Of a stretch of 64,000 nucleotides of DNA, positions 1-64,000 are shown piece after piece. The notes below the pieces were generated by a model. It searched no databases. It was not told where the DNA came from and saw nothing but the letters and a program-made list of their open reading frames with translations. Location: the NCBI GenBank assembly GCA_017303935.1, contig JAFLBD010000003.1, positions 434,001-498,000 on the forward strand, read 5' to 3'. The stretch comes from Armatimonadota bacterium (GTDB taxonomy: Bacteria > Armatimonadota > Fimbriimonadia > Fimbriimonadales > Fimbriimonadaceae). The position numbers and the translations under genes were made by a program. Numbering within the stretch: the stretch's first letter is position 1; the number at the start of each line of letters is the position of its first letter.

Positions 1-444
1 AGTACTGGAGCATTTCTGTTCTCAACTACATACATAGGCTTTACTAATGTAAAGCAAATCGCGGAGAGAGCAAATTCAAATGCAATTTCTAATATCCGCT
101 ACCAAATGGCAACTAACCTCACTACTAGTCTTGCGGGACTAAACGAAACAGTTAGCTCGGGGAGTTTTGGCACGAATTCAACTGCGATTACAGGATTCAC
201 AAGCAACACGGGAATCGTCTCAGCACATGAAGGTGCTTACATAATTGGCGTCAAAACCGCTACTCCAACTTTTATTGCTGCGACGAAAATGTCCACAACG
301 GGAAATCTTACATCCTCATTCAACCTTTCCCAAACCACTTCCCTCACTGGGCAATCCGCGATCGTTCTCGCCCCAGAACCGGGTGCATTCATCGCTCTAG
401 GATTCGGCATTATTCCGCTACTCGTTAAACGCAAAAAGAAGTAA
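1..444 (+). CDS. PEP-CTERM surface protein, 5' end outside window
   Basis: The reading frame is open from the first base, so this is the C-terminal 147 residues of a longer protein. The visible part is Ser/Thr/Gly-rich and predicted extracellular. It ends in a PEP-CTERM sorting tail: PEPGAF, a hydrophobic segment, then KRKKK. In known systems an exosortase recognises this tail after Sec export and links the protein to the cell surface or matrix. No exosortase gene is in the window. Related tails close the genes at 4102 and 5181. Function of the body is unknown; the sorting call is firm. Confidence 0.8.
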   Translation, partial: STGAFLFSTTYIGFTNVKQIAERANSNAISNIRYQMATNLTTSLAGLNETVSSGSFGTNSTAITGFTSNTGIVSAHEGAYIIGVKTATPTFIAATKMSTTGNLTSSFNLSQTTSLTGQSAIVLAPEPGAFIALGFGIIPLLVKRKKK

Positions 445-477
445 CACCGTTTCTTCCTGAACAGCAGATAACAGTAG

Positions 478-515
478 GGGCCCTCATCCGGTGATTGTTC
501 ACCGAATGAGGGCCC
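478..515. terminator. hairpin between convergent genes
   Basis: Near-perfect 17-bp inverted repeat (478-494 with 499-515, one mismatch, 4-base loop TTGT). It lies between the convergent genes ending at 444 and 550 and can act in both directions. There is no T-tract on either side, so it may need a factor or serve mainly as an mRNA 3' end. Confidence 0.6.
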
Positions 516-549
516 ACTATCTACCACATAACCAGAAGAAAGACGATAA

Positions 550-1185
550 TTATGCGGCGATGCTCAGAGAGTTCCCGCCGCTATTTGGATAAGCCGCAGC
601 TGCCACGCTTGGAGCAGAGTTTGTGCCAGCTCGCGTGGAGATAATGCGGTACCAAGTCATCACACCAGGAGTCTGATTTTCGTGATCAAACTTCACCTTT
701 GTGACGACACCAGCAAAGTTCCAGTTGCTCTGGCCATCGACGCGGTATTCCACAACAAATGTAGTGTTAGCCGAGTTTCCGTTGCGGTTCCAGGTGATTT
801 TGTTCACGCCATCATCACAACCGGTTACGCTGACGCCAGTCACCGTGGTCACAGGCGAAGTAACAGCGTTAGAAACAATCTGAAGTTCGCTAAGGATTTC
901 CGGCGAAACCGTTGGATTTGCCTTAAACTCCTTGGCATACTTTCGAGCAACTGCGTTTGCGGTTGTCTTAGCCGAGTTCTTGGCGGCAGTAGCACCCTTC
1001 AAAATAGCTTTCGCAGTACTTTGAGCAGTCAAATCCGTACTGAATCCGCTTGCAGCGCCATTGATTTCTGCGAGCTCTTCTGTGTCGAGGTCCAGTTCGG
1101 ACTCATACTTTTCGCAGGTCTCTGCGAAATTGTTTAACCATGCTTGCAAAGCAAGGTCATCTTGAGGCAAGAAATTGCTTGACAT
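550..1185 (-). CDS. fibronectin type III-like protein of unknown function
   Basis: A 211-residue protein with two parts. Residues 1-60 are acidic and helical, beginning with a segment rich in Leu, Trp and Glu. Residues 60-110 form an Ala/Lys-rich helix, and residues 115-205 resemble one FnIII beta-sandwich (the VEYRVDG and WYRIISTR strands). No signal peptide or membrane segment is visible. I recall similarly organised FnIII proteins in Planctomycetes and Verrucomicrobia that lack an assigned function; that is family memory, not a search. The start ATG follows TGGTGA, a weak Shine-Dalgarno. It converges on the PEP-CTERM gene. Confidence 0.6.
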   Translation of the reverse strand: MSSNFLPQDDLALQAWLNNFAETCEKYESELDLDTEELAEINGAASGFSTDLTAQSTAKAILKGATAAKNSAKTTANAVARKYAKEFKANPTVSPEILSELQIVSNAVTSPVTTVTGVSVTGCDDGVNKITWNRNGNSANTTFVVEYRVDGQSNWNFAGVVTKVKFDHENQTPGVMTWYRIISTRAGTNSAPSVAAAAYPNSGGNSLSIAA

Positions 1186-1590
1186 GTTTTCACCAACTAT
1201 TCCAGTTCAGGAATACAGCAAGTCTCGGTCATCGCTCACGAAATCTTTAGAATTTTCTTTGAATTGAACCTAAAATGCACCTATGATGCATGTAATCTAC
1301 GTCGCCACCATGATATTGTTCTCTATATTTCAAGAAACTCTCTTTTGATTTCAGCAATTTTTCTCTTACCATCAGCAATATTTCTTTGAATTGAACTGCT
1401 GTTTCTTCATATTTCAGGAACAATTCTTTTGAGAAATGCTGATGCAATTTAGAATTTTGCTTCCGCAAGTTTCATCTAGAATCAAATTTTTTATGATTTG
1501 GTGACTTATTTGATCTCGTGGTCGCCCGCAAATTGTTCTTGATTGAAGCAAAATGTTGGCCTTCCTCACCAAACGTCAAGGCCGGTTCGC
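1186..1590. repeat. AT-rich intergenic stretch with imperfect direct repeats
   Basis: This 400-base gap is clearly AT-richer than its surroundings. It holds a 16-bp exact direct repeat TTTCTTTGAATTGAAC (1254-1269 and 1381-1396) and a 25-bp imperfect pair (1324-1348 and 1408-1432). Read on the minus strand, 1247-1468 is a 73-codon frame from a TTG, very Lys/Glu-rich, in which the repeats encode two copies of an FLKY-type heptad. It has no good ribosome site, so I do not call it a gene. A horizontally acquired remnant or regulatory DNA are both possible. Confidence 0.45.
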
Positions 1591-1625
1591 TTGACTTCAT
1601 TTTCATCTATGGCTATAATGCGCAC
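1591..1625 (+). promoter_or_regulatory. sigma-70 type promoter, leaderless
   Basis: TTGACT (1591-1596), a 17-base spacer and a consensus TATAAT (1614-1619). The ATG of the next gene begins only 6 bases after the -10, so transcription should start at or next to the start codon. Confidence 0.8.
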
Positions 1626-3371
1626 ATGAACTGGCGTCTAGCGTGCTTCATTGGCGTTTTGGCGAGTACGAGTATCTCGGCACACGCCGCTCCACCATCC
1701 ATAACTGGCCCCTCTCAACTCCCAATCGGCCAGAGCGGAACTTACACGATCTATCACAATCCAACAGGGACCGGATCTTTACCGGGATTTGAATATAGCC
1801 GCATCTGGATCACCAGTTCAAATTCGCAGCTCTATAGTAGCAATTGGATCACTTCAAATTCCTCAGCTCAAGGAACCCAAAGCTGGGCATACATACCCGC
1901 CGGTCAGAGACCAATTCCGGTGATTAACTATTCCGGTAGCGATCAGTACCTAGATTTAAACAACGACGGGTGGTTCAATGAGCTTGACTACGACGTGTTT
2001 TGGAGCCATTTAGGTGAGGTTTGGGACGGGCCTCCTGCCCCGTATCCGACCTGCGACTTCGATCATGATGGGGAGGTTTCCATCTCTGATTACGACCTAA
2101 TGACAGTGGCGACACCAAGAACAGTGTCAAATGGGGACTTCTGGGCACAATCTCCACGAACAGGTGGTTTCAATGGCAATTCTTGGACAACATTACAAAT
2201 TGTCCCACCAATTTCCGGCAGTTTTGTAATAAACGTCGAGGGGCCGGGCGGACTGACACAATTCTCAGTCAATTTGCCGACCTTCAGTTCCTCTCCATTC
2301 ACTGGGATTCCAAACACGATTCGTCCGTCTATTCGTCCACGGTTGCAGCCTGCGACAGCTGGCAATCCAAATCCAGGCCCATACAACTTAGTGCCCGAAA
2401 TCAATAGCTTCATTGTTACAACCAGAATCACAGATGGCAATGGCACGCCGGCACCGTTGCGCTTGGTCCAATGGAGGCTGGATGCTACTCATACCGCTGA
2501 AGGTCATATTCATAACACTTTGCCGGTAACAAGCTGGTTACACAGTATCGACGATTCTGTAATGTTGGACCATATTGCAACTCCGGACAGTCCTTTTGGT
2601 CATCCGTTAAGTACGAGCAGTGTTGTCCCAAACAAGAAGAAAGGTGGTGATCAACCGCGAATTGAGACCGCAATTACTGACCTCAATGGATATGTCTCTG
2701 TAAAAGTGACTGCGTCTGAGGTTTCGGGTACCGAATCGTTGAGCATCATTGTCGATGGACACACCGTTAGGGCGGAATCCTTCATGGTTACTGTTGAGGG
2801 TCTGACCGAATTGCCGAATCCATCTAGTTCCGATAACTACAAGAAGATTGGGGCAGTCGCTGGGCGACACACACAGAATCACTATGGAACTTCCGAATGC
2901 CGTTCTCGGATACAGTCCGCCGCGAATATCTTCCGTGCTCTTCAGCTGACGGACAAGGATCTGAACGATCTTCTGGATAAATGGGGCGCGAAGTTCCGGT
3001 TTGGAGGCTTATCGCCCCAAATTTCTAGACAAATTCAGAAGCTGGAGGTGAACGATATCAGCTTGCCAAAGGGCGGTTTGTTTGACAAAGATGGCGACTG
3101 GTGCAGTCCACATGGTGGACATCGCGAGGGTAACACCGTGGACATTCGCACCATTCAATTTTTAGCTTCATCCAACTTAGCAAAGGAAGTTCCTAAAGCG
3201 GATTCAGCATGGCCTGACAACCGCTATACTAAGAACAAAGAAGCGAGCGAATTATCACGTGAGATAAACTTAACGCTCGCACTGTTGCAGTTGAAGGCGC
3301 TGAAAGATGCGGGCTTTAGTGTATTACAGGAAGCAAATCATTGGCACGCACGATATTCTAACGCACCCTAA
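1626..3371 (+). CDS. secreted LAS-type metallopeptidase with dockerin-like repeats
   Basis: A 581-residue exported protein. ATG 1626 is chosen because a consensus promoter ends 6 bases before it and it opens a clear signal peptide (ending in SAHA). Residues 108-165 hold two calcium-loop repeats of dockerin type (D110 and D144 start loops of DxNxDG form), here in the middle of the protein. The middle is beta-rich and Ig-like. The C-terminal 130 residues carry H499-x6-D506 and H572-W-H574, the zinc-ligand pattern of LAS peptidases (M15/M74, D-Ala-D-Ala or endopeptidase types). I infer a peptidoglycan or peptide hydrolase acting outside the cytoplasm. Substrate is unknown. Confidence 0.65.
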   Translation: MNWRLACFIGVLASTSISAHAAPPSITGPSQLPIGQSGTYTIYHNPTGTGSLPGFEYSRIWITSSNSQLYSSNWITSNSSAQGTQSWAYIPAGQRPIPVINYSGSDQYLDLNNDGWFNELDYDVFWSHLGEVWDGPPAPYPTCDFDHDGEVSISDYDLMTVATPRTVSNGDFWAQSPRTGGFNGNSWTTLQIVPPISGSFVINVEGPGGLTQFSVNLPTFSSSPFTGIPNTIRPSIRPRLQPATAGNPNPGPYNLVPEINSFIVTTRITDGNGTPAPLRLVQWRLDATHTAEGHIHNTLPVTSWLHSIDDSVMLDHIATPDSPFGHPLSTSSVVPNKKKGGDQPRIETAITDLNGYVSVKVTASEVSGTESLSIIVDGHTVRAESFMVTVEGLTELPNPSSSDNYKKIGAVAGRHTQNHYGTSECRSRIQSAANIFRALQLTDKDLNDLLDKWGAKFRFGGLSPQISRQIQKLEVNDISLPKGGLFDKDGDWCSPHGGHREGNTVDIRTIQFLASSNLAKEVPKADSAWPDNRYTKNKEASELSREINLTLALLQLKALKDAGFSVLQEANHWHARYSNAP

Positions 3372-3394
3372 TCCAATAATTGAGCACGAATCCC

Positions 3395-3934
3395 TTACAA
3401 CTCATTCTTACCTGGTAGAGAAGGCAGTTTTCCCGACGCCATTAATTGTTCCACCGCATCCTCAGAAGGAGAGATGAAGATCACGCACTGAGATTCCTCC
3501 GAATCTGGATCGAAACGAACCTTATATTCTCCAAAATTGTAGATCAAGTTAGGTTTCAGCTGTGAAATCGTCTCTAGAGCTTCTGATTTTTGTATGACCT
3601 TGCGGTCTAGCACATATCTGAGTGAAACAATGTTTGAATTTTCACTAGTACCTAGTGCGGTAATCGTTCCACATGGTTCGCCGTCGCAAAACAGTTGGTG
3701 CTCGACCATATACATTGATACGGAACTACTTGCAGAATAGAATGAATCTTCATGATTCTTCGCGCCGAGTTTCAGTCCAAACATCGTGTTAAAGTGCTCC
3801 CTTACCTTTGGCGCCTGCACTTGATGGAAAGCCGCACGATTTCGATCGCTCTTAGACTCGCGCAATGCAATTCCGGCCACGGAAGCTATCCCTGCCACCA
3901 AAACTGCGATTAACCCAAACAGCGCTCGATTCAT
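3395..3934 (-). CDS. single-pass membrane protein, unknown
   Basis: A 179-residue protein. The start ATG (3934) is chosen over upstream codons because it opens a signal anchor (about residues 3-22) and lies 6 bases after a consensus TATAAT (3946-3941, minus strand). The remainder is soluble and extracytoplasmic by prediction, with two cysteines in CDGEPCG that could pair. No family recognised. It converges on the LAS peptidase gene with 23 bases between stops. Confidence 0.55.
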   Translation of the reverse strand: MNRALFGLIAVLVAGIASVAGIALRESKSDRNRAAFHQVQAPKVREHFNTMFGLKLGAKNHEDSFYSASSSVSMYMVEHQLFCDGEPCGTITALGTSENSNIVSLRYVLDRKVIQKSEALETISQLKPNLIYNFGEYKVRFDPDSEESQCVIFISPSEDAVEQLMASGKLPSLPGKNEL

Positions 3935-3940
3935 GATCGC

Positions 3941-3946
3941 ATTATA
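3941..3946 (-). promoter_or_regulatory. -10 element, leaderless
   Basis: TATAAT on the minus strand, followed by GCGATC and then the ATG at 3934. No convincing -35. The spacing matches the promoters at 1614 and 4090. Confidence 0.55.
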
Positions 3947-4089
3947 CAGAAAGCGGCTCTGATTACCCACCCATTTTCGCAAGACTCTGCCTATGCGATA
4001 TAGGTGAGATGTCGCCTGGAGCGACGGCAATTTGAATCGCGAGGACCGAACCTGACAAAATTACTGGGGCTACTTTGGTCAATTCACAC

Positions 4090-4101
4090 TATAATACGAG
4101 C
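4090..4101 (+). promoter_or_regulatory. -10 element, leaderless
   Basis: TATAAT (4090-4095) then ACGAGC then ATG at 4102. The -35 is weak. No Shine-Dalgarno precedes the ATG. Confidence 0.6.
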
Positions 4102-5064
4102 ATGCGATTGTGCTTTGTTTTGGCATTGGCGGGGGCCATGAGTGCGGCTCACGCCTCTTTTGAACTCATGATTTTGCCTAATGCGAGTTCTTCGGTGCTC
4201 ACCCGCTGGGATCCTGTTTCCCGCGTAAATCTGGGCACGATTGGAGAACAAGGCGGCTCAAGTGTGATGTCGGTTAACCAGATGGCGACCGGAAACATCG
4301 CAGCTACATCTTCTGTGGGCACGGTTCTGTATGAACCCTATAGTGGAACATACCAAGGGTCCCAACCTTTGCCTTCGACTCTTTGCAGTATTGATCCGAA
4401 TCATGCGACATTGTATGAAGCATTTGGACAATTTGTGTATCGCTACAATGGTACAACAGGTGCCTCAATTTCTAACCTTTCGACGGGACTGAATATCTAC
4501 GGAATTATCGGAGTTACATCTACTCGTGCTTTTGTTTATGGCACAAATGCTTCTGGCGATCTTGTTGCGCGCGGTGTTGATTTCTCAACAAGTACGCTTA
4601 GCGCACAGACGACGATTGTTGCTGCTGCAAGTGTGGCAAGTCCTAACTTGATCGGAATGGGTGCAGTTAGCGTGAATGCGACTTCTGGTGGCTTCGCAGT
4701 TAAGTTTACCTATCGAAATTCACTGAATCTAAATTACCTAAACGTCATGAATTACAATAGTTCGATGGCGCTTACTAGCTTTTCGTCCACGGCAATTAGT
4801 GGATTTGGCACTGGTGCACTTTGTGTGATTTCAGGTCACTTAGGATACTACGTTGTTGGAGATGATGCTGCCTCCTCAACAGTCACGCGATTGACCCGAT
4901 ATGGGACGGATAACGTGATTTTAGGGTCATCCACCACCAGTTCCGTTGATGTTCCTTCTTATCGCTGGAGCGGTGCCAACATTTTGGCTCCAGAGCCTGG
5001 ACCGTTTGTCGCTATGGGGTTAGGTTTAGCCGCATTAATTGTGCGCCGTCGACGCAAGGATTAA
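4102..5064 (+). CDS. PEP-CTERM surface protein
   Basis: A 320-residue exported protein. The ATG at 4102 opens a signal peptide ending in AHA and follows TATAAT by 6 bases, so I prefer it to the ATG-like codon 27 bases upstream. The body looks like beta-propeller or WD-like repeats, with recurring phrases about every 40-50 residues and many Ser/Thr/Gly, but I cannot assign a fold with confidence. It ends in PEPGPF, a hydrophobic helix and RRRRKD, the exosortase sorting tail. Surface attachment is firm; the function is not known. Confidence 0.8.
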   Translation: MRLCFVLALAGAMSAAHASFELMILPNASSSVLTRWDPVSRVNLGTIGEQGGSSVMSVNQMATGNIAATSSVGTVLYEPYSGTYQGSQPLPSTLCSIDPNHATLYEAFGQFVYRYNGTTGASISNLSTGLNIYGIIGVTSTRAFVYGTNASGDLVARGVDFSTSTLSAQTTIVAAASVASPNLIGMGAVSVNATSGGFAVKFTYRNSLNLNYLNVMNYNSSMALTSFSSTAISGFGTGALCVISGHLGYYVVGDDAASSTVTRLTRYGTDNVILGSSTTSSVDVPSYRWSGANILAPEPGPFVAMGLGLAALIVRRRRKD

Positions 5065-5077
5065 GTATATTTATCTG

Positions 5078-5114
5078 GAATGTTGCCGGAATGCTAGCAG
5101 TTTCGGCAATATTC
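5078..5114 (+). terminator. hairpin after PEP-CTERM gene
   Basis: Inverted repeat of 11 pairs with one G-T wobble (5078-5088 with 5104-5114). No T-tract follows; the right arm ends just before the extended -10 of the next gene. Confidence 0.4.
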
Positions 5115-5123
5115 TGATACAAT
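5115..5123 (+). promoter_or_regulatory. extended -10 promoter
   Basis: TGATACAAT, an extended -10 (TGn plus TACAAT at 5118-5123), 58 bases before the TTG start at 5181. Unlike the neighbouring genes, this transcript has a leader and a Shine-Dalgarno. Confidence 0.5.
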
Positions 5124-5180
5124 CACTTGGGCCGAAGTTCCTTTGAGGATTTGCTCAAAGGCTTCGAAGGAGAACATCAA

Positions 5181-5717
5181 TTGAATCTTAGACTACTTTG
5201 TTTGGTTACTGCGTTGGGAATGTGCGTTGCTGCAAATGCCAACGGAATTTTGACGATCAACGACCCACACAAGACGGTGACTGCCGGTTCTAGCCAGTCC
5301 ATCTTGTTTACTGGCACGCTCAGCATTACCCAAGATTGGAATAGCTTATCACTTTGGTATCCACATGCCTATTTGCAAGGTGGTTATGGGTCAAGGATAG
5401 ATGCAGGAAACGTCCATTCAGACTTTTTGACATGGCTTGGCACAATTGGTAGCCACCAAGCAGGTGCAACTTATTCCGGCGGTCTGTTTTATATGGACAT
5501 GGATGCTGGCGATCCTATGGGTATGTATGATCACACCTTTGCTTCGTTGACAGCTCCTTGCAATGTGTACATCGATTTTAATTCTAACCAATCGAACTAT
5601 GTACGCAGCAATGTAACCGCTATTTCGATTAATGCCGTACCTGAGCCTGGCACTTACGCCGCCCTAGGTTTGGGATTGGTCGGCGTGATTGCATCGCGAC
5701 GAAAGCGCTCTAAGTAA
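5181..5717 (+). CDS. PEP-CTERM protein, small
   Basis: A 178-residue exported protein. TTG 5181 is chosen because AAGGAGA lies 7 bases upstream and the codon opens a signal peptide ending in ANA; the ATG-like codon further upstream would put charged residues before it. The body is rich in Gly, Tyr and Asp, with a DMDAGDPMG stretch. The end is PEPGTY, a hydrophobic helix and RRKRSK. It probably goes to the cell surface through exosortase. No enzymatic motif is visible. Confidence 0.8.
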   Translation: MNLRLLCLVTALGMCVAANANGILTINDPHKTVTAGSSQSILFTGTLSITQDWNSLSLWYPHAYLQGGYGSRIDAGNVHSDFLTWLGTIGSHQAGATYSGGLFYMDMDAGDPMGMYDHTFASLTAPCNVYIDFNSNQSNYVRSNVTAISINAVPEPGTYAALGLGLVGVIASRRKRSK

Positions 5718-5733
5718 ATCTTCCCCGTTGATC

Positions 5734-5770
5734 ATTCCCTTTGCACAGATGTGCAAAGGGAATTTTCTTT
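5734..5770 (+). terminator. intrinsic terminator
   Basis: Perfect 14-bp stem (5734-5747 with 5750-5763) on a tight 2-base loop, followed by a T-rich run TTTCTTTATCC. It lies between convergent genes and closes the PEP-CTERM gene; on the minus strand it may also serve the DinB operon end. Confidence 0.8.
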
Positions 5771-6254
5771 ATCCTACATAGATTTCTTGGTCGTTCCAAC
5801 AGGTCTGCAGATAATCTATTTGCCCGCAATGCAATGTTGCGTGCCATCCCGGCAGATTCATCATAAACCACATCGGCATTGTCCATCCTTGGCCGGAATC
5901 TATTTCTGAATCGACTTCATCAGCTTGAATTGTTTCGAGAGCGGAGATGACTTCTTCCAAGCCCATATTGAATGCTTGGATCACCTGTTCCCTGGTCGTA
6001 ATCGCCTCTTCTTCGGCGTTGTTTTGCGCGATCCATAGCTCCAGATCTTCGGGTTGCGGGGGTTTTCTGTCGCGAATCATCTTCGCAAACCGACTGTAAT
6101 AGAGTGCGGTGTGGGCGGCGATCCTTAAAGCCGATTTAGCAGTCGGAGCAGGAGTCCAATGGAGTTTATCATCTGGTACATGCGAGAAGTTCCTGAGGAA
6201 CATTTGCATATTATCCCTTGCACTCTTTTTAGCAGCTTCGACGGCTTCGATCAT
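5769..6254 (-). CDS. DinB-like four-helix metal-binding protein
   Basis: A 161-residue protein of the DinB/YfiT fold. Three histidines in the expected places (H in AAHTALYY, and the two in the WHATLHCGQ helix) form the likely divalent metal site. The ATG (6254-6252) overlaps the TAA of the upstream gene by one base, so translation is probably coupled; longer frames start inside that gene and are not credible. Family members act as thiol-dependent transferases or have unknown roles in stress. Third gene of a VOC-AlkD-DinB operon. Confidence 0.8.
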   Translation of the reverse strand: MIEAVEAAKKSARDNMQMFLRNFSHVPDDKLHWTPAPTAKSALRIAAHTALYYSRFAKMIRDRKPPQPEDLELWIAQNNAEEEAITTREQVIQAFNMGLEEVISALETIQADEVDSEIDSGQGWTMPMWFMMNLPGWHATLHCGQIDYLQTCWNDQEIYVG

Positions 6255-6970
6255 TAACACCTTGCCGTCTTTCGCTTTTTGCCTAGGCGGTTCATGTTCA
6301 CAACTTTTTCTATGTACTCCGGTGCAGAAGGAACCTTGCATGCAGTGTTCCCCATATTTACTTTGACCTTTCCTAGCGCCTGCCCTACTTTGATCGCCTC
6401 AGGGCACAGTTCAGCAACCCCACACCCTACGCAGATCACGAAATTGTTCATTTTATAGCGCACACGATCGGGCTGATCATGCAAAGTTTCTTGCACGCGG
6501 ATGAGCAACTTTCTTAAATGCTCGATGTCAAGTTCAGAATCTGGCTTAACTCCTACTAGCGATGACAGTGTTCCCCATCCACAGACTGCAGCCCTTTTGT
6601 CCTCGGATTCAATCCACTCTAAAGCAAGCTCCCATCCATGTGGACCGTCCGCCGCTACCCATGCAACTGCATATTCTGCAATGGCATCATTGTTTGCCTT
6701 CGAAAGCCAATCTCGCAAATCGTCTTTGGACATTTTGCTTTCATCGGCAATAAGCCCGGCAAGATACATCGCGTCGTACACTCCTGTGTTGTAAAGATCC
6801 TTGGCAAGCTGATAATCCTTCTTGATAGCTTTTTCATACTTCTTTAAATATTCAATTTTGACGCCATACATGGGATCGGTAACGCCGTGGTTTCGCAAAA
6901 CCTTGCAATACCCTTCACTGCCTAAAGGTTTAATTTCTTCCAGTATTTGTTCCGCTGTGTAGTTGCTCAT
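6254..6970 (-). CDS. DNA alkylation repair enzyme, AlkD-like HEAT-repeat protein
   Basis: A 238-residue all-helical protein matching the DNA alkylation repair (AlkC/AlkD) HEAT-repeat family. The Gly-Trp phrases in the middle (DGPHGWELALEW and VCGWGTL) and the repeated helical pairs are typical. Family members excise N3- or N7-alkylated bases. The C-terminal basic tail (KKRKTARC) may help DNA binding. The start overlaps the stop of the VOC gene by 4 bases (ATGA). Its catalytic competence was not checked residue by residue. Confidence 0.8.
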   Translation of the reverse strand: MSNYTAEQILEEIKPLGSEGYCKVLRNHGVTDPMYGVKIEYLKKYEKAIKKDYQLAKDLYNTGVYDAMYLAGLIADESKMSKDDLRDWLSKANNDAIAEYAVAWVAADGPHGWELALEWIESEDKRAAVCGWGTLSSLVGVKPDSELDIEHLRKLLIRVQETLHDQPDRVRYKMNNFVICVGCGVAELCPEAIKVGQALGKVKVNMGNTACKVPSAPEYIEKVVNMNRLGKKRKTARC

Positions 6971-7443
6971 TTGGATTCCTCAAATGCTCTTTCAAGCCCT
7001 GCAATATCAAACTTCACCATGCCCATCATAGCTTGCATCACTGCGGCGCGATGCGCTGAATTTCCAGCTTCCATAAGTTCATTCATCCTCTTCGGAGTTA
7101 CTTGCCAACTGATGCCATATCGGTCGCGAAGCCAGCCGCAGGCAACTCCTTCACCGCCTTCCACCAATGCATCCCAAATGCGATCAACTTCGGCCTGGTC
7201 GTTACACAAAATGCTAATGGAAAAGGAATTTTTTGGTTCTGGTCCGCCAGGAGCTTGCATGATCACAAACTCTTGCCCACCGATCGTGAAGTTGATGACG
7301 ATCACTTCTGGCGCGTCGCTCTCGCCAACCGGGACGCGCTCGATTGAACGGATTTCGGAGTTCTCAATCAGAGAAGTGTACAAGTTTGCAGCTTCTTCTG
7401 CATTATTTTGAAACCACAAAAAGCTTCGTGTGCGGACGGACAT
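6967..7443 (-). CDS. VOC family protein, PhnB / 3-demethylubiquinone methyltransferase-like
   Basis: A 158-residue protein with the PhnB-like vicinal oxygen chelate fold: a FLWFQNNAEEAA opening, a central GGQEF strand and a DRYGISWQVTP close. Members are often annotated as 3-demethylubiquinone-9 3-methyltransferase, but the activity is unproven. ATG 7443 is chosen because TAGAAT ends 7 bases before it (7456-7451). It heads a three-gene operon with AlkD-like and DinB-like genes, all with overlapping start and stop codons. Confidence 0.8.
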   Translation of the reverse strand: MSVRTRSFLWFQNNAEEAANLYTSLIENSEIRSIERVPVGESDAPEVIVINFTIGGQEFVIMQAPGGPEPKNSFSISILCNDQAEVDRIWDALVEGGEGVACGWLRDRYGISWQVTPKRMNELMEAGNSAHRAAVMQAMMGMVKFDIAGLERAFEESK

Positions 7444-7450
7444 GGTGCGT

Positions 7451-7456
7451 ATTCTA
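7451..7456 (-). promoter_or_regulatory. -10 element of VOC-AlkD-DinB operon
   Basis: TAGAAT on the minus strand, 7 bases before ATG 7443, with no Shine-Dalgarno between. Leaderless arrangement. Confidence 0.45.
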
Positions 7457-7518
7457 CACACCAATGCGCCTATTTGGTACGCCCGCGAGCCAGATTTTAG
7501 ACCGCACTGCTGACTAGT

Positions 7519-8082
7519 CTAAACAAACAGAATGCAGCGGAAACCGCGAGCGGCGTAATACGATTCCGCGCCGTTGTGATAGACGAACACCCGGTCAAAC
7601 CGCCTGTCGCCAAAGATCGCTCCGCCAAGTTTTCGAACTTCATCAGGAGTTTTCAACCAACTCGATGTCTTGAGGTCAAATTCGCCGAAGGACTGAAGCC
7701 ATTTGTATTGCTCTTCATTGAGCAATTCCGCACCGTATTGAGTCGCAATTTCGGTCGCGCTGCCAGCAGGTTTGTGTTCTTTGCGGGAGTTCAGCGCGGC
7801 TTCGTCATAACAAAGGCTTCTGCGCCCCTTTGGGCTCCCCGGCGCGCAGTCTACGAAGGTAACTTTCCCGCCATCTGCGCTGAGGTCGCCCACCACATCA
7901 GGCTCACCACCAGACAGTTCAAGATTCCTCAGAACAGCCAAAGCTGATGGATTCGCGCGCAACCGTTGCTCAACAATTTCCCAATCCACACTGCGGTGCC
8001 GTGCAAGATTATTGAGAAATCTACTACGTAATTCGGTAATGATCGCCTCTTGGTCAGCGATGGATAACTCTGCGGAGCTCAT
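7519..8082 (-). CDS. DUF4256 family protein
   Basis: A 187-residue cytoplasmic protein matching the DUF4256 family along its whole length. Signature pieces are GGEPDVVG, the DCAPGSPKGRRSLCYD block, GEFDLKTSSWLKTP and the near-terminal VYHNGAESYYAARGFR. The family is widespread but uncharacterised. GATAAT (8095-8090) ends 7 bases before the ATG, again leaderless. It is divergent from the VOC gene at 8132 and the two may share control. Confidence 0.85.
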   Translation of the reverse strand: MSSAELSIADQEAIITELRSRFLNNLARHRSVDWEIVEQRLRANPSALAVLRNLELSGGEPDVVGDLSADGGKVTFVDCAPGSPKGRRSLCYDEAALNSRKEHKPAGSATEIATQYGAELLNEEQYKWLQSFGEFDLKTSSWLKTPDEVRKLGGAIFGDRRFDRVFVYHNGAESYYAARGFRCILFV

Positions 8083-8131
8083 TCAACTTATTATCCCAAT
8101 TTGATTGCCGGCGGGTAATGTGAATCCACTG

Positions 8132-8491
8132 ATGGCAAAAGCACTGTTTCTAAGCCCGATGGTTCCTTCGACGAATGTGGTCAAGACCGCCGAATTTTTG
8201 CAGGATGCGTTGGGTTTCTCAGTTCGAATTCTAGATAGCGAGTACGCAATTTGTACGCGCGACGGACTTTCATTGCACCTTCTACCAGCGGGCAAAGATC
8301 TCGGCCAATTGGAGTTTTATCTCGAGGTCGACGACCTGGATTCCATGTGGCAACAAATGGAGCCATTTGTTAATGAATTGAAGCACAAACCTCCATTTGA
8401 CCAGCCGTACTTAATGCGCGAAGTTCATGTCGAACTCCCATTTACCAAGGCCATGATGTTTATTGGAATGGAGATCAAACCCAGCGAATGA
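8132..8491 (+). CDS. VOC (glyoxalase-like) protein
   Basis: A 119-residue glyoxalase/bleomycin-resistance type protein: one beta-alpha-beta-beta-beta module pair with SPMVPSTNV at the first strand and EFYLEVDDL in the middle. Start is uncertain: ATG 8132 gives the usual family length, while in-frame GTG 8120 or TTG 8105 would extend it by 4 or 9 residues. First gene of a three-gene operon with DUF1905 and YjbR-like genes. Substrate unknown. Confidence 0.75.
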   Translation: MAKALFLSPMVPSTNVVKTAEFLQDALGFSVRILDSEYAICTRDGLSLHLLPAGKDLGQLEFYLEVDDLDSMWQQMEPFVNELKHKPPFDQPYLMREVHVELPFTKAMMFIGMEIKPSE

Positions 8492-8808
8492 CGCATCATT
8501 TTGAAGCTGACGTTTGGTACTGGCGTGGCCCCGCGCCGTTCTATTTTGCGACGGTCCCACCGGAAATTGCCGCAGAAATCCGCGCGCTTCAAAAGTCGGC
8601 CAGCTACGGATGGGGCATGATGCCCGTAAACGCGCAGGTTGGTAATTCGCGGTGGCGTACCGCCATGTTTCCCAAAGACGGCTCGTACGTACTTCCGCTC
8701 AAGGACGCTATCCGGAAGGCAGAGGACATCGAAGAAGGCAGTTCGATCCAGGTCACTCTAGAAATTGAGCTACCGTTCGAGCGGAGGCAATCGCTTGGCG
8801 ACACTTGA
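8488..8808 (+). CDS. DUF1905 protein
   Basis: A 106-residue protein matching DUF1905, a small beta-barrel-like domain; YWRGPAPFYFATVP at the start and the GWGMMPV phrase are characteristic, as is the SRWRTAMFP strand. It overlaps the VOC stop by 4 bases (ATGA). DUF1905 genes often sit beside YdeI/OmpD or VOC genes. The function is unknown. Confidence 0.8.
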   Translation: MTHHFEADVWYWRGPAPFYFATVPPEIAAEIRALQKSASYGWGMMPVNAQVGNSRWRTAMFPKDGSYVLPLKDAIRKAEDIEEGSSIQVTLEIELPFERRQSLGDT

Positions 8809-9178
8809 AGATGTGCTGGCAAGGACCCAGGAACACGAAGGTGTCGTTGTTGAGGACGACGGTGGTCGATTTTCAGCGAGCGTACCGTTCAAGGGCAAGA
8901 TAAAGGGATACTGCTGGACTTGGCTTGAGCGGCACGACCCCAAAAAGGCACGTGTCCCAAACCGCGAGGTGCTGGCAATTTATGTATCAGGACTAGCAAT
9001 CAAAGATGCACTTTTGTCAGAACCAAAGGAATATTGGGTCGAAGATCCACACTACAACGGCTACCCGGCCGTGATCGTCAGGCTCCCGCTGATACCGCTA
9101 AATGAACTTCACGACTTACTAGATGAAGCGTTTCTTACCAGGAGTCAGCCAGTGAAGAAGCGCTCAAAGTCCAAGTAG
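8795..9178 (+). CDS. MmcQ/YjbR-like protein
   Basis: A 127-residue protein of the MmcQ/YjbR superfamily (CyaY-like fold, sometimes DNA-binding). The YWVEDPHYNGYPAVIVRL block near the end is diagnostic. TTG 8795 is selected because GGAGG (8783-8787) sits 7 bases upstream; it overlaps the DUF1905 gene by 14 bases. The C-terminus is lysine-rich. It overlaps the end of the convergent PadR gene by 15 bases. Confidence 0.8.
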   Translation: MATLEDVLARTQEHEGVVVEDDGGRFSASVPFKGKIKGYCWTWLERHDPKKARVPNREVLAIYVSGLAIKDALLSEPKEYWVEDPHYNGYPAVIVRLPLIPLNELHDLLDEAFLTRSQPVKKRSKSK

Positions 9179-9730
9179 GATTTCTGCCCAATTCTCATTT
9201 TTGGGTAGCGGGCTTTCAACCAAGGGCCGAATCTGCTGTAGCCAATCGATTCTTGCCCGAGTTTCCTTCACCGAGCAAAGCGTGGCGAGCGCACCGTAGT
9301 ATTCCCCTATTGCCTGGTTCTCAGCGATCAATCCCTCGCATCGCGTCAAGAATTGTTCAAGTTTCTGCAATGATAGATCAATAAATTCGAGTCGTTGTAG
9401 TGGAGGTAATGACTCCAGAAAGAAGCAGCGCAAACGCAAGAGATCGGCCGAGTGGGCAACGTCCATCATGGGTACATCCGGGCCAACCCACTGGGATAAC
9501 ACCGCTTCCCCTTCGCGAGTGGTCTGCACCAAGTCGCCCTGAACACGCTCTACCCACCCGCGCTCGATCAGCCTCTTGATCGATTGGTAAGCGGTTCCGG
9601 CTCGCGACCGGTAGAAGGTGGACTCCGACGCGGAAAGCTCCTTCATCACGGAGTACACCGTACACGGTCCGCGCAGGAAGGTCATTCCAAGCATCGTCAT
9701 TTCGACAGAAGTCCCAATTTTCTTGCTCAT
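9164..9730 (-). CDS. PadR-like transcriptional regulator
   Basis: A 188-residue regulator with an N-terminal winged helix of the PadR type: MTMLGMTFLRGPCTVYSVM, the recognition region with STFYRSRAGTAYQSI, then the wing with RLIERGWVERV. A C-terminal helical domain likely dimerises. The start at 9730 follows TAAAAT by 5 bases; upstream residues would lie in the divergent promoter. It is divergent from the PDZ-hydrolase gene, and the palindrome between them is a plausible operator. PadR proteins usually repress the neighbour until a ligand binds. Confidence 0.8.
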   Translation of the reverse strand: MSKKIGTSVEMTMLGMTFLRGPCTVYSVMKELSASESTFYRSRAGTAYQSIKRLIERGWVERVQGDLVQTTREGEAVLSQWVGPDVPMMDVAHSADLLRLRCFFLESLPPLQRLEFIDLSLQKLEQFLTRCEGLIAENQAIGEYYGALATLCSVKETRARIDWLQQIRPLVESPLPKNENWAEILLGL

Positions 9731-9735
9731 ACGAT

Positions 9736-9773
9736 ATTTTAGAAACTTTCGGACTATTACGTTTTGTAATAGT
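9736..9773. promoter_or_regulatory. divergent promoter with 8-bp palindrome
   Basis: The 47 bases between the padR-like ATG and the hydrolase ATG hold TAAAAT for padR (9741-9736) and a perfect palindrome ACTATTAC-N5-GTAATAGT (9753-9760, 9766-9773). The right arm overlaps the likely -10 (TAATAG, 9767-9772) of the hydrolase gene, so a protein bound there would block it. Confidence 0.6.
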
Positions 9774-9777
9774 AGCC

Positions 9778-11115
9778 ATGGTACTTGCCACAACGCTTTC
9801 TTTGTTGGCCTTACAAGCCGATCTTCCGCGACGAGGTGCCCTCGGCGCGCAATTCGCACAACTTTCTGATGAAGCTATCACCGCAGCAAATCTTGAACCC
9901 GGAACTTCAGGCATCGTCGTAACAGGAGTTGTCCCAGGGCTGACCGCTGAAAAAGCGGGGCTGAAGCCCAGCGACGTGATCACGAAAATCAACGATCGAC
10001 CCGCCAAGGCTCAAGGTCTTGGCGAGTGGGTTCGTACGATTCCTGCCGGCAGCGAAATGACATTTACCGTCATTCGAGACCGCAAACCGATGACGCTTAA
10101 GCATCGCCTTGTCGAGCGTCCTCGTGATCCAGGCAACGCCAACTACACCGTGACTTACAGTTCCGTGGACACGACTTGCGGTCGAATGCGCACGATCATC
10201 ACGACCCCGAAGAAGCCTGGTAAGTATCCGGCGATTCTGTTTATTCAGGGGTTTTCTCCAGTGTCTTATGACTTCACTTTAGAAGGCTCCAAGGGAGACG
10301 TGACCTCGCTGGATGGACCCATTTTGTACCACTTCGCAAGTTCGAACTTTGTACTTATGCGCGTCGAAAAGCCTGGAGTTGGAGACAGCGAGGGCGGCCC
10401 CTTCGCGAACCTTGATTTTAAGAGTGAGATCGACATCTATCGCCAAGCGATGAAGCAGATGATCGATATGACATTGGTAGACAAGCGCAATGTCTTCATT
10501 TTTGGTCACAGCATGGGCGGCTCGTTCGGTCCGATGATCGCAAACGAATTTCCAGTGCGTGGGCTCGCTGTCTACGGCACTGCCGGACGAACGTGGTTCG
10601 AATACCTCATGGACACGATCCGGTATCAAGGATTGGTCGCAGGGCAATCGTTCGAAGGTGCCGACGAAGAAGCTCGAATCGGCGCAAAGGTGATGTCGCA
10701 AGTCATGTTGCTCAAGAAGTCACCAGAAGAGGTCAAGAAGTCGAGCCCAGAACTGGCGCAGTTCGTGGACGCCTACTTCCCTGGCGGATTGTTCAACGGC
10801 AAAACCCTCGAATTTTGGCGGCAGCTGAACGAGATCAACTTTGCGACGTACTGGGCGAAATGCGGCTCGCACGTGCTGGCAGTTCGCGGCGCATCCGACT
10901 TCGTGACTTATGATGCCGACCACAAGCTCATCGCAGACATTATCAACAGCGTGAACCCGGGATATGGCAAGTTCGAGGTCTTGCCAAACTCGGATCACCT
11001 ATTCCACAACTTTGCAACCGAGAAAGAGAGCATGGCCAAATTCCAATTTGGTCAATGTAACCCGGCGTTTGGGAAACTCGTGACGGACTGGATCGAAACC
11101 GTGAAGGTTCGTTAA
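9778..11115 (+). CDS. exported PDZ-domain alpha/beta hydrolase
   Basis: A 445-residue protein. Residues 1-12 are hydrophobic and may be a short signal peptide. Residues 20-110 form a PDZ domain (GVVPGLTAEKAGLKPSDVI carboxylate-binding loop). Residues 120-445 form an alpha/beta hydrolase: oxyanion region IQGFSPV, nucleophile elbow GHSMGG, acid in RGASDF and histidine in NSDHLF. PDZ fused before a serine hydrolase is uncommon. Likely an esterase or peptidase of unknown substrate, controlled by the divergent PadR-like gene. Confidence 0.8.
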   Translation: MVLATTLSLLALQADLPRRGALGAQFAQLSDEAITAANLEPGTSGIVVTGVVPGLTAEKAGLKPSDVITKINDRPAKAQGLGEWVRTIPAGSEMTFTVIRDRKPMTLKHRLVERPRDPGNANYTVTYSSVDTTCGRMRTIITTPKKPGKYPAILFIQGFSPVSYDFTLEGSKGDVTSLDGPILYHFASSNFVLMRVEKPGVGDSEGGPFANLDFKSEIDIYRQAMKQMIDMTLVDKRNVFIFGHSMGGSFGPMIANEFPVRGLAVYGTAGRTWFEYLMDTIRYQGLVAGQSFEGADEEARIGAKVMSQVMLLKKSPEEVKKSSPELAQFVDAYFPGGLFNGKTLEFWRQLNEINFATYWAKCGSHVLAVRGASDFVTYDADHKLIADIINSVNPGYGKFEVLPNSDHLFHNFATEKESMAKFQFGQCNPAFGKLVTDWIETVKVR

Positions 11116-11145
11116 CTTCAATCAAAAAGAGATAAGGTTGATTTG

Positions 11146-11178
11146 GCGCCACAGGGTCTTCCTTGTGGCGCATTTTTT
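11146..11178 (+). terminator. intrinsic terminator
   Basis: GCGCCACA (11146-11153) pairs with TGTGGCGC (11164-11171), followed by a run of six T. It closes the PDZ-hydrolase gene. Confidence 0.9.
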
Positions 11179-11201
11179 CGCACTTTAGGCATCAAATCGG
11201 T

Positions 11202-11263
11202 CCGCCGGGATGTGGGAGCGAGCCAAAGGCGAGCGGGGTGGGCGGGCGAATACATCCCGGCGG
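11202..11263. repeat. GC-rich 12-bp inverted repeat with 38-base loop
   Basis: CCGCCGGGATGT (11202-11213) and its exact complement (11252-11263) flank a G-rich loop in which GCGAGC recurs. No gene lies here; it is downstream of both the hydrolase terminator and the tRNA pair. It could be a REP/MITE-like element or a structured RNA end. A second copy is not visible in the window. Confidence 0.45.
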
Positions 11264-11308
11264 CAATGCGTGAAAATTAGGACCAACAGGCCAACTAGTG
11301 GAAGAAAG

Positions 11309-11384
11309 TGGTGCCGCAGGCCGGACTCGAACCGGCGACCCAAGCATTTTCAGTGCTTTGCTCTACCAACTGAGCTACCGCGGC
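11309..11384 (-). tRNA. tRNA-Phe (GAA)
   Basis: Complete 76-base cloverleaf with encoded CCA. Acceptor GCCGCGG pairs with CTGCGGC (one G-T), the anticodon stem AAGCA/TGCTT carries loop CTGAAAA (anticodon GAA), and the T loop is TTCGAGT. Discriminator A. It lies 5 bases downstream of tRNA-Asp and is co-transcribed with it. Confidence 0.95.
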
Positions 11385-11389
11385 ATAAA

Positions 11390-11466
11390 TGGCGCGGATG
11401 ACGGGACTCGAACCCGCGACCTCCGCCGTGACAGGGCGGCGCTCTAACCAACTGAGCTACACCCGC
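11390..11466 (-). tRNA. tRNA-Asp (GTC)
   Basis: Complete 77-base cloverleaf with encoded CCA. Acceptor GCGGGTG pairs with CATCCGC, the anticodon loop is CTGTCAC (anticodon GTC), the T loop is TTCGAGT and the discriminator is G, as expected for Asp. First gene of the tRNA pair. Confidence 0.95.
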
Positions 11467-11482
11467 GCTCGGGTGAAGATTC

Positions 11483-11511
11483 ATTATGACAGGCGATTTC
11501 ACCGTGTGCAA
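11483..11511 (-). promoter_or_regulatory. promoter of the tRNA pair
   Basis: On the minus strand TTGCAC (11511-11506), 17 bases, then CATAAT (11488-11483) with an extended TGT just before it. Transcription should start near 11476, about 10 bases before tRNA-Asp. Confidence 0.75.
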
Positions 11512-11588
11512 GTGGCCCTCCGATTTTTGTGGATTTCAACAATTTCTCGAGCCGAACAAATCGGGATTTGAACCTAAAAAACCGGAAA

Positions 11589-11604
11589 TATGACGCAGGT
11601 CATA
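11589..11604 (+). promoter_or_regulatory. FNR/Dnr-like operator of nrfHA
   Basis: Perfect palindrome TATGAC-GCAG-GTCATA. The form resembles CRP/FNR-family sites (TGAC-N4-GTCA), the type used by Dnr/NnrR regulators. With class II spacing the start would fall near 11638, behind CAACAT at 11626-11631. Nearly the same site precedes resB at 13770. Confidence 0.7.
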
Positions 11605-11673
11605 GATTGCTGCTTTCGTTTCCCACAACATTGAAACAGTGATGGGCTTCACCAGTCCGTCCGGAGAAACTCG

Positions 11674-12252
11674 GTGGGAATACGCGAAATCATAACCCTC
11701 TCTGGAGTTCCGCATCAGTTGCGGATGGCTTGCTTTGCAGCTATAGGTGTGTTTGCGGGGTCCGGACTCTACGTCGCACGAATCAGTAATGCGACGAGCT
11801 ATCTCTCGGATGAACCTGAAGCGTGCATCAACTGCCACATCATGAAGCCCTATTACGCTTCCTGGCAACACTCTTCCCACGCCCGGGTCGCCACCTGCAA
11901 CGACTGTCACGTGCCGCACGAATCGACCTTTGCGAAGTACGCATACAAGGCCAAAGATGGAATGCGCCATTCCACAATTTTCACCTTAAGAATGGAGCCG
12001 CAGGTTCTTCGCGCCACAACTGAAGCGCAACACGTGATCCAAAACAACTGCATGCGATGCCATGGCAATTTGCTTTCAGAAGTCAACGGATTCAGGGGCC
12101 ATCAGCCGGATCGCCAATGTATCGAATGCCACCGCGAAACCCCGCATGGACGAACCACGAGTCTTAGCTCGACACCAAACACCCTCACTCCACCCCTTAA
12201 AAAGGTCGGAATTGGCGGATTTAAGAACCCAGAAAACAAGGAGAACAAATAA
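11674..12252 (+). CDS. nrfH: tetraheme cytochrome c nitrite reductase small subunit NrfH
   Basis: A 192-residue NapC/NirT-family protein that anchors NrfA and passes it electrons from menaquinol. One N-terminal membrane helix (about residues 17-36) is followed by four CxxCH heme motifs at 51, 75, 126 and 149. The last 30 residues are a Pro/Lys-rich tail. The GTG start at 11674 has GGAG 7 bases upstream (11663-11666). The stop codon is directly followed by the nrfA ATG, so the two are translated together. Controlled by the palindrome at 11589. Confidence 0.93.
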   Translation: MGIREIITLSGVPHQLRMACFAAIGVFAGSGLYVARISNATSYLSDEPEACINCHIMKPYYASWQHSSHARVATCNDCHVPHESTFAKYAYKAKDGMRHSTIFTLRMEPQVLRATTEAQHVIQNNCMRCHGNLLSEVNGFRGHQPDRQCIECHRETPHGRTTSLSSTPNTLTPPLKKVGIGGFKNPENKENK

Positions 12253-13701
12253 ATGAGTAGTAACGAAGTCCCTTCCAAACCCAAGGGAAGCCTGACCGGG
12301 TGGTTGATCCTAGCTGGATCAGCGCTTGGCGTGTTTGCACTTGGTTTGCTTGGAAGCACCATTCTCGAACGGCGCGAAGAAGCCTCCATCGGCAGGCTCA
12401 CGCTCAAACAACCCATCAATCAATGGGAATCCGACAGTTCCAAGTGGGGAGTGAGTTTCCCACGCGAATACGACACGTGGAAAGCCACACTCGCTTCTAA
12501 TACTGAAACGGAGTTTGGCGGAAGTATTCAAAAGGACTATCTGGCTCATGATCCAAGATTGGTCGTACTTTGGGCTGGCTACGGATTCGCAAAGGGATAC
12601 AATTCCCCACGCGGGCACATGCACGCCGTCGAAGATGTCAACGCAACTCCGCGAATCAACGAGAAGACGCCTGCGACTTGTTGGACTTGTAAGAGCCCCG
12701 ATGTACCGAGGGTGATGGCACGCGATGGCGTTTCGCAGTACTACGCAAACAAGTTCTCGCACTACAAGGAGGACATCAAGAATCCGATCGGATGTGCCGA
12801 CTGCCACAACGAAAAAACGATGGCGTTGCAGATCAGTCGCCCTGCGCTAAAAGAAGCTTTGGAGCGACAAGGTCGCGATATCGCCAAGATCACTCACCAA
12901 GAAATGCGATCTTTGGTCTGTGCCCAGTGCCACGTTGAATATTATTTCAAGGGCAAGAAGGAAAACTACCTCACCTTCCCTTGGGATAAGGGTTTGACCG
13001 CCGAAGCGATGGCTGATTACTACAAGAACAGCACGCACACCGACTGGGTCCACTCGATCTCCGGCGCAAAGATGATCAAGATGCAGCACCCAGACTATGA
13101 GGTGTTCCAACAAGGAATCCACGCCGCCCGTGGCGTGAGCTGCGCAGACTGCCACATGCCTTACAAGCAGGAAGGTGGCGTCAAGTTCACCGATCACCAA
13201 GTTCAAAGCCCGCTCACCAACGTCGCGAATAGCTGCCAGGTGTGCCACCGATGGGGCGAAGATAAGATCAAGGAACGCGTTCTTGGAATGCAACGCAAGC
13301 ATCAAGAGATGCTGATTGAATCCGAAAACGCTCTGGTGAGCTTGCATCTCTCGATCGGCGAAGCCAAAGCCAAGGGTGCCACCGATGAAGAGTTGGCCAA
13401 GCCACGTGAACTAGTTTCCCTCGCTCAAATGTATTGGGACTATGTGAGCGCTAACAACGGTATGGGATTCCACGCGCCACAAGAAACAGCACGGGTGCTG
13501 GCGAAATCCATCTCAATCGCTAACGAAGGAAGGCTCGTTTTGGCTGGAGTTCGTGCAAAGTATGGGTTGCCACCAACCGCGCCAGCGGTCGATATCTCCA
13601 CCAAAGAGAAGGCTCAGGAGTATATCAAGCCTTATGTAAAGGCTCAAGCCGATAAGAAAGCCGCAGAAGAAAAGGCTGCCGCCGAAGCGGCAAAAACCTG
13701 A
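12253..13701 (+). CDS. nrfA: ammonia-forming cytochrome c nitrite reductase NrfA
   Basis: A 482-residue pentaheme enzyme reducing nitrite to ammonium in the periplasm. Residues 13-38 form an uncleaved or cleaved N-terminal hydrophobic segment. The catalytic heme motif is CWTCK (143-147), the lysine-ligated form that defines classic NrfA; four CxxCH motifs follow at 181, 223, 297 and 328. The C-terminus is an Ala/Lys-rich helix. It starts at the base after the nrfH stop. Together with NrfH this gives dissimilatory nitrite reduction to ammonium. Confidence 0.96.
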   Translation: MSSNEVPSKPKGSLTGWLILAGSALGVFALGLLGSTILERREEASIGRLTLKQPINQWESDSSKWGVSFPREYDTWKATLASNTETEFGGSIQKDYLAHDPRLVVLWAGYGFAKGYNSPRGHMHAVEDVNATPRINEKTPATCWTCKSPDVPRVMARDGVSQYYANKFSHYKEDIKNPIGCADCHNEKTMALQISRPALKEALERQGRDIAKITHQEMRSLVCAQCHVEYYFKGKKENYLTFPWDKGLTAEAMADYYKNSTHTDWVHSISGAKMIKMQHPDYEVFQQGIHAARGVSCADCHMPYKQEGGVKFTDHQVQSPLTNVANSCQVCHRWGEDKIKERVLGMQRKHQEMLIESENALVSLHLSIGEAKAKGATDEELAKPRELVSLAQMYWDYVSANNGMGFHAPQETARVLAKSISIANEGRLVLAGVRAKYGLPPTAPAVDISTKEKAQEYIKPYVKAQADKKAAEEKAAAEAAKT

Positions 13702-13722
13702 TCGCTCATCAATCTCCTTTCC

Positions 13723-13755
13723 TAGCCTCCTGGCCCCGCCAGGAGGCTATTTTTT
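13723..13755 (+). terminator. intrinsic terminator of nrfHA
   Basis: Perfect 12-bp stem (13723-13734 with 13738-13749), loop CCC, then six T. It separates nrfHA from the resB promoter, so the two units are transcribed independently. Confidence 0.93.
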
Positions 13756-13769
13756 CAAATAATTCCATA

Positions 13770-13819
13770 TATGATGCAGGTCATAGTTTTCCTGAATCAA
13801 GCGATCCATATTCATAGTG
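13770..13819 (+). promoter_or_regulatory. FNR/Dnr-like operator and leaderless promoter of resB-ccsA
   Basis: TATGAT-GCAG-GTCATA (13770-13785, one arm mismatch to a perfect palindrome). Its centre (13777.5) is 41.5 bases before 13819. A -10 at CATATT (13807-13812) sits exactly where class II activation needs it, and the ATG at 13820 begins at the predicted start of transcription. Confidence 0.7.
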
Positions 13820-15064
13820 ATGATCGCAAAAATCCACTCCAAACCGGTTGACAAAATCCGCCCGAAATCTCACGAATCGTTTTGGCAAGGACAATTGGGT
13901 TACCCTCAGTCTGTCGTTCTCATCAGTTTTGTGTTTGCGCTGGGCATGGCCCTCCATTCGACAATCGGCTATCGAATTCCACACACCCTCAATCCAGTCA
14001 TGTGGCTGCTCGCGCTCCTTGTCCCAGCGATGCTGATTGCTGGGCGAGTTGGCCGAAAATCCCACGTAATCCACTGGTTGACAGGCATCCCAATGGCTGT
14101 TTCTGTCACGGTTGCGGTAGGGGTCCTAGCGCTCATCGGCGGGATTGTCCCCGCCAGTGTAATCCAGTCCAAACTTCATGCCGAGAGCATTTGGTCGAGC
14201 TGGCCATTCTTGCTGATGGTCGAGCTCATGTTGATCAATTTGGTTGGGTCGGTCGGAAAGCGGTGCTGGCCACTCAACTACACCAATGTTGTCTATCTGA
14301 CAACGCATGCTGGCCTTGCCACCGCGATCATCGGCGGGGCCGGCTCTTCTCTCCTGCTCGAAAGAAATGTGATGGTCGTGTTCCCTGGGGAGCCAGTCCG
14401 CGCGGCAATGACCCCGTCAGGAACCATGCAGCCATTACCGTTCTCAGTCGAACTGCGCGAATTCCATCTGGACACCTTCCCTCCTGTCTTGGCTGTCGCC
14501 TCGCTCGATCCGAAAGCGCCAGACGGTTTTCGACTCGATCCAGGTTCGGACTTTGTGAAACCTGGCCTACACGCAACCCTCAGGGGATACAAAATTGAGG
14601 TCAAGAAGTACTTTCCAAAGGCTGTAATGGGGGGCAATGGCTGGACCGCCGCCCCATGGAAAACCGCTAGCCCTGCCGCACTTCTGGTGGTCACAGACGA
14701 AAACGGCAAAAAGCACGAAGGTTGGGTGAGCTCCGGTGCAATCGATGCCCCCCAAGAACATCTGAGAATCTCCGAAAATGTCGCTATCGTCCTGCCGGAA
14801 CCTCATCCAAAGGAATTCCGCTCTGACCTCACCATTCACGAAAATGGCAAGTCGGTCAAGCAATCGGTGAAGGTTAATTCCCCGATTCAACGCGGTCCAT
14901 ACACGATCTATCAGCTCAGCTATGACGATAAGGCCGGTGCCGCTTCAGCCTATTCCACTCTAGAAATCGTGCGTGACCCCGGCATCCAAGTGGTCTACAT
15001 CGGCATGGGTCTGATGGTTTTCGGTTCAATGCTTCACCTGTTCAATGGAGTTTCAAAATCATGA
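13817..15064 (+). CDS. resB: ResB/CcsB-type cytochrome c biogenesis protein
   Basis: A 415-residue ResB-like membrane protein. Helices lie near residues 32-50, 58-77, 87-115, 127-148 and 160-178, then a long periplasmic domain (about 190-380) and a final helix (388-410). It pairs with CcsA as the system II heme-handling and ligation complex for c-type cytochromes such as NrfHA. The start may be GTG 13817 or ATG 13820; promoter spacing favours 13820. Its stop overlaps the ccsA start by 4 bases. The basic N-terminus is cytoplasmic by prediction. Confidence 0.88.
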   Translation: MMIAKIHSKPVDKIRPKSHESFWQGQLGYPQSVVLISFVFALGMALHSTIGYRIPHTLNPVMWLLALLVPAMLIAGRVGRKSHVIHWLTGIPMAVSVTVAVGVLALIGGIVPASVIQSKLHAESIWSSWPFLLMVELMLINLVGSVGKRCWPLNYTNVVYLTTHAGLATAIIGGAGSSLLLERNVMVVFPGEPVRAAMTPSGTMQPLPFSVELREFHLDTFPPVLAVASLDPKAPDGFRLDPGSDFVKPGLHATLRGYKIEVKKYFPKAVMGGNGWTAAPWKTASPAALLVVTDENGKKHEGWVSSGAIDAPQEHLRISENVAIVLPEPHPKEFRSDLTIHENGKSVKQSVKVNSPIQRGPYTIYQLSYDDKAGAASAYSTLEIVRDPGIQVVYIGMGLMVFGSMLHLFNGVSKS

Positions 15065-15846
15065 CAATGCTCGCTCAATTCGCCTTAGGAAGTTGGGTTG
15101 CTGCTGGCGGAGCTTATGCGCTACAACGCCGGCGCCCTTGGATCGGCGATCTCCTGACCATGCTAGGCATTTTCGCCAGTGCGTTGGGACTGGGAATGCT
15201 CTGGATCTCACTTGGCAGGCCGCCGCTCCGAACGTTGGGCGAGACCCGTATGTGGTACTCCACCGCGGTGCCTCTTCTGAGCCTTCTCATCGGATGGCGA
15301 TTCAATACGAAGATTCTTGCGATCCCGGGTTGCCTGATGGGCGTTGTGTTCGCGGCGATCAACCTGGCCCACCCCGAATACATGGACAAGACCTTGATGC
15401 CTGCTCTACAAAGCCCATGGTTTGTACCGCATGTCGTCGTCTATATGGTTGCCTATTCCGCGCTGGGCCTGAGCAGTCTCGTCGGTGCTTGGACACTCGC
15501 GACCAAAGCCATTCGACGTCAAACGATCACTCCTGAAGACGTGGAAACCCCTCACAAGCTAGTGATGGTGGGACTGCCTCTTCTCACCTGCGGCTTACTT
15601 TTTGGTGCATTTTGGGCAAAGGAAGCTTGGGGGCACTACTGGACATGGGACCCAAAGGAAACCTGGGCGTTTTTGACCTGGGCAACTTATCTCACATACC
15701 TCCACGTCAAGCATCGTCACTCCGTAAAGCCAACGCTGAATCTATCGTTATTGGTCGTGGGGTTCGCAGTACTAATAGGCTGCTGGTTCGGGGTCAACTA
15801 CCTTCCGACAGCTCAAGAGAGCGTCCACACTTACACGCAAAACTGA
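15061..15846 (+). CDS. ccsA: cytochrome c biogenesis protein CcsA/ResC
   Basis: A 261-residue polytopic protein with the tryptophan-rich heme-binding WWD domain at 190-207 (WGHYWTWDPKETW). Histidines flanking it, including H124 in VPHVVVYM, are the expected heme ligands. About eight membrane helices. It exports heme and, with ResB, attaches it to CxxCH motifs in the periplasm. It is translationally coupled to resB. Its location next to nrfHA and the shared operator point to a dedicated role in maturing the nitrite reductase, including its CxxCK heme; that is inference. Confidence 0.92.
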   Translation: MTMLAQFALGSWVAAGGAYALQRRRPWIGDLLTMLGIFASALGLGMLWISLGRPPLRTLGETRMWYSTAVPLLSLLIGWRFNTKILAIPGCLMGVVFAAINLAHPEYMDKTLMPALQSPWFVPHVVVYMVAYSALGLSSLVGAWTLATKAIRRQTITPEDVETPHKLVMVGLPLLTCGLLFGAFWAKEAWGHYWTWDPKETWAFLTWATYLTYLHVKHRHSVKPTLNLSLLVVGFAVLIGCWFGVNYLPTAQESVHTYTQN

Positions 15847-15853
15847 GTGAATG

Positions 15854-15885
15854 AGGGCCACTGACTTGTTCCCGTCAGTGGCCCT
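15854..15885. terminator. terminator hairpin after ccsA
   Basis: Perfect 12-bp stem (15854-15865 with 15874-15885), 8-base loop, no T-tract. Between convergent genes. Confidence 0.65.
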
Positions 15886-15894
15886 AAATAGAGA

Positions 15895-15926
15895 ACTCGC
15901 CGGGGCAATAAATGCCCACAGCGAGT
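15895..15926. terminator. second nested hairpin
   Basis: ACTCGC (15895-15900) pairs with GCGAGT (15921-15926), and inside it GGGCA (15903-15907) pairs with TGCCC (15913-15917). On the minus strand it follows the fliL-like stop by about 30 bases and may end that transcript. Confidence 0.5.
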
Positions 15927-15956
15927 CTCATCCCCAACCCCGGTTAAAAGTCGTTT

Positions 15957-16613
15957 CTATTCTCTTTGGGTTGCAAAAGAGGTGATGTACACCTTGAGGA
16001 CTGGACCTTCGTCCGAATCCCATTCTGGGTAATCCATTTCCTCGTGATTCATCGGAACGTTGTCGAAGGTGTAGCTCTCGTGGTGCTCTTCGGCAGATTC
16101 CTCTTCCTCTTTCTTTTTCTTAGATTTCTTGTCTTTCTTCTCGTCCTTAGCCGGTGCCTCTTCCTCGTGATGAGCCACCAAGTGCAGGACCGCATTCGCA
16201 TCCGCTGCGATCAATCGGCGCAACCGCTCTTGAAAGTCTGGTCGGCGAATGTCCTCAACGCTAATCGAACTGAGTCGTTGTTGGACAGCATCTCGAAGCG
16301 CGGTCATCTCTGCGCTCGGACCACCGCCACCGTGACCACCACCATCGCCGCCCAAGTGGAGCTTTGAGTTCTTGTCGAGTTGCAGATTGATCTCGGCGCG
16401 CAAGAAGTACTGGCGTTCTCGAAGGTTCACCACAAATTCCGGAACCATCGCGACAACCTCACCCAGTTCGGGTTCAGGCTCTTTGACGGGCTCTTTCTTC
16501 TTCGATCCCATCATGAAGTAGCCGCCCCCAGCCAACACCGCCACCACGGCGATGATCAACGGAAGCTTTCCGCCCTTCTTCTTCCCACCTTCTGTTGCTG
16601 GAGCTTCTGACAT
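15957..16613 (-). CDS. fliL: FliL-like flagellar basal body protein
   Basis: A 218-residue protein: Lys/Gly-rich cytoplasmic start, one membrane helix (about 16-36), then a FliL-type periplasmic domain (VPEFVVNLRERQYFLRAEI, later the paired helix with SSISVEDIRRPDFQERL). FliL surrounds the flagellar stator and affects torque. Unusual are a Gly/His-rich loop near residue 90 and a long Lys/Glu run near 150-175. AAGGA precedes the ATG by 8 bases. No other flagellar gene is in the window, so a role with another rotary or gliding machine cannot be excluded. Confidence 0.75.
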   Translation of the reverse strand: MSEAPATEGGKKKGGKLPLIIAVVAVLAGGGYFMMGSKKKEPVKEPEPELGEVVAMVPEFVVNLRERQYFLRAEINLQLDKNSKLHLGGDGGGHGGGGPSAEMTALRDAVQQRLSSISVEDIRRPDFQERLRRLIAADANAVLHLVAHHEEEAPAKDEKKDKKSKKKKEEEESAEEHHESYTFDNVPMNHEEMDYPEWDSDEGPVLKVYITSFATQRE

Positions 16614-16676
16614 TTGCGTATCCTTTTCAGGTTCTGGTGTGTCTATTCCATACCAGCCCGCAAATTTGAGGTGCGA

Positions 16677-17702
16677 ATGATGAAAATTTTTCCTGCAGTA
16701 GTTTTAGCGGTGTGTTGCGCCCAAGCCCACGCCGCGCCGCCGATCACAATCGCACCTTTTTCTAGCTTCGACGGGAAATCATGGAGCGGGCTTACCATCG
16801 GGACTTCCACCGACAGTAGCATCAAGAAGCAATTCGCAATCGCCAAAGGTGCCATTCGCCCAGAGGCTCTACGGCTGATGGTCGCAGCACCCGTTGAGTA
16901 CCGTGTCGACGCATTGCTCGACGACCGGGGATCTAAAGCTCGGCTTGCGGCCATCCGCATCGAAGCACTCGGCGCCGGGTCAACCGTCAAGAACCTCGTC
17001 CAGGAACTCGGAGAAACGCCGAAGCAGTCGTTCCCAATCGAGCGATTTGAAGATTGGAGCGTGTTTTCTTTCGAGAAGCGCGGGATCACCGTCTTCGCGA
17101 TTGGTCCAAGTGAAATGGAAGTCGCAAAGGTCATTGTCATGACGCATCCGATCCATGTCCCGCAATTTCTCACCTCGCTCACTGCGGACAAAACCCAAAT
17201 CTCCGAATATGATCCGAAGTTCTCTCGCGAGGATCTGACCGTTCGATTCGACCGCCCCTCGGTGAACATCCGCACTTCGAACGCTAGTGTTGATCGACGC
17301 TCATCGGTCGAATCCGATGCACAATCGGACCTCATGCGGCGGACTTACGGCGAATTTCTGCGGTACGACTACTCTGGAAGTGGCACGATGAGTTGCAACG
17401 TGGACGTTCGATGGGACAGCCGTCGCCGAGAGCTGAATATCGAAGCCACTGTATCAGCATCGGGCCGAAATGCACTGGGCGACGTTCGGGCGACTGGATC
17501 AGACAGTCGCACTTGGCGTGACTATGATAACCGACCCAATTTACGCAATCCAGACGTGATCTTGAACATCATCGACAACGCTCGCCGGGAGTGCGAGCAA
17601 AACTTCGATGATGCCGTGCGAAAGCAACGACCTCCTTCAAGAGAGGAGATTCGCAACTCGGTTTGGAATCAGATCATCAATTCGGCGACCAAGAATCCTT
17701 AA
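16677..17702 (+). CDS. exported protein, unknown
   Basis: A 341-residue protein with a signal peptide ending in AQAHA, followed by two soluble regions: residues 25-165, mixed alpha/beta with a GxTIGTST phrase, and a C-terminal 190 residues rich in Arg, Ser and Asp. Two adjacent ATG codons (16677, 16680) follow GAGGTG; either may be used. No family recognised. It is divergent from the fliL-like gene with 63 bases between, and its stop overlaps the end of gcvT by 4 bases. Confidence 0.6.
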   Translation: MMKIFPAVVLAVCCAQAHAAPPITIAPFSSFDGKSWSGLTIGTSTDSSIKKQFAIAKGAIRPEALRLMVAAPVEYRVDALLDDRGSKARLAAIRIEALGAGSTVKNLVQELGETPKQSFPIERFEDWSVFSFEKRGITVFAIGPSEMEVAKVIVMTHPIHVPQFLTSLTADKTQISEYDPKFSREDLTVRFDRPSVNIRTSNASVDRRSSVESDAQSDLMRRTYGEFLRYDYSGSGTMSCNVDVRWDSRRRELNIEATVSASGRNALGDVRATGSDSRTWRDYDNRPNLRNPDVILNIIDNARRECEQNFDDAVRKQRPPSREEIRNSVWNQIINSATKNP

Positions 17703-18784
17703 CTGGACCGCTTGAAGAATCGCTTATTGACAAGCGTCGCAGGTTCTAGCTTGCCGCGAAAATCGAGCGCGCAGGCAGTGCTCAGCGGCACTCCGGAATC
17801 CACAAACGCAAAGCCAATGCCGCACTCCAGCATTGGCGAGTACACGCCGCTTGAAATCTCTCCCACGGACCGGCCTTCCACCAAAACTTGTTGACCGATC
17901 GCCGGTAAACGCTTTGAGTCGAGCTTCACGCCGACCAGCCGCTTCGCTGTGCCATTCGCCTTCGCCTGGCGGATCAACTCGCTTCCGATAAACTGCTTTT
18001 CCTTACCGATCACCCATCCTAGGCCGGCTTCGATCGGGCTCTGCTCGTCGTTGAGCTCATGCCCGTACAACGGTAACCCGGCTTCAACCCGCAGCACATC
18101 TCGGGATCCTAAACCGCAGGCAACGACGCCAGCATTCAGGAGTCCATTCCAGAGTTTCACAGCATCGGCGTTATCGCACACTAACTCGTAGCCGTCTTCA
18201 CCGGTATAGCCAGACCGTGCAGCGAAGCAGGTAACGCCACAAATCGTCGCTTCAAACGCTCCAAACATCGGGGCGGTTTTGATTTTCTCAGTTTGATCGC
18301 TCAGTCCGGCAAGGATTTCGGTTGCCTTCGGGCCTTGTACCGCGATCATCGAAGTCTGCGAAGTCGTGTCTTGCATGGTCACGCCAAACCTGTTTTGTTG
18401 GTTCAGCCAAGCAACGTCCTTTTGATGGTTGGCAGCATTCACCACCATTCGAATTTCATTCGGAGCAATTCGGTAGACGATGATGTCATCCACGACTCCA
18501 CCAGTCTCGTTTGGCAGAAGCGAATATTGCCCTGTGCCAAACTCCAACTTGGCGACATCGTTACTGGTGACATGCTCGGTGAATTCCAAAACCTGATCAC
18601 CAGTGAACACCAAGCGAGCCATGTGCGAGACGTCAAACATCCCGGCTCCTGCCCGCACGGCGTGTGACTCCGCAATAATGCTGGTGTACTGAACGGGAAG
18701 TTCGAACCCAGCGAAAGGCACCATTCGCCCTCCAAGAGCAACATGAGCGTCAAAGAGTGCGGTTCGCTGAACGTCGGTGGTCAT
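17699..18784 (-). CDS. gcvT: aminomethyltransferase, glycine cleavage T protein
   Basis: A 361-residue GcvT. It transfers the aminomethyl carbon from GcvH to tetrahydrofolate and releases ammonia. Family landmarks are FAGFELPVQY near the start, AGMFDVSHMA, the NAANHQKD folate region, RSGYTGEDGYE, and GLGSRDVLRVEAGLPLYGHE. Length is normal. The ATG follows an extended -10 (TGATATACT) by 6 bases, with no ribosome site. The other glycine cleavage genes are not in the window. Confidence 0.94.
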   Translation of the reverse strand: MTTDVQRTALFDAHVALGGRMVPFAGFELPVQYTSIIAESHAVRAGAGMFDVSHMARLVFTGDQVLEFTEHVTSNDVAKLEFGTGQYSLLPNETGGVVDDIIVYRIAPNEIRMVVNAANHQKDVAWLNQQNRFGVTMQDTTSQTSMIAVQGPKATEILAGLSDQTEKIKTAPMFGAFEATICGVTCFAARSGYTGEDGYELVCDNADAVKLWNGLLNAGVVACGLGSRDVLRVEAGLPLYGHELNDEQSPIEAGLGWVIGKEKQFIGSELIRQAKANGTAKRLVGVKLDSKRLPAIGQQVLVEGRSVGEISSGVYSPMLECGIGFAFVDSGVPLSTACALDFRGKLEPATLVNKRFFKRSS

Positions 18785-18790
18785 GAACCG

Positions 18791-18799
18791 AGTATATCA
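18791..18799 (-). promoter_or_regulatory. extended -10 promoter of gcvT, leaderless
   Basis: On the minus strand TGATATACT (18799-18791), then CGGTTC and the gcvT ATG. It directly abuts the T-tract of the upstream terminator. Confidence 0.65.
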
Positions 18800-18837
18800 A
18801 AAATCAATAGCGGCAAGGAATTCTCCTTGCCGCTATT
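18799..18837 (-). terminator. intrinsic terminator
   Basis: Perfect 14-bp stem (18837-18824 with 18819-18806), 4-base loop, then five T on the minus strand. It ends the secreted dockerin-tailed gene and insulates gcvT. Confidence 0.92.
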
Positions 18838-18860
18838 CGAACTAGTCGTTTGTTACGAGA

Positions 18861-20186
18861 TTACTCGCCCGACTCGCCGTAGTTACCGACCACGATGTCA
18901 AAGTCGCCTGCGCCAACTTCTCCGTCGTAGTCCACGTCTTCGATCAAGTTGGTACCGCTGTTTCCGTAAGCTAGTACCACAGCATCGAAGTCGCCTGCGC
19001 CGATTTCGTTGTCGCCATCCACATCACCCATGATCAGGTTGAGGTTCTGGATCGTTGGGCCATTGAATGTGTCGCTTGCAAAAACCTTCGTCAATGCGCC
19101 TGGGAAGTAAACTCGCAGGTCGTAGTTGCCACCGTTGCCCGGTGCGCTAACGATGTATTGCAATGGCGAACCATCGATTACCTTGGCTGCCGAGGTGTAC
19201 TTGACGATGAAGTCAAGCATGTAGTCGACTTGGAAGGTCGCTGGAAGGGTTCGACCGCCACCAACGTATCCGCCGAGGTTCAAGTTGCCCGAAGTCGATG
19301 GGCAGATTGCTGGGATCGAGAAGCCGCTGAAGCCGCTCATGTCCGTGAGTCGTGGTTCACCCAAGTTGCCATAGCCGGCTGGCAACGATGGCAAGAATTG
19401 GTTGGACATGTAGTCGTGGCTCGATCCATTGATCAAGGCCATGATCTTGACATTGCTTGCGTTGCCGCCGATCGAAGCCAAAGGAATCTTGACTTCTGCG
19501 CCAGTGTTGACCAGGCTTGGGTCATTGACTGCCGAATCCGAAACACCGCCGCCATTGCTGTTGTTGATCGAAACACGAACGTTGGACATCCAAGGAGCTG
19601 CGTTGTTCTGCAATTGCAAAGAAGCTTCTGCGCCGTGGACGCCCAGGCCGAGGAATGCATTGTCGGCTTCGTTAGCAACGCTAAAGTAGTCGGTTGGAAT
19701 CCAGTATTGAGTGCCCAAAAGTCCGTCGCCGTCTGGATCGTAAGTATTGTTGGTCAACGAATACATGTAGTCAGCTTCAAATCCGGTTGGGAATTTCAGA
19801 CCCGGTTGAGTTCCATCGGCGCCGTATCGTTGAAGACCGAATGGATCAAAGTCAGTGTATGGACCGACGAGTTGGTTCTGACCGCCAGGAATGCTGTCAA
19901 TGAAAATCGCCAGCTTGTTCCAGTTGGTCTCGACGTTGCCTGTAAGGCCGAGGTAAAGATAAACGCCGTCGGTGTAGGCATACAAACCATCGAGCTCAGA
20001 ACCGCCTGGGCAAGCATCTACTGTGCCGCCAGGAGCGTTACCAAACTGGGTTGGGTTGCCTTGCAGGAAGACGGGGCCGCCGCCAAAATATTGAGATTCT
20101 GAGATCGTGCCATCGATCACAGCAGCATTGGCTGCAAGCGCGGTAGTTGCGCCAGCAAGCATGAGCATCGTTCGCTTCAAATTCAT
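18861..20186 (-). CDS. secreted protein with C-terminal dockerin-like repeats
   Basis: A 441-residue exported protein: signal peptide ending in AANA, then a beta-rich domain (residues 20-370) that resembles carbohydrate-binding or DOMON-like modules (GVYLYLGLTG strand). The last 55 residues are two EF-hand-like loops (GDVDGDNEIGAGDFD and DVDYDGEVGAGDFD), the dockerin type I pattern. AAGGAG (20199-20194) lies 7 bases before ATG 20186, which I prefer over the ATG one codon upstream. Substrate unknown. The same C-terminal module ends the gene at 40376. Confidence 0.75.
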   Translation of the reverse strand: MNLKRTMLMLAGATTALAANAAVIDGTISESQYFGGGPVFLQGNPTQFGNAPGGTVDACPGGSELDGLYAYTDGVYLYLGLTGNVETNWNKLAIFIDSIPGGQNQLVGPYTDFDPFGLQRYGADGTQPGLKFPTGFEADYMYSLTNNTYDPDGDGLLGTQYWIPTDYFSVANEADNAFLGLGVHGAEASLQLQNNAAPWMSNVRVSINNSNGGGVSDSAVNDPSLVNTGAEVKIPLASIGGNASNVKIMALINGSSHDYMSNQFLPSLPAGYGNLGEPRLTDMSGFSGFSIPAICPSTSGNLNLGGYVGGGRTLPATFQVDYMLDFIVKYTSAAKVIDGSPLQYIVSAPGNGGNYDLRVYFPGALTKVFASDTFNGPTIQNLNLIMGDVDGDNEIGAGDFDAVVLAYGNSGTNLIEDVDYDGEVGAGDFDIVVGNYGESGE

Positions 20187-20440
20187 CATTGAACTCCTTA
20201 ACCTGTTCGCTTCAAATCTGCACCAAATCGGCAGAAAACCGCTGAAGCAGAAAACGGATTCCAATCGCCGAATTGGGGCTCGGAATACGTATTCTTACGT
20301 CAAAGTTTACACCAGTTCTTTGCAAATCCTGCGCCAATCATCAGAGATTTTTTTTGCATCACGTATTTTTCGCTGTTCGCGTACTCAAAAACAGGCAAAT
20401 TTGCCTGCCACCCTGAACGGCCGGGCGAAAAATCGAGTGG
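20187..20440. promoter_or_regulatory. divergent intergenic region with two perfect palindromes
   Basis: The roughly 320 bases between the genes starting at 20186 (minus) and 20506 (plus) contain no gene. They hold GAATACGTATTC (20283-20294) and CAGGCAAATTTGCCTG (20392-20407), both perfect palindromes without spacer, which are candidate operator sites. I could not assign a convincing minus-strand promoter. Confidence 0.4.
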
Positions 20441-20487
20441 TTGACAAACACCGGATCACCCTATAATAGTAGACACGTATCTACTAT
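20441..20487 (+). promoter_or_regulatory. promoter overlapped by palindromic operator
   Basis: TTGACA (20441-20446), a short 15-base spacer and TATAAT (20462-20467). A perfect palindrome ATAGTAGA-N6-TCTACTAT (20466-20487) overlaps the end of the -10 and the start of transcription. A bound protein would occlude polymerase. The sub-optimal spacer suggests a promoter that is normally held low or distorted on activation. Confidence 0.7.
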
Positions 20488-20505
20488 CTTTAGAGGGCGA
20501 ATCCT

Positions 20506-20949
20506 ATGACCGAATTTGAGACCCGAAAACTTGCTGACCAGATCCTTAGCCGAATACCACGAAACCCGGATGCGCCCCACTACACCGACGACTCGTTCCG
20601 GTGCAAGATTCGAACCGCGCAACGCCGGGCGAAATCAACCCCTGTTCCCCGCCCACCAGAAAGCATGCTCTACCTCTTCCGCAAAGAGTGGGCGGGGATT
20701 GTCGCCGATGCCAAGCTCACTTGCCGCCAAAAGGAAGTGATCAACTTACGGCTCGCGGGAAAGACCTTCGAGGAAATTGGCGCGATTTCCGGTTGCTCGA
20801 AGCAAGCTATTCTCAACATCCTGCAACAGGCGACGAAGAAGATTCATCGCTGCGAAGCACTCTATCCCTACACTGGACTGATGGAAGTTTATCGATCCGA
20901 AACGAATCGAGGGAGGCGAATGAACGTCAAAGGTAAACTAATTCGGTAG
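20506..20949 (+). CDS. LuxR/sigma region 4-type HTH regulator
   Basis: A 147-residue basic protein. Residues 70-115 are a helix-turn-helix of the LuxR/sigma-70 region 4 kind (LTCRQKEVINLRLAGKTFEE, then ISGCSKQAILNIL). The N-terminal 65 residues are Arg/Pro-rich with no receiver or sensor domain, so it is not a typical response regulator. A weak GAGGG ribosome site lies 9 bases before the ATG. It may bind the palindrome over its own promoter; that is inference. Target genes are unknown. Confidence 0.65.
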   Translation: MTEFETRKLADQILSRIPRNPDAPHYTDDSFRCKIRTAQRRAKSTPVPRPPESMLYLFRKEWAGIVADAKLTCRQKEVINLRLAGKTFEEIGAISGCSKQAILNILQQATKKIHRCEALYPYTGLMEVYRSETNRGRRMNVKGKLIR

Positions 20950-20976
20950 TCTGATCAGTCTACCGAGTGGGGTTTT
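20944..20976 (+). terminator. terminator of HTH gene
   Basis: Hairpin CGGTAG...CTACCG (20944-20965, 10 of 11 pairs) overlapping the stop codon, then AGTGGGG and TTTT. Moderate strength. Confidence 0.5.
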
Positions 20977-21000
20977 CCTAGATTTATGATTCGTGCGGGT

Positions 21001-22281
21001 ATGGTTCGGTGCGGCGAATGCGGCAAAGATAACGGTTTGGATGGCAACTTCTGCCGTTCTTGCGGCCATCCGCTTGGCGCAGACTTGCTCGCCGAAGCCA
21101 AAGCCGAAAACGACAAACTCGTGACCGAAGGGTTCAAACTGCTCAGCGAAGGCCGCCTAGACGAAGCCCAAATGATCGCTGGCACGGCCGCCGAAAATGA
21201 CCCAAGTAACGCTCAAGCGCTTTCGCTCAAGGCGGATTGCCTTGAACGTTCCGGCGACATCGTCGGCGCGCTATCGCTGTATGAAAAGGTCGTCGAACTC
21301 CAACCAGATTCCGCACTAGACCGAATCAAACTCGATCACGTTAGAAAGGTTTTGAGCCAACCAGTTCCCGCGATTCCAAACAAGAAGCGCGCTTTGGGTG
21401 CCGCAATCGCCGCGATGATGCTCATCGGAAGCGTGGGAACTCTGGGAGCGATTTACATCAGTGGTCAGAATGCTAAGAACACGAAGTTCGCAGTCGGCAA
21501 GCCTGTAGCCTCAAACTTTGACCCCGTCACCGGAACAAACGAGGTTCAAACCGATCCGGTCACTGGCCGACCCCTTGCACCAGAAGTTTCAAGAGCCGAA
21601 TACGAACGCCTTTTAGCCCAACAGCAAGCAGGGCAAGCCTCCGGGAACACCAACCAAACTCCAGCGACTTCGACCAGTTCCAACAACAATCCTAGGCTCC
21701 CAGATGGACGCACCAACGGTGGCATGGAGCCGATGGAAGGTGACGTCGCCCCGCTTCGACCGGACGTGACGATCCAGCCTCTAAACACCGCCGGCAATAA
21801 CAATTCTCGTCCCGCGACGAATACCAATCAAGGTTCGCGCCAAGACCCGGACCCAACTCCATCGAATAGTCAGGCGACAAATTCCAACAACGGATCGACA
21901 ACGTCAAGACCCAATCCTGGAACGATCGACATCCGGCCAAGCAATGGCGGAGGTTCTAGCGTCGCTGGCGGTAGCCAACCAATCAACGATTCCCCCACGA
22001 CAGCGAGGGAAATGCTCGCCAAAGCACGCAGCCTTTACACCGCAGGTGATTTCGCCAAGGCCGCCGACGCTTACGAATCTGCAATTCGAATGGGCGCTGA
22101 TCCAAGCGTTTCGAACCAAAGACTCGGGCAGTGCTATCAAAAGTTGGGCCGCAAGTCCGACGCAGCGAGAGCGTATCAAAACGCCATTAATGCCTACGAG
22201 CGACGCGTCCAAAATTCACCGGATGATGCCGCCGCCAAAACTGGACTTGAAGCCTGCAAGTCGGCGCTCGCCAGCCTTTAA
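21001..22281 (+). CDS. zinc-ribbon, TPR and single-helix membrane protein
   Basis: A 426-residue protein. CGECG at residue 4 and CRSCG at 21 form a zinc ribbon; residues 35-115 are TPR helices; residues 130-155 are a membrane helix; residues 160-325 are a Ser/Thr/Asn/Pro-rich linker; the last 90 residues are two or three TPRs (LYTAGDFAKAADAYESAI). ATG 20986 would add five residues. The linker implies an extended extracytoplasmic arm. It is followed after 3 bases by a second TPR gene. A scaffold role in envelope assembly is possible but unproven. Confidence 0.65.
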   Translation: MVRCGECGKDNGLDGNFCRSCGHPLGADLLAEAKAENDKLVTEGFKLLSEGRLDEAQMIAGTAAENDPSNAQALSLKADCLERSGDIVGALSLYEKVVELQPDSALDRIKLDHVRKVLSQPVPAIPNKKRALGAAIAAMMLIGSVGTLGAIYISGQNAKNTKFAVGKPVASNFDPVTGTNEVQTDPVTGRPLAPEVSRAEYERLLAQQQAGQASGNTNQTPATSTSSNNNPRLPDGRTNGGMEPMEGDVAPLRPDVTIQPLNTAGNNNSRPATNTNQGSRQDPDPTPSNSQATNSNNGSTTSRPNPGTIDIRPSNGGGSSVAGGSQPINDSPTTAREMLAKARSLYTAGDFAKAADAYESAIRMGADPSVSNQRLGQCYQKLGRKSDAARAYQNAINAYERRVQNSPDDAAAKTGLEACKSALASL

Positions 22282-22284
22282 TCC

Positions 22285-23751
22285 ATGAAAAACGTCGCAC
22301 TCTTCGCGCTATTGGTCCATTCAGCGGTCGCCTATTGCGCAGAGCCGTCTGTACTGATCTTCCAGAAAACGATTCGCGAAAACAACGAAAGCCGCCTTGA
22401 GAGCGACATCGCCGCGTACTTTAGCGAAGAACTGTCGACTAATTTCAAGTTCCAACCGATTGTGTGGGCGATGTCCGATCCGGTCTTTCGAGACTACGTT
22501 TACGACGGCGTGATTCCCGCCGAGCCTAACCCCACCGACGCTCAACTTTTCGGCACCGCGCAAAAAATCAAGGCGCATTATGTAGTCGTGATCTCGATCA
22601 TGCCAAAAGCTGACCTCACGGGTTCGACGATTCAGCTCTTCAAACCGTCCGGCGGCAAGCCGATCTGGCAACGAAATGTCAACGCTTCAGTGGTTGTCGC
22701 GGGCAATACAGATCGTGAACAAGTCGAACGATCCCTTGCTCGATCTTGGGCGATCGAACTCAAAACTGGACCGTTCAAGAACGATATGCGCGGTATCACC
22801 ACCCCTATCGAACCGATTGGTCAGGGCAGCACGATCACACCTGATCCGACTCCGGTCCCTCCAGTAACTGACCGCACCGTGATCCGTGCTCAAGCCGAAT
22901 CCTATCTAAAGTCGGGCGACAGCCAGCAGGCGATCAAATACCTCTACCAGCAGGTCGATATCTATCCCACCGACCCTGAGGTTCGAGCGATCTTGGTGGA
23001 TATGCTGATCAACCTCGGTCTCACTTCTGAGGCCGAAGCGGAGTGCGCGCAAGCCATCAGCCTGTTCCCTGCTTCCCTCAGCTTCCGCTATCTTTATGCC
23101 TCCGTGCTCCTAGATCTCGGCCGTGCCGAAGATGCCGCAAACGAAATCAATGAATACTTGGCACGGGGCGGCGATCCATCAGCGGTCTCCGAAATCAAAG
23201 GGCGATCCGCGCTCGCCAGAGGCGACTACGCTGGAGCGCGAGAGGCATTCCTCGGGCAGATGGCGAAGCAGCCGACGAGTACGATCCAAGCACTCTTGGC
23301 CCTCACCGTTGCATTCGAAGGAGACACCAGCGAAGCTCGAAGACTCATCGACACGCTCCAAGTGAAGGACGACGCTGAGTTCAGCACAGTTTATCGAAGG
23401 TTTATCGCGGCCCAGACGAGTCCTATGAAGCGAATTGCCGATGATCTACGAGAGGTCTTGCGGCTGTCTCGCCTTCAGCCCGGTGTATCCGCGACCGTCC
23501 AAACGGCACAACGTGCTTACAAATCGGCATCGGCTCTTTCGGGAGTTTTGGACGTCCTGCGAGTGCCCGCCGCCTACAAAGAATCCCACGCCAAACGAGT
23601 ATTGGCACACAAATTGCTCGCTCAAGCAACGGCGCAGATTCTACAATTTGCTCGAACCGGCGATCCAGAAGTTGGGGACGAGGCAACCATCAGCCTCACC
23701 GAAGCCCTGACGACGTTGAAAGAAGCCAACGAAATGTACGGTTCTGAGTAA
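22285..23751 (+). CDS. exported TPR protein
   Basis: A 488-residue protein with a signal peptide (ending CAE), an N-terminal alpha/beta domain (residues 20-165) resembling the CsgG/TolB-type lipoprotein-associated fold only loosely, a Pro/Thr linker, then TPR helices (195-480: YLKSGDSQQAIKYLYQQ and later repeats). Start ATG is 3 bases after the previous stop, so it is coupled. Likely works with the zinc-ribbon/TPR protein. No enzyme motif. Confidence 0.65.
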   Translation: MKNVALFALLVHSAVAYCAEPSVLIFQKTIRENNESRLESDIAAYFSEELSTNFKFQPIVWAMSDPVFRDYVYDGVIPAEPNPTDAQLFGTAQKIKAHYVVVISIMPKADLTGSTIQLFKPSGGKPIWQRNVNASVVVAGNTDREQVERSLARSWAIELKTGPFKNDMRGITTPIEPIGQGSTITPDPTPVPPVTDRTVIRAQAESYLKSGDSQQAIKYLYQQVDIYPTDPEVRAILVDMLINLGLTSEAEAECAQAISLFPASLSFRYLYASVLLDLGRAEDAANEINEYLARGGDPSAVSEIKGRSALARGDYAGAREAFLGQMAKQPTSTIQALLALTVAFEGDTSEARRLIDTLQVKDDAEFSTVYRRFIAAQTSPMKRIADDLREVLRLSRLQPGVSATVQTAQRAYKSASALSGVLDVLRVPAAYKESHAKRVLAHKLLAQATAQILQFARTGDPEVGDEATISLTEALTTLKEANEMYGSE

Positions 23752-23782
23752 GTAGCGTTGTGCCAACCGCAAGGAATTGGCC

Positions 23783-24409
23783 ATGAATCCAGTACTTGAA
23801 ATCGCACTTTGGCTGTTGGGCATCTTTTTGGCCAGCTTCGGCATCGCCTACATTCTCACGGGCAAGAAGCCGAAAGCTAACCAACTACCCACCCTTCCCG
23901 AAGGCACTTTCTGGCGATTGCGGACTTCTTCCGGCCTTTACAGAGTTCGCTTCATCCAGAGACAAGGACAAGAACTGATTGTTGATGCACCGCTTGATAA
24001 GAATGTCTATGTACCACTACGGGTGGGTGAATCGCTCCAAGTCGAGGCACCAGCATTCGGCGGTTGTGTTGCCTTTCGAACTGAAGTCGTGTCGCGCGGC
24101 GCAGAATCCAAACAGCTCCATCTGGCAATCCCAAGCCAAGTCCTGAATCAGAATCGCCGCCAACATCCGAGGGAGTGCTTCCCTGAAACCGCGTTCTCTA
24201 GGCTCAATGGCGAGCCCTCCGCTCTCATCAATATCTCGATGGGTGGCGCGCGGGTCATCAGCCGAGCCGAAGTTTCTGTTGGCGATTGGATTCGCCTTGA
24301 GACTCTCGATGACGAGAAAATGGGATGCGTCCTGGAAGTGCTGCCCGACTCCCTCGATGGTCGCCGGGCAAATAACCTACGACTAGTGTTCGCTGAACCG
24401 AGCGTCTAA
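23783..24409 (+). CDS. membrane-anchored PilZ-domain protein
   Basis: A 208-residue protein: one N-terminal membrane helix (residues 4-25), a YcgR-like N-terminal beta domain (40-120), and a PilZ domain with the c-di-GMP motifs RRxxPR (NRRQHPRE) and NxSxGG (INISMGGARV). It should bind cyclic di-GMP at the membrane and adjust motility or polymer export. AAGGA lies 7 bases before ATG 23783. It follows the TPR pair by 31 bases and is probably in the same operon. The stop overlaps the FAH gene end by 4 bases. Confidence 0.82.
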   Translation: MNPVLEIALWLLGIFLASFGIAYILTGKKPKANQLPTLPEGTFWRLRTSSGLYRVRFIQRQGQELIVDAPLDKNVYVPLRVGESLQVEAPAFGGCVAFRTEVVSRGAESKQLHLAIPSQVLNQNRRQHPRECFPETAFSRLNGEPSALINISMGGARVISRAEVSVGDWIRLETLDDEKMGCVLEVLPDSLDGRRANNLRLVFAEPSV

Positions 24410-25125
24410 ACGAGCTTGATCGTTAGCATCCCAAGCGATTCGGTACCAGCTTGAACAGTGTCGCCTGGGCGGAGATACCGCCCTAGTTTAGATTCCAAAA
24501 CAGGTGGCTTCATCAATGTTGGCCCCGCGATCAAGTCAGCAGCCCTGACCTCGTTCGACCGCGACGCCCGCACGATCATCTCTTCGAATTTGGAGTGAGA
24601 ATGCTCTGACTCGTGCATGACCTCGCCGTTTATTTTCACCGCTAGCTTGGTGACAAACTGCTCTCCAACCACGACGCTGTCTGGAGTGGTCAAGAAAGGT
24701 CCGATGGCAAACGGCACGTCAAATGCGGCAGTCTGCGCGCCGGACCGAAGCTGATCATCAGCAAAGAACCCGATGAACATCACATAGCCCAAGATAAAAT
24801 CGGTAGCTTCTTCAGAGGTCAATCGTCCGCCCGAATCCTTGAGAACCGCCGCCACCCGAACTTCAAAATCGACATCACCGGCGGGAACATCGAGCTCAGC
24901 AAGAGGCCCCAAAAACACCGCAGAGTTTCTATAAGCAAACTCGCCATTGCGATCAAAAACTCGCAGAGTGGGCGGCAGCGAAACAGGCGGCAAGAAATCC
25001 ACGCGCCCAAGATCGTGGACGCCGATTGCATTCTGTCCATCGGTTTCGTAGACACGCCCCTCGTGGAAAATCCCCGAGCGCACTTGGCCCGGGTTATCGC
25101 GCAATTCAAATCTACAAAGTTGCAT
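24406..25125 (-). CDS. fumarylacetoacetate hydrolase family protein
   Basis: A 239-residue FAH-superfamily member (C-C bond hydrolase, isomerase or oxaloacetate decarboxylase class). The acidic metal-binding region DVDFEVRVAAVL and the FAIGPFLTTPD strand are recognisable. Compared with the usual motif (E-x-E near LDFEVE) the central residue pattern is DFEV, so metal ligands should be checked. ATG 25125 is preferred; a TTG at 25140 would add five residues. It lies 9-24 bases after the ornithine cyclodeaminase-like gene in one transcription unit. Confidence 0.75.
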   Translation of the reverse strand: MQLCRFELRDNPGQVRSGIFHEGRVYETDGQNAIGVHDLGRVDFLPPVSLPPTLRVFDRNGEFAYRNSAVFLGPLAELDVPAGDVDFEVRVAAVLKDSGGRLTSEEATDFILGYVMFIGFFADDQLRSGAQTAAFDVPFAIGPFLTTPDSVVVGEQFVTKLAVKINGEVMHESEHSHSKFEEMIVRASRSNEVRAADLIAGPTLMKPPVLESKLGRYLRPGDTVQAGTESLGMLTIKLV

Positions 25126-25149
25126 TCGTTCGTTACTCAAAAAATGGCG

Positions 25150-26361
25150 TCAGATCACGCCGAGTGTTCGCGCAAGCTCTTTCATGAAGAACTCGCAGTC
25201 TGTGACAATTCCAATCGCCTGATGTGTCCCGCGATCGGTGAGTTTGATCACGGTATCGGCGTCACTATCCACGCAATACGTCACCACCGCCGCTGGAATG
25301 ATGTTCCCAGTAGCCACGCTGTGTAAGGTCGTCGCCACCATCAACGCAACACCCACGTTTTGAACGTTTTCGCGCATCGCGTCGGTCGCTTTGACCACAT
25401 CGGTGATCACATCCGGCAAAGGACCGTCGTCGCGAATAGAGCCAGCCAATACGTACGGAGTGCCTGAAGTGATGCAAGCATGCATCGCGCCACCAGGGAT
25501 GATTCCTGCTTCAACCGCTGCACGAATTGAACCCACTCTTCGCACTCGATTGATCGCTCGGAGATGATGCGTGTGACCGTGATGCAAGCTCATTCCAGTT
25601 GCGAGCTGAACCCCAAGCGACGTGCCCATCATGCTCGCCTCGATGTCGTGCGCGGCAAGTGCATTGCCAGCAAACAACACCGTGATCCACTTCGACCGAA
25701 TCAAGGCCGCGAGCACTTCGGCACAACCGGAATGAATGATCGCGGGGCCACCAACCAAAAGTACGTCTTTGCCTTGCGATTTCGCGTGGCGCATCGCTTC
25801 GGCGCACTCTTCGATCATGCGGGCCTTGGGTCGCTCACTGCTGACATCGCTGCTCATGAATCGGAATGCGTCCGCTTCATCGCCCAGTTCGGTCTCGGTG
25901 GTGACTCGCACCCCATCCATCCCCACGACAAGAGAATCCCCAGCCTTCACTCGGTGCATCGGGCAAGTGATCGCCCGCCACTTCCCTCCTTCTTGCCAAA
26001 CCTTGATGCCGCAGTCCATCTCTAATCGCTCAACTGGAATCCAGTTCGAATCGATTTGAACATAAGTCGGGAAATTTGTGGTGGAGTGAAAGTCCTCTGG
26101 AAGCACGCCATCCATATCAGCGACGGCGAGTTGAGCCTGGGCGCGGGAATAAACCGGACTCAGTGGCTCGCATTCCAACAGGGCCTTATCAAGCTGGTCA
26201 GGAGTGCTCGCTTCGAGGTGAAGTTCAGCCACCGAAGGCTCGCCCAGCCTCAGAAAAGTAACTTGGACTCGAACTCCGTGCTCGTGCAAAATCTCGGCAA
26301 TCCGGTTCAATCGTTGATTGGAAAGAACCTCACCTTCAAGCCGGATGCGTTCGGAAATCAT
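25150..26361 (-). CDS. TIGR00300/LOR-SDH-type ornithine cyclodeaminase-like protein
   Basis: A 403-residue protein of the LOR/SDH conserved-domain family (TIGR00300), whose archaeal members and the C-terminal part of cyanobacterial AgrE are ornithine cyclodeaminases converting ornithine to proline. Signature parts are the N-terminal ISERIRLEGEV, VLLVGGPAIIHSG, LFAGNALAAHDIEASMMGTSLG and GHTHHLRAINRVR. ATG 26361 is chosen; longer frames run into the divergent rph gene. Whether it makes proline is inference. It may connect to pruA at 48900, which degrades proline-derived semialdehyde. Confidence 0.78.
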   Translation of the reverse strand: MISERIRLEGEVLSNQRLNRIAEILHEHGVRVQVTFLRLGEPSVAELHLEASTPDQLDKALLECEPLSPVYSRAQAQLAVADMDGVLPEDFHSTTNFPTYVQIDSNWIPVERLEMDCGIKVWQEGGKWRAITCPMHRVKAGDSLVVGMDGVRVTTETELGDEADAFRFMSSDVSSERPKARMIEECAEAMRHAKSQGKDVLLVGGPAIIHSGCAEVLAALIRSKWITVLFAGNALAAHDIEASMMGTSLGVQLATGMSLHHGHTHHLRAINRVRRVGSIRAAVEAGIIPGGAMHACITSGTPYVLAGSIRDDGPLPDVITDVVKATDAMRENVQNVGVALMVATTLHSVATGNIIPAAVVTYCVDSDADTVIKLTDRGTHQAIGIVTDCEFFMKELARTLGVI

Positions 26362-26426
26362 TACCCCATAGGGTACCCGTGCCTCCTCTGATCCATACCC
26401 AAGATTCTGGTACCCTCCCCTCCGAA

Positions 26427-27146
26427 ATGAGAATTGATGGCCGAACCGCTGACCAGCTTCGCCCAGTCGAGATGACTCGAAACTTCGCAAAATACGCCGA
26501 GGGATCGTGCCTCATCCAGATGGGTGACACCCATATGCTGGTGACTGCTACCGTCGAAGACCGAGTCCCACCGTTCATGAAAGGGCAAGGCAAAGGCTGG
26601 CTGACCGCCGAATACTCGATGCTCCCGCGATCGGGCCGACAACGAAACCAGCGCGATAGCAATCGCGGTCCAAACGGTCGAAGCATGGAAATTCAACGGC
26701 TCATCGGAAGGTGCATGCGAAGCGTCGTTGACCTCGAATCAATGGGCGAACGGACGATCACCCTGGACTGCGATGCGCTCCGAGCCGACGGCGGGACCCG
26801 CACCGCTGCCATCACTGCAGCCTACGTGGCAACTTACGACGCCATGCGCTGGATGATCGATCAACGAATGCTGAAGAAGGTTTTGCTCAACGAACCTGTC
26901 GCCGCGATCAGCGTCGGTGTGGTCAACGGCACCGAACTTCTGGACCTTTGCTACGAAGAAGACTCCCGAGCCCAGGTCGATATGAACATCGTCATGACCG
27001 AATCGGGCAAGTTTGTAGAGGTCCAGGGCACCGCCGAAAGCGAACCTTTCAGCGCAGAAACTCTTGGCAAAATGCTCGCACTGGGCAAGAAGGGCATTCT
27101 CAACCTAATCGACCTCCAGAAGCAAGTGCTCTCGGAAGGCGTCTAG
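26427..27146 (+). CDS. rph: ribonuclease PH
   Basis: A 239-residue phosphorolytic 3'-5' exoribonuclease that trims tRNA 3' ends. Family blocks are RPVEMTRNF, EGSCLIQMGDTHMLVTATVED, GWLTAEYSMLPRSGRQRNQR, RLIGRCMRSVVDL, DCDALRADGGTRTAAITA and DLCYEEDSRAQVDMN. The ATG at 26427 gives the normal length. It is divergent from the cyclodeaminase-like gene (65 bases) and overlaps the end of the esterase gene by 4 bases. Confidence 0.95.
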   Translation: MRIDGRTADQLRPVEMTRNFAKYAEGSCLIQMGDTHMLVTATVEDRVPPFMKGQGKGWLTAEYSMLPRSGRQRNQRDSNRGPNGRSMEIQRLIGRCMRSVVDLESMGERTITLDCDALRADGGTRTAAITAAYVATYDAMRWMIDQRMLKKVLLNEPVAAISVGVVNGTELLDLCYEEDSRAQVDMNIVMTESGKFVEVQGTAESEPFSAETLGKMLALGKKGILNLIDLQKQVLSEGV

Positions 27147-28042
27147 CCCATATTCTCGAGCATAAAGGCACGGTTGTGACCCACCATTTCTCGGTCCCAA
27201 TCGTGCCCTCCGGGGTATTCAACAAGCCTTTTCGCATCGCCCGGAATAGCATCGAAGATCGCCTTCACAGCTTCCGGACGGCAAGCAGGATCCTTTAACC
27301 CGTAGCTCACCAGCGCTGGGACTTTCACCCGGGTTGCGACATTCATCGTGTCGTAATAAGAAAGTGTGTGCATCACCCGCTCCCGCCCAAGCGGCGCGTC
27401 GTCCATCACATCCACCAGCTCTTTCAGTGGGTAGCGGTATGCATTTCGGCTCAGGGCAAATCGCATCGCACCCAGGAACGGCATGTCCGCACAAACACAG
27501 CGCACGATCGGCGAGAAAGCCCCAGCCCACAGCGAAAGTCCGGCTCCCTGGCTCATCCCACTCACGGCAATTCGGTCTTCGTCAGCCTCGCTTTGGGCTT
27601 GCAAAATCCTGAGCGCGACCAGAACATGTTGAATCAGGGTTCTAAAAATCCAGGTTCCTGGTTCCAGCGCGCCTTGACCGAAGTACCCGCGATGAACGAC
27701 GTACTTTTCTTGGTGAAATGCGCCCAGGCCGTGTAGGTTCAAAGACAGGCTAACCAGGCCTTCCCTTGTGCCGTATTCGTTCGGCAAAAGACTCTCGCGG
27801 CCGTAAGGAGGCACCCAGACAAACGCGGGCGACCGACGAGCTCCTTCGGGATAGGCGATCCAACCTTCGAGCATCAATTCTTGCCCGCCACGAAACGAGA
27901 TCCGGTCTACAAGGTGGGTGCTCGTGTCGTGTTCTGGGGCACGTTCACGCCGAAAATAGAGCGGAACACCGTGGGCTTCCGCCAAAATCTCCGCCCAAAA
28001 CTCATCGAAATCGTCTGGGACGTAAGGCTGAAACTCAGTCAC
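27143..28042 (-). CDS. acetyl xylan esterase (AXE1) family hydrolase
   Basis: A 299-residue alpha/beta hydrolase of the AXE1/cephalosporin C deacetylase family. Nucleophile serine is in GMSQGAG, the aspartate in GLKDPACRPEA and the histidine in YPGGHDW. The YGRESL and RGYFGQG loops match family lid and oxyanion positions. Such enzymes remove acetyl groups from small acylated sugars. No signal peptide, so the enzyme acts inside the cell. It starts one base after the stop of the NIL-domain gene and is co-translated with it. Confidence 0.85.
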   Translation of the reverse strand: MTEFQPYVPDDFDEFWAEILAEAHGVPLYFRRERAPEHDTSTHLVDRISFRGGQELMLEGWIAYPEGARRSPAFVWVPPYGRESLLPNEYGTREGLVSLSLNLHGLGAFHQEKYVVHRGYFGQGALEPGTWIFRTLIQHVLVALRILQAQSEADEDRIAVSGMSQGAGLSLWAGAFSPIVRCVCADMPFLGAMRFALSRNAYRYPLKELVDVMDDAPLGRERVMHTLSYYDTMNVATRVKVPALVSYGLKDPACRPEAVKAIFDAIPGDAKRLVEYPGGHDWDREMVGHNRAFMLENMG

Positions 28043-28288
28043 TTACTTTGGAACGCCAACGGATCGTTGAAGAGCGTCGACGTGCAAGCCGGTGGTCATC
28101 AGCCAGGCGGTTGCGCGCTGGATCATCTCGACCGGACCCGTCAATTGCAGGTGAACCCAGCCAAAATCGGGCTCAATGCTGGCCTTCACCAAATTCACTT
28201 CAACGTCGAACTCCCGGCACAACCGGCAAAGCCAGGGTTGGGTCACTTGCTCGCCTCGAGCGGTCAATTGAATATCAACAGTCGTCAT
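28043..28288 (-). CDS. NIL-domain protein
   Basis: An 81-residue ferredoxin-fold protein matching the NIL domain otherwise found at the C-terminus of MetN methionine transport ATPases and next to some ferredoxins. It stands alone here. The domain binds small molecules such as methionine in MetN. It is directly fused in translation to the AXE1 gene (adjacent stop and start). The role is unknown. Confidence 0.75.
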   Translation of the reverse strand: MTTVDIQLTARGEQVTQPWLCRLCREFDVEVNLVKASIEPDFGWVHLQLTGPVEMIQRATAWLMTTGLHVDALQRSVGVPK

Positions 28289-28345
28289 CAGTTAGAGTCC
28301 AAGAATTCCAGTTTACCCACGCGATTGTAGCCCTGCCGATTGTGT

Positions 28346-28358
28346 TAAAATCGAACCT
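28346..28358 (+). promoter_or_regulatory. -10 element, leaderless
   Basis: TAAAAT (28346-28351) then 7 bases and ATG 28359. No Shine-Dalgarno. Confidence 0.5.
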
Positions 28359-28829
28359 ATGAAACGGTCAATTTTGGGCGGTCTCGGGCTCGCTTGCCTG
28401 ATTTTTGCGGCAGGCTGTAGCCAACGAAGCCTGGTTGGAAACTGGGAATTGGGCAGTCTTGAAGTGCTTCCCGGCGCCAGCGCAATGATGACCTTTAACC
28501 AAGACGGCACCGCCAAAATGACTATTTTCGCCGCAAAAACTGGCCTCGGCGCAAACATTTCGATTGAAGCCGACGGAAAGTACACCCTCGAAGGCGACAA
28601 GCTGACCGTCACGATGGATAAGGTCGGGATCAACGGAATTCCTGCCGTTCTGAAGCCTTCCGTCGAGCCGCGCATCAATGATGAGATGAAAAAGCCTCAG
28701 GTGTACACGATGGTTTGGAAATCAGACAACGAAATTGAACTGAAGGCTGATGGCGACCGACTCACGACCATCACTCGGATGAAACCAGGGCAAACCTTGA
28801 CTGGCGCGGAATCTGGCACCAACCAATGA
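28359..28829 (+). CDS. small lipoprotein
   Basis: A 156-residue protein with a lipoprotein signal peptide (positively charged start, hydrophobic core, lipobox FAAGC). The mature part is a small beta-barrel-like domain with GNWELG and EADGKYTLEGDKLTV strands, like lipocalin-type or DUF4488-like domains in other surface lipoproteins. It should be anchored to a membrane by diacylglycerol. Function unknown. The stop overlaps the manC start by 4 bases, so it is translated together with it. Confidence 0.75.
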   Translation: MKRSILGGLGLACLIFAAGCSQRSLVGNWELGSLEVLPGASAMMTFNQDGTAKMTIFAAKTGLGANISIEADGKYTLEGDKLTVTMDKVGINGIPAVLKPSVEPRINDEMKKPQVYTMVWKSDNEIELKADGDRLTTITRMKPGQTLTGAESGTNQ

Positions 28830-29923
28830 GCTTTAGGCGCATTGCCATCATCATGGCCGGTGGATCGGGCGAACGATTCTGGCCGGTTTCTCGGCGAGAA
28901 CACCCGAAGCAACTTCTTAAACTGGCAGACCCAGACAAGTCATTGCTCCAACAAACCATCGACCGAATTTCCGGCTTAGTTCGTAGCGAAGACATTTACA
29001 TCGCCACTGCCCCGCATCTCGCCAAGCCAATCAAGGACGCCATGCCGAATTTGGGAGAGGATCAGATCCTTGCTGAACCCCATAAGCGCAACACTGGCGG
29101 GTGCCTAGTCTGGGTTGCCGCGAACTTACTCGCCAAGGGTGCCGATCCAGATTCGACCAGCATGGCGATTCTGGCCGCTGATCACCGAGTGACTCCGGAT
29201 ACCGAGTTCTGCCGAACGGTAGACGCCGCTTTGATCACAGCGGAAACTTCTGGCGGACTGGTTACCGTGGGTATTCCCCCAACCCGCCCTGAAACGGGCT
29301 ACGGCTACATCGAACAATCCGATTCTCCTCCAGCCATGCCGCGCGAGGTTCCCGTGTTCTCGGTTTCCAGATTTCGAGAAAAGCCGGATATCGAATCCGC
29401 AAAGCAGTTTGTCGCTTCCGGCAAGTTCTTCTGGAACAGCGGAACCTTCTATTGGACTCTGAGGGCCTTCCTCACCAACCTAGAGAAGCACTCACCGGAG
29501 CTTTACGCCGGAATACACAGCATCGCAGACGCCCTGCACGGTGGCGATATCGCAGCTGCAGACCAACTCTTCGCCAGCTTGCCCAACCTCAGCATCGACT
29601 ACGCGCTGATGGAAAAGGCAGAAAGCGTCTACGTCGCTCGAGCAACGTTTGAATGGGATGACGTTGGAGCCTGGGATGCGGTCGAACGCGCGATGCCACT
29701 CGATGAATCCAAGAACGTTAGCATCGGTGAAAATCTACTGATCGACACGTCTGGGAGCATCGTTTTGAACTACTCCGGCAAGGCCGTGACCTGCGCTGTT
29801 GGCCTCGAAGATATCACGATAGTGGTCACCGATGACGCGATAATGGTGTGCCCAAAACACAAAGTTCAAGACGTCAAAAAGATCGTCGAAAAGCTTAAAG
29901 AAACCCGTCCTAATCTCACTTAA
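28826..29923 (+). CDS. manC: mannose-1-phosphate guanylyltransferase
   Basis: A 365-residue sugar-nucleotide transferase making GDP-mannose from mannose 1-phosphate and GTP. Diagnostic blocks are IIMAGGSGERFWPVSR (nucleotide loop), EPHKRNT, LAADHRV, RPETGYGYIE, FREKPD, FFWNSGTFYW and the ATFEWDDVGAWDA end. It lacks the C-terminal isomerase domain of long ManC/AlgA, so it is the single-function short form. Overlaps the lipoprotein gene by 4 bases. GDP-mannose would feed exopolysaccharide or glycan synthesis. Confidence 0.93.
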   Translation: MSFRRIAIIMAGGSGERFWPVSRREHPKQLLKLADPDKSLLQQTIDRISGLVRSEDIYIATAPHLAKPIKDAMPNLGEDQILAEPHKRNTGGCLVWVAANLLAKGADPDSTSMAILAADHRVTPDTEFCRTVDAALITAETSGGLVTVGIPPTRPETGYGYIEQSDSPPAMPREVPVFSVSRFREKPDIESAKQFVASGKFFWNSGTFYWTLRAFLTNLEKHSPELYAGIHSIADALHGGDIAAADQLFASLPNLSIDYALMEKAESVYVARATFEWDDVGAWDAVERAMPLDESKNVSIGENLLIDTSGSIVLNYSGKAVTCAVGLEDITIVVTDDAIMVCPKHKVQDVKKIVEKLKETRPNLT

Positions 29924-29951
29924 AATATCGTTGAAGTGATTAGCAGGAAAT

Positions 29952-29988
29952 GCGCGTCTTAAGGTTGAACAAATAGGTTCAAACGCGC
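29952..29988 (+). promoter_or_regulatory. nested inverted repeat before the membrane-protein gene
   Basis: TTGAAC-N6-GTTCAA (29965-29982, perfect) inside GCGCGT (29952-29957) and ACGCGC (29983-29988). The last arm ends one base before the ATG at 29990. It can act as an operator, or in the mRNA as a hairpin covering the start codon. Confidence 0.5.
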
Positions 29989-29989
29989 T

Positions 29990-31330
29990 ATGAATTTTCT
30001 TGCAAATCTGCAGTCGTTGGCACTCACGCTTCTGGTGGTTGGGGCAGCCATTTTGGCGGTCGAGTTTACATCCAAAACCGAACGTCCAAAATGGGTGCTA
30101 TGGCCGATTGGGGCGGTCGTTGTTGCGTTCATCCTTGGCTTCATCCCAGCGGTCAAATCTGCCGGTTTCGATGCGGCCACACCTCTCGCCCTGGCGGTAG
30201 GTCTGATCATTTCAATCGCAACGCAAATCTTCAGTCCACGCTTGCGGGCATTTGGCGCGGCATCACTTGGAACCGGATCGTTGTTGTTAATCACCCAGGC
30301 TCAGGTTCCGGCCACTCCATTTGCAGTGTGGATGGCGATGGCCGCAGGACTCGCGTTTGGCGAAATCCTCTGTAACTCCGAAACTTCATTTAGCGCTCTT
30401 CTCGTCATCGCCGCCGGATGTTGCCAGGCTGCAAGCGTCACCCAGCTAGGGGGAATCCATCCTGCACCGGGCGCCCTTCTTGTTCTATGCGCCGGAATTC
30501 CGCTGCTCCTCACCGCGGAATCAGGCAAAGCAAAACCAGTCCTACAACTCGTTGCGGCAGGACTTGTTGCCGCACTGCTTTACGTTGGTTCAAACCAGAT
30601 TTTGAAGTTCCCTGCTATCGGCATCGCGGGCGCAATCGGTGTTATCGCCATGCTGGCGACGATCTGGGCGACGCCGGTTCTTCCCTCGAAGGCATGGAGT
30701 TTTGGCTCAGCACTTCTGTGGTTGACCGCCGGAGTGATCGCAATGTCCGACGGAAAATCCATCGGGCTTGGCGCAGTGATTGTCGCGGGCCTCGCCGTCG
30801 CATCGATTTTTGGCAAGAGCAACTCCGCAATCGCCATTCTTCCGGTCACCGCGATGCTGATTCTCCGCGGGGTGGCCAATTCCTTCCCAGAAGTCACCCG
30901 AGCGCTCGATTTGAGTCAACACTACGCTGTTGTCGGGCTACTCCTTGGTGTCCTTGCCGTGGTTGCGGCCTCCCAGCTCAAGCAGATTCGAACCGAAGCC
31001 GGCATCGTCGCCACACTCGGCGCATCGGTTGCAACGGCAATGTCGCCCATCCTCCTGGGCGCCAAGGGAATTCCGGGATTGCTTCTTGGACTCTGCATCG
31101 CTCCACTTTTCGTTGAAATGGATGAACATTCCAGCGTCAACGTGTCACTCACGATTGGAAGTGCAATCTTGTTCACAGTATCCGTTCTCAGCGACAAACT
31201 CGATATCACTCGTGCCGAAAAGCTTGGGATGCTCACAGGTTCCCTGATTTTCCTTGCGATTATGGTCGTAGTCTGCTTCCTCCTCGTGCGTCAAAAACCT
31301 GCTGCTCAATCTGCGGTGAATCCTGAATGA
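29990..31330 (+). CDS. polytopic membrane protein, unknown
   Basis: A 446-residue protein with about 12-13 hydrophobic helices and short Ala/Gly-rich loops, with almost no charged residues between helices. No transporter motif recognised. It opens a three-gene operon with the alpha-2-macroglobulin and VanW genes; the stop overlaps the next start by 4 bases. A nested inverted repeat lies directly before its ATG. It may provide an envelope or export function for the operon. Confidence 0.6.
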   Translation: MNFLANLQSLALTLLVVGAAILAVEFTSKTERPKWVLWPIGAVVVAFILGFIPAVKSAGFDAATPLALAVGLIISIATQIFSPRLRAFGAASLGTGSLLLITQAQVPATPFAVWMAMAAGLAFGEILCNSETSFSALLVIAAGCCQAASVTQLGGIHPAPGALLVLCAGIPLLLTAESGKAKPVLQLVAAGLVAALLYVGSNQILKFPAIGIAGAIGVIAMLATIWATPVLPSKAWSFGSALLWLTAGVIAMSDGKSIGLGAVIVAGLAVASIFGKSNSAIAILPVTAMLILRGVANSFPEVTRALDLSQHYAVVGLLLGVLAVVAASQLKQIRTEAGIVATLGASVATAMSPILLGAKGIPGLLLGLCIAPLFVEMDEHSSVNVSLTIGSAILFTVSVLSDKLDITRAEKLGMLTGSLIFLAIMVVVCFLLVRQKPAAQSAVNPE

Positions 31331-34300
31331 AACTCTTTTCCATTTTTCGATCCGGCGGCCTGATGGCCTTGCTGGTGTTTGTTGGCCTCATCTGCACCTT
31401 TTTGGCTTATGGCGTGACCACTGAAATCCCCACTGGTGGGGTCATTGGCACCGTCACCATGAAGGAAAATGGCAAAGTGCTGCCCAATGTCGGGGTGATC
31501 TTGCGTCCGGTGGTGAAGGATCCAGAGCAGGAAGCGCAATCGAAGGTTCACTTCATGCGGACCGACGCCACTGGCAAATTCGCATTTCGCAACGTTCCAG
31601 CTGGGGTCTACAGCGTCGAAGTCTCAGCCACTGCCCACACGTTGGATGAAAAGAAGATCGTCGTCAATGAAGGCAAGACCCAAACACTTAACCTCGCCCT
31701 AGATCCGATCGAACCGTATCTCACGATTTACACGAGTCAAAAGGTCTTCACTCCAAAAGAGGACCCCAACATCCAGATTCACGGATTTGTTAAGGAAAAG
31801 AGTCTTAAAGTTAAGCTTTACTCCGTGCCAATCGAGACAATTCTCAAGACTCGCAACTGGTACGAACTGTTCCGCCCTTACAACAACGTTAACTCCTTTG
31901 CCGAACTCGAAAAGAACCTGCCGAACGCAAAGGCTGTACAAGAATTCGATTGGAAAATTGAACCAAACGATGCTGAAGGCACTTTCAAGAAGACTCTCGC
32001 CACTCCGAAGCTCGCTCCTGGCATCTACTGGATGCGGCTCGAATCGGGCAAGGCGCAGCGAAGCACCTTCTTGATGGTCAGCGAGATCGGCATGGTCGCA
32101 AAGGTGGCCAAGGGCAAGCTCGATGCGTTTGTTTCGAACATCGTCACTGGCGAACCGATTCCAGGTGCCAAGCTGACTTACTCCTTCGGAGAATCAGCAA
32201 CCGAGATCGCAACATCGGATTCAACCGGCCAAGCAAAAGCCGACGTCAAGATTCCGGGAGTTGAGCAAAGCATTGATAGCGCGGTGATCGCCGAGTACAA
32301 AGGCAGCCACGCGATCATCACCTTCAGCGATTACGGCTACCGGCCGGATGGCGCGAAGATTCTCATTTACACCGATCGACCGGTTTATCGCCCAGGCGAT
32401 GAAGTGCAATTCAAAGCCATCGTCCGAGAACCAAATGGCTATCGCTACAAACTTCCTGCCGCGACCAACGCTCAGGTTAGGGTGCTGGATTACACCGACC
32501 GAGTACTGGAAGAATTCACCGCGCCGATCAACAACTTCGGAACTCTCAATGGCAAGTTCAACCTGCCCAAGTACAGCACACAAAGCGTCACCATCGAAGT
32601 GACCATCGGCGATGCGGCCGAGCGGCAATGGGTCAACATTCAGAGCTACCGAAAGCCAGAATTCAAGATCACCGTTGAACCCAAGAAGGGCTACTTCATT
32701 CGTGGCGATGTGGCCCAATTCACCGTCAAATGCGAGTATTTCTTCGGCGGCCCGGTGGTCGGCGCGAAGATCGATGCGACGTTCTTCAAATCGCCGCTTT
32801 GGAGTTGGGTCGATCCTGACACTGGCGAAGAAGAATCTAGCGGAGGCTACGGCGAGGACTATCTAGGCGATCAATCCACAGTCACCGACCAGAACGGTGA
32901 AGCTACCGTGACCTTCAATACTGCTGATATCAAATTCAGTCAGTGGGATGACATCGACCAAGAACTCTCCGTCCAGATTTCTGGCTCAGAAGGCGATGAT
33001 CGCTATTTCGATGGTCAAGGAAGCGTCAAGCTAGTTCGCGGCGATTACAACCTCGTCATCGATCAAGAAAGCTATGTCGTCCGGCCAGGCGAGGATGCCA
33101 ATTTTGAGGTCACGCTGAGTTCAAATGACCCCAAGAGCACCGAGTCTTGGGCTGGAAAGCAGATCGAAGTCGAGTCCGGATTCGAAATTTGGAACGGCAA
33201 GGATTCTAGCTTCCACCCGGAATCGAAGCAAGTCGTCACTGTCGACAAAGACGGCAAGGCGAAGTTCACCTTCAAACCTGGTGGAACTGGCGACTACCGA
33301 GTCAAAGCACGAATCTCGGATTCCCGAGGCAACCTGATCCAAAGCAGTGCGTGGGTTTGGTGCTGGGCTCAGGGCCAATCGTGGGAATCCCCGAGTTCCA
33401 ACCTCACCTTGTTGCTAGACAAGAAGACTTACAAGCCAGGCGACGACGCCAAAGTCCTCGTCAGGAGTGGTCAAAAGTCTGGCTCGGTTTGGGTCACCGT
33501 CGAAACGGACCGGGTCACGCTCACCAAGGTGGTCAAACTCAGCGAAGGCATCGGCGAGTTCACCTTCCCCGTCACCGACGATCTGAAGCCGAACGCGTTC
33601 GTAACAGTCTCGTCGATCTACGAGAAGAAGTTCACCGACGCGCGCCGAAAGTTGAAGATCGACCGTTCCGACGAATCGATCAACATCGCCATCAAGCCGA
33701 GTAAGGCGAAACTCCAACCTGGCGAGACGGTCAAATACGACCTCACCACCACAGACATCAACGGCAATCCCGTTTCTGCAGACCTGTCCCTGAGCATTGT
33801 GGACGAAGCGATCTACGCCATCGCAAGCGACACGTTGAACCTGATGGACGAGTTCTATCCAGAGCGATACAGCCAGGTCGGCACCTACAACTCCTTCCCC
33901 GAGGTGTATCTCGACGGTGGAGACAAGGCAGAGTCAAAAATGTCTGGAGAGGCAAGAATTCGGACAGATTTCCGCGATACCGCTGGATGGTTTGCTTCGA
34001 TTCAAACCGACAGCAGTGGCAGGGCCACCGTTGATCTCAAACTGCCGGACAACCTCACTTCTTGGAGGGCTACTGCTGTAGGACTGACCTCGGACACCAA
34101 GGTGGGCAAATCAGCCTTCAACGTCACGGTCGCGAAGGACCTGATGGTTCGGTTCAGCGCGCCGCAGTATTTCACTCAAGGCGACAAGGCCATCGTCACG
34201 GCGAACGTGAACAGCAGCACCGATGCGGCCCAAGACGTTGAAGTCAAGCTACAAGCGGAAGGCTGCAACGTTATTGGCGAATCAACAAAGAAGGTCACCG

Positions 34301-35988
34301 TTTCACCAAACGGTAGCCAGCAAGTTCAATTCGAAATCGAGTGCAAGCAGTTTGGATCGGCATCATTTTTGGTTCAGGCCAAGAGTGCCCAACATCAAGA
34401 TGGACTTCGTGTCAGCGTCCCGATCAAGGTTCACGGCCGAGTCAAACCAATGGCTCTAGTCGGTAAGGCAACTTCCGATACATCGCTTGAAATCAGTCGA
34501 GGAGATCTTGCGGAAGGAAACTTCTCCATTCGAATCAGCCCCAGCTACCGCAGCTTGCTCGATGCTTCGATCACGCGGTTGATGGACTATCCGTTCGGAT
34601 GCGCAGAGCAGACTCTCAACAAGTTCCTCGGCCCCGCCGAGTACATGCAGACGATGCAGACCCTCGGCACACCGCTCTCCAGCGAGATGCGCGAGAATAT
34701 CGCTCAATCCACGGAGAAAGGACTCCAGCGGCTGTACACGATGCAGTCCTCTTACGGCGGATGGGCGTGGTACCAAAATGGCGAACCCGATAAGCACATC
34801 ACGGCAATCGTGCTCGAAGGTTTGGGCCGGATGCGTCAACTCGGATTCGCTGTCGATGGAGTGATCCTGGACAACGGTCGTGCTTGGGCGGTTCGAACTT
34901 TGAGCGCGAAGCCTGCCAAGAACGAATACATGATCGACCGCTACATGTTGGCGGCGGCAGTATTGACTCTCGGCCCGGATGCCACTGCTGAGGCTAGCTT
35001 GCCAGCTCGCTGGAAGCCCGAGCACCCAACTTACTTGGTTGCAGCTGCTCTCCGAGGCTATGTGGCGATCGGCAACACGGCTAAGGCAACCGCCGCTTCC
35101 GAAGAGCTTTGGCGACGCGCCCAGGTTCGCGAAACCGTCATTCGGTGGCCGTCCACTTTGGGTTCTTACGATTCCGCCAGCACGATTCTCGCTCTGTTGC
35201 AATATGGCGTCAGCGCCGAGCAGTTCGAGAAAATGATGCAAGGTCTATCGGAAACTCAATACGGCGGAATGTGGTCGAGCACTCTCGATTCAGGTCTTGC
35301 CGTTCGAGCGATGTGCGCATCGCTCGCCAAGTTCCCCGAGCAGCCAATCACTGAACCCGTCGAAGTGTTGGTCAACGGAAAATCGCGTGGCACTCTAAAA
35401 CCGGGCGATTCAGTCTTCGCTTACACCAATGAAATGGATGAGTTGAAGCCTGGCAAGAACACGGTCGAACTTAAAGTAGCGTCCGGTGTCGTTCGATATG
35501 CAATCACTTGGTCGGATACCAAGTTCGAAAACAAACTTGAGGCAATTCCGGCTCAAGGCATCACAGTCAATCGAACGTTCCACGCGCTCACGACTGAGCG
35601 GTCAAATGATGGAAGCCTCAGCCTGGTGCCTACCAAGTCGCCAAGCACCCAGTTCACTCCTGGCCAGCCCGTCCGCTGCATCGCCAAGGTGAACAGCAAG
35701 AAGGCGTTGTCCTACGCAATGGTGCTGATCCCGCTTCCGGCAGGATTGAAGTCAGCAGAGCGCCTCGACATCGAAGACTGGACTTATTGGTTCGATATGG
35801 TAGATGTGTTCGATGACCGAATCGCGATCTATGTTCGCGATATTCCAAAGGGCGAAACAACCTTCGACTTCAACTTGCGTGCTGAAACACAAGGCTCGAC
35901 CAAGTGTCTCCCTGCGCAAGTGTTCGAAATGTACTCGCCAGAAATGTCAGCCAGTTCATCCGGAGCCACTATCGAGGTTCGGAAGTGA
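31327..35988 (+). CDS. bacterial alpha-2-macroglobulin
   Basis: A 1553-residue membrane-anchored bacterial A2M. An N-terminal helix (about 10-30) anchors it in the periplasm; residues 37-130 are a carboxypeptidase-regulatory-like Ig domain; next come MG domains and a bait region; the thioester motif is C1092-A-E-Q1095 in YPFGCAEQT, intact. The bait-proximal WFASIQTDSSGRA and complement-like domain follow. Such proteins trap proteases that cleave the bait by covalent linkage. It overlaps both neighbours by 4 bases. The usual partner PBP1C is absent; a VanW protein follows instead. Confidence 0.92.
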   Translation: MKLFSIFRSGGLMALLVFVGLICTFLAYGVTTEIPTGGVIGTVTMKENGKVLPNVGVILRPVVKDPEQEAQSKVHFMRTDATGKFAFRNVPAGVYSVEVSATAHTLDEKKIVVNEGKTQTLNLALDPIEPYLTIYTSQKVFTPKEDPNIQIHGFVKEKSLKVKLYSVPIETILKTRNWYELFRPYNNVNSFAELEKNLPNAKAVQEFDWKIEPNDAEGTFKKTLATPKLAPGIYWMRLESGKAQRSTFLMVSEIGMVAKVAKGKLDAFVSNIVTGEPIPGAKLTYSFGESATEIATSDSTGQAKADVKIPGVEQSIDSAVIAEYKGSHAIITFSDYGYRPDGAKILIYTDRPVYRPGDEVQFKAIVREPNGYRYKLPAATNAQVRVLDYTDRVLEEFTAPINNFGTLNGKFNLPKYSTQSVTIEVTIGDAAERQWVNIQSYRKPEFKITVEPKKGYFIRGDVAQFTVKCEYFFGGPVVGAKIDATFFKSPLWSWVDPDTGEEESSGGYGEDYLGDQSTVTDQNGEATVTFNTADIKFSQWDDIDQELSVQISGSEGDDRYFDGQGSVKLVRGDYNLVIDQESYVVRPGEDANFEVTLSSNDPKSTESWAGKQIEVESGFEIWNGKDSSFHPESKQVVTVDKDGKAKFTFKPGGTGDYRVKARISDSRGNLIQSSAWVWCWAQGQSWESPSSNLTLLLDKKTYKPGDDAKVLVRSGQKSGSVWVTVETDRVTLTKVVKLSEGIGEFTFPVTDDLKPNAFVTVSSIYEKKFTDARRKLKIDRSDESINIAIKPSKAKLQPGETVKYDLTTTDINGNPVSADLSLSIVDEAIYAIASDTLNLMDEFYPERYSQVGTYNSFPEVYLDGGDKAESKMSGEARIRTDFRDTAGWFASIQTDSSGRATVDLKLPDNLTSWRATAVGLTSDTKVGKSAFNVTVAKDLMVRFSAPQYFTQGDKAIVTANVNSSTDAAQDVEVKLQAEGCNVIGESTKKVTVSPNGSQQVQFEIECKQFGSASFLVQAKSAQHQDGLRVSVPIKVHGRVKPMALVGKATSDTSLEISRGDLAEGNFSIRISPSYRSLLDASITRLMDYPFGCAEQTLNKFLGPAEYMQTMQTLGTPLSSEMRENIAQSTEKGLQRLYTMQSSYGGWAWYQNGEPDKHITAIVLEGLGRMRQLGFAVDGVILDNGRAWAVRTLSAKPAKNEYMIDRYMLAAAVLTLGPDATAEASLPARWKPEHPTYLVAAALRGYVAIGNTAKATAASEELWRRAQVRETVIRWPSTLGSYDSASTILALLQYGVSAEQFEKMMQGLSETQYGGMWSSTLDSGLAVRAMCASLAKFPEQPITEPVEVLVNGKSRGTLKPGDSVFAYTNEMDELKPGKNTVELKVASGVVRYAITWSDTKFENKLEAIPAQGITVNRTFHALTTERSNDGSLSLVPTKSPSTQFTPGQPVRCIAKVNSKKALSYAMVLIPLPAGLKSAERLDIEDWTYWFDMVDVFDDRIAIYVRDIPKGETTFDFNLRAETQGSTKCLPAQVFEMYSPEMSASSSGATIEVRK

Positions 35989-36716
35989 AGCTGGCTCTGA
36001 CTGGGTTGTTGACGACAGTGGGTCTGGGCGGCGCGATAGCGGTGCTCCAGACCCCAGGGGAAACGGACCTCGGCGCGTACTCCACTACACTCAAGGGTCG
36101 AAACAGCAATCAGCGCCAGAACGCAATTCGGGCTCTCGAAGAGCTGAATGGTAAGGTCATCGCTCCGGGCGCGGAGTTTAGCTTCAACCAAACCGTTAAG
36201 GGCTGGACTCGCGACGTCGGCTACAAGCTCGCTCCCGTAAGCTACAACGGTCAGTTAGTGGATAGCTGGGGCGGTGGGGTCTGCCAGACGAGCACGACGC
36301 TTTACAATGCTGCGCTTCTCGCTGGATTGGAAGTGACCGAGCGCAATCGTCACCGGTTCATGCCAAGCTACGTGCCGCCAGGGCGAGACGCCGCCGTCGC
36401 CTTTGAGAACATCGATCTACGATTCCGAAACACGTATCCTTTTCCGATTCGGATTCTCGGATCAGTTCAAGGTGAACGCCTCATCATCAAACTCTCTGGC
36501 TCGGGCAAGGCGGTCACTCCACTCAGCGTGTCCAACGAAGTCCGAGACATTCGAGAGAAGTCCACACACGTTTATCGCGGGACGAAAGACCGAATTCGAA
36601 ACTCCGGCAAGACAGGCTTTGAAGTGTGGGTTTATCGCAACTGGGCAGATCGGCGAGAGCTGATCAGCACCGATGATTACCCTGCGATGGATGCGGTGAT
36701 AGAAAAGTCCCGGTAA
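35985..36716 (+). CDS. VanW family protein
   Basis: A 243-residue protein with an N-terminal signal anchor and a full VanW domain: APGAEFSFNQTV, the SYNGQLVDSWGGGVCQTSTT block, and RFRNTYPFPIRI. The GTG start (35985) overlaps the A2M stop by 4 bases and has GAGG about 8 bases upstream; longer frames begin inside A2M. VanW proteins are linked to peptidoglycan or cell wall interaction; the biochemical role is unknown. Presence does not imply vancomycin resistance. Confidence 0.88.
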   Translation: MKLALTGLLTTVGLGGAIAVLQTPGETDLGAYSTTLKGRNSNQRQNAIRALEELNGKVIAPGAEFSFNQTVKGWTRDVGYKLAPVSYNGQLVDSWGGGVCQTSTTLYNAALLAGLEVTERNRHRFMPSYVPPGRDAAVAFENIDLRFRNTYPFPIRILGSVQGERLIIKLSGSGKAVTPLSVSNEVRDIREKSTHVYRGTKDRIRNSGKTGFEVWVYRNWADRRELISTDDYPAMDAVIEKSR

Positions 36717-36772
36717 TCCTAACATCTTGGCATCTTGCACGTCTATGGAACGGTAAGCACGGGTCAACGCGC

Positions 36773-38461
36773 ATGTTTGGAACGGTACAGAAATTTCGAA
36801 TCAGCTTTGTTAGTGTGCTAGCCGTATTGGGTTGCATGAGTTTTGCGCAAACTCCTGGTGCGACCGTACAGGCAGGGATCGATGCGGCCATTGCGGCGGG
36901 TCAAACCACTTACCGACTGCCCGCAGGTCAAATCAGCCTCACTGAGAGTATCGTGATTCCGGCTGGTACCAAGAATCTGACCATCTTGGGCGCCTCTGGC
37001 ACTCGGCTCGTCCGAACCAATACGGCCGATTATCCACTGATCCGAATCGGAGACGGATCGCCATATGGCTACGATAACAGTTCATTCTCCAGGTACTCGA
37101 GCTTCGCGGCAAACCCAGCCGCTGAGGGTGACACGACGATCACCACGACTGGCATTCCTCCGACTCAAACGGGTTGGTACGCGATCATCGGAACCCACTC
37201 TTTGAACGATATCGTGACCCACTCCAATGGCGTTCAGACCTATTGGTTCAAGCGCGAGCTTATTCGGGTCACTGGAATCAATGGCAATGTCCTGACCATC
37301 GATCAGCCTTTAGGTCGGGATTTTGGCAATCCAGAATTGAGACTCGTGAGCCCAGATGGGGCCATTCCGTCGAATCGGTTCGTGGCCGAAAACATCACCC
37401 TTCGGGACTTCTCAATCGCTGGTCGATCAACGGTCAACAATGGGATGGTGCAAAAGGCTGTGGTCGCTTGCATGGTCCAGAACTTGACTCTTGATGATCT
37501 CACCATCACCGGTTTCGTCAATACTGCGGTCAGCGTTCAGTTCGGCAAGGGCATCACGGCTACGAAGCTTCGAATCTCGGACGGCAATCTCAGCTCTCTC
37601 GGCTACGGGCTTGAATTCATGGGCACCCGAATGGTCACGGTGCGCAACTGCACTTTCAGCACGATTCGATGCGGCACGATTTTCCAAAGCGGCAATATGG
37701 ACGCTTTGATCGAAGATGTTGTCGCAACAAGCAACGTCGTTACTGGCCTCGACGGCGGTCACGGAACGGGTGACAAGCGCATCACTTTCCGGCGATGCCT
37801 CGCAACCAACTTCAATGTCGCGAATCCTTCTTATCGACGAGGCACTTCAGACGTCACCATCGAAGACTGCACCGCTCTGGACGGCTTCAGCATTTATGGC
37901 GGCGCCAAGAATGTCGTGATCCGCGGCATGTATCCGGGCCAGACCATGACTGGAACTGTGATCCGCATGTTCACCGACTCTGGCGGCTCCGGCGTTCCAC
38001 AGGGCCTTAGCTATGTCGAGTCACTCACACTGGAGAACGGTGCCACCGTACGAGGAGTTCTGGATGGCGTAAACACCCAGCTGCTGTCGATCACCAACAC
38101 ACCACCCGCGCTCGGCACGCTGACCATTCGAAATTGGTCGTTCAAGAATACGGTTTCCAATACTGGTGCAGCACTATTTTTGAACAGCACCAGCATCCCT
38201 TCAAATGTGATCGTCGAGAACAGCCGGCTTGAGAACACCTACCTTTATAGTGCACCGATCCTAATCAACAGTACGACTGGAGCAGGGCGATTCAACCTGG
38301 TTCTCAAGAATAATCGCTTCGTCACCACCGGGAGACATGCTCTGATGATCATGAATGCGGCTAACGTTGCAGTTGCTGACGAAAATGGCAACACCTATAA
38401 TGGTGCACAGCTTCAGAACACTCAGGTCTATGGTGCATTTCAGGTCGGAATGCGCCCCTGA
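36773..38461 (+). CDS. secreted right-handed beta-helix protein
   Basis: A 562-residue exported protein. A hydrophobic leader (residues 9-25) precedes a pectate-lyase-like start (TVQAGIDAAIAAGQTTYRLPAGQI) and beta-helix coils with NVTIEDC-like repeats across residues 200-540. No catalytic residues of pectate lyases are evident. The central SLNDIVTHSNG and KRELIRVTG phrases recur in the next gene, showing a tandem duplication. Likely binds or cleaves polysaccharide at the cell surface. Confidence 0.75.
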   Translation: MFGTVQKFRISFVSVLAVLGCMSFAQTPGATVQAGIDAAIAAGQTTYRLPAGQISLTESIVIPAGTKNLTILGASGTRLVRTNTADYPLIRIGDGSPYGYDNSSFSRYSSFAANPAAEGDTTITTTGIPPTQTGWYAIIGTHSLNDIVTHSNGVQTYWFKRELIRVTGINGNVLTIDQPLGRDFGNPELRLVSPDGAIPSNRFVAENITLRDFSIAGRSTVNNGMVQKAVVACMVQNLTLDDLTITGFVNTAVSVQFGKGITATKLRISDGNLSSLGYGLEFMGTRMVTVRNCTFSTIRCGTIFQSGNMDALIEDVVATSNVVTGLDGGHGTGDKRITFRRCLATNFNVANPSYRRGTSDVTIEDCTALDGFSIYGGAKNVVIRGMYPGQTMTGTVIRMFTDSGGSGVPQGLSYVESLTLENGATVRGVLDGVNTQLLSITNTPPALGTLTIRNWSFKNTVSNTGAALFLNSTSIPSNVIVENSRLENTYLYSAPILINSTTGAGRFNLVLKNNRFVTTGRHALMIMNAANVAVADENGNTYNGAQLQNTQVYGAFQVGMRP

Positions 38462-38521
38462 GAAAATTATCACTATTTAGTCGCAATCCTACTAACACTT
38501 TCAGGAAATTTAAGACAAAAT

Positions 38522-38559
38522 ACGAGGGACTGGCAGATTGTCAGGTTCCTCGTTTTTTT
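38522..38559 (+). terminator. intrinsic terminator between beta-helix genes
   Basis: ACGAGGGAC (38522-38530) pairs with GTTCCTCGT (38545-38553, one G-T) followed by seven T. The two beta-helix genes are separate transcripts. Confidence 0.9.
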
Positions 38560-38588
38560 GCATTTTTGCTATGAGCGCAGCCCTCTCA

Positions 38589-40304
38589 ATGAATATGAAG
38601 TTTTCTACAGGCATTTTGCTTGGCATGGCTCTGATCAAAGTGGCCGGAGCACAAGCATACGCCGATGGCAATGTCATACAAGCCCAACTCAATGCGGCAT
38701 TGTCGAGCGGCATGCCATTTTTTGTACTCCCGAACACCACGATCACGCTGAAGAGTTCGCTGACAATCCCGAGCACCGCGCGCGACTTTACGTTGATCGG
38801 CGGGGATAATACAAAGCTGATTCGCTCTTCTGCTGCGGACTTCCCGCTCTTGTTAATTGGAAATCAAAACACATTCGCTTTTTCAAATACTCCGTTTGCA
38901 GCGTTCCAAAAATTCAACATCCAGCCAGCTTCAGAAGGGGCGAGCACACTGCAACTCAGTTCGGCCACGACATGCCCTCCTGGTACCTACGCCATCGTTG
39001 GGGCGCATCCGACAAATGATATCGTTCGCCACTCGAACGGCATCACGACCTTCCAATTTAAGCGCGAACTCATCAAAGTAACTGGGCAATCCGGAACAAC
39101 TTTGACTCTGGCCGAGCCAATAGGGCGGGCATTCGACACTCCCGAACTCTATTTGATCGAGGCAGATTCTGCGCCGAGTTCTCAGTGGCAGATCGCAACT
39201 CGAATCCGTGTGATCAACGTTGCAATGGACGGGCGATTGGGAGATATCACCGATGGCCGCGCGGCTATCAGCAAATTGAATCGCGTCTCAAAAGCGTTCG
39301 TAGTAGGACTCGCGCAAGACATCAATATCGATAATGTTAGAGTTAAGGGATTCAGCAATTCCGGCATCAACGTGATGATGAGCAAGCGGGTCACAATCCA
39401 GAACGCAACGATCTCGGAGGGAAACACCAAGGACCTTGGTTATGGCATCGAATTCGCTGCTACTCGGTTTACTTCGACCTACAACTCGACGATGCAGGAC
39501 ATGCAGGTTGGCATAATTTTCCAATCAGGCGCCATGGATGGCTATGTTTCGAACTGTGCGATTCCTCCAGGGCGAGGGTCTTTCGACGTCAGCCACGGTT
39601 GCGGCGAAAAACGGATCACCTACGAAAATTGCACCGCCGACAAGTTCAAGTTCGGAAACTCCAGCTACCGGCGCGGAGGCAAGGATCTCAGAATCATCAA
39701 CTGCAGCGCGTTTAAGGATCTTGTCATCAACTCCAACGCCGAAGATGTCCTGATTAGAGGTTATCACCCATCCGAACCGATCACGGCTCAGCGGATTCTG
39801 ATTTTTACAAACCAAGATGGCTTCGGGATTCCAACAGGACCAATCGGACCGATTTCACTGCGGACGGAACAAGCGATCATAAGCAACTACGAGCTCCCCG
39901 GCAAGACGCTGGAATTCATCAACGATGTCGCGACGACTCCTTCTAAGCTAGGTAGCGGAACATTCGTGAACACGGTCTTCCAAAACAAACTGCTCTCCGG
40001 TAACGGTGTCATTGAGGTCGGCGGAATCACCAATCCTTGCTCCCTCACCTTCCAGAGCTGCGGGTTCAACAACTACAACCCTTCGATCCCTCCAGTCAAG
40101 TTCTGGGGTGTTGGTAGCGGTGGAGCGTGGAATGCCAGCTTTACTTCTTGCACCTTCACAGGGCAGGCACCACATGCACTTCGAACGGAGACTGGAGCAA
40201 ACGGTACTTACCACTTCACTGGAAACACCTACAATGGCTCTCCTGTGACCGCCACCAATACGAGTAACGGCGGTGCTCCAGGGTCAACGTTCGTCTTCCA
40301 TTGA
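38589..40304 (+). CDS. secreted right-handed beta-helix protein, paralog
   Basis: A 571-residue exported protein parallel in layout to the gene at 36773: signal peptide ending in AGAQA, then IPSTARDFTLIGGDNTKL, the TNDIVRHSNG and KRELIKVTGQ phrases, and beta-helix coils to the end. In-frame starts also occur at 38571 and 38595. The closest resemblance to the upstream copy is in the middle third; the ends differ. Convergent with the dockerin-tailed gene at 40376. Confidence 0.75.
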   Translation: MNMKFSTGILLGMALIKVAGAQAYADGNVIQAQLNAALSSGMPFFVLPNTTITLKSSLTIPSTARDFTLIGGDNTKLIRSSAADFPLLLIGNQNTFAFSNTPFAAFQKFNIQPASEGASTLQLSSATTCPPGTYAIVGAHPTNDIVRHSNGITTFQFKRELIKVTGQSGTTLTLAEPIGRAFDTPELYLIEADSAPSSQWQIATRIRVINVAMDGRLGDITDGRAAISKLNRVSKAFVVGLAQDINIDNVRVKGFSNSGINVMMSKRVTIQNATISEGNTKDLGYGIEFAATRFTSTYNSTMQDMQVGIIFQSGAMDGYVSNCAIPPGRGSFDVSHGCGEKRITYENCTADKFKFGNSSYRRGGKDLRIINCSAFKDLVINSNAEDVLIRGYHPSEPITAQRILIFTNQDGFGIPTGPIGPISLRTEQAIISNYELPGKTLEFINDVATTPSKLGSGTFVNTVFQNKLLSGNGVIEVGGITNPCSLTFQSCGFNNYNPSIPPVKFWGVGSGGAWNASFTSCTFTGQAPHALRTETGANGTYHFTGNTYNGSPVTATNTSNGGAPGSTFVFH

Positions 40305-40319
40305 TCTGAAATACTTACG

Positions 40320-40353
40320 AAAAAACGAGCGGCTGGATATTTCCAGCCGCTCG
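40320..40353 (-). terminator. intrinsic terminator of dockerin-tailed gene
   Basis: Perfect 11-bp stem (40326-40336 with 40343-40353), 6-base loop, then six T on the minus strand. Serves the gene at 40376 and also lies after the beta-helix gene on the plus strand. Confidence 0.9.
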
Positions 40354-40375
40354 AATCGTTTTGTCTCGATATTCC

Positions 40376-42613
40376 TTAAGGAATGTCGCTCTCGCCGAAG
40401 TTGGCGACCACGATATCGAAGTCAGTCGAGCCGACCTCACCATCGCCATCAACATCGCCGACGCCAGAGTTGCCAAAGTTAGCTACCAGAGCATCGAAGT
40501 CAGTCGAGCCGATTTCTCCATCGCTGTTCACGTCGCCGTTGACCATCGCGATCGAGACGCCGCTCACGCCGAGCGAAGTCAGATTCAACGAACCAGCAGG
40601 GCCGCGTCGCAAGAACGTGCCGCCACTGAGAGCGAGGTCGTAGTTACCGCGCAGAGTGGTTTGGAACGAGAACGTGCCGTTCGGGTTGACCGTCACAGGG
40701 ATGTTCGATGCAGTTCCGCCGCCGACTGGAGTCAGGCGTGCAGTCATGTTGATCGCACCACCGGAATAGGTTCCGAGATTGGCAGTACCGCTAATCGTTT
40801 CTGCAACAGGAGTCGGAACCGACAAAGTTGCAGAGAAGTTAGGGTTGCTACCAGCCTTAAATGGATCCAACTTCAAAGTGCCAGGAGTTGCAGCCGCATT
40901 GACTTCCAATCGGAAGTTGTAGGTTCGGCCGTAATAAATGGCATTGGTTGGACTCGTTGGCATCGAGAATGTCAACTTGTCGCCAGTGTGAGTGTAGGTC
41001 CAATCGTTAGCCGCATTGGTGTCGATGTCTCGGAATTGAACGTTCGTCACGTTCAACGCGTTGTCGACAGGAATGGTGAAGCCATCGATTTGGCGATCCA
41101 TGTCCAGGTTGAACACAGCGTAGTCGTAGTTGTATCGACCATTGCCAAGGTTGGTCACATAGACCGCAACAATCACATCACCTTCTGTTCGAGGAGTAGC
41201 GATCGTGTTGGTCGAACCCGTCCAAGAATAGATCGCTGGGCCTTGCACCAACGAACCGGTCGTGGTGAAGTTCCAAGTCGTACCGCTCCAAGCAGCAGTC
41301 GCCACTCGGTAGCAGAGGTTGTTGTACTTGTTGTAGTCGTCTGCGGTGATGTAATACGCTTCGTATCGCAACGAACCGCCAGCCAACAGGTCTTGGTCTC
41401 GAACTTGGAGTCGATTCTGCTCACCGGTCAGGTTAAGATTCGAAACGACACCCGTGACTGGATCGCGCTTCTGCGTACCGTTCATTCGGCGAACGCGGTC
41501 CATACCGCCATTCGCGAACCAGGATCCTTCTGGAGTCCATACGCCGGTAAATGGGTTGACTTCGTTTCGTGGTCCAAGCTGAGTTCGGTCGGAGTTGTTT
41601 CCAGTGCCATACGTATCGGTGCAATTTGCGCCGAGAGCGTATCCACCAGGAGTTCCGCAAGTTCCAGTAGCACAAGAGGATGCGTTTGTTGCGTACCAAC
41701 CGTGCTTCAAATAGCCTTCACCGATCTGCTCAAACTTGGTGCCAACCATTCGGTAGACGTTCATACAAATCACTGGGTGATTGGGTTGTAGTACGGAGTC
41801 AAAACTAAAGCCGCTTGTCTGCCAAGGAATCGTCACCGTTCCAGAGTTACAGGACGTAGTGGACATGGTCAAACCGCTAACGCCGTTTGGATAGGCTGTG
41901 GTTCCGCGGCCAGCTGATGAAAGCGAGCCCAGGGCCGAAATGCTGACGTCGTAGATGCCAGCTCGACTTCCGCCGCCACCGTGGCCCGATGGGACTGGAA
42001 GCGGATCGTTGGTGAGACCACCGACCCAAGCGACGTCCAAAACAAACGAGAACGAGCCGATCCATTCGGAATTGGCTTCAGGCATGCGGAGCATGGTCGC
42101 CATTTCCTTCGAAATCTTGTAATCCGCGCCCATCAATTCGATCTTCTTGTTGACCGAATCAAAGTTCACTTGGAAAGCAGAAGTAACGAAACTGCAGGAC
42201 TTTCCGTTCGAACCGGTTACAGTACCGACCAATTTCCAACCGCCATCTGGAGCGCTGGCCAACGGGATCACCTGCATGTCGGTGAAGTTGAGCGTCGCGC
42301 CTGAAGCGGTCGACATTGTGAAACCGCCCTTCAGCTTGATGGAGCCCGAATTAACATGGTGGAACAGACTTTGAACGGTTCCGAATGAGATGTCTGTTTT
42401 TGCGCTATCAACGGCGAACCCAACCGGATCCTCCATGAAGCTGCCTACAGCAGTAGACTTGACCGAATTCAATCGGAGGCCAAAGGCATCCATTCGGTGC
42501 GAGTTGAAGTTCATCGAGGCGGTACCGCCCGTGACCTTCCAAGTCTGTTGTGCGTGCGCGGCTCCAACAGAGGCGACCAATATAGCCGCCAATACACACT
42601 TTTTAGTATTCAT
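40376..42613 (-). CDS. large secreted protein with C-terminal dockerin-like repeats
   Basis: A 745-residue exported protein: signal peptide ending in AHA, a beta-rich N-terminal domain (25-210), a long middle region with Gly, Thr, Asn-rich strands and six or more cysteines (CSFV, CNSG, CATGTCGTP, CTDT), then an Ig-like module. The last 55 residues are two calcium loops (GDVNSDGEIGSTDFD and GDVDGDGEVGSTDFD). No catalytic motif is visible. A weak GGGAAAG precedes the ATG. It matches the tail of the 18861 gene, so the module is reused across secreted proteins. Confidence 0.72.
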   Translation of the reverse strand: MNTKKCVLAAILVASVGAAHAQQTWKVTGGTASMNFNSHRMDAFGLRLNSVKSTAVGSFMEDPVGFAVDSAKTDISFGTVQSLFHHVNSGSIKLKGGFTMSTASGATLNFTDMQVIPLASAPDGGWKLVGTVTGSNGKSCSFVTSAFQVNFDSVNKKIELMGADYKISKEMATMLRMPEANSEWIGSFSFVLDVAWVGGLTNDPLPVPSGHGGGGSRAGIYDVSISALGSLSSAGRGTTAYPNGVSGLTMSTTSCNSGTVTIPWQTSGFSFDSVLQPNHPVICMNVYRMVGTKFEQIGEGYLKHGWYATNASSCATGTCGTPGGYALGANCTDTYGTGNNSDRTQLGPRNEVNPFTGVWTPEGSWFANGGMDRVRRMNGTQKRDPVTGVVSNLNLTGEQNRLQVRDQDLLAGGSLRYEAYYITADDYNKYNNLCYRVATAAWSGTTWNFTTTGSLVQGPAIYSWTGSTNTIATPRTEGDVIVAVYVTNLGNGRYNYDYAVFNLDMDRQIDGFTIPVDNALNVTNVQFRDIDTNAANDWTYTHTGDKLTFSMPTSPTNAIYYGRTYNFRLEVNAAATPGTLKLDPFKAGSNPNFSATLSVPTPVAETISGTANLGTYSGGAINMTARLTPVGGGTASNIPVTVNPNGTFSFQTTLRGNYDLALSGGTFLRRGPAGSLNLTSLGVSGVSIAMVNGDVNSDGEIGSTDFDALVANFGNSGVGDVDGDGEVGSTDFDIVVANFGESDIP

Positions 42614-42719
42614 AATTGCTTTCCCAAAGAACAGGAATGCCCGTTAATACGGACTTATCTGGGCTATTTTATGTCGGGTTTCATGCCAGGACAACCGGTA
42701 CCTAGACAATCTAGTATTT

Positions 42720-44738
42720 TTACTGGGAATCACCTGAAATTGAGTTCAGCATTGATCTTTTTTTCTGGTCAGCGGGTGAACTTTTTAAGCGGAGAAGCGC
42801 GTCACGTTTCTGCCCGGATTTCACAACAGCGGCCGCCCAAATTTTGACTAACTCTTCATCTTCATAGAGGATGTCAACGCATTGCTCTAGTGCGCGTAAT
42901 CTTAGCTCCGATTCTTCCGCATCAATTGCAATTTCTGCGAGCTTTTGCACTGGACCAGATGGGCTCTGAGCGAGTTCTGTTGCGGTCATAAGCGATCGAA
43001 TCGCATCTTTGGTTCGGCCCTTCCCTGCTTCCGCAACTCCGCGGTTGTACCAATGAATCGGATTCTTGGGTTCCGCCGACGTTGCAACCTCTAACATCTT
43101 GATACCGGTTTCAAAGTCCCCACCTTGAGCGAGCAAGGACCCCAAAACGCCGTTCGCCATAGGATCGTTCGGGACAATCTCAAGCAAATCTCGCAACGAA
43201 TTCTCAGCGAGATCGGTCTGCCCGAGAGCCACCAACGATTGGATTCGTGCTCGAATTGCCGGCTCACTCTTGGGAGCCAGCTTCACCCACTGATCAGCGA
43301 TTTGGCCCGCCTCCGGCAACTTGGACGTCCGGAAATACGAGTTGTACAGGTCGCGAAGAACATTGATTTGCCCAGAATCTGCCGTGAGAGAATCCTTGTA
43401 ATGGCGCTGCGCAAGCTCCTCGTTGCCGATAAACACTTGCAAATTGCCCATTTGCCATTCCCACTCTGGGACGACAAGCGGCGAAATCCGCTTAGCTTCC
43501 TTCAGGTTGACGTAGCTTCGATGTGCAGCAGCGAGCGCGGTAGATTCTTGAGTTTTGTCATTCGAATCAAAAATCTCTTGCGCCACGGCGAGATCGCTAT
43601 GTGCCGAATGGACATAGAATTGCACCAAGCTCGCATAGCCCAAGAACAGAATTGTCCCGATCCCAAAAACGGTGTATAGGGCGCCAGCACCAGTGACCTT
43701 CCCGGCAGACTTCAGTTGCCAACGGAAAAGCCGTGCGTGCTTTCCTGTCAGAACCTGCGCCCAGACCACCAGCAGCATCGCCGTAATCGACGACAATCCG
43801 ATGGCGAGCAAAAGAGGAATTAGGTCGAACAGGTTTCGAAACGCATAGAACCCGATAACAAATGCAGCCAGGATCGCGAGATCGGCGCCGAGTGCAAAAT
43901 CGTATTTTCGATCGGGCTTTAGCCGAAGCGCAGAAGTCGCACCAGAACCATAGTACAAGGCGCCATTCGGGCAGACGCTCACGCAGTCGAGGCACTTCAT
44001 ACAGCCGGAATCCACGACCATCTTGAATTGCTTGACTTCCTCATGAACCCGCACATTGGATGAGCAAACCTTTGTGCATTCGCCGCACTGAGCGCAATCC
44101 TCGGTCACGCGAATTCGCTTCTTTGAAAATCGATCTGCAAATGAGAATGCTGCACCGTAAGGGCATCCGTAAGTACAAAACCCTTTGTTGCCCAGAAGCA
44201 CCACTGCCAAACCACCACAAACGACAAAGGTGAGAATTGCTATCGGCAGGTTCGGGAATGTAGCCCAAAAGCTTTTGGCCTCCAAGTGATAAACCCAGGC
44301 TGGTGCGGGCCGCCCCTGATAAATCCGCAAGAACTGCGGAAATACGAACATGTAAAAGAAGGTTAGGAATGGGATCCATGCAAGCGTTCGAGATCGAAAC
44401 GGTTTGACATGAATTCTCGCGCGCTTCAAAAGATAGGTGCAGCCGTCCTGGAGCGCAACGATGTGGCATCCCCATCCACAAAAGAACCTTCCGAAGAAAA
44501 GTGTCGAGAGGATCGCGAGGACAAAGAAGATGAACCCAGCGTTCACCATGCCCTGTTCCAGCGTCATCATCGCTTCGCTTGGCTCGACCGGAGACAGAGA
44601 AGAACCGGTGGAATGGTAATGCCAAATGTGAATCGCGAACGCGAGATGCACTAGCAACAAAACCCAGGCACGAAGCGCACCCTTCGACATTCTTTTTGTT
44701 GTCGGTGGAGTGGCTTGCCGAATTGGGGTCAGGCTCAT
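42720..44738 (-). CDS. NapH/NosR-like polyferredoxin with C-terminal TPR domain
   Basis: A 672-residue membrane redox protein. Helices near 20-45, 65-95, 120-140 and 165-190 carry FCGWGCH and FCTYGCPYG motifs; a soluble loop then holds two 4Fe-4S motifs (CAQCGECTKVC and CMKCLDCVSVCP), and more helices lead to a C-terminal set of TPRs (about 420-650). This is the NapH/NosR/CcoG design of quinol-side electron entry. The TPR fusion is unusual. ATG 44738 is used; CATAAT lies 10 bases before it. It may feed periplasmic reductases such as NrfHA, but that is inference. Confidence 0.75.
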   Translation of the reverse strand: MSLTPIRQATPPTTKRMSKGALRAWVLLLVHLAFAIHIWHYHSTGSSLSPVEPSEAMMTLEQGMVNAGFIFFVLAILSTLFFGRFFCGWGCHIVALQDGCTYLLKRARIHVKPFRSRTLAWIPFLTFFYMFVFPQFLRIYQGRPAPAWVYHLEAKSFWATFPNLPIAILTFVVCGGLAVVLLGNKGFCTYGCPYGAAFSFADRFSKKRIRVTEDCAQCGECTKVCSSNVRVHEEVKQFKMVVDSGCMKCLDCVSVCPNGALYYGSGATSALRLKPDRKYDFALGADLAILAAFVIGFYAFRNLFDLIPLLLAIGLSSITAMLLVVWAQVLTGKHARLFRWQLKSAGKVTGAGALYTVFGIGTILFLGYASLVQFYVHSAHSDLAVAQEIFDSNDKTQESTALAAAHRSYVNLKEAKRISPLVVPEWEWQMGNLQVFIGNEELAQRHYKDSLTADSGQINVLRDLYNSYFRTSKLPEAGQIADQWVKLAPKSEPAIRARIQSLVALGQTDLAENSLRDLLEIVPNDPMANGVLGSLLAQGGDFETGIKMLEVATSAEPKNPIHWYNRGVAEAGKGRTKDAIRSLMTATELAQSPSGPVQKLAEIAIDAEESELRLRALEQCVDILYEDEELVKIWAAAVVKSGQKRDALLRLKSSPADQKKRSMLNSISGDSQ

Positions 44739-44794
44739 ACGCACCTGTATTATGGCCACAACCCCCACAGACTAAAAACCTGAGGCCGAATGCC

Positions 44795-44808
44795 GATAAT
44801 CCCTAGTA
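44795..44808 (+). promoter_or_regulatory. -10 element of the pseudopilin operon
   Basis: GATAAT (44795-44800), 8 bases before ATG 44809. No ribosome site; nearly leaderless. Confidence 0.4.
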
Positions 44809-45777
44809 ATGCATCCTCGCAAAATTGGGGGGACCACCCTGCTGGAAACCGTGATCGCAGCCACATTGCTGGCTACGGTGGGCTTGGCCGCGACTTCCGC
44901 TACTCGATTTATCTCGGATCGTGGCCGAACCGATGTGGTCGAACAGCAGGTTCTAGATCGGGTTCGCACGCAGTTGGTCAACATCCGTGCGACCGCCCGG
45001 GCAAACACCATTCCAACAACCGGCACGAGTTCGACGGTCACAACCCTCCCCGGTGTTAAGGGCAACGTCTCGATCGACACCACCTACTCCGTTGCATCCG
45101 AAACAAGCAACGTCGTGATGACCTCGACCACAGCGACTTGGAACGACCCGACTTCCAGATCCGTGGTGGTCAACAGCGCTTTTAACAAAAACGCCCGCCC
45201 ACGAATCGCCAGTTTCAAGCTCGCATCTTCAAGCTCCCCCGCGATTAGTCAAAACGCGTTCTTGGGGATGGTTCCTGCGCCGACTTGGAACGTTATCAAC
45301 ACAGCATTCTACTTCTCGTACTCATCAATGCTGGACTCCGCAGGCGGCTCCTTCACGGGAACTATCATCGCGTGGGGCGCGCAAACAACTCAATTCACGG
45401 ACAACCTTATCCCAGCGAGTTCAGCCAATAGCCCAGGCCAAAACTTTGTTAACCTCTTCGGCTCCGGACTCTCAAATTCAAGCGGTTCGTTTTCACTGTT
45501 CTACATCTCTCCGGTCCCATTCGCCAAATATGATTTGATCATTTACTCCGGGCTTGGCGCATCAGGAGTTACTGGAAGTTATTCGCTGACGATCAACAAT
45601 CGTCCAACCAGGACCCTTAGCGTCCCAGGGATAAGCGACACGTCACGACGTCAATTTGTCGTCGACCAAAACACGTTCATCGAGCGCGACCTTACGGACT
45701 CATACGTGCTTGTGTACATTTGGCAGGGATCGGCAACAGTCCCTCTGCATGGAATTCAGATCATCGAAAAGCCATGA
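44809..45777 (+). CDS. pseudopilin-like protein
   Basis: A 322-residue type IV prepilin-like protein. After a short basic leader comes the prepilin signature GG-TTLLE with Glu at +5 and a hydrophobic helix (ATLLATVGLAA), so prepilin peptidase should process it. The rest is a long beta-rich Ser/Thr/Asn domain, larger than usual for a minor pilin. First of four genes that overlap each other (ATGA or TTGA), clearly one operon. Confidence 0.78.
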   Translation: MHPRKIGGTTLLETVIAATLLATVGLAATSATRFISDRGRTDVVEQQVLDRVRTQLVNIRATARANTIPTTGTSSTVTTLPGVKGNVSIDTTYSVASETSNVVMTSTTATWNDPTSRSVVVNSAFNKNARPRIASFKLASSSSPAISQNAFLGMVPAPTWNVINTAFYFSYSSMLDSAGGSFTGTIIAWGAQTTQFTDNLIPASSANSPGQNFVNLFGSGLSNSSGSFSLFYISPVPFAKYDLIIYSGLGASGVTGSYSLTINNRPTRTLSVPGISDTSRRQFVVDQNTFIERDLTDSYVLVYIWQGSATVPLHGIQIIEKP

Positions 45778-46469
45778 GACGAACCCGCCTCGCGCTGACT
45801 CTGTTAGAAACGGTCTTAACCGCATCACTGATCGGTTCGGTTGTGGTCGCTGGGACGCTGACTTGGAACCACGTTGCCTATCGCACAGGAGTCAGTGGCA
45901 CACGGGCTGAAATGCTCACCCAGACCGAACAACTGTTTGAAATCGTCCGCAAGGATATCGAGGCATCCACCTATTGCGAGTCGCGAGTGCTGGCCAACGG
46001 CGCGACAGTGCTCCTTTGCGCCCAGGACGTCGATATCGACTCAGCAGTCGCCCCCTCGATCCAGGAGTCGAACGCTCCAAATTCGGTCAATACAAACGGT
46101 GAGCTAGAAACCGTTCCAGACCGCTTCGTTTGGTACTACTGGGGTAATAACACCGGAGCTGCCAGTGCTACTGGAACGACGCTTTGCAGAGGAACGAGCA
46201 CGCGGGACAAGTTCAATTCGGACTACCGCCCCGATACCGTCGATCAGAATTTTATCGTCAATCCCGCCTACCCGGGTTCGGGTCGATCGCGCTGGAGCAC
46301 GATCTCTTCGTTCACTTTCACGATTGACGTCGCGAAGAGAGCGACGGTGCTCAATTTCTCGTCAGGTTCTCTGATCCGAGATCGCAACCGAAACTCGACC
46401 ACCACGACCAATCAAGATACAGTTGGAATCAGTCGGACCGTTTCCGTGATGTGGAGGAACGCATTTTGA
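45774..46469 (+). CDS. pseudopilin-like protein
   Basis: A 231-residue protein with a type IV N-terminal helix (LTLLETVLTASLIGSVV) after a basic leader; the +5 Glu is present. The C-terminal part has two cysteines (YCES and LLCAQD), a likely disulphide. ATG 45774 overlaps the previous stop by 4 bases; codons further upstream are in the previous gene. Minor pseudopilin of GspJ/PilW type by size. Confidence 0.75.
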   Translation: MRRTRLALTLLETVLTASLIGSVVVAGTLTWNHVAYRTGVSGTRAEMLTQTEQLFEIVRKDIEASTYCESRVLANGATVLLCAQDVDIDSAVAPSIQESNAPNSVNTNGELETVPDRFVWYYWGNNTGAASATGTTLCRGTSTRDKFNSDYRPDTVDQNFIVNPAYPGSGRSRWSTISSFTFTIDVAKRATVLNFSSGSLIRDRNRNSTTTTNQDTVGISRTVSVMWRNAF

Positions 46470-48487
46470 AGCGCCGTGGAAGTGCGATGATCTATGCGAC
46501 AATCCTCAGCGTCGTTGCCGCTGCGCTCATCGGGGGAGTTGTACGAGTCGTCGGAATCGCTGGTACCACAACGATGCGCAACTCAGGCACGCTTCGCGCT
46601 CGAGCCGCCGCGGATATCTCCGTGGCCATCGTGCGTGACCTTGCCGCACGATCAGCCATCACACTTCCCTACACGATTTCTAGAACCGTTGGTAACGCGA
46701 CGATCTCCGGCACTGCCGCGCTTGTGACGGCGGGTAGCTCGCTCGTCAAGATCAATCAAACCGTGGTCATCAATGGCCGAAGTTTCTACTTCCAAGACTA
46801 TGCTTCGATGCCTTCAGCTGGCAAAACGATGAACTGGGCTGGAGTCGCCTATGCGTCAGACAACTTTGGTGGCAACCAGGCGAATCTGACTTCAACGCCG
46901 AATTTCACTACCGCCGTCATGTCGAAGTCATTCTCGACTGCGATCACAGTGACTGCAACCGGATTCCGCACCGCGACGACCTACACCGCTGCTCAAGTGG
47001 CCAGCATGAGAACTGCGCTTGGGTTAACCGCGGCTCAATTCGATAGCTACGAGATCCTGGCGTTCATGGTCAAAGACAGTTCTTCGGCAGCGACATGGGA
47101 CTACTCCACGCTCGAAGTTTCGAGAGGTCTGAACCGTATTGTCGCGGCTCTCAGCGGGACGACTGGCATCAACAAAATAAACGTCCCGTACACAACTTAC
47201 AAAACAGCGTTCGCCAGTGGGACCGAACCGTTTGGGGCAAATACGGTGGTCACAGCGGTACTCATTGATGTCGACGCTTTCACCGGCGGGACGAACATCA
47301 AGACTTCGACAGACCCGCTCAACATCACGTTTTACGGCAATGACAGTAGCAACCGCGAACCTCCAATCGATGCTGTCGCTTGGATGGGCAGCTCTGAGGC
47401 CGCTCAAAACAACGGCTTCCTCGCGGAGTTTGGAATACAGGTGGGTATCGCAGAAGTGCACGAATCAGCCACAACAATCCCATTTGTAAACCACCGGAGA
47501 ATCGAACCGACTCCCGGAAGGCCGAATCAAAGTGCCACTAACTGGAGCGTTGCTGGGACTGCATATCCGAAGTGGGCGACTTACCATGGAAATTTCATCG
47601 CACCAGTTTCTGGGACCTACTCATTCCGAACGCAACATGACAATTCCGCGCGAATGTGGGTGGACAACACCTTTGTTACGGGTAACTGGAAGTGGTCTAC
47701 CGGTACCTCAAACTCAGGCTCCGTCAACCTGACCTCTGGTCAAAACGTACCCATTTATGTCGAATACGAAGAAGGCGGTGGGCTCGAAGTCCTGAGCCTT
47801 CAGTGGTCGTACCCAGGGCAGAGTTGGCAAGAGATTCCCAACAACATGGTCACTCCCGGCGCACCAACAAATCTGGTGTATTTCAACGATTTTGAAGGCG
47901 GCTCTGCATCCAGCTGGACTTGGAACGACATCCGAAACAGCGGTCATGGCAACGGACCTCAAGGTAACCAGGTTCCGGTGAACGGCGTGGCAAACTTCCC
48001 TGGCTACGGAAAGATTCTGGGCGACTTTTCCAACATCGGAAACGGAGGAAATACCAGCTATGCGCAACTCACTCTTACGAATGTTGCGGCTGGAAAACTC
48101 GTGCTCTATGGTGATCTCATCTTCCTCTACTCGTGGGACGGCGACTGGGGCTGGGGACCTGACCGGCTCCGAGTGAAGGCCAACGGCACAACACTTCTAG
48201 ATATCTCGCCGCAAGACGTACCGAATCCATTGATTACAAACGGCGCGATCACCAGTCGGTATTACACCACCGGTTGCGCGTACTACGGACAGCGGCTAGG
48301 CGCAAGTTACAGCGGATGCGGACTCGTCGAAAACTCGCGACTTGAGTGGCAGCACCCCGGCGGAGACTTGGTTTTGAGGTTTGAAGGTTATGGCGAAGAT
48401 GCCCAATATCAATCGGGTGGTCTGCAATGGCTCAACGACGAATCTTGGGCGCTAGACAACATCTGTGTGAGGAGGCTCGGTCCATGA
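46466..48487 (+). CDS. PilX-like pseudopilin with PA14 domain
   Basis: A 673-residue protein with a basic leader and hydrophobic N-terminal helix like PilX/GspK-type proteins (RRGSAMIYATILSVVAAAL), which lack a typical +5 Glu. Residues about 350-460 form a PA14 domain (FIAPVSGTYSFRTQHDN...WVDN strands), and the C-terminus is beta-rich with cysteines (CAYYG, SGCGL). TTG 46466 is chosen: GGAGG lies 8 bases upstream and it overlaps the previous stop as TTGA. PA14 often binds glycans, so this may be a tip adhesin on a pilus or pseudopilus. Confidence 0.78.
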   Translation: MKRRGSAMIYATILSVVAAALIGGVVRVVGIAGTTTMRNSGTLRARAAADISVAIVRDLAARSAITLPYTISRTVGNATISGTAALVTAGSSLVKINQTVVINGRSFYFQDYASMPSAGKTMNWAGVAYASDNFGGNQANLTSTPNFTTAVMSKSFSTAITVTATGFRTATTYTAAQVASMRTALGLTAAQFDSYEILAFMVKDSSSAATWDYSTLEVSRGLNRIVAALSGTTGINKINVPYTTYKTAFASGTEPFGANTVVTAVLIDVDAFTGGTNIKTSTDPLNITFYGNDSSNREPPIDAVAWMGSSEAAQNNGFLAEFGIQVGIAEVHESATTIPFVNHRRIEPTPGRPNQSATNWSVAGTAYPKWATYHGNFIAPVSGTYSFRTQHDNSARMWVDNTFVTGNWKWSTGTSNSGSVNLTSGQNVPIYVEYEEGGGLEVLSLQWSYPGQSWQEIPNNMVTPGAPTNLVYFNDFEGGSASSWTWNDIRNSGHGNGPQGNQVPVNGVANFPGYGKILGDFSNIGNGGNTSYAQLTLTNVAAGKLVLYGDLIFLYSWDGDWGWGPDRLRVKANGTTLLDISPQDVPNPLITNGAITSRYYTTGCAYYGQRLGASYSGCGLVENSRLEWQHPGGDLVLRFEGYGEDAQYQSGGLQWLNDESWALDNICVRRLGP

Positions 48488-48903
48488 GACGTCGTGGCTT
48501 TACGCTAGTTGAATACACAGCGGCGCTCACGATCATGGTTGTGATTGCAGGACTCGCATCGGCGCGAATGTCTCGCTCAGCGCTCGGCACGCGTGAAAAC
48601 GCGCTCCGCGCAGAATTGGCCACGGTTCGGACCGCACTCGGGAATTACGTCTCAGACAACCAATGCTGGCCCGCCAGCCTTTCGGACCTCACAGTCACAC
48701 GCGCACCAGATAACGGATTCGCAGCCGATGGAACCACCACCGTGACGATCGATTCGCGCGTTTGGCGAGGACCCTACCTCAGGCAACTCGTCAACGATCC
48801 GATCAGTGGAACCAGTTTCACCTATCTACCCGGACGAAGCGGTTACATCCGGTCGAGTGCGACCGGTACCGATTCAAACGGCGTCAGCTACACCGCGTAC
48901 TAG
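48484..48903 (+). CDS. type II secretion/type IV pilin-like protein (GspG-like)
   Basis: A 139-residue protein with a textbook prepilin end: RRRG-FTLVEYTAALTIMVV, Glu at +5. The short C-terminal domain with paired strands and SDNQCWPASLSDL resembles GspG/PilE major pseudopilins. ATG 48484 overlaps the PA14 gene stop by 4 bases. Last of the pseudopilin operon; its stop overlaps the stop of pruA by 4 bases in the opposite direction. Confidence 0.85.
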   Translation: MRRRGFTLVEYTAALTIMVVIAGLASARMSRSALGTRENALRAELATVRTALGNYVSDNQCWPASLSDLTVTRAPDNGFAADGTTTVTIDSRVWRGPYLRQLVNDPISGTSFTYLPGRSGYIRSSATGTDSNGVSYTAY

Positions 48904-50528
48904 TCCGCTTTCAGGAACGGGTACCGGTAATCAGTGGGCGGATTGAATGTCTCTTTGATCGTTCGCGCGCTCAGCCACCGATATAGATTCAACATCGACC
49001 CAGCCTTGTCGTTGGTGCCGCTCGCTCTCGCGCCACCAAAGGGCTGTTGCCCAACCACTGCGCCTGTTGGCTTATCGTTGATGTAGAAGTTGCCAGCGGC
49101 ATATCGCAGTCTCTCGGTCGCTCGTGCAATAGCTGCGCGATTGGTAGAGATCACTGCACCAGTGAGCGCGTAAGGAGAGGTCGAATCGACGAGATCCAGC
49201 GCGCCTTCAAAGTCATTCGCATCGTAGACGTGCAAGGTCAAAACGGGACCAAAAATCTCCTCGCACATGGTGATGCTCTTCGGATTGCTCGTGACAATCA
49301 CGGTCGGTTGAACGAAGAAGCCTTCGGTCTTGTCTACTCCTCCGCCAACAAGAATCTCGCCCCCTTCGGCTTTGGCCTTCTCGATGTAGGCCGCAATCGA
49401 ATCGAACGACCGCTCATCGATGACTGCGTTAACGAAGTTACCAAAATCCTCGATTGAGCCCATCTTGAAGCTGTTGATGCCTTCGACCAGGAGCCTCTTC
49501 ACTTCCTCGGCGATGTTGCTAGGTACGTAAGCGCGTGAAGCAGCGGAGCATTTTTGACCTTGATATTCGAATGCCCCGCGAAGCAATGCAGTAGCGACGA
49601 TCTTTGGATCAGCGCTCGGGTGAGCAAGCACAAAATCCTTCCCGCCTGTTTCGCCAACGATCCGCGGATAGGTTCGATAGTTCGGAATGTTCTCGCCGAT
49701 GGTCTTCCACATGGAATTGAAAACCCCGGTCGAACCAGTGAAGTGGACTCCCGCAAAATCACGGTGCGCGAAGCAAACATCGCCAATCACCGGGCCGCTG
49801 ACATACACCAGATTAATCACGCCATCGGGAAGTCCTGCTTCCTTCAGAATCCGCATGATCCACTGAGCGGAATAAACCTGGGTGTTGGCTGGTTTCCACA
49901 CGACCACGTTGCCGCACATCGCTGCACTGGTCGGCAAGTTGCCGGCAATCGCGGTGAAGTTAAACGGTGTGACCGCGAGAACAAATCCTTCAAGCGGACG
50001 CCACTCCATTCGATTGTGCATTCCTGGCGCGCTAACCGGTTGCTGCTTATAAATCTCGCTCAAGAAGTGGACGTTGAATCGGAGAAAGTCGATCAATTCG
50101 CAAGCGCTGTCAATTTCGGCTTGGAACGCGTTCTTGCTTTGCCCCAACATGGTTGCCGCGTTTAGAACGTAGCGATACTTGGTGGCGAGCAGATCAGCCG
50201 CTTTCAAAAAGATGCCGGCGCGATCTTCCCAGCTCATCGCTTCCCATGCTGGCTTCGCCTTTAATGCAGCAGAAATCGCCTGCCCCACGTGCGATCGATC
50301 CCCCATCGAAAATGTGCCCAGAACGTGATGTCGCTCGTGTGGCGGATGCATCGTCACCTTGTTGTCGGTACGTACTTCTTGATCGCCGATGAACATCGGA
50401 ACATCATCCGGCGCACCCTTGAGATTGGCGATGGCGGCTTTTAACGCTGCTCGTTCTGGCGAACCCGGTGCATAGCTGAGAACGGGTTCATTTGCTGGAA
50501 GTGGGTACGAAAACGTGCCGAGGCTCAT
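48900..50528 (-). CDS. pruA: L-glutamate gamma-semialdehyde dehydrogenase (P5C dehydrogenase)
   Basis: A 542-residue aldehyde dehydrogenase of the P5CDH type, oxidising glutamate semialdehyde from proline or ornithine to glutamate. Catalytic Cys lies in GQKCSA, Glu in VGETGGKDF, with FTGSTGVF and NFYINDKPTGAVVGQQPFGG typical for the family. ATG 50528 follows an extended -10 (TGGTAAACT) by 7 bases. It does not carry a proline dehydrogenase domain and so is single-function. Connects logically with the cyclodeaminase-like gene at 25150. Confidence 0.94.
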   Translation of the reverse strand: MSLGTFSYPLPANEPVLSYAPGSPERAALKAAIANLKGAPDDVPMFIGDQEVRTDNKVTMHPPHERHHVLGTFSMGDRSHVGQAISAALKAKPAWEAMSWEDRAGIFLKAADLLATKYRYVLNAATMLGQSKNAFQAEIDSACELIDFLRFNVHFLSEIYKQQPVSAPGMHNRMEWRPLEGFVLAVTPFNFTAIAGNLPTSAAMCGNVVVWKPANTQVYSAQWIMRILKEAGLPDGVINLVYVSGPVIGDVCFAHRDFAGVHFTGSTGVFNSMWKTIGENIPNYRTYPRIVGETGGKDFVLAHPSADPKIVATALLRGAFEYQGQKCSAASRAYVPSNIAEEVKRLLVEGINSFKMGSIEDFGNFVNAVIDERSFDSIAAYIEKAKAEGGEILVGGGVDKTEGFFVQPTVIVTSNPKSITMCEEIFGPVLTLHVYDANDFEGALDLVDSTSPYALTGAVISTNRAAIARATERLRYAAGNFYINDKPTGAVVGQQPFGGARASGTNDKAGSMLNLYRWLSARTIKETFNPPTDYRYPFLKAD

Positions 50529-50535
50529 GCGAACG

Positions 50536-50544
50536 AGTTTACCA
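50536..50544 (-). promoter_or_regulatory. extended -10 of pruA, leaderless
   Basis: TGGTAAACT on the minus strand (50544-50536), 7 bases before the pruA ATG, inside the 3' end of the upstream gene. Confidence 0.45.
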
Positions 50545-51264
50545 GTCCTCAGCCGAATCCCCAGCATCCGCGAACAGGAACACAAACATGATGCTCCAAG
50601 CCGATTCCATCAACACGGCGAAAGGAAACTGAATCGGCAGTGGTAGCGCATAGAGGCAGCAGCAAATCGGCACCCAATAGGCGTAACACAGCGGCAATGT
50701 CATCAGAACCTTTGCTTTGTAGAACCGCCAAGATATCGCCCGCTTCCAAAATCCTCGGGCGAAATCCAGCTTCATCCAACTGAGCAGTGCGGCGGCCAAA
50801 GGGATGGTCACGAGCGGCGTGTAGACGAGCAAATCAAACCCGACTTTGATCAGCACCATCCCGACATCGCTCCGGTGACCAAACAACAGTGCGATCAATT
50901 GGTACAGCGCATCAATGCAGATTCCAACGACGCCATAAACAAACGCGGTCCAGGCGACTCTCCGCGCATACTTCGGATTCCACGGACCGCTCATTCCGGT
51001 GACCGCCTTCGCAATCTCACTGAGGATCCCACCCGCGATGGCACCCGCAATGAATGCGCCTACAAAGCCAGTTCGGTCCTTTAGCGCACCAACAGAACTC
51101 GCCCAAGTTGCCAGAGCAGGGATTCGGAAATAAGCCACAACCAGCGCGATCGAGACAGCATGGATGAGCAAGACCGGGAGCAGGCACTTTCGAACAGCCA
51201 ACAAACTGGGGCGAAGCCAATTCCAACGTTCAGGCGAGTTCGAAATCACGCCACATTTTGGCAT
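50539..51264 (-). CDS. membrane protein, unknown (loosely Mpv17-like)
   Basis: A 241-residue protein with about four hydrophobic helices and several conserved-looking aromatic and basic residues (RRVAWTAFVYGVV, WKRAISWRF). Layout recalls Mpv17/PMP22-type small membrane proteins only loosely, so I leave the function open. It ends 10 bases before the pruA ATG and may be co-transcribed, though pruA has its own promoter. Confidence 0.5.
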   Translation of the reverse strand: MPKCGVISNSPERWNWLRPSLLAVRKCLLPVLLIHAVSIALVVAYFRIPALATWASSVGALKDRTGFVGAFIAGAIAGGILSEIAKAVTGMSGPWNPKYARRVAWTAFVYGVVGICIDALYQLIALLFGHRSDVGMVLIKVGFDLLVYTPLVTIPLAAALLSWMKLDFARGFWKRAISWRFYKAKVLMTLPLCYAYWVPICCCLYALPLPIQFPFAVLMESAWSIMFVFLFADAGDSAEDW

Positions 51265-51314
51265 CGAACAAGGCTCGCAATGAAATCAGGGCACGAAGTC
51301 AACCAGTTTTCCTG

Positions 51315-51326
51315 TAAATTAACGCC
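51315..51326 (+). promoter_or_regulatory. -10 element, leaderless
   Basis: TAAATT (51315-51320), then AACGCC and ATG 51327. Same -10/N6/ATG layout as at 1614 and 4090. Confidence 0.5.
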
Positions 51327-53144
51327 ATGAAGTGCGTTTTAGTCCTTTCGCTTTCGGCCGTCTTGATGTCCGCTGCCTTTGCAGAAATCACCTACACCGT
51401 GGACCTTAAACCGGATTCCAACGCGCTTCATGTGACCGTCCATATTCCGAAGACCCAGATAGGTGCCAAGATTCAAATCCCGAATTGGGCGCCAGGCGCA
51501 TACGTTTTGCGCGACAACTTCAAGCAGGTCACCGACCTCAAGGCTTTTGACCCTCAGGGTAAGCCGCTCGATATCAAGCAGGAAATTGTCGTTGCGCAGA
51601 AAATCTACGGCGATGTTCCGGACCAAAAGATCGCCAACAACCAAATCTGCACATGGACAATCGCTCCGGCTGCAGAGACGACTCTGAGCTACGACGTACC
51701 TTTGCGATCGGTTGAAGATGTAATGCACTGGAGCGGCCCTCCGACATACATTTACGAAGTCAATCGCAAGAATGAAAAGTGCAAGCTGATCGTGAACGCG
51801 CCCGAGAATTGGGGAGTATACGTGGGGCTTGACGCCGTGACTGGCCCGACCAAAAATGTCTTCACCGCAGCCACTTATGATGTCCTGGCCGATAATCCAG
51901 TCAGCGCAGGCAAACTGCTGGTAGATACCTACACCACGCTTGGAAAGCCTCACGAAATCGTCATGCGGGGCGTCGGACGAAACACCATCAACCGCGCCAA
52001 CCTGATCAAAGCATGCAAATTCGTCAGTGATATGCAAACCGACTTCTTTGGTGGGGCGCCGTACAACAAATATGTGTGGCACTTTGACGTCAACACCGCC
52101 CAAGATGGTGCTGGTGGTTTGGAGCACCTCAGCAGCACTCAAATCAGTTTGGCCGCGGGTCTTGGCCCTCGCGCAGTTTCGGTCTTGAGCCACGAGTTCT
52201 TCCACCTCTGGAACGTGAAACGAATTCGATCGAAGGTTCTCGGCCCGTTTGATTACACCGTGTTGCCAGAGACCGGCGCGTTGTGGTGGCTCGAAGGCGT
52301 GACCGACTATTACGCTAGCAATTTGCTCTATCGCTACGGCTGGACCGATCTGCCTAGCTACATGACTTCGGCGAGCAACAACCTGAACGCCGTGCGCCGC
52401 AATCCGGCATACACCAAGATCAGTCCATTCATGTCCAGCATGCGCGTTGGCGAAGCCTCAAATGGACGCGGAAACAGCAACGGCTATCTCATCAGCTATT
52501 ACAACCAAGGTTGGATTGCAGGGTTCATTTTGGACGCCGGAATTCGGACCGAAACCAGGGGCAAAAAGTCGCTGGACGATGTTTTGAAGGCGCTCTGGAA
52601 CATGACCAAAAACGATAAGCCTGGGTTCAAAGAAGACGAGATTCGAAAGCAAATCGTAAAGGTTGCCGGAATCAATGGCGGCAAGCTTTACGACCAAGTC
52701 GTCATGACCCCCGGCGACATGGGTGCAGAGAAAATCCTGTCCCAGGCGGGATACATGGTCTCGGCGACGATCCAAAACACTCAAGATGTCGGGTTCGACG
52801 TGGGCAATTCGATGGGTGCAGATCGCATGACCGTCACTCGGGTTGATGCCTCCAATCAAGGTACCGTCGCCATTGGCGACAAACTCATCGCCCTGAACGA
52901 TCAGGAGATCACGGGAGACTCAGCTAGGGCCCGACAAACTCGCTTTAGCGAGGTGACTCAAAAGCTGGAATTGGGCAAACCTATTAAGGTCACCGTCGAG
53001 AGAGACGGAACTCGGCTCGACGTCACCGTGAAACCAGTTCAATCTCAACGAACGAGCTACGCCATCGAGCGGAACCCCCAAGCTTCGCCGAATGAGAAAG
53101 CCATCGCGGACGGAATGCTCAAACAGTTCAAAAAGCCTGAATAG
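51327..53144 (+). CDS. M61 family glycyl aminopeptidase-like protease with PDZ domain
   Basis: A 605-residue exported protease. A signal peptide ends in FA/AFA; residues 20-200 are the M61 N-terminal beta domain; the zinc site is H289-E-F-F-H293 with E323 in WWLEGVTDYYA. A C-terminal PDZ domain (about 485-590) is followed by a charged tail. M61 enzymes release N-terminal Gly or Ala residues. It lies 60 bases upstream of the amidoligase operon on the same strand, so possible read-through links the two. Confidence 0.88.
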   Translation: MKCVLVLSLSAVLMSAAFAEITYTVDLKPDSNALHVTVHIPKTQIGAKIQIPNWAPGAYVLRDNFKQVTDLKAFDPQGKPLDIKQEIVVAQKIYGDVPDQKIANNQICTWTIAPAAETTLSYDVPLRSVEDVMHWSGPPTYIYEVNRKNEKCKLIVNAPENWGVYVGLDAVTGPTKNVFTAATYDVLADNPVSAGKLLVDTYTTLGKPHEIVMRGVGRNTINRANLIKACKFVSDMQTDFFGGAPYNKYVWHFDVNTAQDGAGGLEHLSSTQISLAAGLGPRAVSVLSHEFFHLWNVKRIRSKVLGPFDYTVLPETGALWWLEGVTDYYASNLLYRYGWTDLPSYMTSASNNLNAVRRNPAYTKISPFMSSMRVGEASNGRGNSNGYLISYYNQGWIAGFILDAGIRTETRGKKSLDDVLKALWNMTKNDKPGFKEDEIRKQIVKVAGINGGKLYDQVVMTPGDMGAEKILSQAGYMVSATIQNTQDVGFDVGNSMGADRMTVTRVDASNQGTVAIGDKLIALNDQEITGDSARARQTRFSEVTQKLELGKPIKVTVERDGTRLDVTVKPVQSQRTSYAIERNPQASPNEKAIADGMLKQFKKPE

Positions 53145-53204
53145 AATTCCACTGAAATCACCAAAGAGAATCCCAATCCTGTATCATTACGCCTTGAGGG
53201 GCAT

Positions 53205-54218
53205 ATGAAAAAAATTGGGATTCTTTTTGGCCGTGAAAACACCTTTCCGTACACACTAGTTGAGCGTATCAACAGTCGAAAAGTGCGAGGCGTGGTCGCT
53301 GAACCAGTGTCGATTGGTCAATGCGTTCAGGCTGCACAAACGGACTACGCGGTCGTTTTGGATCGCATCAGCCAAGACGTGCCTTTCTACCGAGCCTGGC
53401 TCAAGAACGCTGCTCTCAACAGCACGGCAGTATGCAACAACCCGTTCTGGTGGAGCGCCGATGAGAAATTCTTCAATAACTGTCTCGCCGAGAAAATCGG
53501 TGTGGCCGTGCCAAAAACGGTGCTTCTGCCGAGCAACCAGCGCCCGCCCGACACCGAATCGGACAGCTTCAGAAACTTGACCTTCCCTCTGGAGTGGGAA
53601 GCGATGTTTGAATATGTTGGCTGGCCTGCTTTCTTCAAGCCGTTCGCTGGCGGAGGTTGGAAGAACGTCTACAAGATTCACAACATGCACGAGTTCTTCC
53701 ATGTCTACAACCAGACTGGTCAGCTCACGATGATGCTGCAGGAGAATATCGAATTCACCGAGTATTTCCGCTGCTACTACCTTGCTGGAGACCGTGTGCA
53801 CATCATGCGCTATGCCCCACAAGAGCCGCATCATCGCCGGTACGTTCAAGAGGATATTCCGATTGAGCCCAAGACCTATGAAAAGGTTCGAAACGGCGTC
53901 ATTGCGCTGAATCGTGCGCTCGGATACGACTTCAACACCGTTGAGTTTGCGATCCGCGATGGAATCCCCTACGCGATCGACTTCTGCAACCCGGCGCCAG
54001 ACGCCGACATTCATAGCGTTGGAGAAGCGAACTTCGAATGGATTCTTGAAAACGCCGCCGATATGCTGATCGAAAAGGCCAAGAACCACGAGTTCGGGCG
54101 AATGAATTTGAACTGGGGCCAGTTCATGAAAGACTCCGTAGCCGGCAACGCCGTCTCGCTACAAATACCCGACAAAGCCGTCGCGAAAACTTCCACTAAG
54201 GCAACCAAAAAAGGATAG
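53205..54218 (+). CDS. ATP-grasp ligase
   Basis: A 337-residue ATP-grasp protein. It begins with a pre-ATP-grasp fold (IGILFGRENTFPYTL). Expected catalytic residues are visible: K145 in FFKPFAGGG, E180 in LQENIE, and metal ligands E247, D259 and N262 in NTVEFAIRDG and IDFCNPAPD. Ligases of this fold couple a carboxylate and an amine via an acyl phosphate. The C-terminal tail is Lys/Thr-rich. GAGGGG lies just before the ATG; TATCAT (53182-53187) is a possible -10. First gene of a compact four-gene operon. Confidence 0.82.
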   Translation: MKKIGILFGRENTFPYTLVERINSRKVRGVVAEPVSIGQCVQAAQTDYAVVLDRISQDVPFYRAWLKNAALNSTAVCNNPFWWSADEKFFNNCLAEKIGVAVPKTVLLPSNQRPPDTESDSFRNLTFPLEWEAMFEYVGWPAFFKPFAGGGWKNVYKIHNMHEFFHVYNQTGQLTMMLQENIEFTEYFRCYYLAGDRVHIMRYAPQEPHHRRYVQEDIPIEPKTYEKVRNGVIALNRALGYDFNTVEFAIRDGIPYAIDFCNPAPDADIHSVGEANFEWILENAADMLIEKAKNHEFGRMNLNWGQFMKDSVAGNAVSLQIPDKAVAKTSTKATKKG

Positions 54219-54224
54219 TTTAAC

Positions 54225-55364
54225 ATGGCAAAATTGCACAAAAAGGGCTTTTTCAGTCTCGGGATTGAAGAAGAATTCCAGATCGTTGATCCCAAAACCA
54301 AGGAGCTGCGATCCCATATCGAGGAAGTGCTTAGCGATGGCAACATCGTGCTCAAAGAGAGCGCGCGCCGCGAAATGCACCAATCTGTCGTTGAAACGGG
54401 AACAGGCATCTGCGCAGATATCCCCGCCGCTCGAAAAGAAGTCACCACACTTCGAACCGAGCTTGCTAAGGTCGCCAAGGCGCGTGGATTTACCATCGCC
54501 AGCGCAGGCACGCACCCATTCAGCCACTGGTTGGACCAAGAAATCACGGATCACGAACGGTATGAAGGCTTGGTCGAGGAACTCGGTAACGTCGCGCGGA
54601 AGAACCTGATCTTCGGGCTGCATGTACACGTTGGTTTTCCTGACCGAAATGCCGCGATTCAGGTGATCAACGCAGCGAGCTACTTCGTCCCCCACATCCT
54701 CGCACTGAGTTGTAACAGCCCGTTCTGGCTGGGCCAAGACACCGATTGGAGCTCCTACCGAGTCAAGGTCTTTGAGAGCTTCCCCCGCACAGGACTGCCC
54801 CAACATTTTTACAGCTTGGGAGAATACGAAGAGTACGTCAAGCTCCTGGTCAAGCTCAACTGTCTCGACAATCCAAAAAAGATTTGGTGGGATCTTCGTC
54901 TACATCCGACGTTTGATACCATCGAATTCCGAATGTGCGACGTGCAAATGCGAGTTGATGAGACCATCGCTTTGGCCGCACTCATCCAAGCTCTTGTTGG
55001 CACTTTGTACAAGTTACACCAATCAAACCTAACTTTTAGAATTTATCGAAGGATGATGCTCGACGAGAACAGATTCCGGGCGGCACGATTTGGAACTCGT
55101 GGAAAGCTCATCGATTTCGCAAAGCAAACCGAGGTGCCGTACGAAGTGTTGTTTGAGGAACTCGCCGAGTTTGTAGCTGATGCAGTCGAAGAGTTCGGTA
55201 CCCAAGCCGAAATGGACTATTTGCAGAAAATGGTGAAGGAGGGCAACGGTGCCACTCGGCAGCGCAAAGTGTTCAAGGAGACCGGCTCCCTCGAAAAGGT
55301 TATGGAATATATCATTCAAGAGACCCATTTCGGACTGGGAACAGAACCACCGGTGATGGGTTAA
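54225..55364 (+). CDS. GCS2-type carboxylate-amine ligase
   Basis: A 379-residue glutamate-cysteine ligase family 2 (YbdK-like) protein. Characteristic parts are FSLGIEEEFQIVDP, SAGTHPFSHW, FGLHVHVGF and FRMCDVQMRVDETIALAALIQ. Family members form gamma-glutamyl or related amides from a carboxylate and an amine with ATP. Substrate here is unknown, so the name glutamate-cysteine ligase should not be assumed. It lies 6 bases after the ATP-grasp gene. Length and active-site region look intact. Confidence 0.88.
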   Translation: MAKLHKKGFFSLGIEEEFQIVDPKTKELRSHIEEVLSDGNIVLKESARREMHQSVVETGTGICADIPAARKEVTTLRTELAKVAKARGFTIASAGTHPFSHWLDQEITDHERYEGLVEELGNVARKNLIFGLHVHVGFPDRNAAIQVINAASYFVPHILALSCNSPFWLGQDTDWSSYRVKVFESFPRTGLPQHFYSLGEYEEYVKLLVKLNCLDNPKKIWWDLRLHPTFDTIEFRMCDVQMRVDETIALAALIQALVGTLYKLHQSNLTFRIYRRMMLDENRFRAARFGTRGKLIDFAKQTEVPYEVLFEELAEFVADAVEEFGTQAEMDYLQKMVKEGNGATRQRKVFKETGSLEKVMEYIIQETHFGLGTEPPVMG

Positions 55365-55380
55365 GGGTCTAAGGAATAGC

Positions 55381-56178
55381 TTGAGCTCCAATCGAATTGC
55401 GGTTTTGGATATGTACAACGGCGTTGCCAATCAAGGCATGCGCTGTATCGAGGATCTGATCAAAAAGGAAGGCCTCGAGATGGATGTTTTTGACGTCCGA
55501 CAACGATCTGAATTCCCCACTGTTCGCGATTACCGATTGTTCATCTGTTCGGGTGGGCCAGGCGATCCACACGAGTGCCTTACTCACGATTGGGGAAAGG
55601 GCTGGTTCCGCTTTCTCGATGAACTCCTCGTTCTGAACCGAGCCGAATCGGAGCCACTTCGACACGCATTCTTGATTTGCCACAGCTACCAAATGGCTTG
55701 TCTGGCGTGGAATCTCGCAGACGTCACCGAAAGGCAGAAGCCAGCTTTTGGCATCTACCCCATGAACAAGACCGCCCTAGGTGAGCACGATCCGCTGTTT
55801 TCTGGGCTGGAAAATCCGTTTTGGGTCATCGATTCCCGCGATTGGCAGGTCGTTCACCCCAATCGGCTTGCAATGGATGCATTCGGCGCCCAAGTGATCG
55901 CTATCGAGCGCGAACGCCCTCACGTTCCCCTTGAGCGTGCGGCAATGGCGATCCGATTCACACCGGAAATCGTCGGAACCCAGTTCCATCCTGAAGCCGA
56001 TGACGATAGCATGTCGGCTTACCTGAACGACGTCGACGCCCTCGAGAGACTCGCTGGTCGCCATGGCGTGGATCGGATTGACAAGATTCGTGAGAGCGTC
56101 GGCGATCCTGACAAGGTCCATCGAACCCACGAACACGTTCTGCCAGGGTTCCTGCGGCAAGCGCTTTCTACGGTGTAG
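55381..56178 (+). CDS. class I glutamine amidotransferase
   Basis: A 265-residue class I GATase domain that hydrolyses glutamine to ammonia. The triad is visible: C100 in LICHSYQM, H203 and E205 in GTQFHPEAD, and the oxyanion region FICSGGPGD. The nucleophile context is CHSYQ rather than the common CxGxQ, but the geometry fits. A TTG start at 55381 has AAGGA upstream. It stands alone rather than fused to a synthetase; its partner should be one of the neighbouring ligases, implying an amidated product. Confidence 0.83.
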   Translation: MSSNRIAVLDMYNGVANQGMRCIEDLIKKEGLEMDVFDVRQRSEFPTVRDYRLFICSGGPGDPHECLTHDWGKGWFRFLDELLVLNRAESEPLRHAFLICHSYQMACLAWNLADVTERQKPAFGIYPMNKTALGEHDPLFSGLENPFWVIDSRDWQVVHPNRLAMDAFGAQVIAIERERPHVPLERAAMAIRFTPEIVGTQFHPEADDDSMSAYLNDVDALERLAGRHGVDRIDKIRESVGDPDKVHRTHEHVLPGFLRQALSTV

Positions 56179-56187
56179 CATTAGCGG

Positions 56188-57372
56188 ATGGATTCCGCTG
56201 GCCGCGCCGCATTCAACGAGCTATTCTCCGCGCAAAAGTACGACAAAGTCGTATCGGCAGTCAACGATCCGTACGAGTGGAAGACCGAGTTTCGAATCTG
56301 CGAAACCCCAGTTTTCCTGACTGACGAATGGACTCAAATGGCGATTGATGCCTGCGATTCCATCATCACACAGATTCAAACGCCCGAGTTCGAGGCGCAC
56401 GCAAAGACCGCGATTCCTGCCGGTGAAGAGGTCCCAAACCCTGCGCCGCATCCATCGTTTCTTCAGATCGACTTTGCCATCGCGGAGGAGAATGGGCGTC
56501 TCGTCCCAAAGCTAATCGAGCTACAGGGTTTCGCGTCGATGTTTTGCTACCAAAGCGAGCTCGACACGGCTTACCGCACCGCTGGACTTGTGCCGGATGG
56601 ATGGACGCAGTATTTTTCGGGGCACAATCGCGAGAGCTTCTTAGCCGCGCTCAAGAAGCTGATCGTTGGCAACTGCCCGATCGAAAATGTGGTGCTTTTA
56701 GAGATTGAGCCAAGCAAGCAACGCACCAAGATTGACTTTCAATGCACAGAACGTCTGCTCGGAATCGCGCCAGTTTGCATCAGCGAGGTATGGCAAGAAG
56801 GCACCACGCTGATGTACCTTCGTGAAGGCAAACCCACTCCGATCCACAGGATCTATAACAGAGTCATTTTTGATGACCTAAAGTCCAAGAACTTGCCGCT
56901 AAAGTTCCACCCAACTGATGAAATTGAAGTCGAGTGGATCGCGCATCCGAACTGGTTCCACAAACTTAGCAAGCACACGCTGCCGTTCCTCAAACATGAA
57001 GCGGTACCAGAGTCCTGGTTTGTCTCAGATTTATCCGAGATTCCCGATGATTTGGATAACTTTGTATTGAAACCCTTGTACTCATTCGCTGGTGCGGGTG
57101 TAAACGTGAACCCGACAAAGGAAGATATTCTCGCCGCGCCAGACCCAGCCGCCACGCTCTTGCAAAGAAAGGTGAAGTACGCTGAATTCTTAGAAACTCC
57201 GTCCGGGCGAACGAAGGGCGAAGTGCGGTTGATGTACCTTTGGGATGAAAAGCCGGTGCTCGCGAGTACGCTCGTTCGACTCACTCGGGGATTGCTCAGT
57301 AGCGTGAGCAAGAACACGCAAGACACCTGGATCGGTGCCACGACAGGATATCACCGAGACTCAATCGGCTAA
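56188..57372 (+). CDS. ATP-grasp-like ligase, unknown substrate
   Basis: A 394-residue protein whose C-terminal half has a lysine-rich ATP-binding segment (FVLKPLYSFAGAGVNV) and an acidic end (GEVRLMYLWDE), an ATP-grasp-like pattern. The N-terminal half carries PSFLQIDFAI...LIELQGFAS, seen as a separate conserved block. It is 9 bases after the amidotransferase gene. It may be a second ligase that extends the product. The C-terminus overlaps the convergent metX gene end by 12 bases. Fold assignment is moderate. Confidence 0.7.
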   Translation: MDSAGRAAFNELFSAQKYDKVVSAVNDPYEWKTEFRICETPVFLTDEWTQMAIDACDSIITQIQTPEFEAHAKTAIPAGEEVPNPAPHPSFLQIDFAIAEENGRLVPKLIELQGFASMFCYQSELDTAYRTAGLVPDGWTQYFSGHNRESFLAALKKLIVGNCPIENVVLLEIEPSKQRTKIDFQCTERLLGIAPVCISEVWQEGTTLMYLREGKPTPIHRIYNRVIFDDLKSKNLPLKFHPTDEIEVEWIAHPNWFHKLSKHTLPFLKHEAVPESWFVSDLSEIPDDLDNFVLKPLYSFAGAGVNVNPTKEDILAAPDPAATLLQRKVKYAEFLETPSGRTKGEVRLMYLWDEKPVLASTLVRLTRGLLSSVSKNTQDTWIGATTGYHRDSIG

Positions 57373-58437
57373 AAACTCGCGGACAACACGCGCTTGCTCT
57401 TGATCATCGAGCAAAAATGCGTCGTGCCCCATTTTCGAGTCGATGTTGACGTGTCGACATTCGCATCCAGCTGCAGTCAATTCCGCCGCCAGTAATTCCG
57501 ATTGCACAGGGGGATAGAGCCAATCTGTGGAGAATGAGGTGAGTAAGAATCTCGTCGAACCGTCGGAGACTGGTTCAAACTTGTAGCCGTCGATCGCATT
57601 CGATACGACAATGAAAGTATTGGCATCGAACCGCGCGACAAACTTTTGGCCCTGATGCGCCAAGTAGTTTTCAACCTGGAATACTTCGCGCTGAGCAAAC
57701 TCCGCATCTTGCCGTGGCACCACCACCCCCTCAGTTTGCAGCTCCCGACCAAACTTTGCCTCGAACGCCTCGGGACTCAGATAAGTCAAGTGCCCCAACA
57801 TCCTGGCGAGCGCTAAACCTTCAGCAGGTGGATCATCCGGCGCGTAGTTTCCACCCAGCCATTTAGGATCGCGCATGATGCACTGTCTCGCAACCTCGTT
57901 GAACCCAATCTGCATCGCCGAATGGGTTCCTGCACTTGCCGTTGCCCAGACCCTCTTAACGCGAAGAGGTTCTTGTCGGCTCCATTCGAGGGCTTGCATC
58001 CCGCCCATACTCCCGCCACAAACCAATTGAATATCCCGAATTCCAAGAGAATCCATGACTTGCCGCTGGGCATGGACCATATCCTCGACGGTAATGAACG
58101 GAAAAGTAGCGCCGAATCCGTCAGGGCCGGTTGATCCCTGACATCCCCCGATCACATTGCAGCACACCACGAAATACTGATCGGTGTCTAGCGGCTTCCC
58201 TGCTCCGATAAACCTGGGCCACCAACCCGCGGCATTCGAGTCTCCACTAATGGCATGACAAACCCAAATGACGTTATCCTTGGTCTCGTTGAGATTCCCC
58301 CATGTCTGGAAGGTGGTCACGGCGTTCGGAATCTGACCACCGCGCTTTAGCGTGAGCAGACCGTGTTCGAATATCTGGCGGACAGAGCTTCCCGTGCTTG
58401 GACGATCTTCTTCTGAAAACAAACCGGGATCAATCAT
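57361..58437 (-). CDS. metX: homoserine O-acetyltransferase
   Basis: A 358-residue alpha/beta hydrolase of the MetX family, acylating homoserine in methionine synthesis. Key parts are GGCQGSTGP, S143 in CGGSMGGMQA, the ITVEDMV helix, and DSKMGHDAF at the end with the histidine. The acyl donor could be acetyl- or succinyl-CoA; sequence alone does not settle it. ATG 58437 is used; an in-frame TTG lies 12 bases upstream. A strong hairpin upstream ends pilT. Confidence 0.92.
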   Translation of the reverse strand: MIDPGLFSEEDRPSTGSSVRQIFEHGLLTLKRGGQIPNAVTTFQTWGNLNETKDNVIWVCHAISGDSNAAGWWPRFIGAGKPLDTDQYFVVCCNVIGGCQGSTGPDGFGATFPFITVEDMVHAQRQVMDSLGIRDIQLVCGGSMGGMQALEWSRQEPLRVKRVWATASAGTHSAMQIGFNEVARQCIMRDPKWLGGNYAPDDPPAEGLALARMLGHLTYLSPEAFEAKFGRELQTEGVVVPRQDAEFAQREVFQVENYLAHQGQKFVARFDANTFIVVSNAIDGYKFEPVSDGSTRFLLTSFSTDWLYPPVQSELLAAELTAAGCECRHVNIDSKMGHDAFLLDDQEQARVVREFLAD

Positions 58438-58470
58438 TTTAGGTTGCAAAAATAGTCAATCAAACGCAAA

Positions 58471-58509
58471 TCGCGCCAGAAAAACCGGATTCCCGGTTCT
58501 CTGGCGCGA
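58471..58509. terminator. strong hairpin between pilT and metX
   Basis: TCGCGCCAGA (58471-58480) pairs with 58500-58509, with inner AACCGG/CCGGTT (58483-58488, 58493-58498). On the minus strand it follows the pilT stop and precedes metX. Only a weak T-rich region follows. Confidence 0.7.
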
Positions 58510-58529
58510 CGAGTTCCAATGAGTTCAAC

Positions 58530-59609
58530 TTAGCGGCGGAGGAGCTGTTTGAGCTCAGAAACCACACCGGCATATTGAACCGCCGTTTGCTCATTGATGA
58601 TTCCCGCTTTGGCGTAGCGCACCAGCGATTGGTTCATGGTCTGCATGCCCCAGAAACCGCCCTCATTCATCATGGCGTAGAGGTCGTTAAAGTGGCCATC
58701 CTCAATCGCCTTTTGGACAGTTGGGGTCACGATCAGAATCTCGTTTGCAACCACACGTCCGGCGCCGTCAGCGCGAGGAACGAGCTTCTGGGCGACAATC
58801 GCGCGAAGCGAGTTCGCAAGTCGCTGGCAAAGGTGAGCCTTTTCGTGTGGTGGGAACATGTTGATCACACGGTCCAGAGTTTCGTAAGCGGAAGCGGTGT
58901 GAACGGTTGAGAAAACCAAGTGACCGGTTTCGCCTGCGGTCAACGCCACGTGCATGGTGGTCGTATCGCGCATTTCACCGATCAGAATTACGTCTGGAGC
59001 TTCACGAACAACAGCTCGGAGCGCCGGCATAAAGTCTTCAGTGTCGATTCCGACTTCTCGTTGAGAAAGATACGCGGTCTTGTCGGAGTGGACAATTTCG
59101 AGCGGGTCTTCGATCGTGACGATGTGGCAAGGCCGCTGCTCGTTGATGATATCGATCAAAGCAGCGAGGGTCGTGGTCTTTCCCGAACCCGTAGGACCCG
59201 TCACGAGGACCAATCCCTGTCGATGCTTAGTGACTTCTCGCAGAACCGGCGGCAGGCCAAGCTCTTCAAGAGTCCGAATTTTCATCGGAATAATTCGCAT
59301 GACTGCAGCTGCGCCACCGCGCTCGCGATAAATGTTGCATCGCACACGGCAGGAGTCCCCAACCTGGAAGGCAAGGTCCATTTCCATGTGATCTTCAAAT
59401 CGCTGAATCTGCTTTTGAGTCATCAAGCCATAGAGCAATCGCTGGCTATCGGCCTGGGTGAGCACTGGCCAGTCGCCAGGTACGTCTTGAATCTCGCTAT
59501 TGCGCTTAAATCGTGGCTTAGATCCAGCCTTGATCATCAAGTCTGAAGCGTTCATTTCGAACCCGAGAAGGACGAGTTCGTGGATATTAACTGTTGCTGC
59601 GTCTGGCAT
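58530..59609 (-). CDS. pilT: type IV pilus retraction ATPase PilT
   Basis: A 359-residue PilT. Walker A is GPTGSGKT (138-145), Walker B region is PDVILIGE near 206-212, and the aspartate box RDTTTMHVALTAGETGHLVFSTVHT follows. It powers retraction of type IV pili for twitching. Length is normal. The upstream gene ends 9 bases before the start and may share its operon. It is the only pilus motor gene here; the pseudopilin operon at 44809 is a possible partner. Confidence 0.94.
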   Translation of the reverse strand: MPDAATVNIHELVLLGFEMNASDLMIKAGSKPRFKRNSEIQDVPGDWPVLTQADSQRLLYGLMTQKQIQRFEDHMEMDLAFQVGDSCRVRCNIYRERGGAAAVMRIIPMKIRTLEELGLPPVLREVTKHRQGLVLVTGPTGSGKTTTLAALIDIINEQRPCHIVTIEDPLEIVHSDKTAYLSQREVGIDTEDFMPALRAVVREAPDVILIGEMRDTTTMHVALTAGETGHLVFSTVHTASAYETLDRVINMFPPHEKAHLCQRLANSLRAIVAQKLVPRADGAGRVVANEILIVTPTVQKAIEDGHFNDLYAMMNEGGFWGMQTMNQSLVRYAKAGIINEQTAVQYAGVVSELKQLLRR

Positions 59610-59618
59610 AGGTCAACT

Positions 59619-60365
59619 TCAATGGCTGGATTTTCCGCTCCGCCCGAGCAGGATGAAGTATACCAAGAGCCCGGCGGAAATCGAACCAATGACGATGATA
59701 GCGATCAAAACGTTCATTGGCACTGCATTACTGCTCGAGGATTGTTCTGGCACGACTGGCGGTGGAACGTGCCTCAGTGGAATTTCGATCTTTTCAGTCT
59801 CTTGGGTCCGAAGCGCAATAAGATATTCAATGCTGGGGGGATTCGAGCTAAATTTGCCGTCCACAACCACTGCATCGCTCGAATAGCTGCGCAGGGTTCG
59901 GGCAGTGGGAATTTCGCCGTCGAACACAACAGAAAAAGTCTTGATCGTGTTGGGCGCCAATTCGCCCGAGAACGCTTTCGCCAGAACTTGCAGATTCAGC
60001 GCTCCGGTCGATCGGTCAATCAGGCCACTAACGCCAAATCTGGCTTTAACGAATTTTTGATTCGCCTCTTTCCCAAAAGCGTCGTCAAACACATAAACGC
60101 CTTTGGGAGCGACGCCAAGTTGAAGCCCGATGCCTTCAATGACTTTTTGGAGCACTGGCTTCGGAAAGTTCGGGTCGAGCATTGTGATATCCACGAGTTC
60201 GGTGCCGGTCGGCTCCTCTTTGACGACCACCGTCGCTTGCGGTTTGGCACTCACAGGCAATTCCTGTGCGGAAATGGTTGTAGAACTGCCGATAATGAGG
60301 AAAAAGAACAGTGAACAGAGCTTTCGCACTAAAAGAAAATACCCGGCATGGAACTTTCGCACCAT
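59619..60365 (-). CDS. membrane-anchored protein, unknown
   Basis: A 248-residue protein: N-terminal signal peptide ending near SAQE, a soluble extracytoplasmic domain (residues 40-190), and a C-terminal membrane helix (about 220-240). The SSSSNAVP linker precedes the helix. ATG 60365 is used because upstream residues lack a signal and overlap the greA leader. Genes of this kind precede pilT in other genomes only to my inference; function unknown. It is divergent from greA. Confidence 0.55.
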   Translation of the reverse strand: MVRKFHAGYFLLVRKLCSLFFFLIIGSSTTISAQELPVSAKPQATVVVKEEPTGTELVDITMLDPNFPKPVLQKVIEGIGLQLGVAPKGVYVFDDAFGKEANQKFVKARFGVSGLIDRSTGALNLQVLAKAFSGELAPNTIKTFSVVFDGEIPTARTLRSYSSDAVVVDGKFSSNPPSIEYLIALRTQETEKIEIPLRHVPPPVVPEQSSSSNAVPMNVLIAIIVIGSISAGLLVYFILLGRSGKSSH

Positions 60366-60404
60366 TTGCACGTAATTCCATGACGGGCGATGAACAGTGC
60401 GGGC

Positions 60405-60445
60405 TATAATACGCGTCTGTCCAGAGACGCTAAGGACTACCGAAT
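60405..60445 (+). promoter_or_regulatory. greA promoter and leader hairpin
   Basis: TATAAT (60405-60410) followed by a leader whose first bases form a hairpin, GCGTCT (60413-60418) with AGACGC (60425-60430), then AAGGA (60432-60436) 9 bases before the ATG. No good -35. Confidence 0.55.
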
Positions 60446-60949
60446 ATGAGTGAAATGGAAGGAGTATTTGTATCACCAGCAGGTTTTGTGCTGACGCCGG
60501 AAGGTTATCAGCGCTTGCAGGAGGAGCTGGAGCACCTAACGGTAGTTAAGCGCAGCGAGATTGCGGCTCGAATTCGCGAGAGCAAGGAACATGGCGAATT
60601 CAGCGAGGATAACAACGAACTCGATGAAGTCAAGTTTGAGCAAGCAATCGTCGAAAACAGAATTTCTGACCTAAAGATGATCTTTGCCGGCGCACAGGTA
60701 CTAGATCAATCCACCCTGACGAATGATGTGATCAACATCGGAAACTACGTCACCGTTCGCGATGGCGATCGGGGGAGCGAGTTCGAAGTCCGGTTGGTTT
60801 CGAGCATCGAAGCCGATCCCGATGCGGACTACATCAGCAACGAGTCTCCGATGGGAATGGCACTCTTTGGCGCATCAGTCGGCGAAAAGGTTTCGTTTGA
60901 CGCTCCGGTCGGCAAGATCACCTACGAAATCTTGAAGATTCGCAGTTAA
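60446..60949 (+). CDS. greA: transcription elongation factor GreA
   Basis: A 167-residue GreA: N-terminal coiled coil (LTPEGYQRLQEELEHLTVVKR to EDNNELDEVKFEQ) with the acidic EDNNE tip used to promote transcript cleavage, then a C-terminal FKBP-like domain (VRDGDRGSEFEVRLVSS to GKITYEILKIRS). It rescues stalled RNA polymerase. Normal length plus a short N-terminal extension. Confidence 0.93.
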   Translation: MSEMEGVFVSPAGFVLTPEGYQRLQEELEHLTVVKRSEIAARIRESKEHGEFSEDNNELDEVKFEQAIVENRISDLKMIFAGAQVLDQSTLTNDVINIGNYVTVRDGDRGSEFEVRLVSSIEADPDADYISNESPMGMALFGASVGEKVSFDAPVGKITYEILKIRS

Positions 60950-61043
60950 ATTCCTAGCGATTTTGGTTTGTTAAGCGGGTACACTCGGTACTTCCCCCGA
61001 GGTAACCAGCTTAATTGAACACGCCTCAGGGACGAAGAATTTG

Positions 61044-61337
61044 ATGAAGACTATGGGAAAGGACGAAGCTCCAACATCCGGCATGACTCCCGCAGGCGGC
61101 GCACCCAAGGGTAACCGTGGCGCTGTTCCTGTGCCGAATTTCAAGAAGCGCGGTGTTCGCGGATTTATTCAGGACGTCCGCGCCGAAGCGAAGAAGGTGC
61201 ATTGGCCCACGCGACAAGAAGCCATGCGTCTCACCGGCGTTGTCATCGCCGTTTGTATGATGGCAGTCACCATTCTCGGCGTACTTTCCTACGGGTTCGG
61301 ATACGTTCTCGAACTCCTCTTCAAGTCGCGAGGTTAA
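61044..61337 (+). CDS. secE: preprotein translocase subunit SecE
   Basis: A 97-residue SecE with a hydrophilic N-terminus, an amphipathic VRAEAKKVHWPTRQEAM surface helix and one C-terminal membrane helix (TGVVIAVCMMAVTILGVLSYGFGY). It clamps SecY. A start at 61053 (ATGGGAAAG) is also possible. A candidate -10 TACACT lies near 60980. It is 8 bases before nusG, the universal secE-nusG pair. Confidence 0.92.
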   Translation: MKTMGKDEAPTSGMTPAGGAPKGNRGAVPVPNFKKRGVRGFIQDVRAEAKKVHWPTRQEAMRLTGVVIAVCMMAVTILGVLSYGFGYVLELLFKSRG

Positions 61338-61345
61338 CCACAGAA

Positions 61346-61873
61346 ATGGCAAAAGCATGGTACGCGGTCCACACGATTTCTGGACACGAAAACAAAGTAC
61401 GCGAGGTGCTCACCCGCCGCGCCCAAGTCGAAGGTTTCTGGGATTACGACCTCTTTGAGATTCTGATTCCGACAGAGCGTGAACAGGCCACCCGGTCCGG
61501 CAAGCGCGTCGTGGTCGATAAGAAGGTCTTCCCTGGCTATATTCTCGTTCAGATGAACATGACCGACGACACCTACAAACTGGTCAAATCCACCAGCGGT
61601 GTCACAGGATTTGTTCAATCTGGCAACAAGCCAGTGCCGCTCGAAGATTACGAAGTTCGCCGAATCATGAGCAACCTCGAGGCCAGCAAGGAAACTCCAA
61701 AGGTGGCCTATGTCAAGGCAGACATCATTCGAGTCATCGAAGGGCCGTTTAGCGATTACACCGGCAAGATTGAAGAAGTCAACCTCGAGCGCGAGAAGCT
61801 CAAGGTGCTTATCAACATCTTTGGCCGAGAAACTCCGGTTGAACTCGATTTCGCTCAGGTAGAAAAGGCGTAA
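61346..61873 (+). CDS. nusG: transcription termination/antitermination factor NusG
   Basis: A 175-residue NusG: NGN domain (WYAVHTISGHENKVREVL, VVDKKVFPGYILVQM, GVTGFVQSGNKPVPL) and KOW domain (VRVIEGPFSDYTGKIEEVN). It tunes RNA polymerase pausing and links to Rho or ribosomes. ATG 61346 is chosen from the family start; the frame is longer only because it continues into secE. A terminator follows directly, so the rplK-rplA genes usual in this position are absent. Confidence 0.95.
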   Translation: MAKAWYAVHTISGHENKVREVLTRRAQVEGFWDYDLFEILIPTEREQATRSGKRVVVDKKVFPGYILVQMNMTDDTYKLVKSTSGVTGFVQSGNKPVPLEDYEVRRIMSNLEASKETPKVAYVKADIIRVIEGPFSDYTGKIEEVNLEREKLKVLINIFGRETPVELDFAQVEKA

Positions 61874-61894
61874 GCCGTTAGAATTCAAACCAGC

Positions 61895-61932
61895 GGCGCA
61901 CGGGATGTTAGGTTCCGTGCGCCAATTATTTT
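61895..61932 (+). terminator. intrinsic terminator after nusG
   Basis: GGCGCACGG (61895-61903) pairs with CCGTGCGCC (61915-61923), followed by AATTATTTTC. It separates secE-nusG from recJ. Confidence 0.85.
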
Positions 61933-61949
61933 CTTAGTCTCACTGTCCC

Positions 61950-63668
61950 ATGGTCATTTCGCCCCGCCCCGACTGCCGCTGGATCGTCAAACAGCACGAT
62001 CCTGAACTGGCGACCAGAATCGGCAATGAACATGGGTTGCCACCATTGGTCTCTCGGCTGCTGGTGAATCGAGGGATCGTCGACTCCGGCGCGATCGAAG
62101 CTTTTCTCAATCCGAGCCTCGACAATCTTCACGATCCAAAGCTGCTGCCAGATTACGACGAAGCGGTCAAGCAGATTCTCTCCGCTCGAGAGCTCGGACA
62201 CAAGATTTTTATCCACGGCGACTACGACGTGGACGGCGTTACCAGCACCGCGCTATTCAGCAGATTCCTTTCCAAGATCGGCTGCGACATCATCTCGCAC
62301 GTTCCTCACCGGATGAAGGAAGGGTATGGCATTCACATTTCTGTGGTTGACCGCGCCCACGAGCAAGGCGCAAAGCTCTTCTTGACTTGCGACTGCGGCG
62401 CGAGTGCGATCGAGCAGATCATCCGCGCTAAAGAGCTTGGCATGAATGTAGTCGTCACCGACCACCACTTGCTCAAAGAGAATCTTCCGCCAGCCGATGC
62501 GATCGTCAATCCGCACCGATCGGACTCGATTTATCCGTATCCAAATCTGAGCGGCGTCGGAGTTGTATTCAAGCTCTGCGCGGGAATCACCGCCGAACTT
62601 GGCCACTCGCTGGATCATTACTACCGCGCCTACCTGGACCTGGCTACGCTAGGCACAGTCGCGGACATCATGCCTTTGACAGGCGAAAACCGGATCATTG
62701 TCGCCAACGGGCTCGAACGGGTCCAACTCAGCCAAAAGCCGGGACTGCGAGCGCTCATTTCAAAGATCAACCTCAAGGGCAAGCTCACGACTCGTAATAT
62801 CGGATTCAACCTCGGCCCAAGATTGAACGCAGCAGGAAGAATCGATGATGCCGCACTCTCGCTCAAGTTAATGCTGGCGACGGAGGATGACGTCGCGATG
62901 GAGATTGCTGACCAGCTCGAAGCCTTGAACAACGAACGTCGCTCCGAACAAGAACGAGTCGTCGCCGAAGCAATGGAGATGGTCGGGGCCAGTGAAGATT
63001 TTGACCTTCCGCTCGTCATTTTGGCCAAAGAAGGATGGCACGAAGGGCTGGTCGGTTTGATGGCAGGAAATTTGGTCAAAGAGTACTACCGCCCGGCTTT
63101 CGTCGCCCGGATCATGGACGGAGAGGCGAAAGGGTCCGCTCGGTCGATCCCTGGCTTCCATCTTGCCGATGCGCTAAACCGCGTTGGGCACCTGCTCAAC
63201 TCGCACGGCGGTCATGAACTCGCAGCCGGCTTCTCGATGGATATCGAGAACTTTGATGAATTCAAGCGATTGCTACTGGAGGATGCAGCCAAAGTGCTTT
63301 CACCAGAACTTCTTGTCCGGACGCTGACCATCGACGCAGAAACGACCATCCGCGAAACGAATCTGGATTCCCTTGCCCAACTCGCAAGATTGGAGCCGTA
63401 TGGACAAGCAAATCCCGAGCCGCTCTTCCTCGCAAGAGGCGTCAAGCTCTCGCACACGATGCCAATGAAAGACCCTAGCCACGTCCGCGCGGTGTTTAGC
63501 GACGGGCGCAAGAACATCGTGACGGGTGTCGGATTCGGGATCGCGCCGCTATTCGAGGGAATCAGTCCGGGAGATACCGTCTCGGTGGTGTTCACCACCG
63601 AAATCGACACTTACGGCGGGAAAGAATCCGCCAAGTGGATGATTAAAGACGTGATGAAGGAATCTTAA
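61950..63668 (+). CDS. recJ: single-stranded-DNA exonuclease RecJ
   Basis: A 572-residue 5'-3' exonuclease used in recombination and mismatch repair. DHH motifs are present: DYDVDGVTS, LTCDCGASA, TDHH and VNPHRSDS, with the GLGPRLNAAGRIDD-like block and the DHHA1 motif SRSIPGF-type (ARSIPGFHLAD, HGGHELAAGF). A short C-terminal OB-like domain follows. It starts 18 bases after the nusG terminator. The stop overlaps the protease gene on the other strand by 4 bases. Confidence 0.94.
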   Translation: MVISPRPDCRWIVKQHDPELATRIGNEHGLPPLVSRLLVNRGIVDSGAIEAFLNPSLDNLHDPKLLPDYDEAVKQILSARELGHKIFIHGDYDVDGVTSTALFSRFLSKIGCDIISHVPHRMKEGYGIHISVVDRAHEQGAKLFLTCDCGASAIEQIIRAKELGMNVVVTDHHLLKENLPPADAIVNPHRSDSIYPYPNLSGVGVVFKLCAGITAELGHSLDHYYRAYLDLATLGTVADIMPLTGENRIIVANGLERVQLSQKPGLRALISKINLKGKLTTRNIGFNLGPRLNAAGRIDDAALSLKLMLATEDDVAMEIADQLEALNNERRSEQERVVAEAMEMVGASEDFDLPLVILAKEGWHEGLVGLMAGNLVKEYYRPAFVARIMDGEAKGSARSIPGFHLADALNRVGHLLNSHGGHELAAGFSMDIENFDEFKRLLLEDAAKVLSPELLVRTLTIDAETTIRETNLDSLAQLARLEPYGQANPEPLFLARGVKLSHTMPMKDPSHVRAVFSDGRKNIVTGVGFGIAPLFEGISPGDTVSVVFTTEIDTYGGKESAKWMIKDVMKES

Positions 63669-64000
63669 GGCTCGAGGGTGATCGAGCCGGACTGAGTGGA
63701 TTTTCGCGATGTTGATTCGATCTTGAGATCGCGAACGTAAACCTCTTCCCCGCGCTTAAACCGAACTGCCATTGTTTCTTCGACTTCGGCTTCAAACAGC
63801 ATCACGGCAAGAGAGATTGAATCGGGCGATTGAAGTTCGCCGAATCGGGTGATGATGTCTCCAGGGCGCAGCCCTATCTTGCCTGCAGGCGATCCCTTGG
63901 AAACGCTGGTGACCACCACTCCGCCGCTCGCGTTCTTATACAGAATTCCTACGAATGGGTGATCGACTTCATGGTCTTCTGAAAGAAATCCCTCGACGAC
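63665..64000 (-). CDS. HtrA/DegP-like serine protease, C-terminal PDZ end
   Basis: The frame is open to the window edge, so only the last 111 residues are here. It contains a PDZ domain with the FVGILYK opening and the GVVVTSVSKGSPAGKIGLRPGDI carboxylate loop, then a beta-rich tail. This matches the end of trypsin-like S1C proteases. The catalytic domain would lie beyond the window, so the protease call is inference from the PDZ type. Confidence 0.65.
   Translation of the reverse strand, partial: VVEGFLSEDHEVDHPFVGILYKNASGGVVVTSVSKGSPAGKIGLRPGDIITRFGELQSPDSISLAVMLFEAEVEETMAVRFKRGEEVYVRDLKIESTSRKSTQSGSITLEP

Follow-up and report, generated by a model that had tools for sequence, protein, structure and literature searches.

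The window, the stretch of 64,000 nucleotides analysed here, carries a run of four genes at 53205-57372 on the + strand. The coordinates of the open reading frames confirm what a first-pass annotation, made from the letters alone, had described: four genes on one strand, separated by intergenic gaps of 6, 16 and 9 bases.

53205..54218, + strand: AG1, ATP-grasp ligase of the RimK/LysX/ArgX type by open reading frame, predicted fold and invariant residues, 337 aa
54225..55364, + strand: GCS2, carboxylate-amine ligase of the PRK13515/YbdK type, 379 aa (NF010039, PF04107, PDB 1r8g)
55381..56178, + strand: GAT, class I glutaminase-fold protein, 265 aa, TTG start (PF00117, alignment)
56188..57372, + strand: AG2, ATP-grasp protein of the glutathione-synthetase/glutathionylspermidine-synthetase/YgiC type by predicted fold, 394 aa

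The operon has a GC content of 0.52-0.54, similar to that of the flanking DNA, and as its composition matches the surroundings, a recent arrival as foreign DNA was rejected. Anti-phage defence and plasmid carriage were likewise dismissed, as a PADLOC search gave no match and PLSDB contained no match to AG1, and a scan of the operon for promoters and terminators found such signals no more commonly than in shuffled sequences. Upstream, at 50539-53144, lies a divergent gene pair: one product is an unknown protein of 241 aa, the other an M61 peptidase that also matches PDZ weakly. We rejected the M61 gene (51327-53144) as an operon member, because M61 peptidases occur in 27 of 31 family genomes, and because in the genus-mate G210, which retains the divergent pair, the contig with the best M61 match is not the one that carries the four-gene operon. 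At 57361-57372, the 3' end of AG2 overlaps by 12 bases with that of a convergent alpha/beta-hydrolase gene (PF00561, MetX-like by motif). Elsewhere in the window, genes for tRNA-Phe and tRNA-Asp stand side by side on the - strand (11309-11466).

Enzyme classes of the three predicted ligases

GCS2 was assigned to its family by curated models and by motifs. It scores above the cut-offs of NF010039 ('carboxylate-amine ligase'; 498 versus 371 bits), of TIGR02050 (290.7 versus 176.4 bits) and of Pfam PF04107 (207.9 bits), and its family profile matches PDB entry 1r8g (YbdK) with an E value of 8.6e-65. The residues G13-E15-E17, H133/H135, W222-D223-R225 and E234-R236-D239 are invariant in the alignment, and both the GhExE and the ExRxxD motifs of GCS2/YbdK enzymes are present (PMC2588565), so that the earlier description of a GCS2-type ligase stands. 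The models of two known pathways were missed by a wide margin, as GCS2 reached 50.3 bits with TIGR02048 (cyanobacterial gshA; cut-off 249) and 11.3 bits with TIGR03444 (EgtA of ergothioneine biosynthesis; cut-off 370.8).

AG1 reached no curated cut-off in Pfam or NCBIfam. It scored 14.8 bits with TIGR00768 (rimK_fam), the cut-off of which is 143.4, and is thus outside the RimK family as defined by that sequence profile; the R2K families of Pfam were borderline and below a hit, and hhalign gave only a weak alignment with single-sequence RimK. The structures of AG1 and AG2 were therefore considered as models predicted from alignments of relatives. The AG1 model (pLDDT 82.1) was matched best by RimK 7qys in VIA-align (Z 21.1, rmsd 2.9, 261 aligned); D-Ala ligases and other ATP-grasp enzymes followed at a distance of about 3 Z units or less, and the fold also resembles the graspetide ligases PsnB and MdnC. 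K145-P146, E247, D259 and N262-P263 are invariant in 39 aligned sequences. As many ATP-grasp enzymes score close behind RimK, the predicted fold safely places AG1 in the ATP-grasp superfamily with a RimK/LysX-like shape, the finer subgroup being beyond the resolving power of the fold. At loci L107, L108 and L111, a stop interrupts the matched AG1 span in G013 and G155, and the G120 match is divided between two contigs.

With AG2, no ATP-grasp, glutathionylspermidine synthase/YgiC or glutathione synthetase model of Pfam or NCBIfam gave a match. Its predicted model (pLDDT 90.7) found 3n6x with Foldseek (E 4.1e-14) and matches glutathionylspermidine synthetase (GspS), eukaryotic glutathione synthetase and YgiC/YjfC over the full length, with VIA-align values of Z 24.7 for YgiC (rmsd 3.6, 341 aligned), Z 23.7 for GspS and Z 22.2 for human glutathione synthetase 2hgs (rmsd 3.9, 363 aligned), whereas unrelated ATP-grasp enzymes scored Z 7.9 or less. 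K295-P296 aligns with the Lys-Pro motif of YgiC, and D95, E111, Q113, E345 and R347 are invariant. AG2 is thus a fold relative, as judged by its model and outside the reach of sequence profiles, of the rearranged glutathione-synthetase/GspS/YgiC class. The predicted folds bear out the two ATP-grasp proteins of the first-pass annotation, but AG2 is not the ordinary kind. All three ligases keep their ATP- and metal-binding residues invariant, as had been expected, and the earlier statement that no known thiol or amide pathway fits also held, as neither the gshA and EgtA profiles nor those for glutathione synthetase were reached.

Spread and co-inheritance of the gene set

A scan with AG1 as bait, in which AG1 is over-represented by design, yielded 80 loci, mainly from Bacteroidota and Ignavibacteria, plus a Calditrichota and a Verrucomicrobia record. 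By clustering of open reading frames, 41 of these loci hold the full set of four genes; AG1, GCS2 and AG2 are found without GAT in 11, and AG1, GAT and AG2 without GCS2 in 9, the remaining loci being truncated at contig ends or short of further genes. The same gene order recurs in several bacterial phyla. As GCS2, GAT or AG2 can each be absent, the pathway may be modular.

Within the window's phylum, AG2 occurs in 9 of 291 genomes, and AG1 is found with at least 54% identity in the same nine, besides one match of 42% (G053) and two weak partial matches. GCS2 (at least 55% identity) is present in eight of the nine, and the ninth genome is 73% complete. Four of the nine belong to one genus: G210 shows the complete ordered set, and although contig ends interrupt the operon in G241 and G242, the pieces agree. 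In the five members outside the genus the genes are mostly apart, and G013 has AG1, GCS2 and AG2 on three contigs. Genes that are inherited together while unlinked carry more weight as evidence than genes that are only adjacent, and we conclude that the four-gene set is one functional unit rather than a group of chance neighbours, as the first-pass annotation had proposed. Vertical inheritance throughout the phylum was not borne out by the trees: with AG1, the genus stands apart from the phylum's remaining members; with AG2, the two groups come together, at a weak support of 0.60.

Further genes accompany the set. An esterase of PF00756 is usually encoded just upstream of AG1 in the bait loci, and such an esterase is present in all nine AG1/AG2 genomes of the window's phylum and in none of four relatives that lack AG1 and AG2. 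In the window's genome, its gene is unlinked:

G000:C1:216666-217373, on another contig: PF00756 esterase with the GxSxG serine motif

From this sequence-based pattern, the esterase is a predicted further member of the pathway. In many Bacteroidota loci, a convergent neighbour block encodes a third ATP-grasp protein and an M17 aminopeptidase, the third ATP-grasp gene adjoins the esterase gene in three members of the window's phylum, and single relatives add an amidase or amidohydrolases to the cluster.

That no transporter gene is adjacent, as noted earlier, is correct for the window but does not extend to all relatives: in one of them a sodium:alanine symporter gene follows AG2, and an 867-aa protein (L150:2637-5240) consists of a sodium:solute symporter fused to an AG2-type ligase, which may hint that the substrate or product is transported. 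At L153:2957-5610 and L154:3400-5990, AG2-like genes (35-36% identity) come right after an amidohydrolase-like gene (Amidohydro_3 in L153) and have no AG1 in their vicinity, so that this ligase family may have a separate use there.

GAT and its aminopeptidase stand-in

GAT scores 25.9 bits with PF00117 (GATase), just over the cut-off of 22.8, and its Cys100-His203-Glu205 triad is intact and invariant in 35 aligned sequences. By score and triad it is a class I glutamine amidotransferase family protein, in agreement with the first-pass annotation. The nucleophile motif is CHS(Y/F)Q instead of CxGxQ, with the glutamine at Cys+4 kept, and the nearest solved relatives are 3l7n and the homoserine O-succinyltransferase 2vdj. 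There was no match to Pfam C26, the family of peptidase C26/PuuD gamma-glutamyl hydrolases, and hhalign with single-sequence PuuD gave a weak local alignment at the nucleophile.

The distribution of GAT points in another direction. Among the 291 genomes of the window's phylum, GAT is found in only four, all of the one genus, and an M29 aminopeptidase of the type seen in locus L054 (at least 57% identity) is found only in the five other AG1/AG2 genomes, where it adjoins GCS2 or AG2 as far as contigs allow. In the bait loci L054 and L088, M29 lies between GCS2 and AG2, at the usual place of GAT; in L076 it is next to AG2, and the genome of L074 has a close M29 copy. Its conserved Glu, Glu, His, His and Asp residues are retained, which we take to fit the M29 metal site. 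Over 41 genomes, M29 occurs in 0 of 22 with GAT and in 9 of 19 without it (Fisher p about 3e-4), a p value that ignores the relatedness of the genomes and comes from a set chosen when three M29 loci were known, and in which 'without GAT' means, outside the window's phylum, not found in the locus. GAT and M29 do not replace each other strictly, and the step may be optional, since many clusters have neither gene, as in 10 of 14 GAT-less genomes outside the window's phylum that also lack a close M29.

The swap argues against GAT as an obligatory source of ammonia and for a hydrolytic role. Because an aminopeptidase replaces it elsewhere, GAT is most likely, as far as sequences can tell, a hydrolase of an amide or (gamma-)glutamyl bond rather than an ammonia supplier. 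The clusters of relatives are also rich in amide-cleaving enzymes (M17, M29, amidase), in addition to the esterase. Against the hydrolase role stands that GAT scores with PF00117 and not with the C26 hydrolase family. The earlier idea that the amidotransferase feeds ammonia to a partner thus lost ground, given how often GAT is absent, its M29 stand-in and the company it keeps in relatives.

Discussion

Our favoured reading, to which we give a probability of roughly 0.62, is that the three ligases build one small amide-linked molecule and that GAT is an amide hydrolase, so that the operon would be the core of a ribosome- and NRPS-independent pathway. The analysis shows to which classes the enzymes belong, that key residues are conserved, that the genes are inherited together and that an aminopeptidase stands in for GAT in places; the order of steps, the substrates, the hydrolase role and the product given below are inferred. 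The three different ligases would act in turn, each activating a carboxylate with ATP to an acyl phosphate that is then coupled to an amine, as GCS2 and ATP-grasp enzymes do (PMC2588565, PMC12568646). Most likely, GCS2 would first form a (gamma-)glutamyl amide, AG1 would then add or extend an amino acid in the manner of RimK/LysX, and AG2 would couple a last amine to the peptide's free carboxylate, and this amine could be an amino acid as with glutathione synthetase, or a polyamine as with YgiC/GspS. GAT would act on the product or on one of the intermediates, hydrolysing an amide or (gamma-)glutamyl bond, and the PF00756 esterase encoded elsewhere in the genome would act in the same pathway.

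GAT could also be a genuine glutaminase and hand ammonia on to a ligase of the operon, giving a product with a primary amide. Its invariant class I triad, the glutamine at Cys+4, GATase as its best Pfam family and the position of its gene inside the operon speak for this, but we regard it as rather unlikely, since GAT is absent from the 11 loci and from the five members of the window's phylum that keep the ligases, and in some of them its place is taken by M29, which is not an ammonia-supplying class of enzyme. Similarly doubtful is a glutathione-like thiol, for which GCS2 would produce gamma-glutamylcysteine or a relative, AG2 would be the analogue of glutathione synthetase and AG1 would add a residue: GCS2 does belong to a family of weak glutamate-cysteine ligases, and AG2 has a fold like eukaryotic glutathione synthetase (2hgs), but GCS2 falls well short of the cut-offs for cyanobacterial gshA and for EgtA, AG2 is just as near to the polyamine ligases YgiC/GspS, and a non-systematic look at the recurrent neighbours noticed no thiol-using enzymes.

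We consider it quite improbable that AG1 and AG2 modify a protein or, as in a RiPP (graspetide) system, a precursor peptide. By fold, AG1 comes nearest to RimK, a modifier of ribosomal protein S6, and is also similar to PsnB and MdnC; however, the gaps of 6, 16 and 9 bases leave no space for a precursor gene inside the operon, the most recurrent neighbour clusters are enzymes and not short peptides (in a clustering of open reading frames of at least 80 aa), and known GCS2 and glutathione-synthetase-type ligases have small molecules as substrates. That the genes belong to separate pathways and are merely neighbours in the window's genome is hardly credible. They are on different contigs in part of the window's phylum, and some genomes of the phylum around locus L014 have AG2 without an adjacent AG1; yet in the window's phylum the genomes with AG2 are exactly those with a close AG1, GCS2 is in all but one of them, and the gene order is conserved in several phyla.

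The operon has partial counterparts among known systems. In its whole fold and in its ATP-binding Lys-Pro motif, AG2 is like the E. coli peptide-spermidine ligases YgiC/YjfC and glutathionylspermidine synthetase, but it is only 11-14% identical to YgiC/GspS and undetected by the Pfam and NCBIfam models of that family, and the E. coli annotation shows no relative of AG1, GCS2 or GAT alongside ygiC and gss. GCS2 is by sequence a full member of the YbdK/PRK13515 ligases; E. coli ybdK has no annotated ATP-grasp neighbours, whereas GCS2 here is part of a multi-ligase operon. AG1 is like the RimK/LysX/ArgX ligases in fold and residue layout, with a sequence score below the rimK_fam cut-off. Glutathione biosynthesis by GshA and GshB does not fit, as GCS2 is below the equivalog cut-off and AG2 has no glutathione synthetase match, and neither does MurT-GatD amidation, since the partners of GAT are ATP-grasp and GCS2 enzymes and not a Mur ligase. 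The synthesis of N-acetylglutaminylglutamine amide (NAGGN) involves a class II amidotransferase and an acetyltransferase/ATP-grasp fusion, whereas GAT is class I and Pfam found no acetyltransferase domain. In the fungal E-64 pathway (Cp1B and Cp1D), Cp1B (9cjn) is a stand-alone glutathione-synthetase-type ATP-grasp enzyme, to which the AG2 model aligns with Z 23.2, and together with a second amide-forming enzyme it builds a small amine-capped pseudopeptide (PMC12568646). That second enzyme is an ANL ligase, and the E-64 pathway has neither a GCS2 nor a RimK-like ligase.

As a kind, NRPS-independent amidoligase clusters with peptidases are known, and to call the operon an undescribed system, as the first-pass annotation did, was too strong. 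Iyer et al. are said to have surveyed such clusters computationally in 2009, with ATP-grasp enzymes, a GS-fold ligase and unrelated peptidases in combination, and the operon was possibly already predicted there. Our literature searches, the reach of which ended short of that survey (cited in PMC4431377), found no description of the four-gene operon. Added here are the gene set, its spread, its unlinked co-inheritance and the swap of GAT and M29.

More broadly, the set may stand for a widespread small metabolite that is made by three kinds of ligase and trimmed by interchangeable hydrolases; a peptide-polyamine conjugate and a new low-molecular-weight thiol are two examples. We hold this idea only tentatively and at somewhat less than even odds. 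AG2 by itself occurs in 49 of 148 sampled genomes of the phylum around locus L014. The exchange of GAT for M29 is a concrete hint that the annotation 'glutamine amidotransferase' may be wrong for the GAT family. An unnamed small molecule appears to be the product of a conserved pathway that environmental Bacteroidota, Ignavibacteria and part of the window's phylum share, and the gene list of this pathway (AG1, GCS2, AG2, GAT or M29, the esterase, and in places a third ATP-grasp protein and M17) is now testable in cultured strains, such as Dyadobacter and Gelidibacter.
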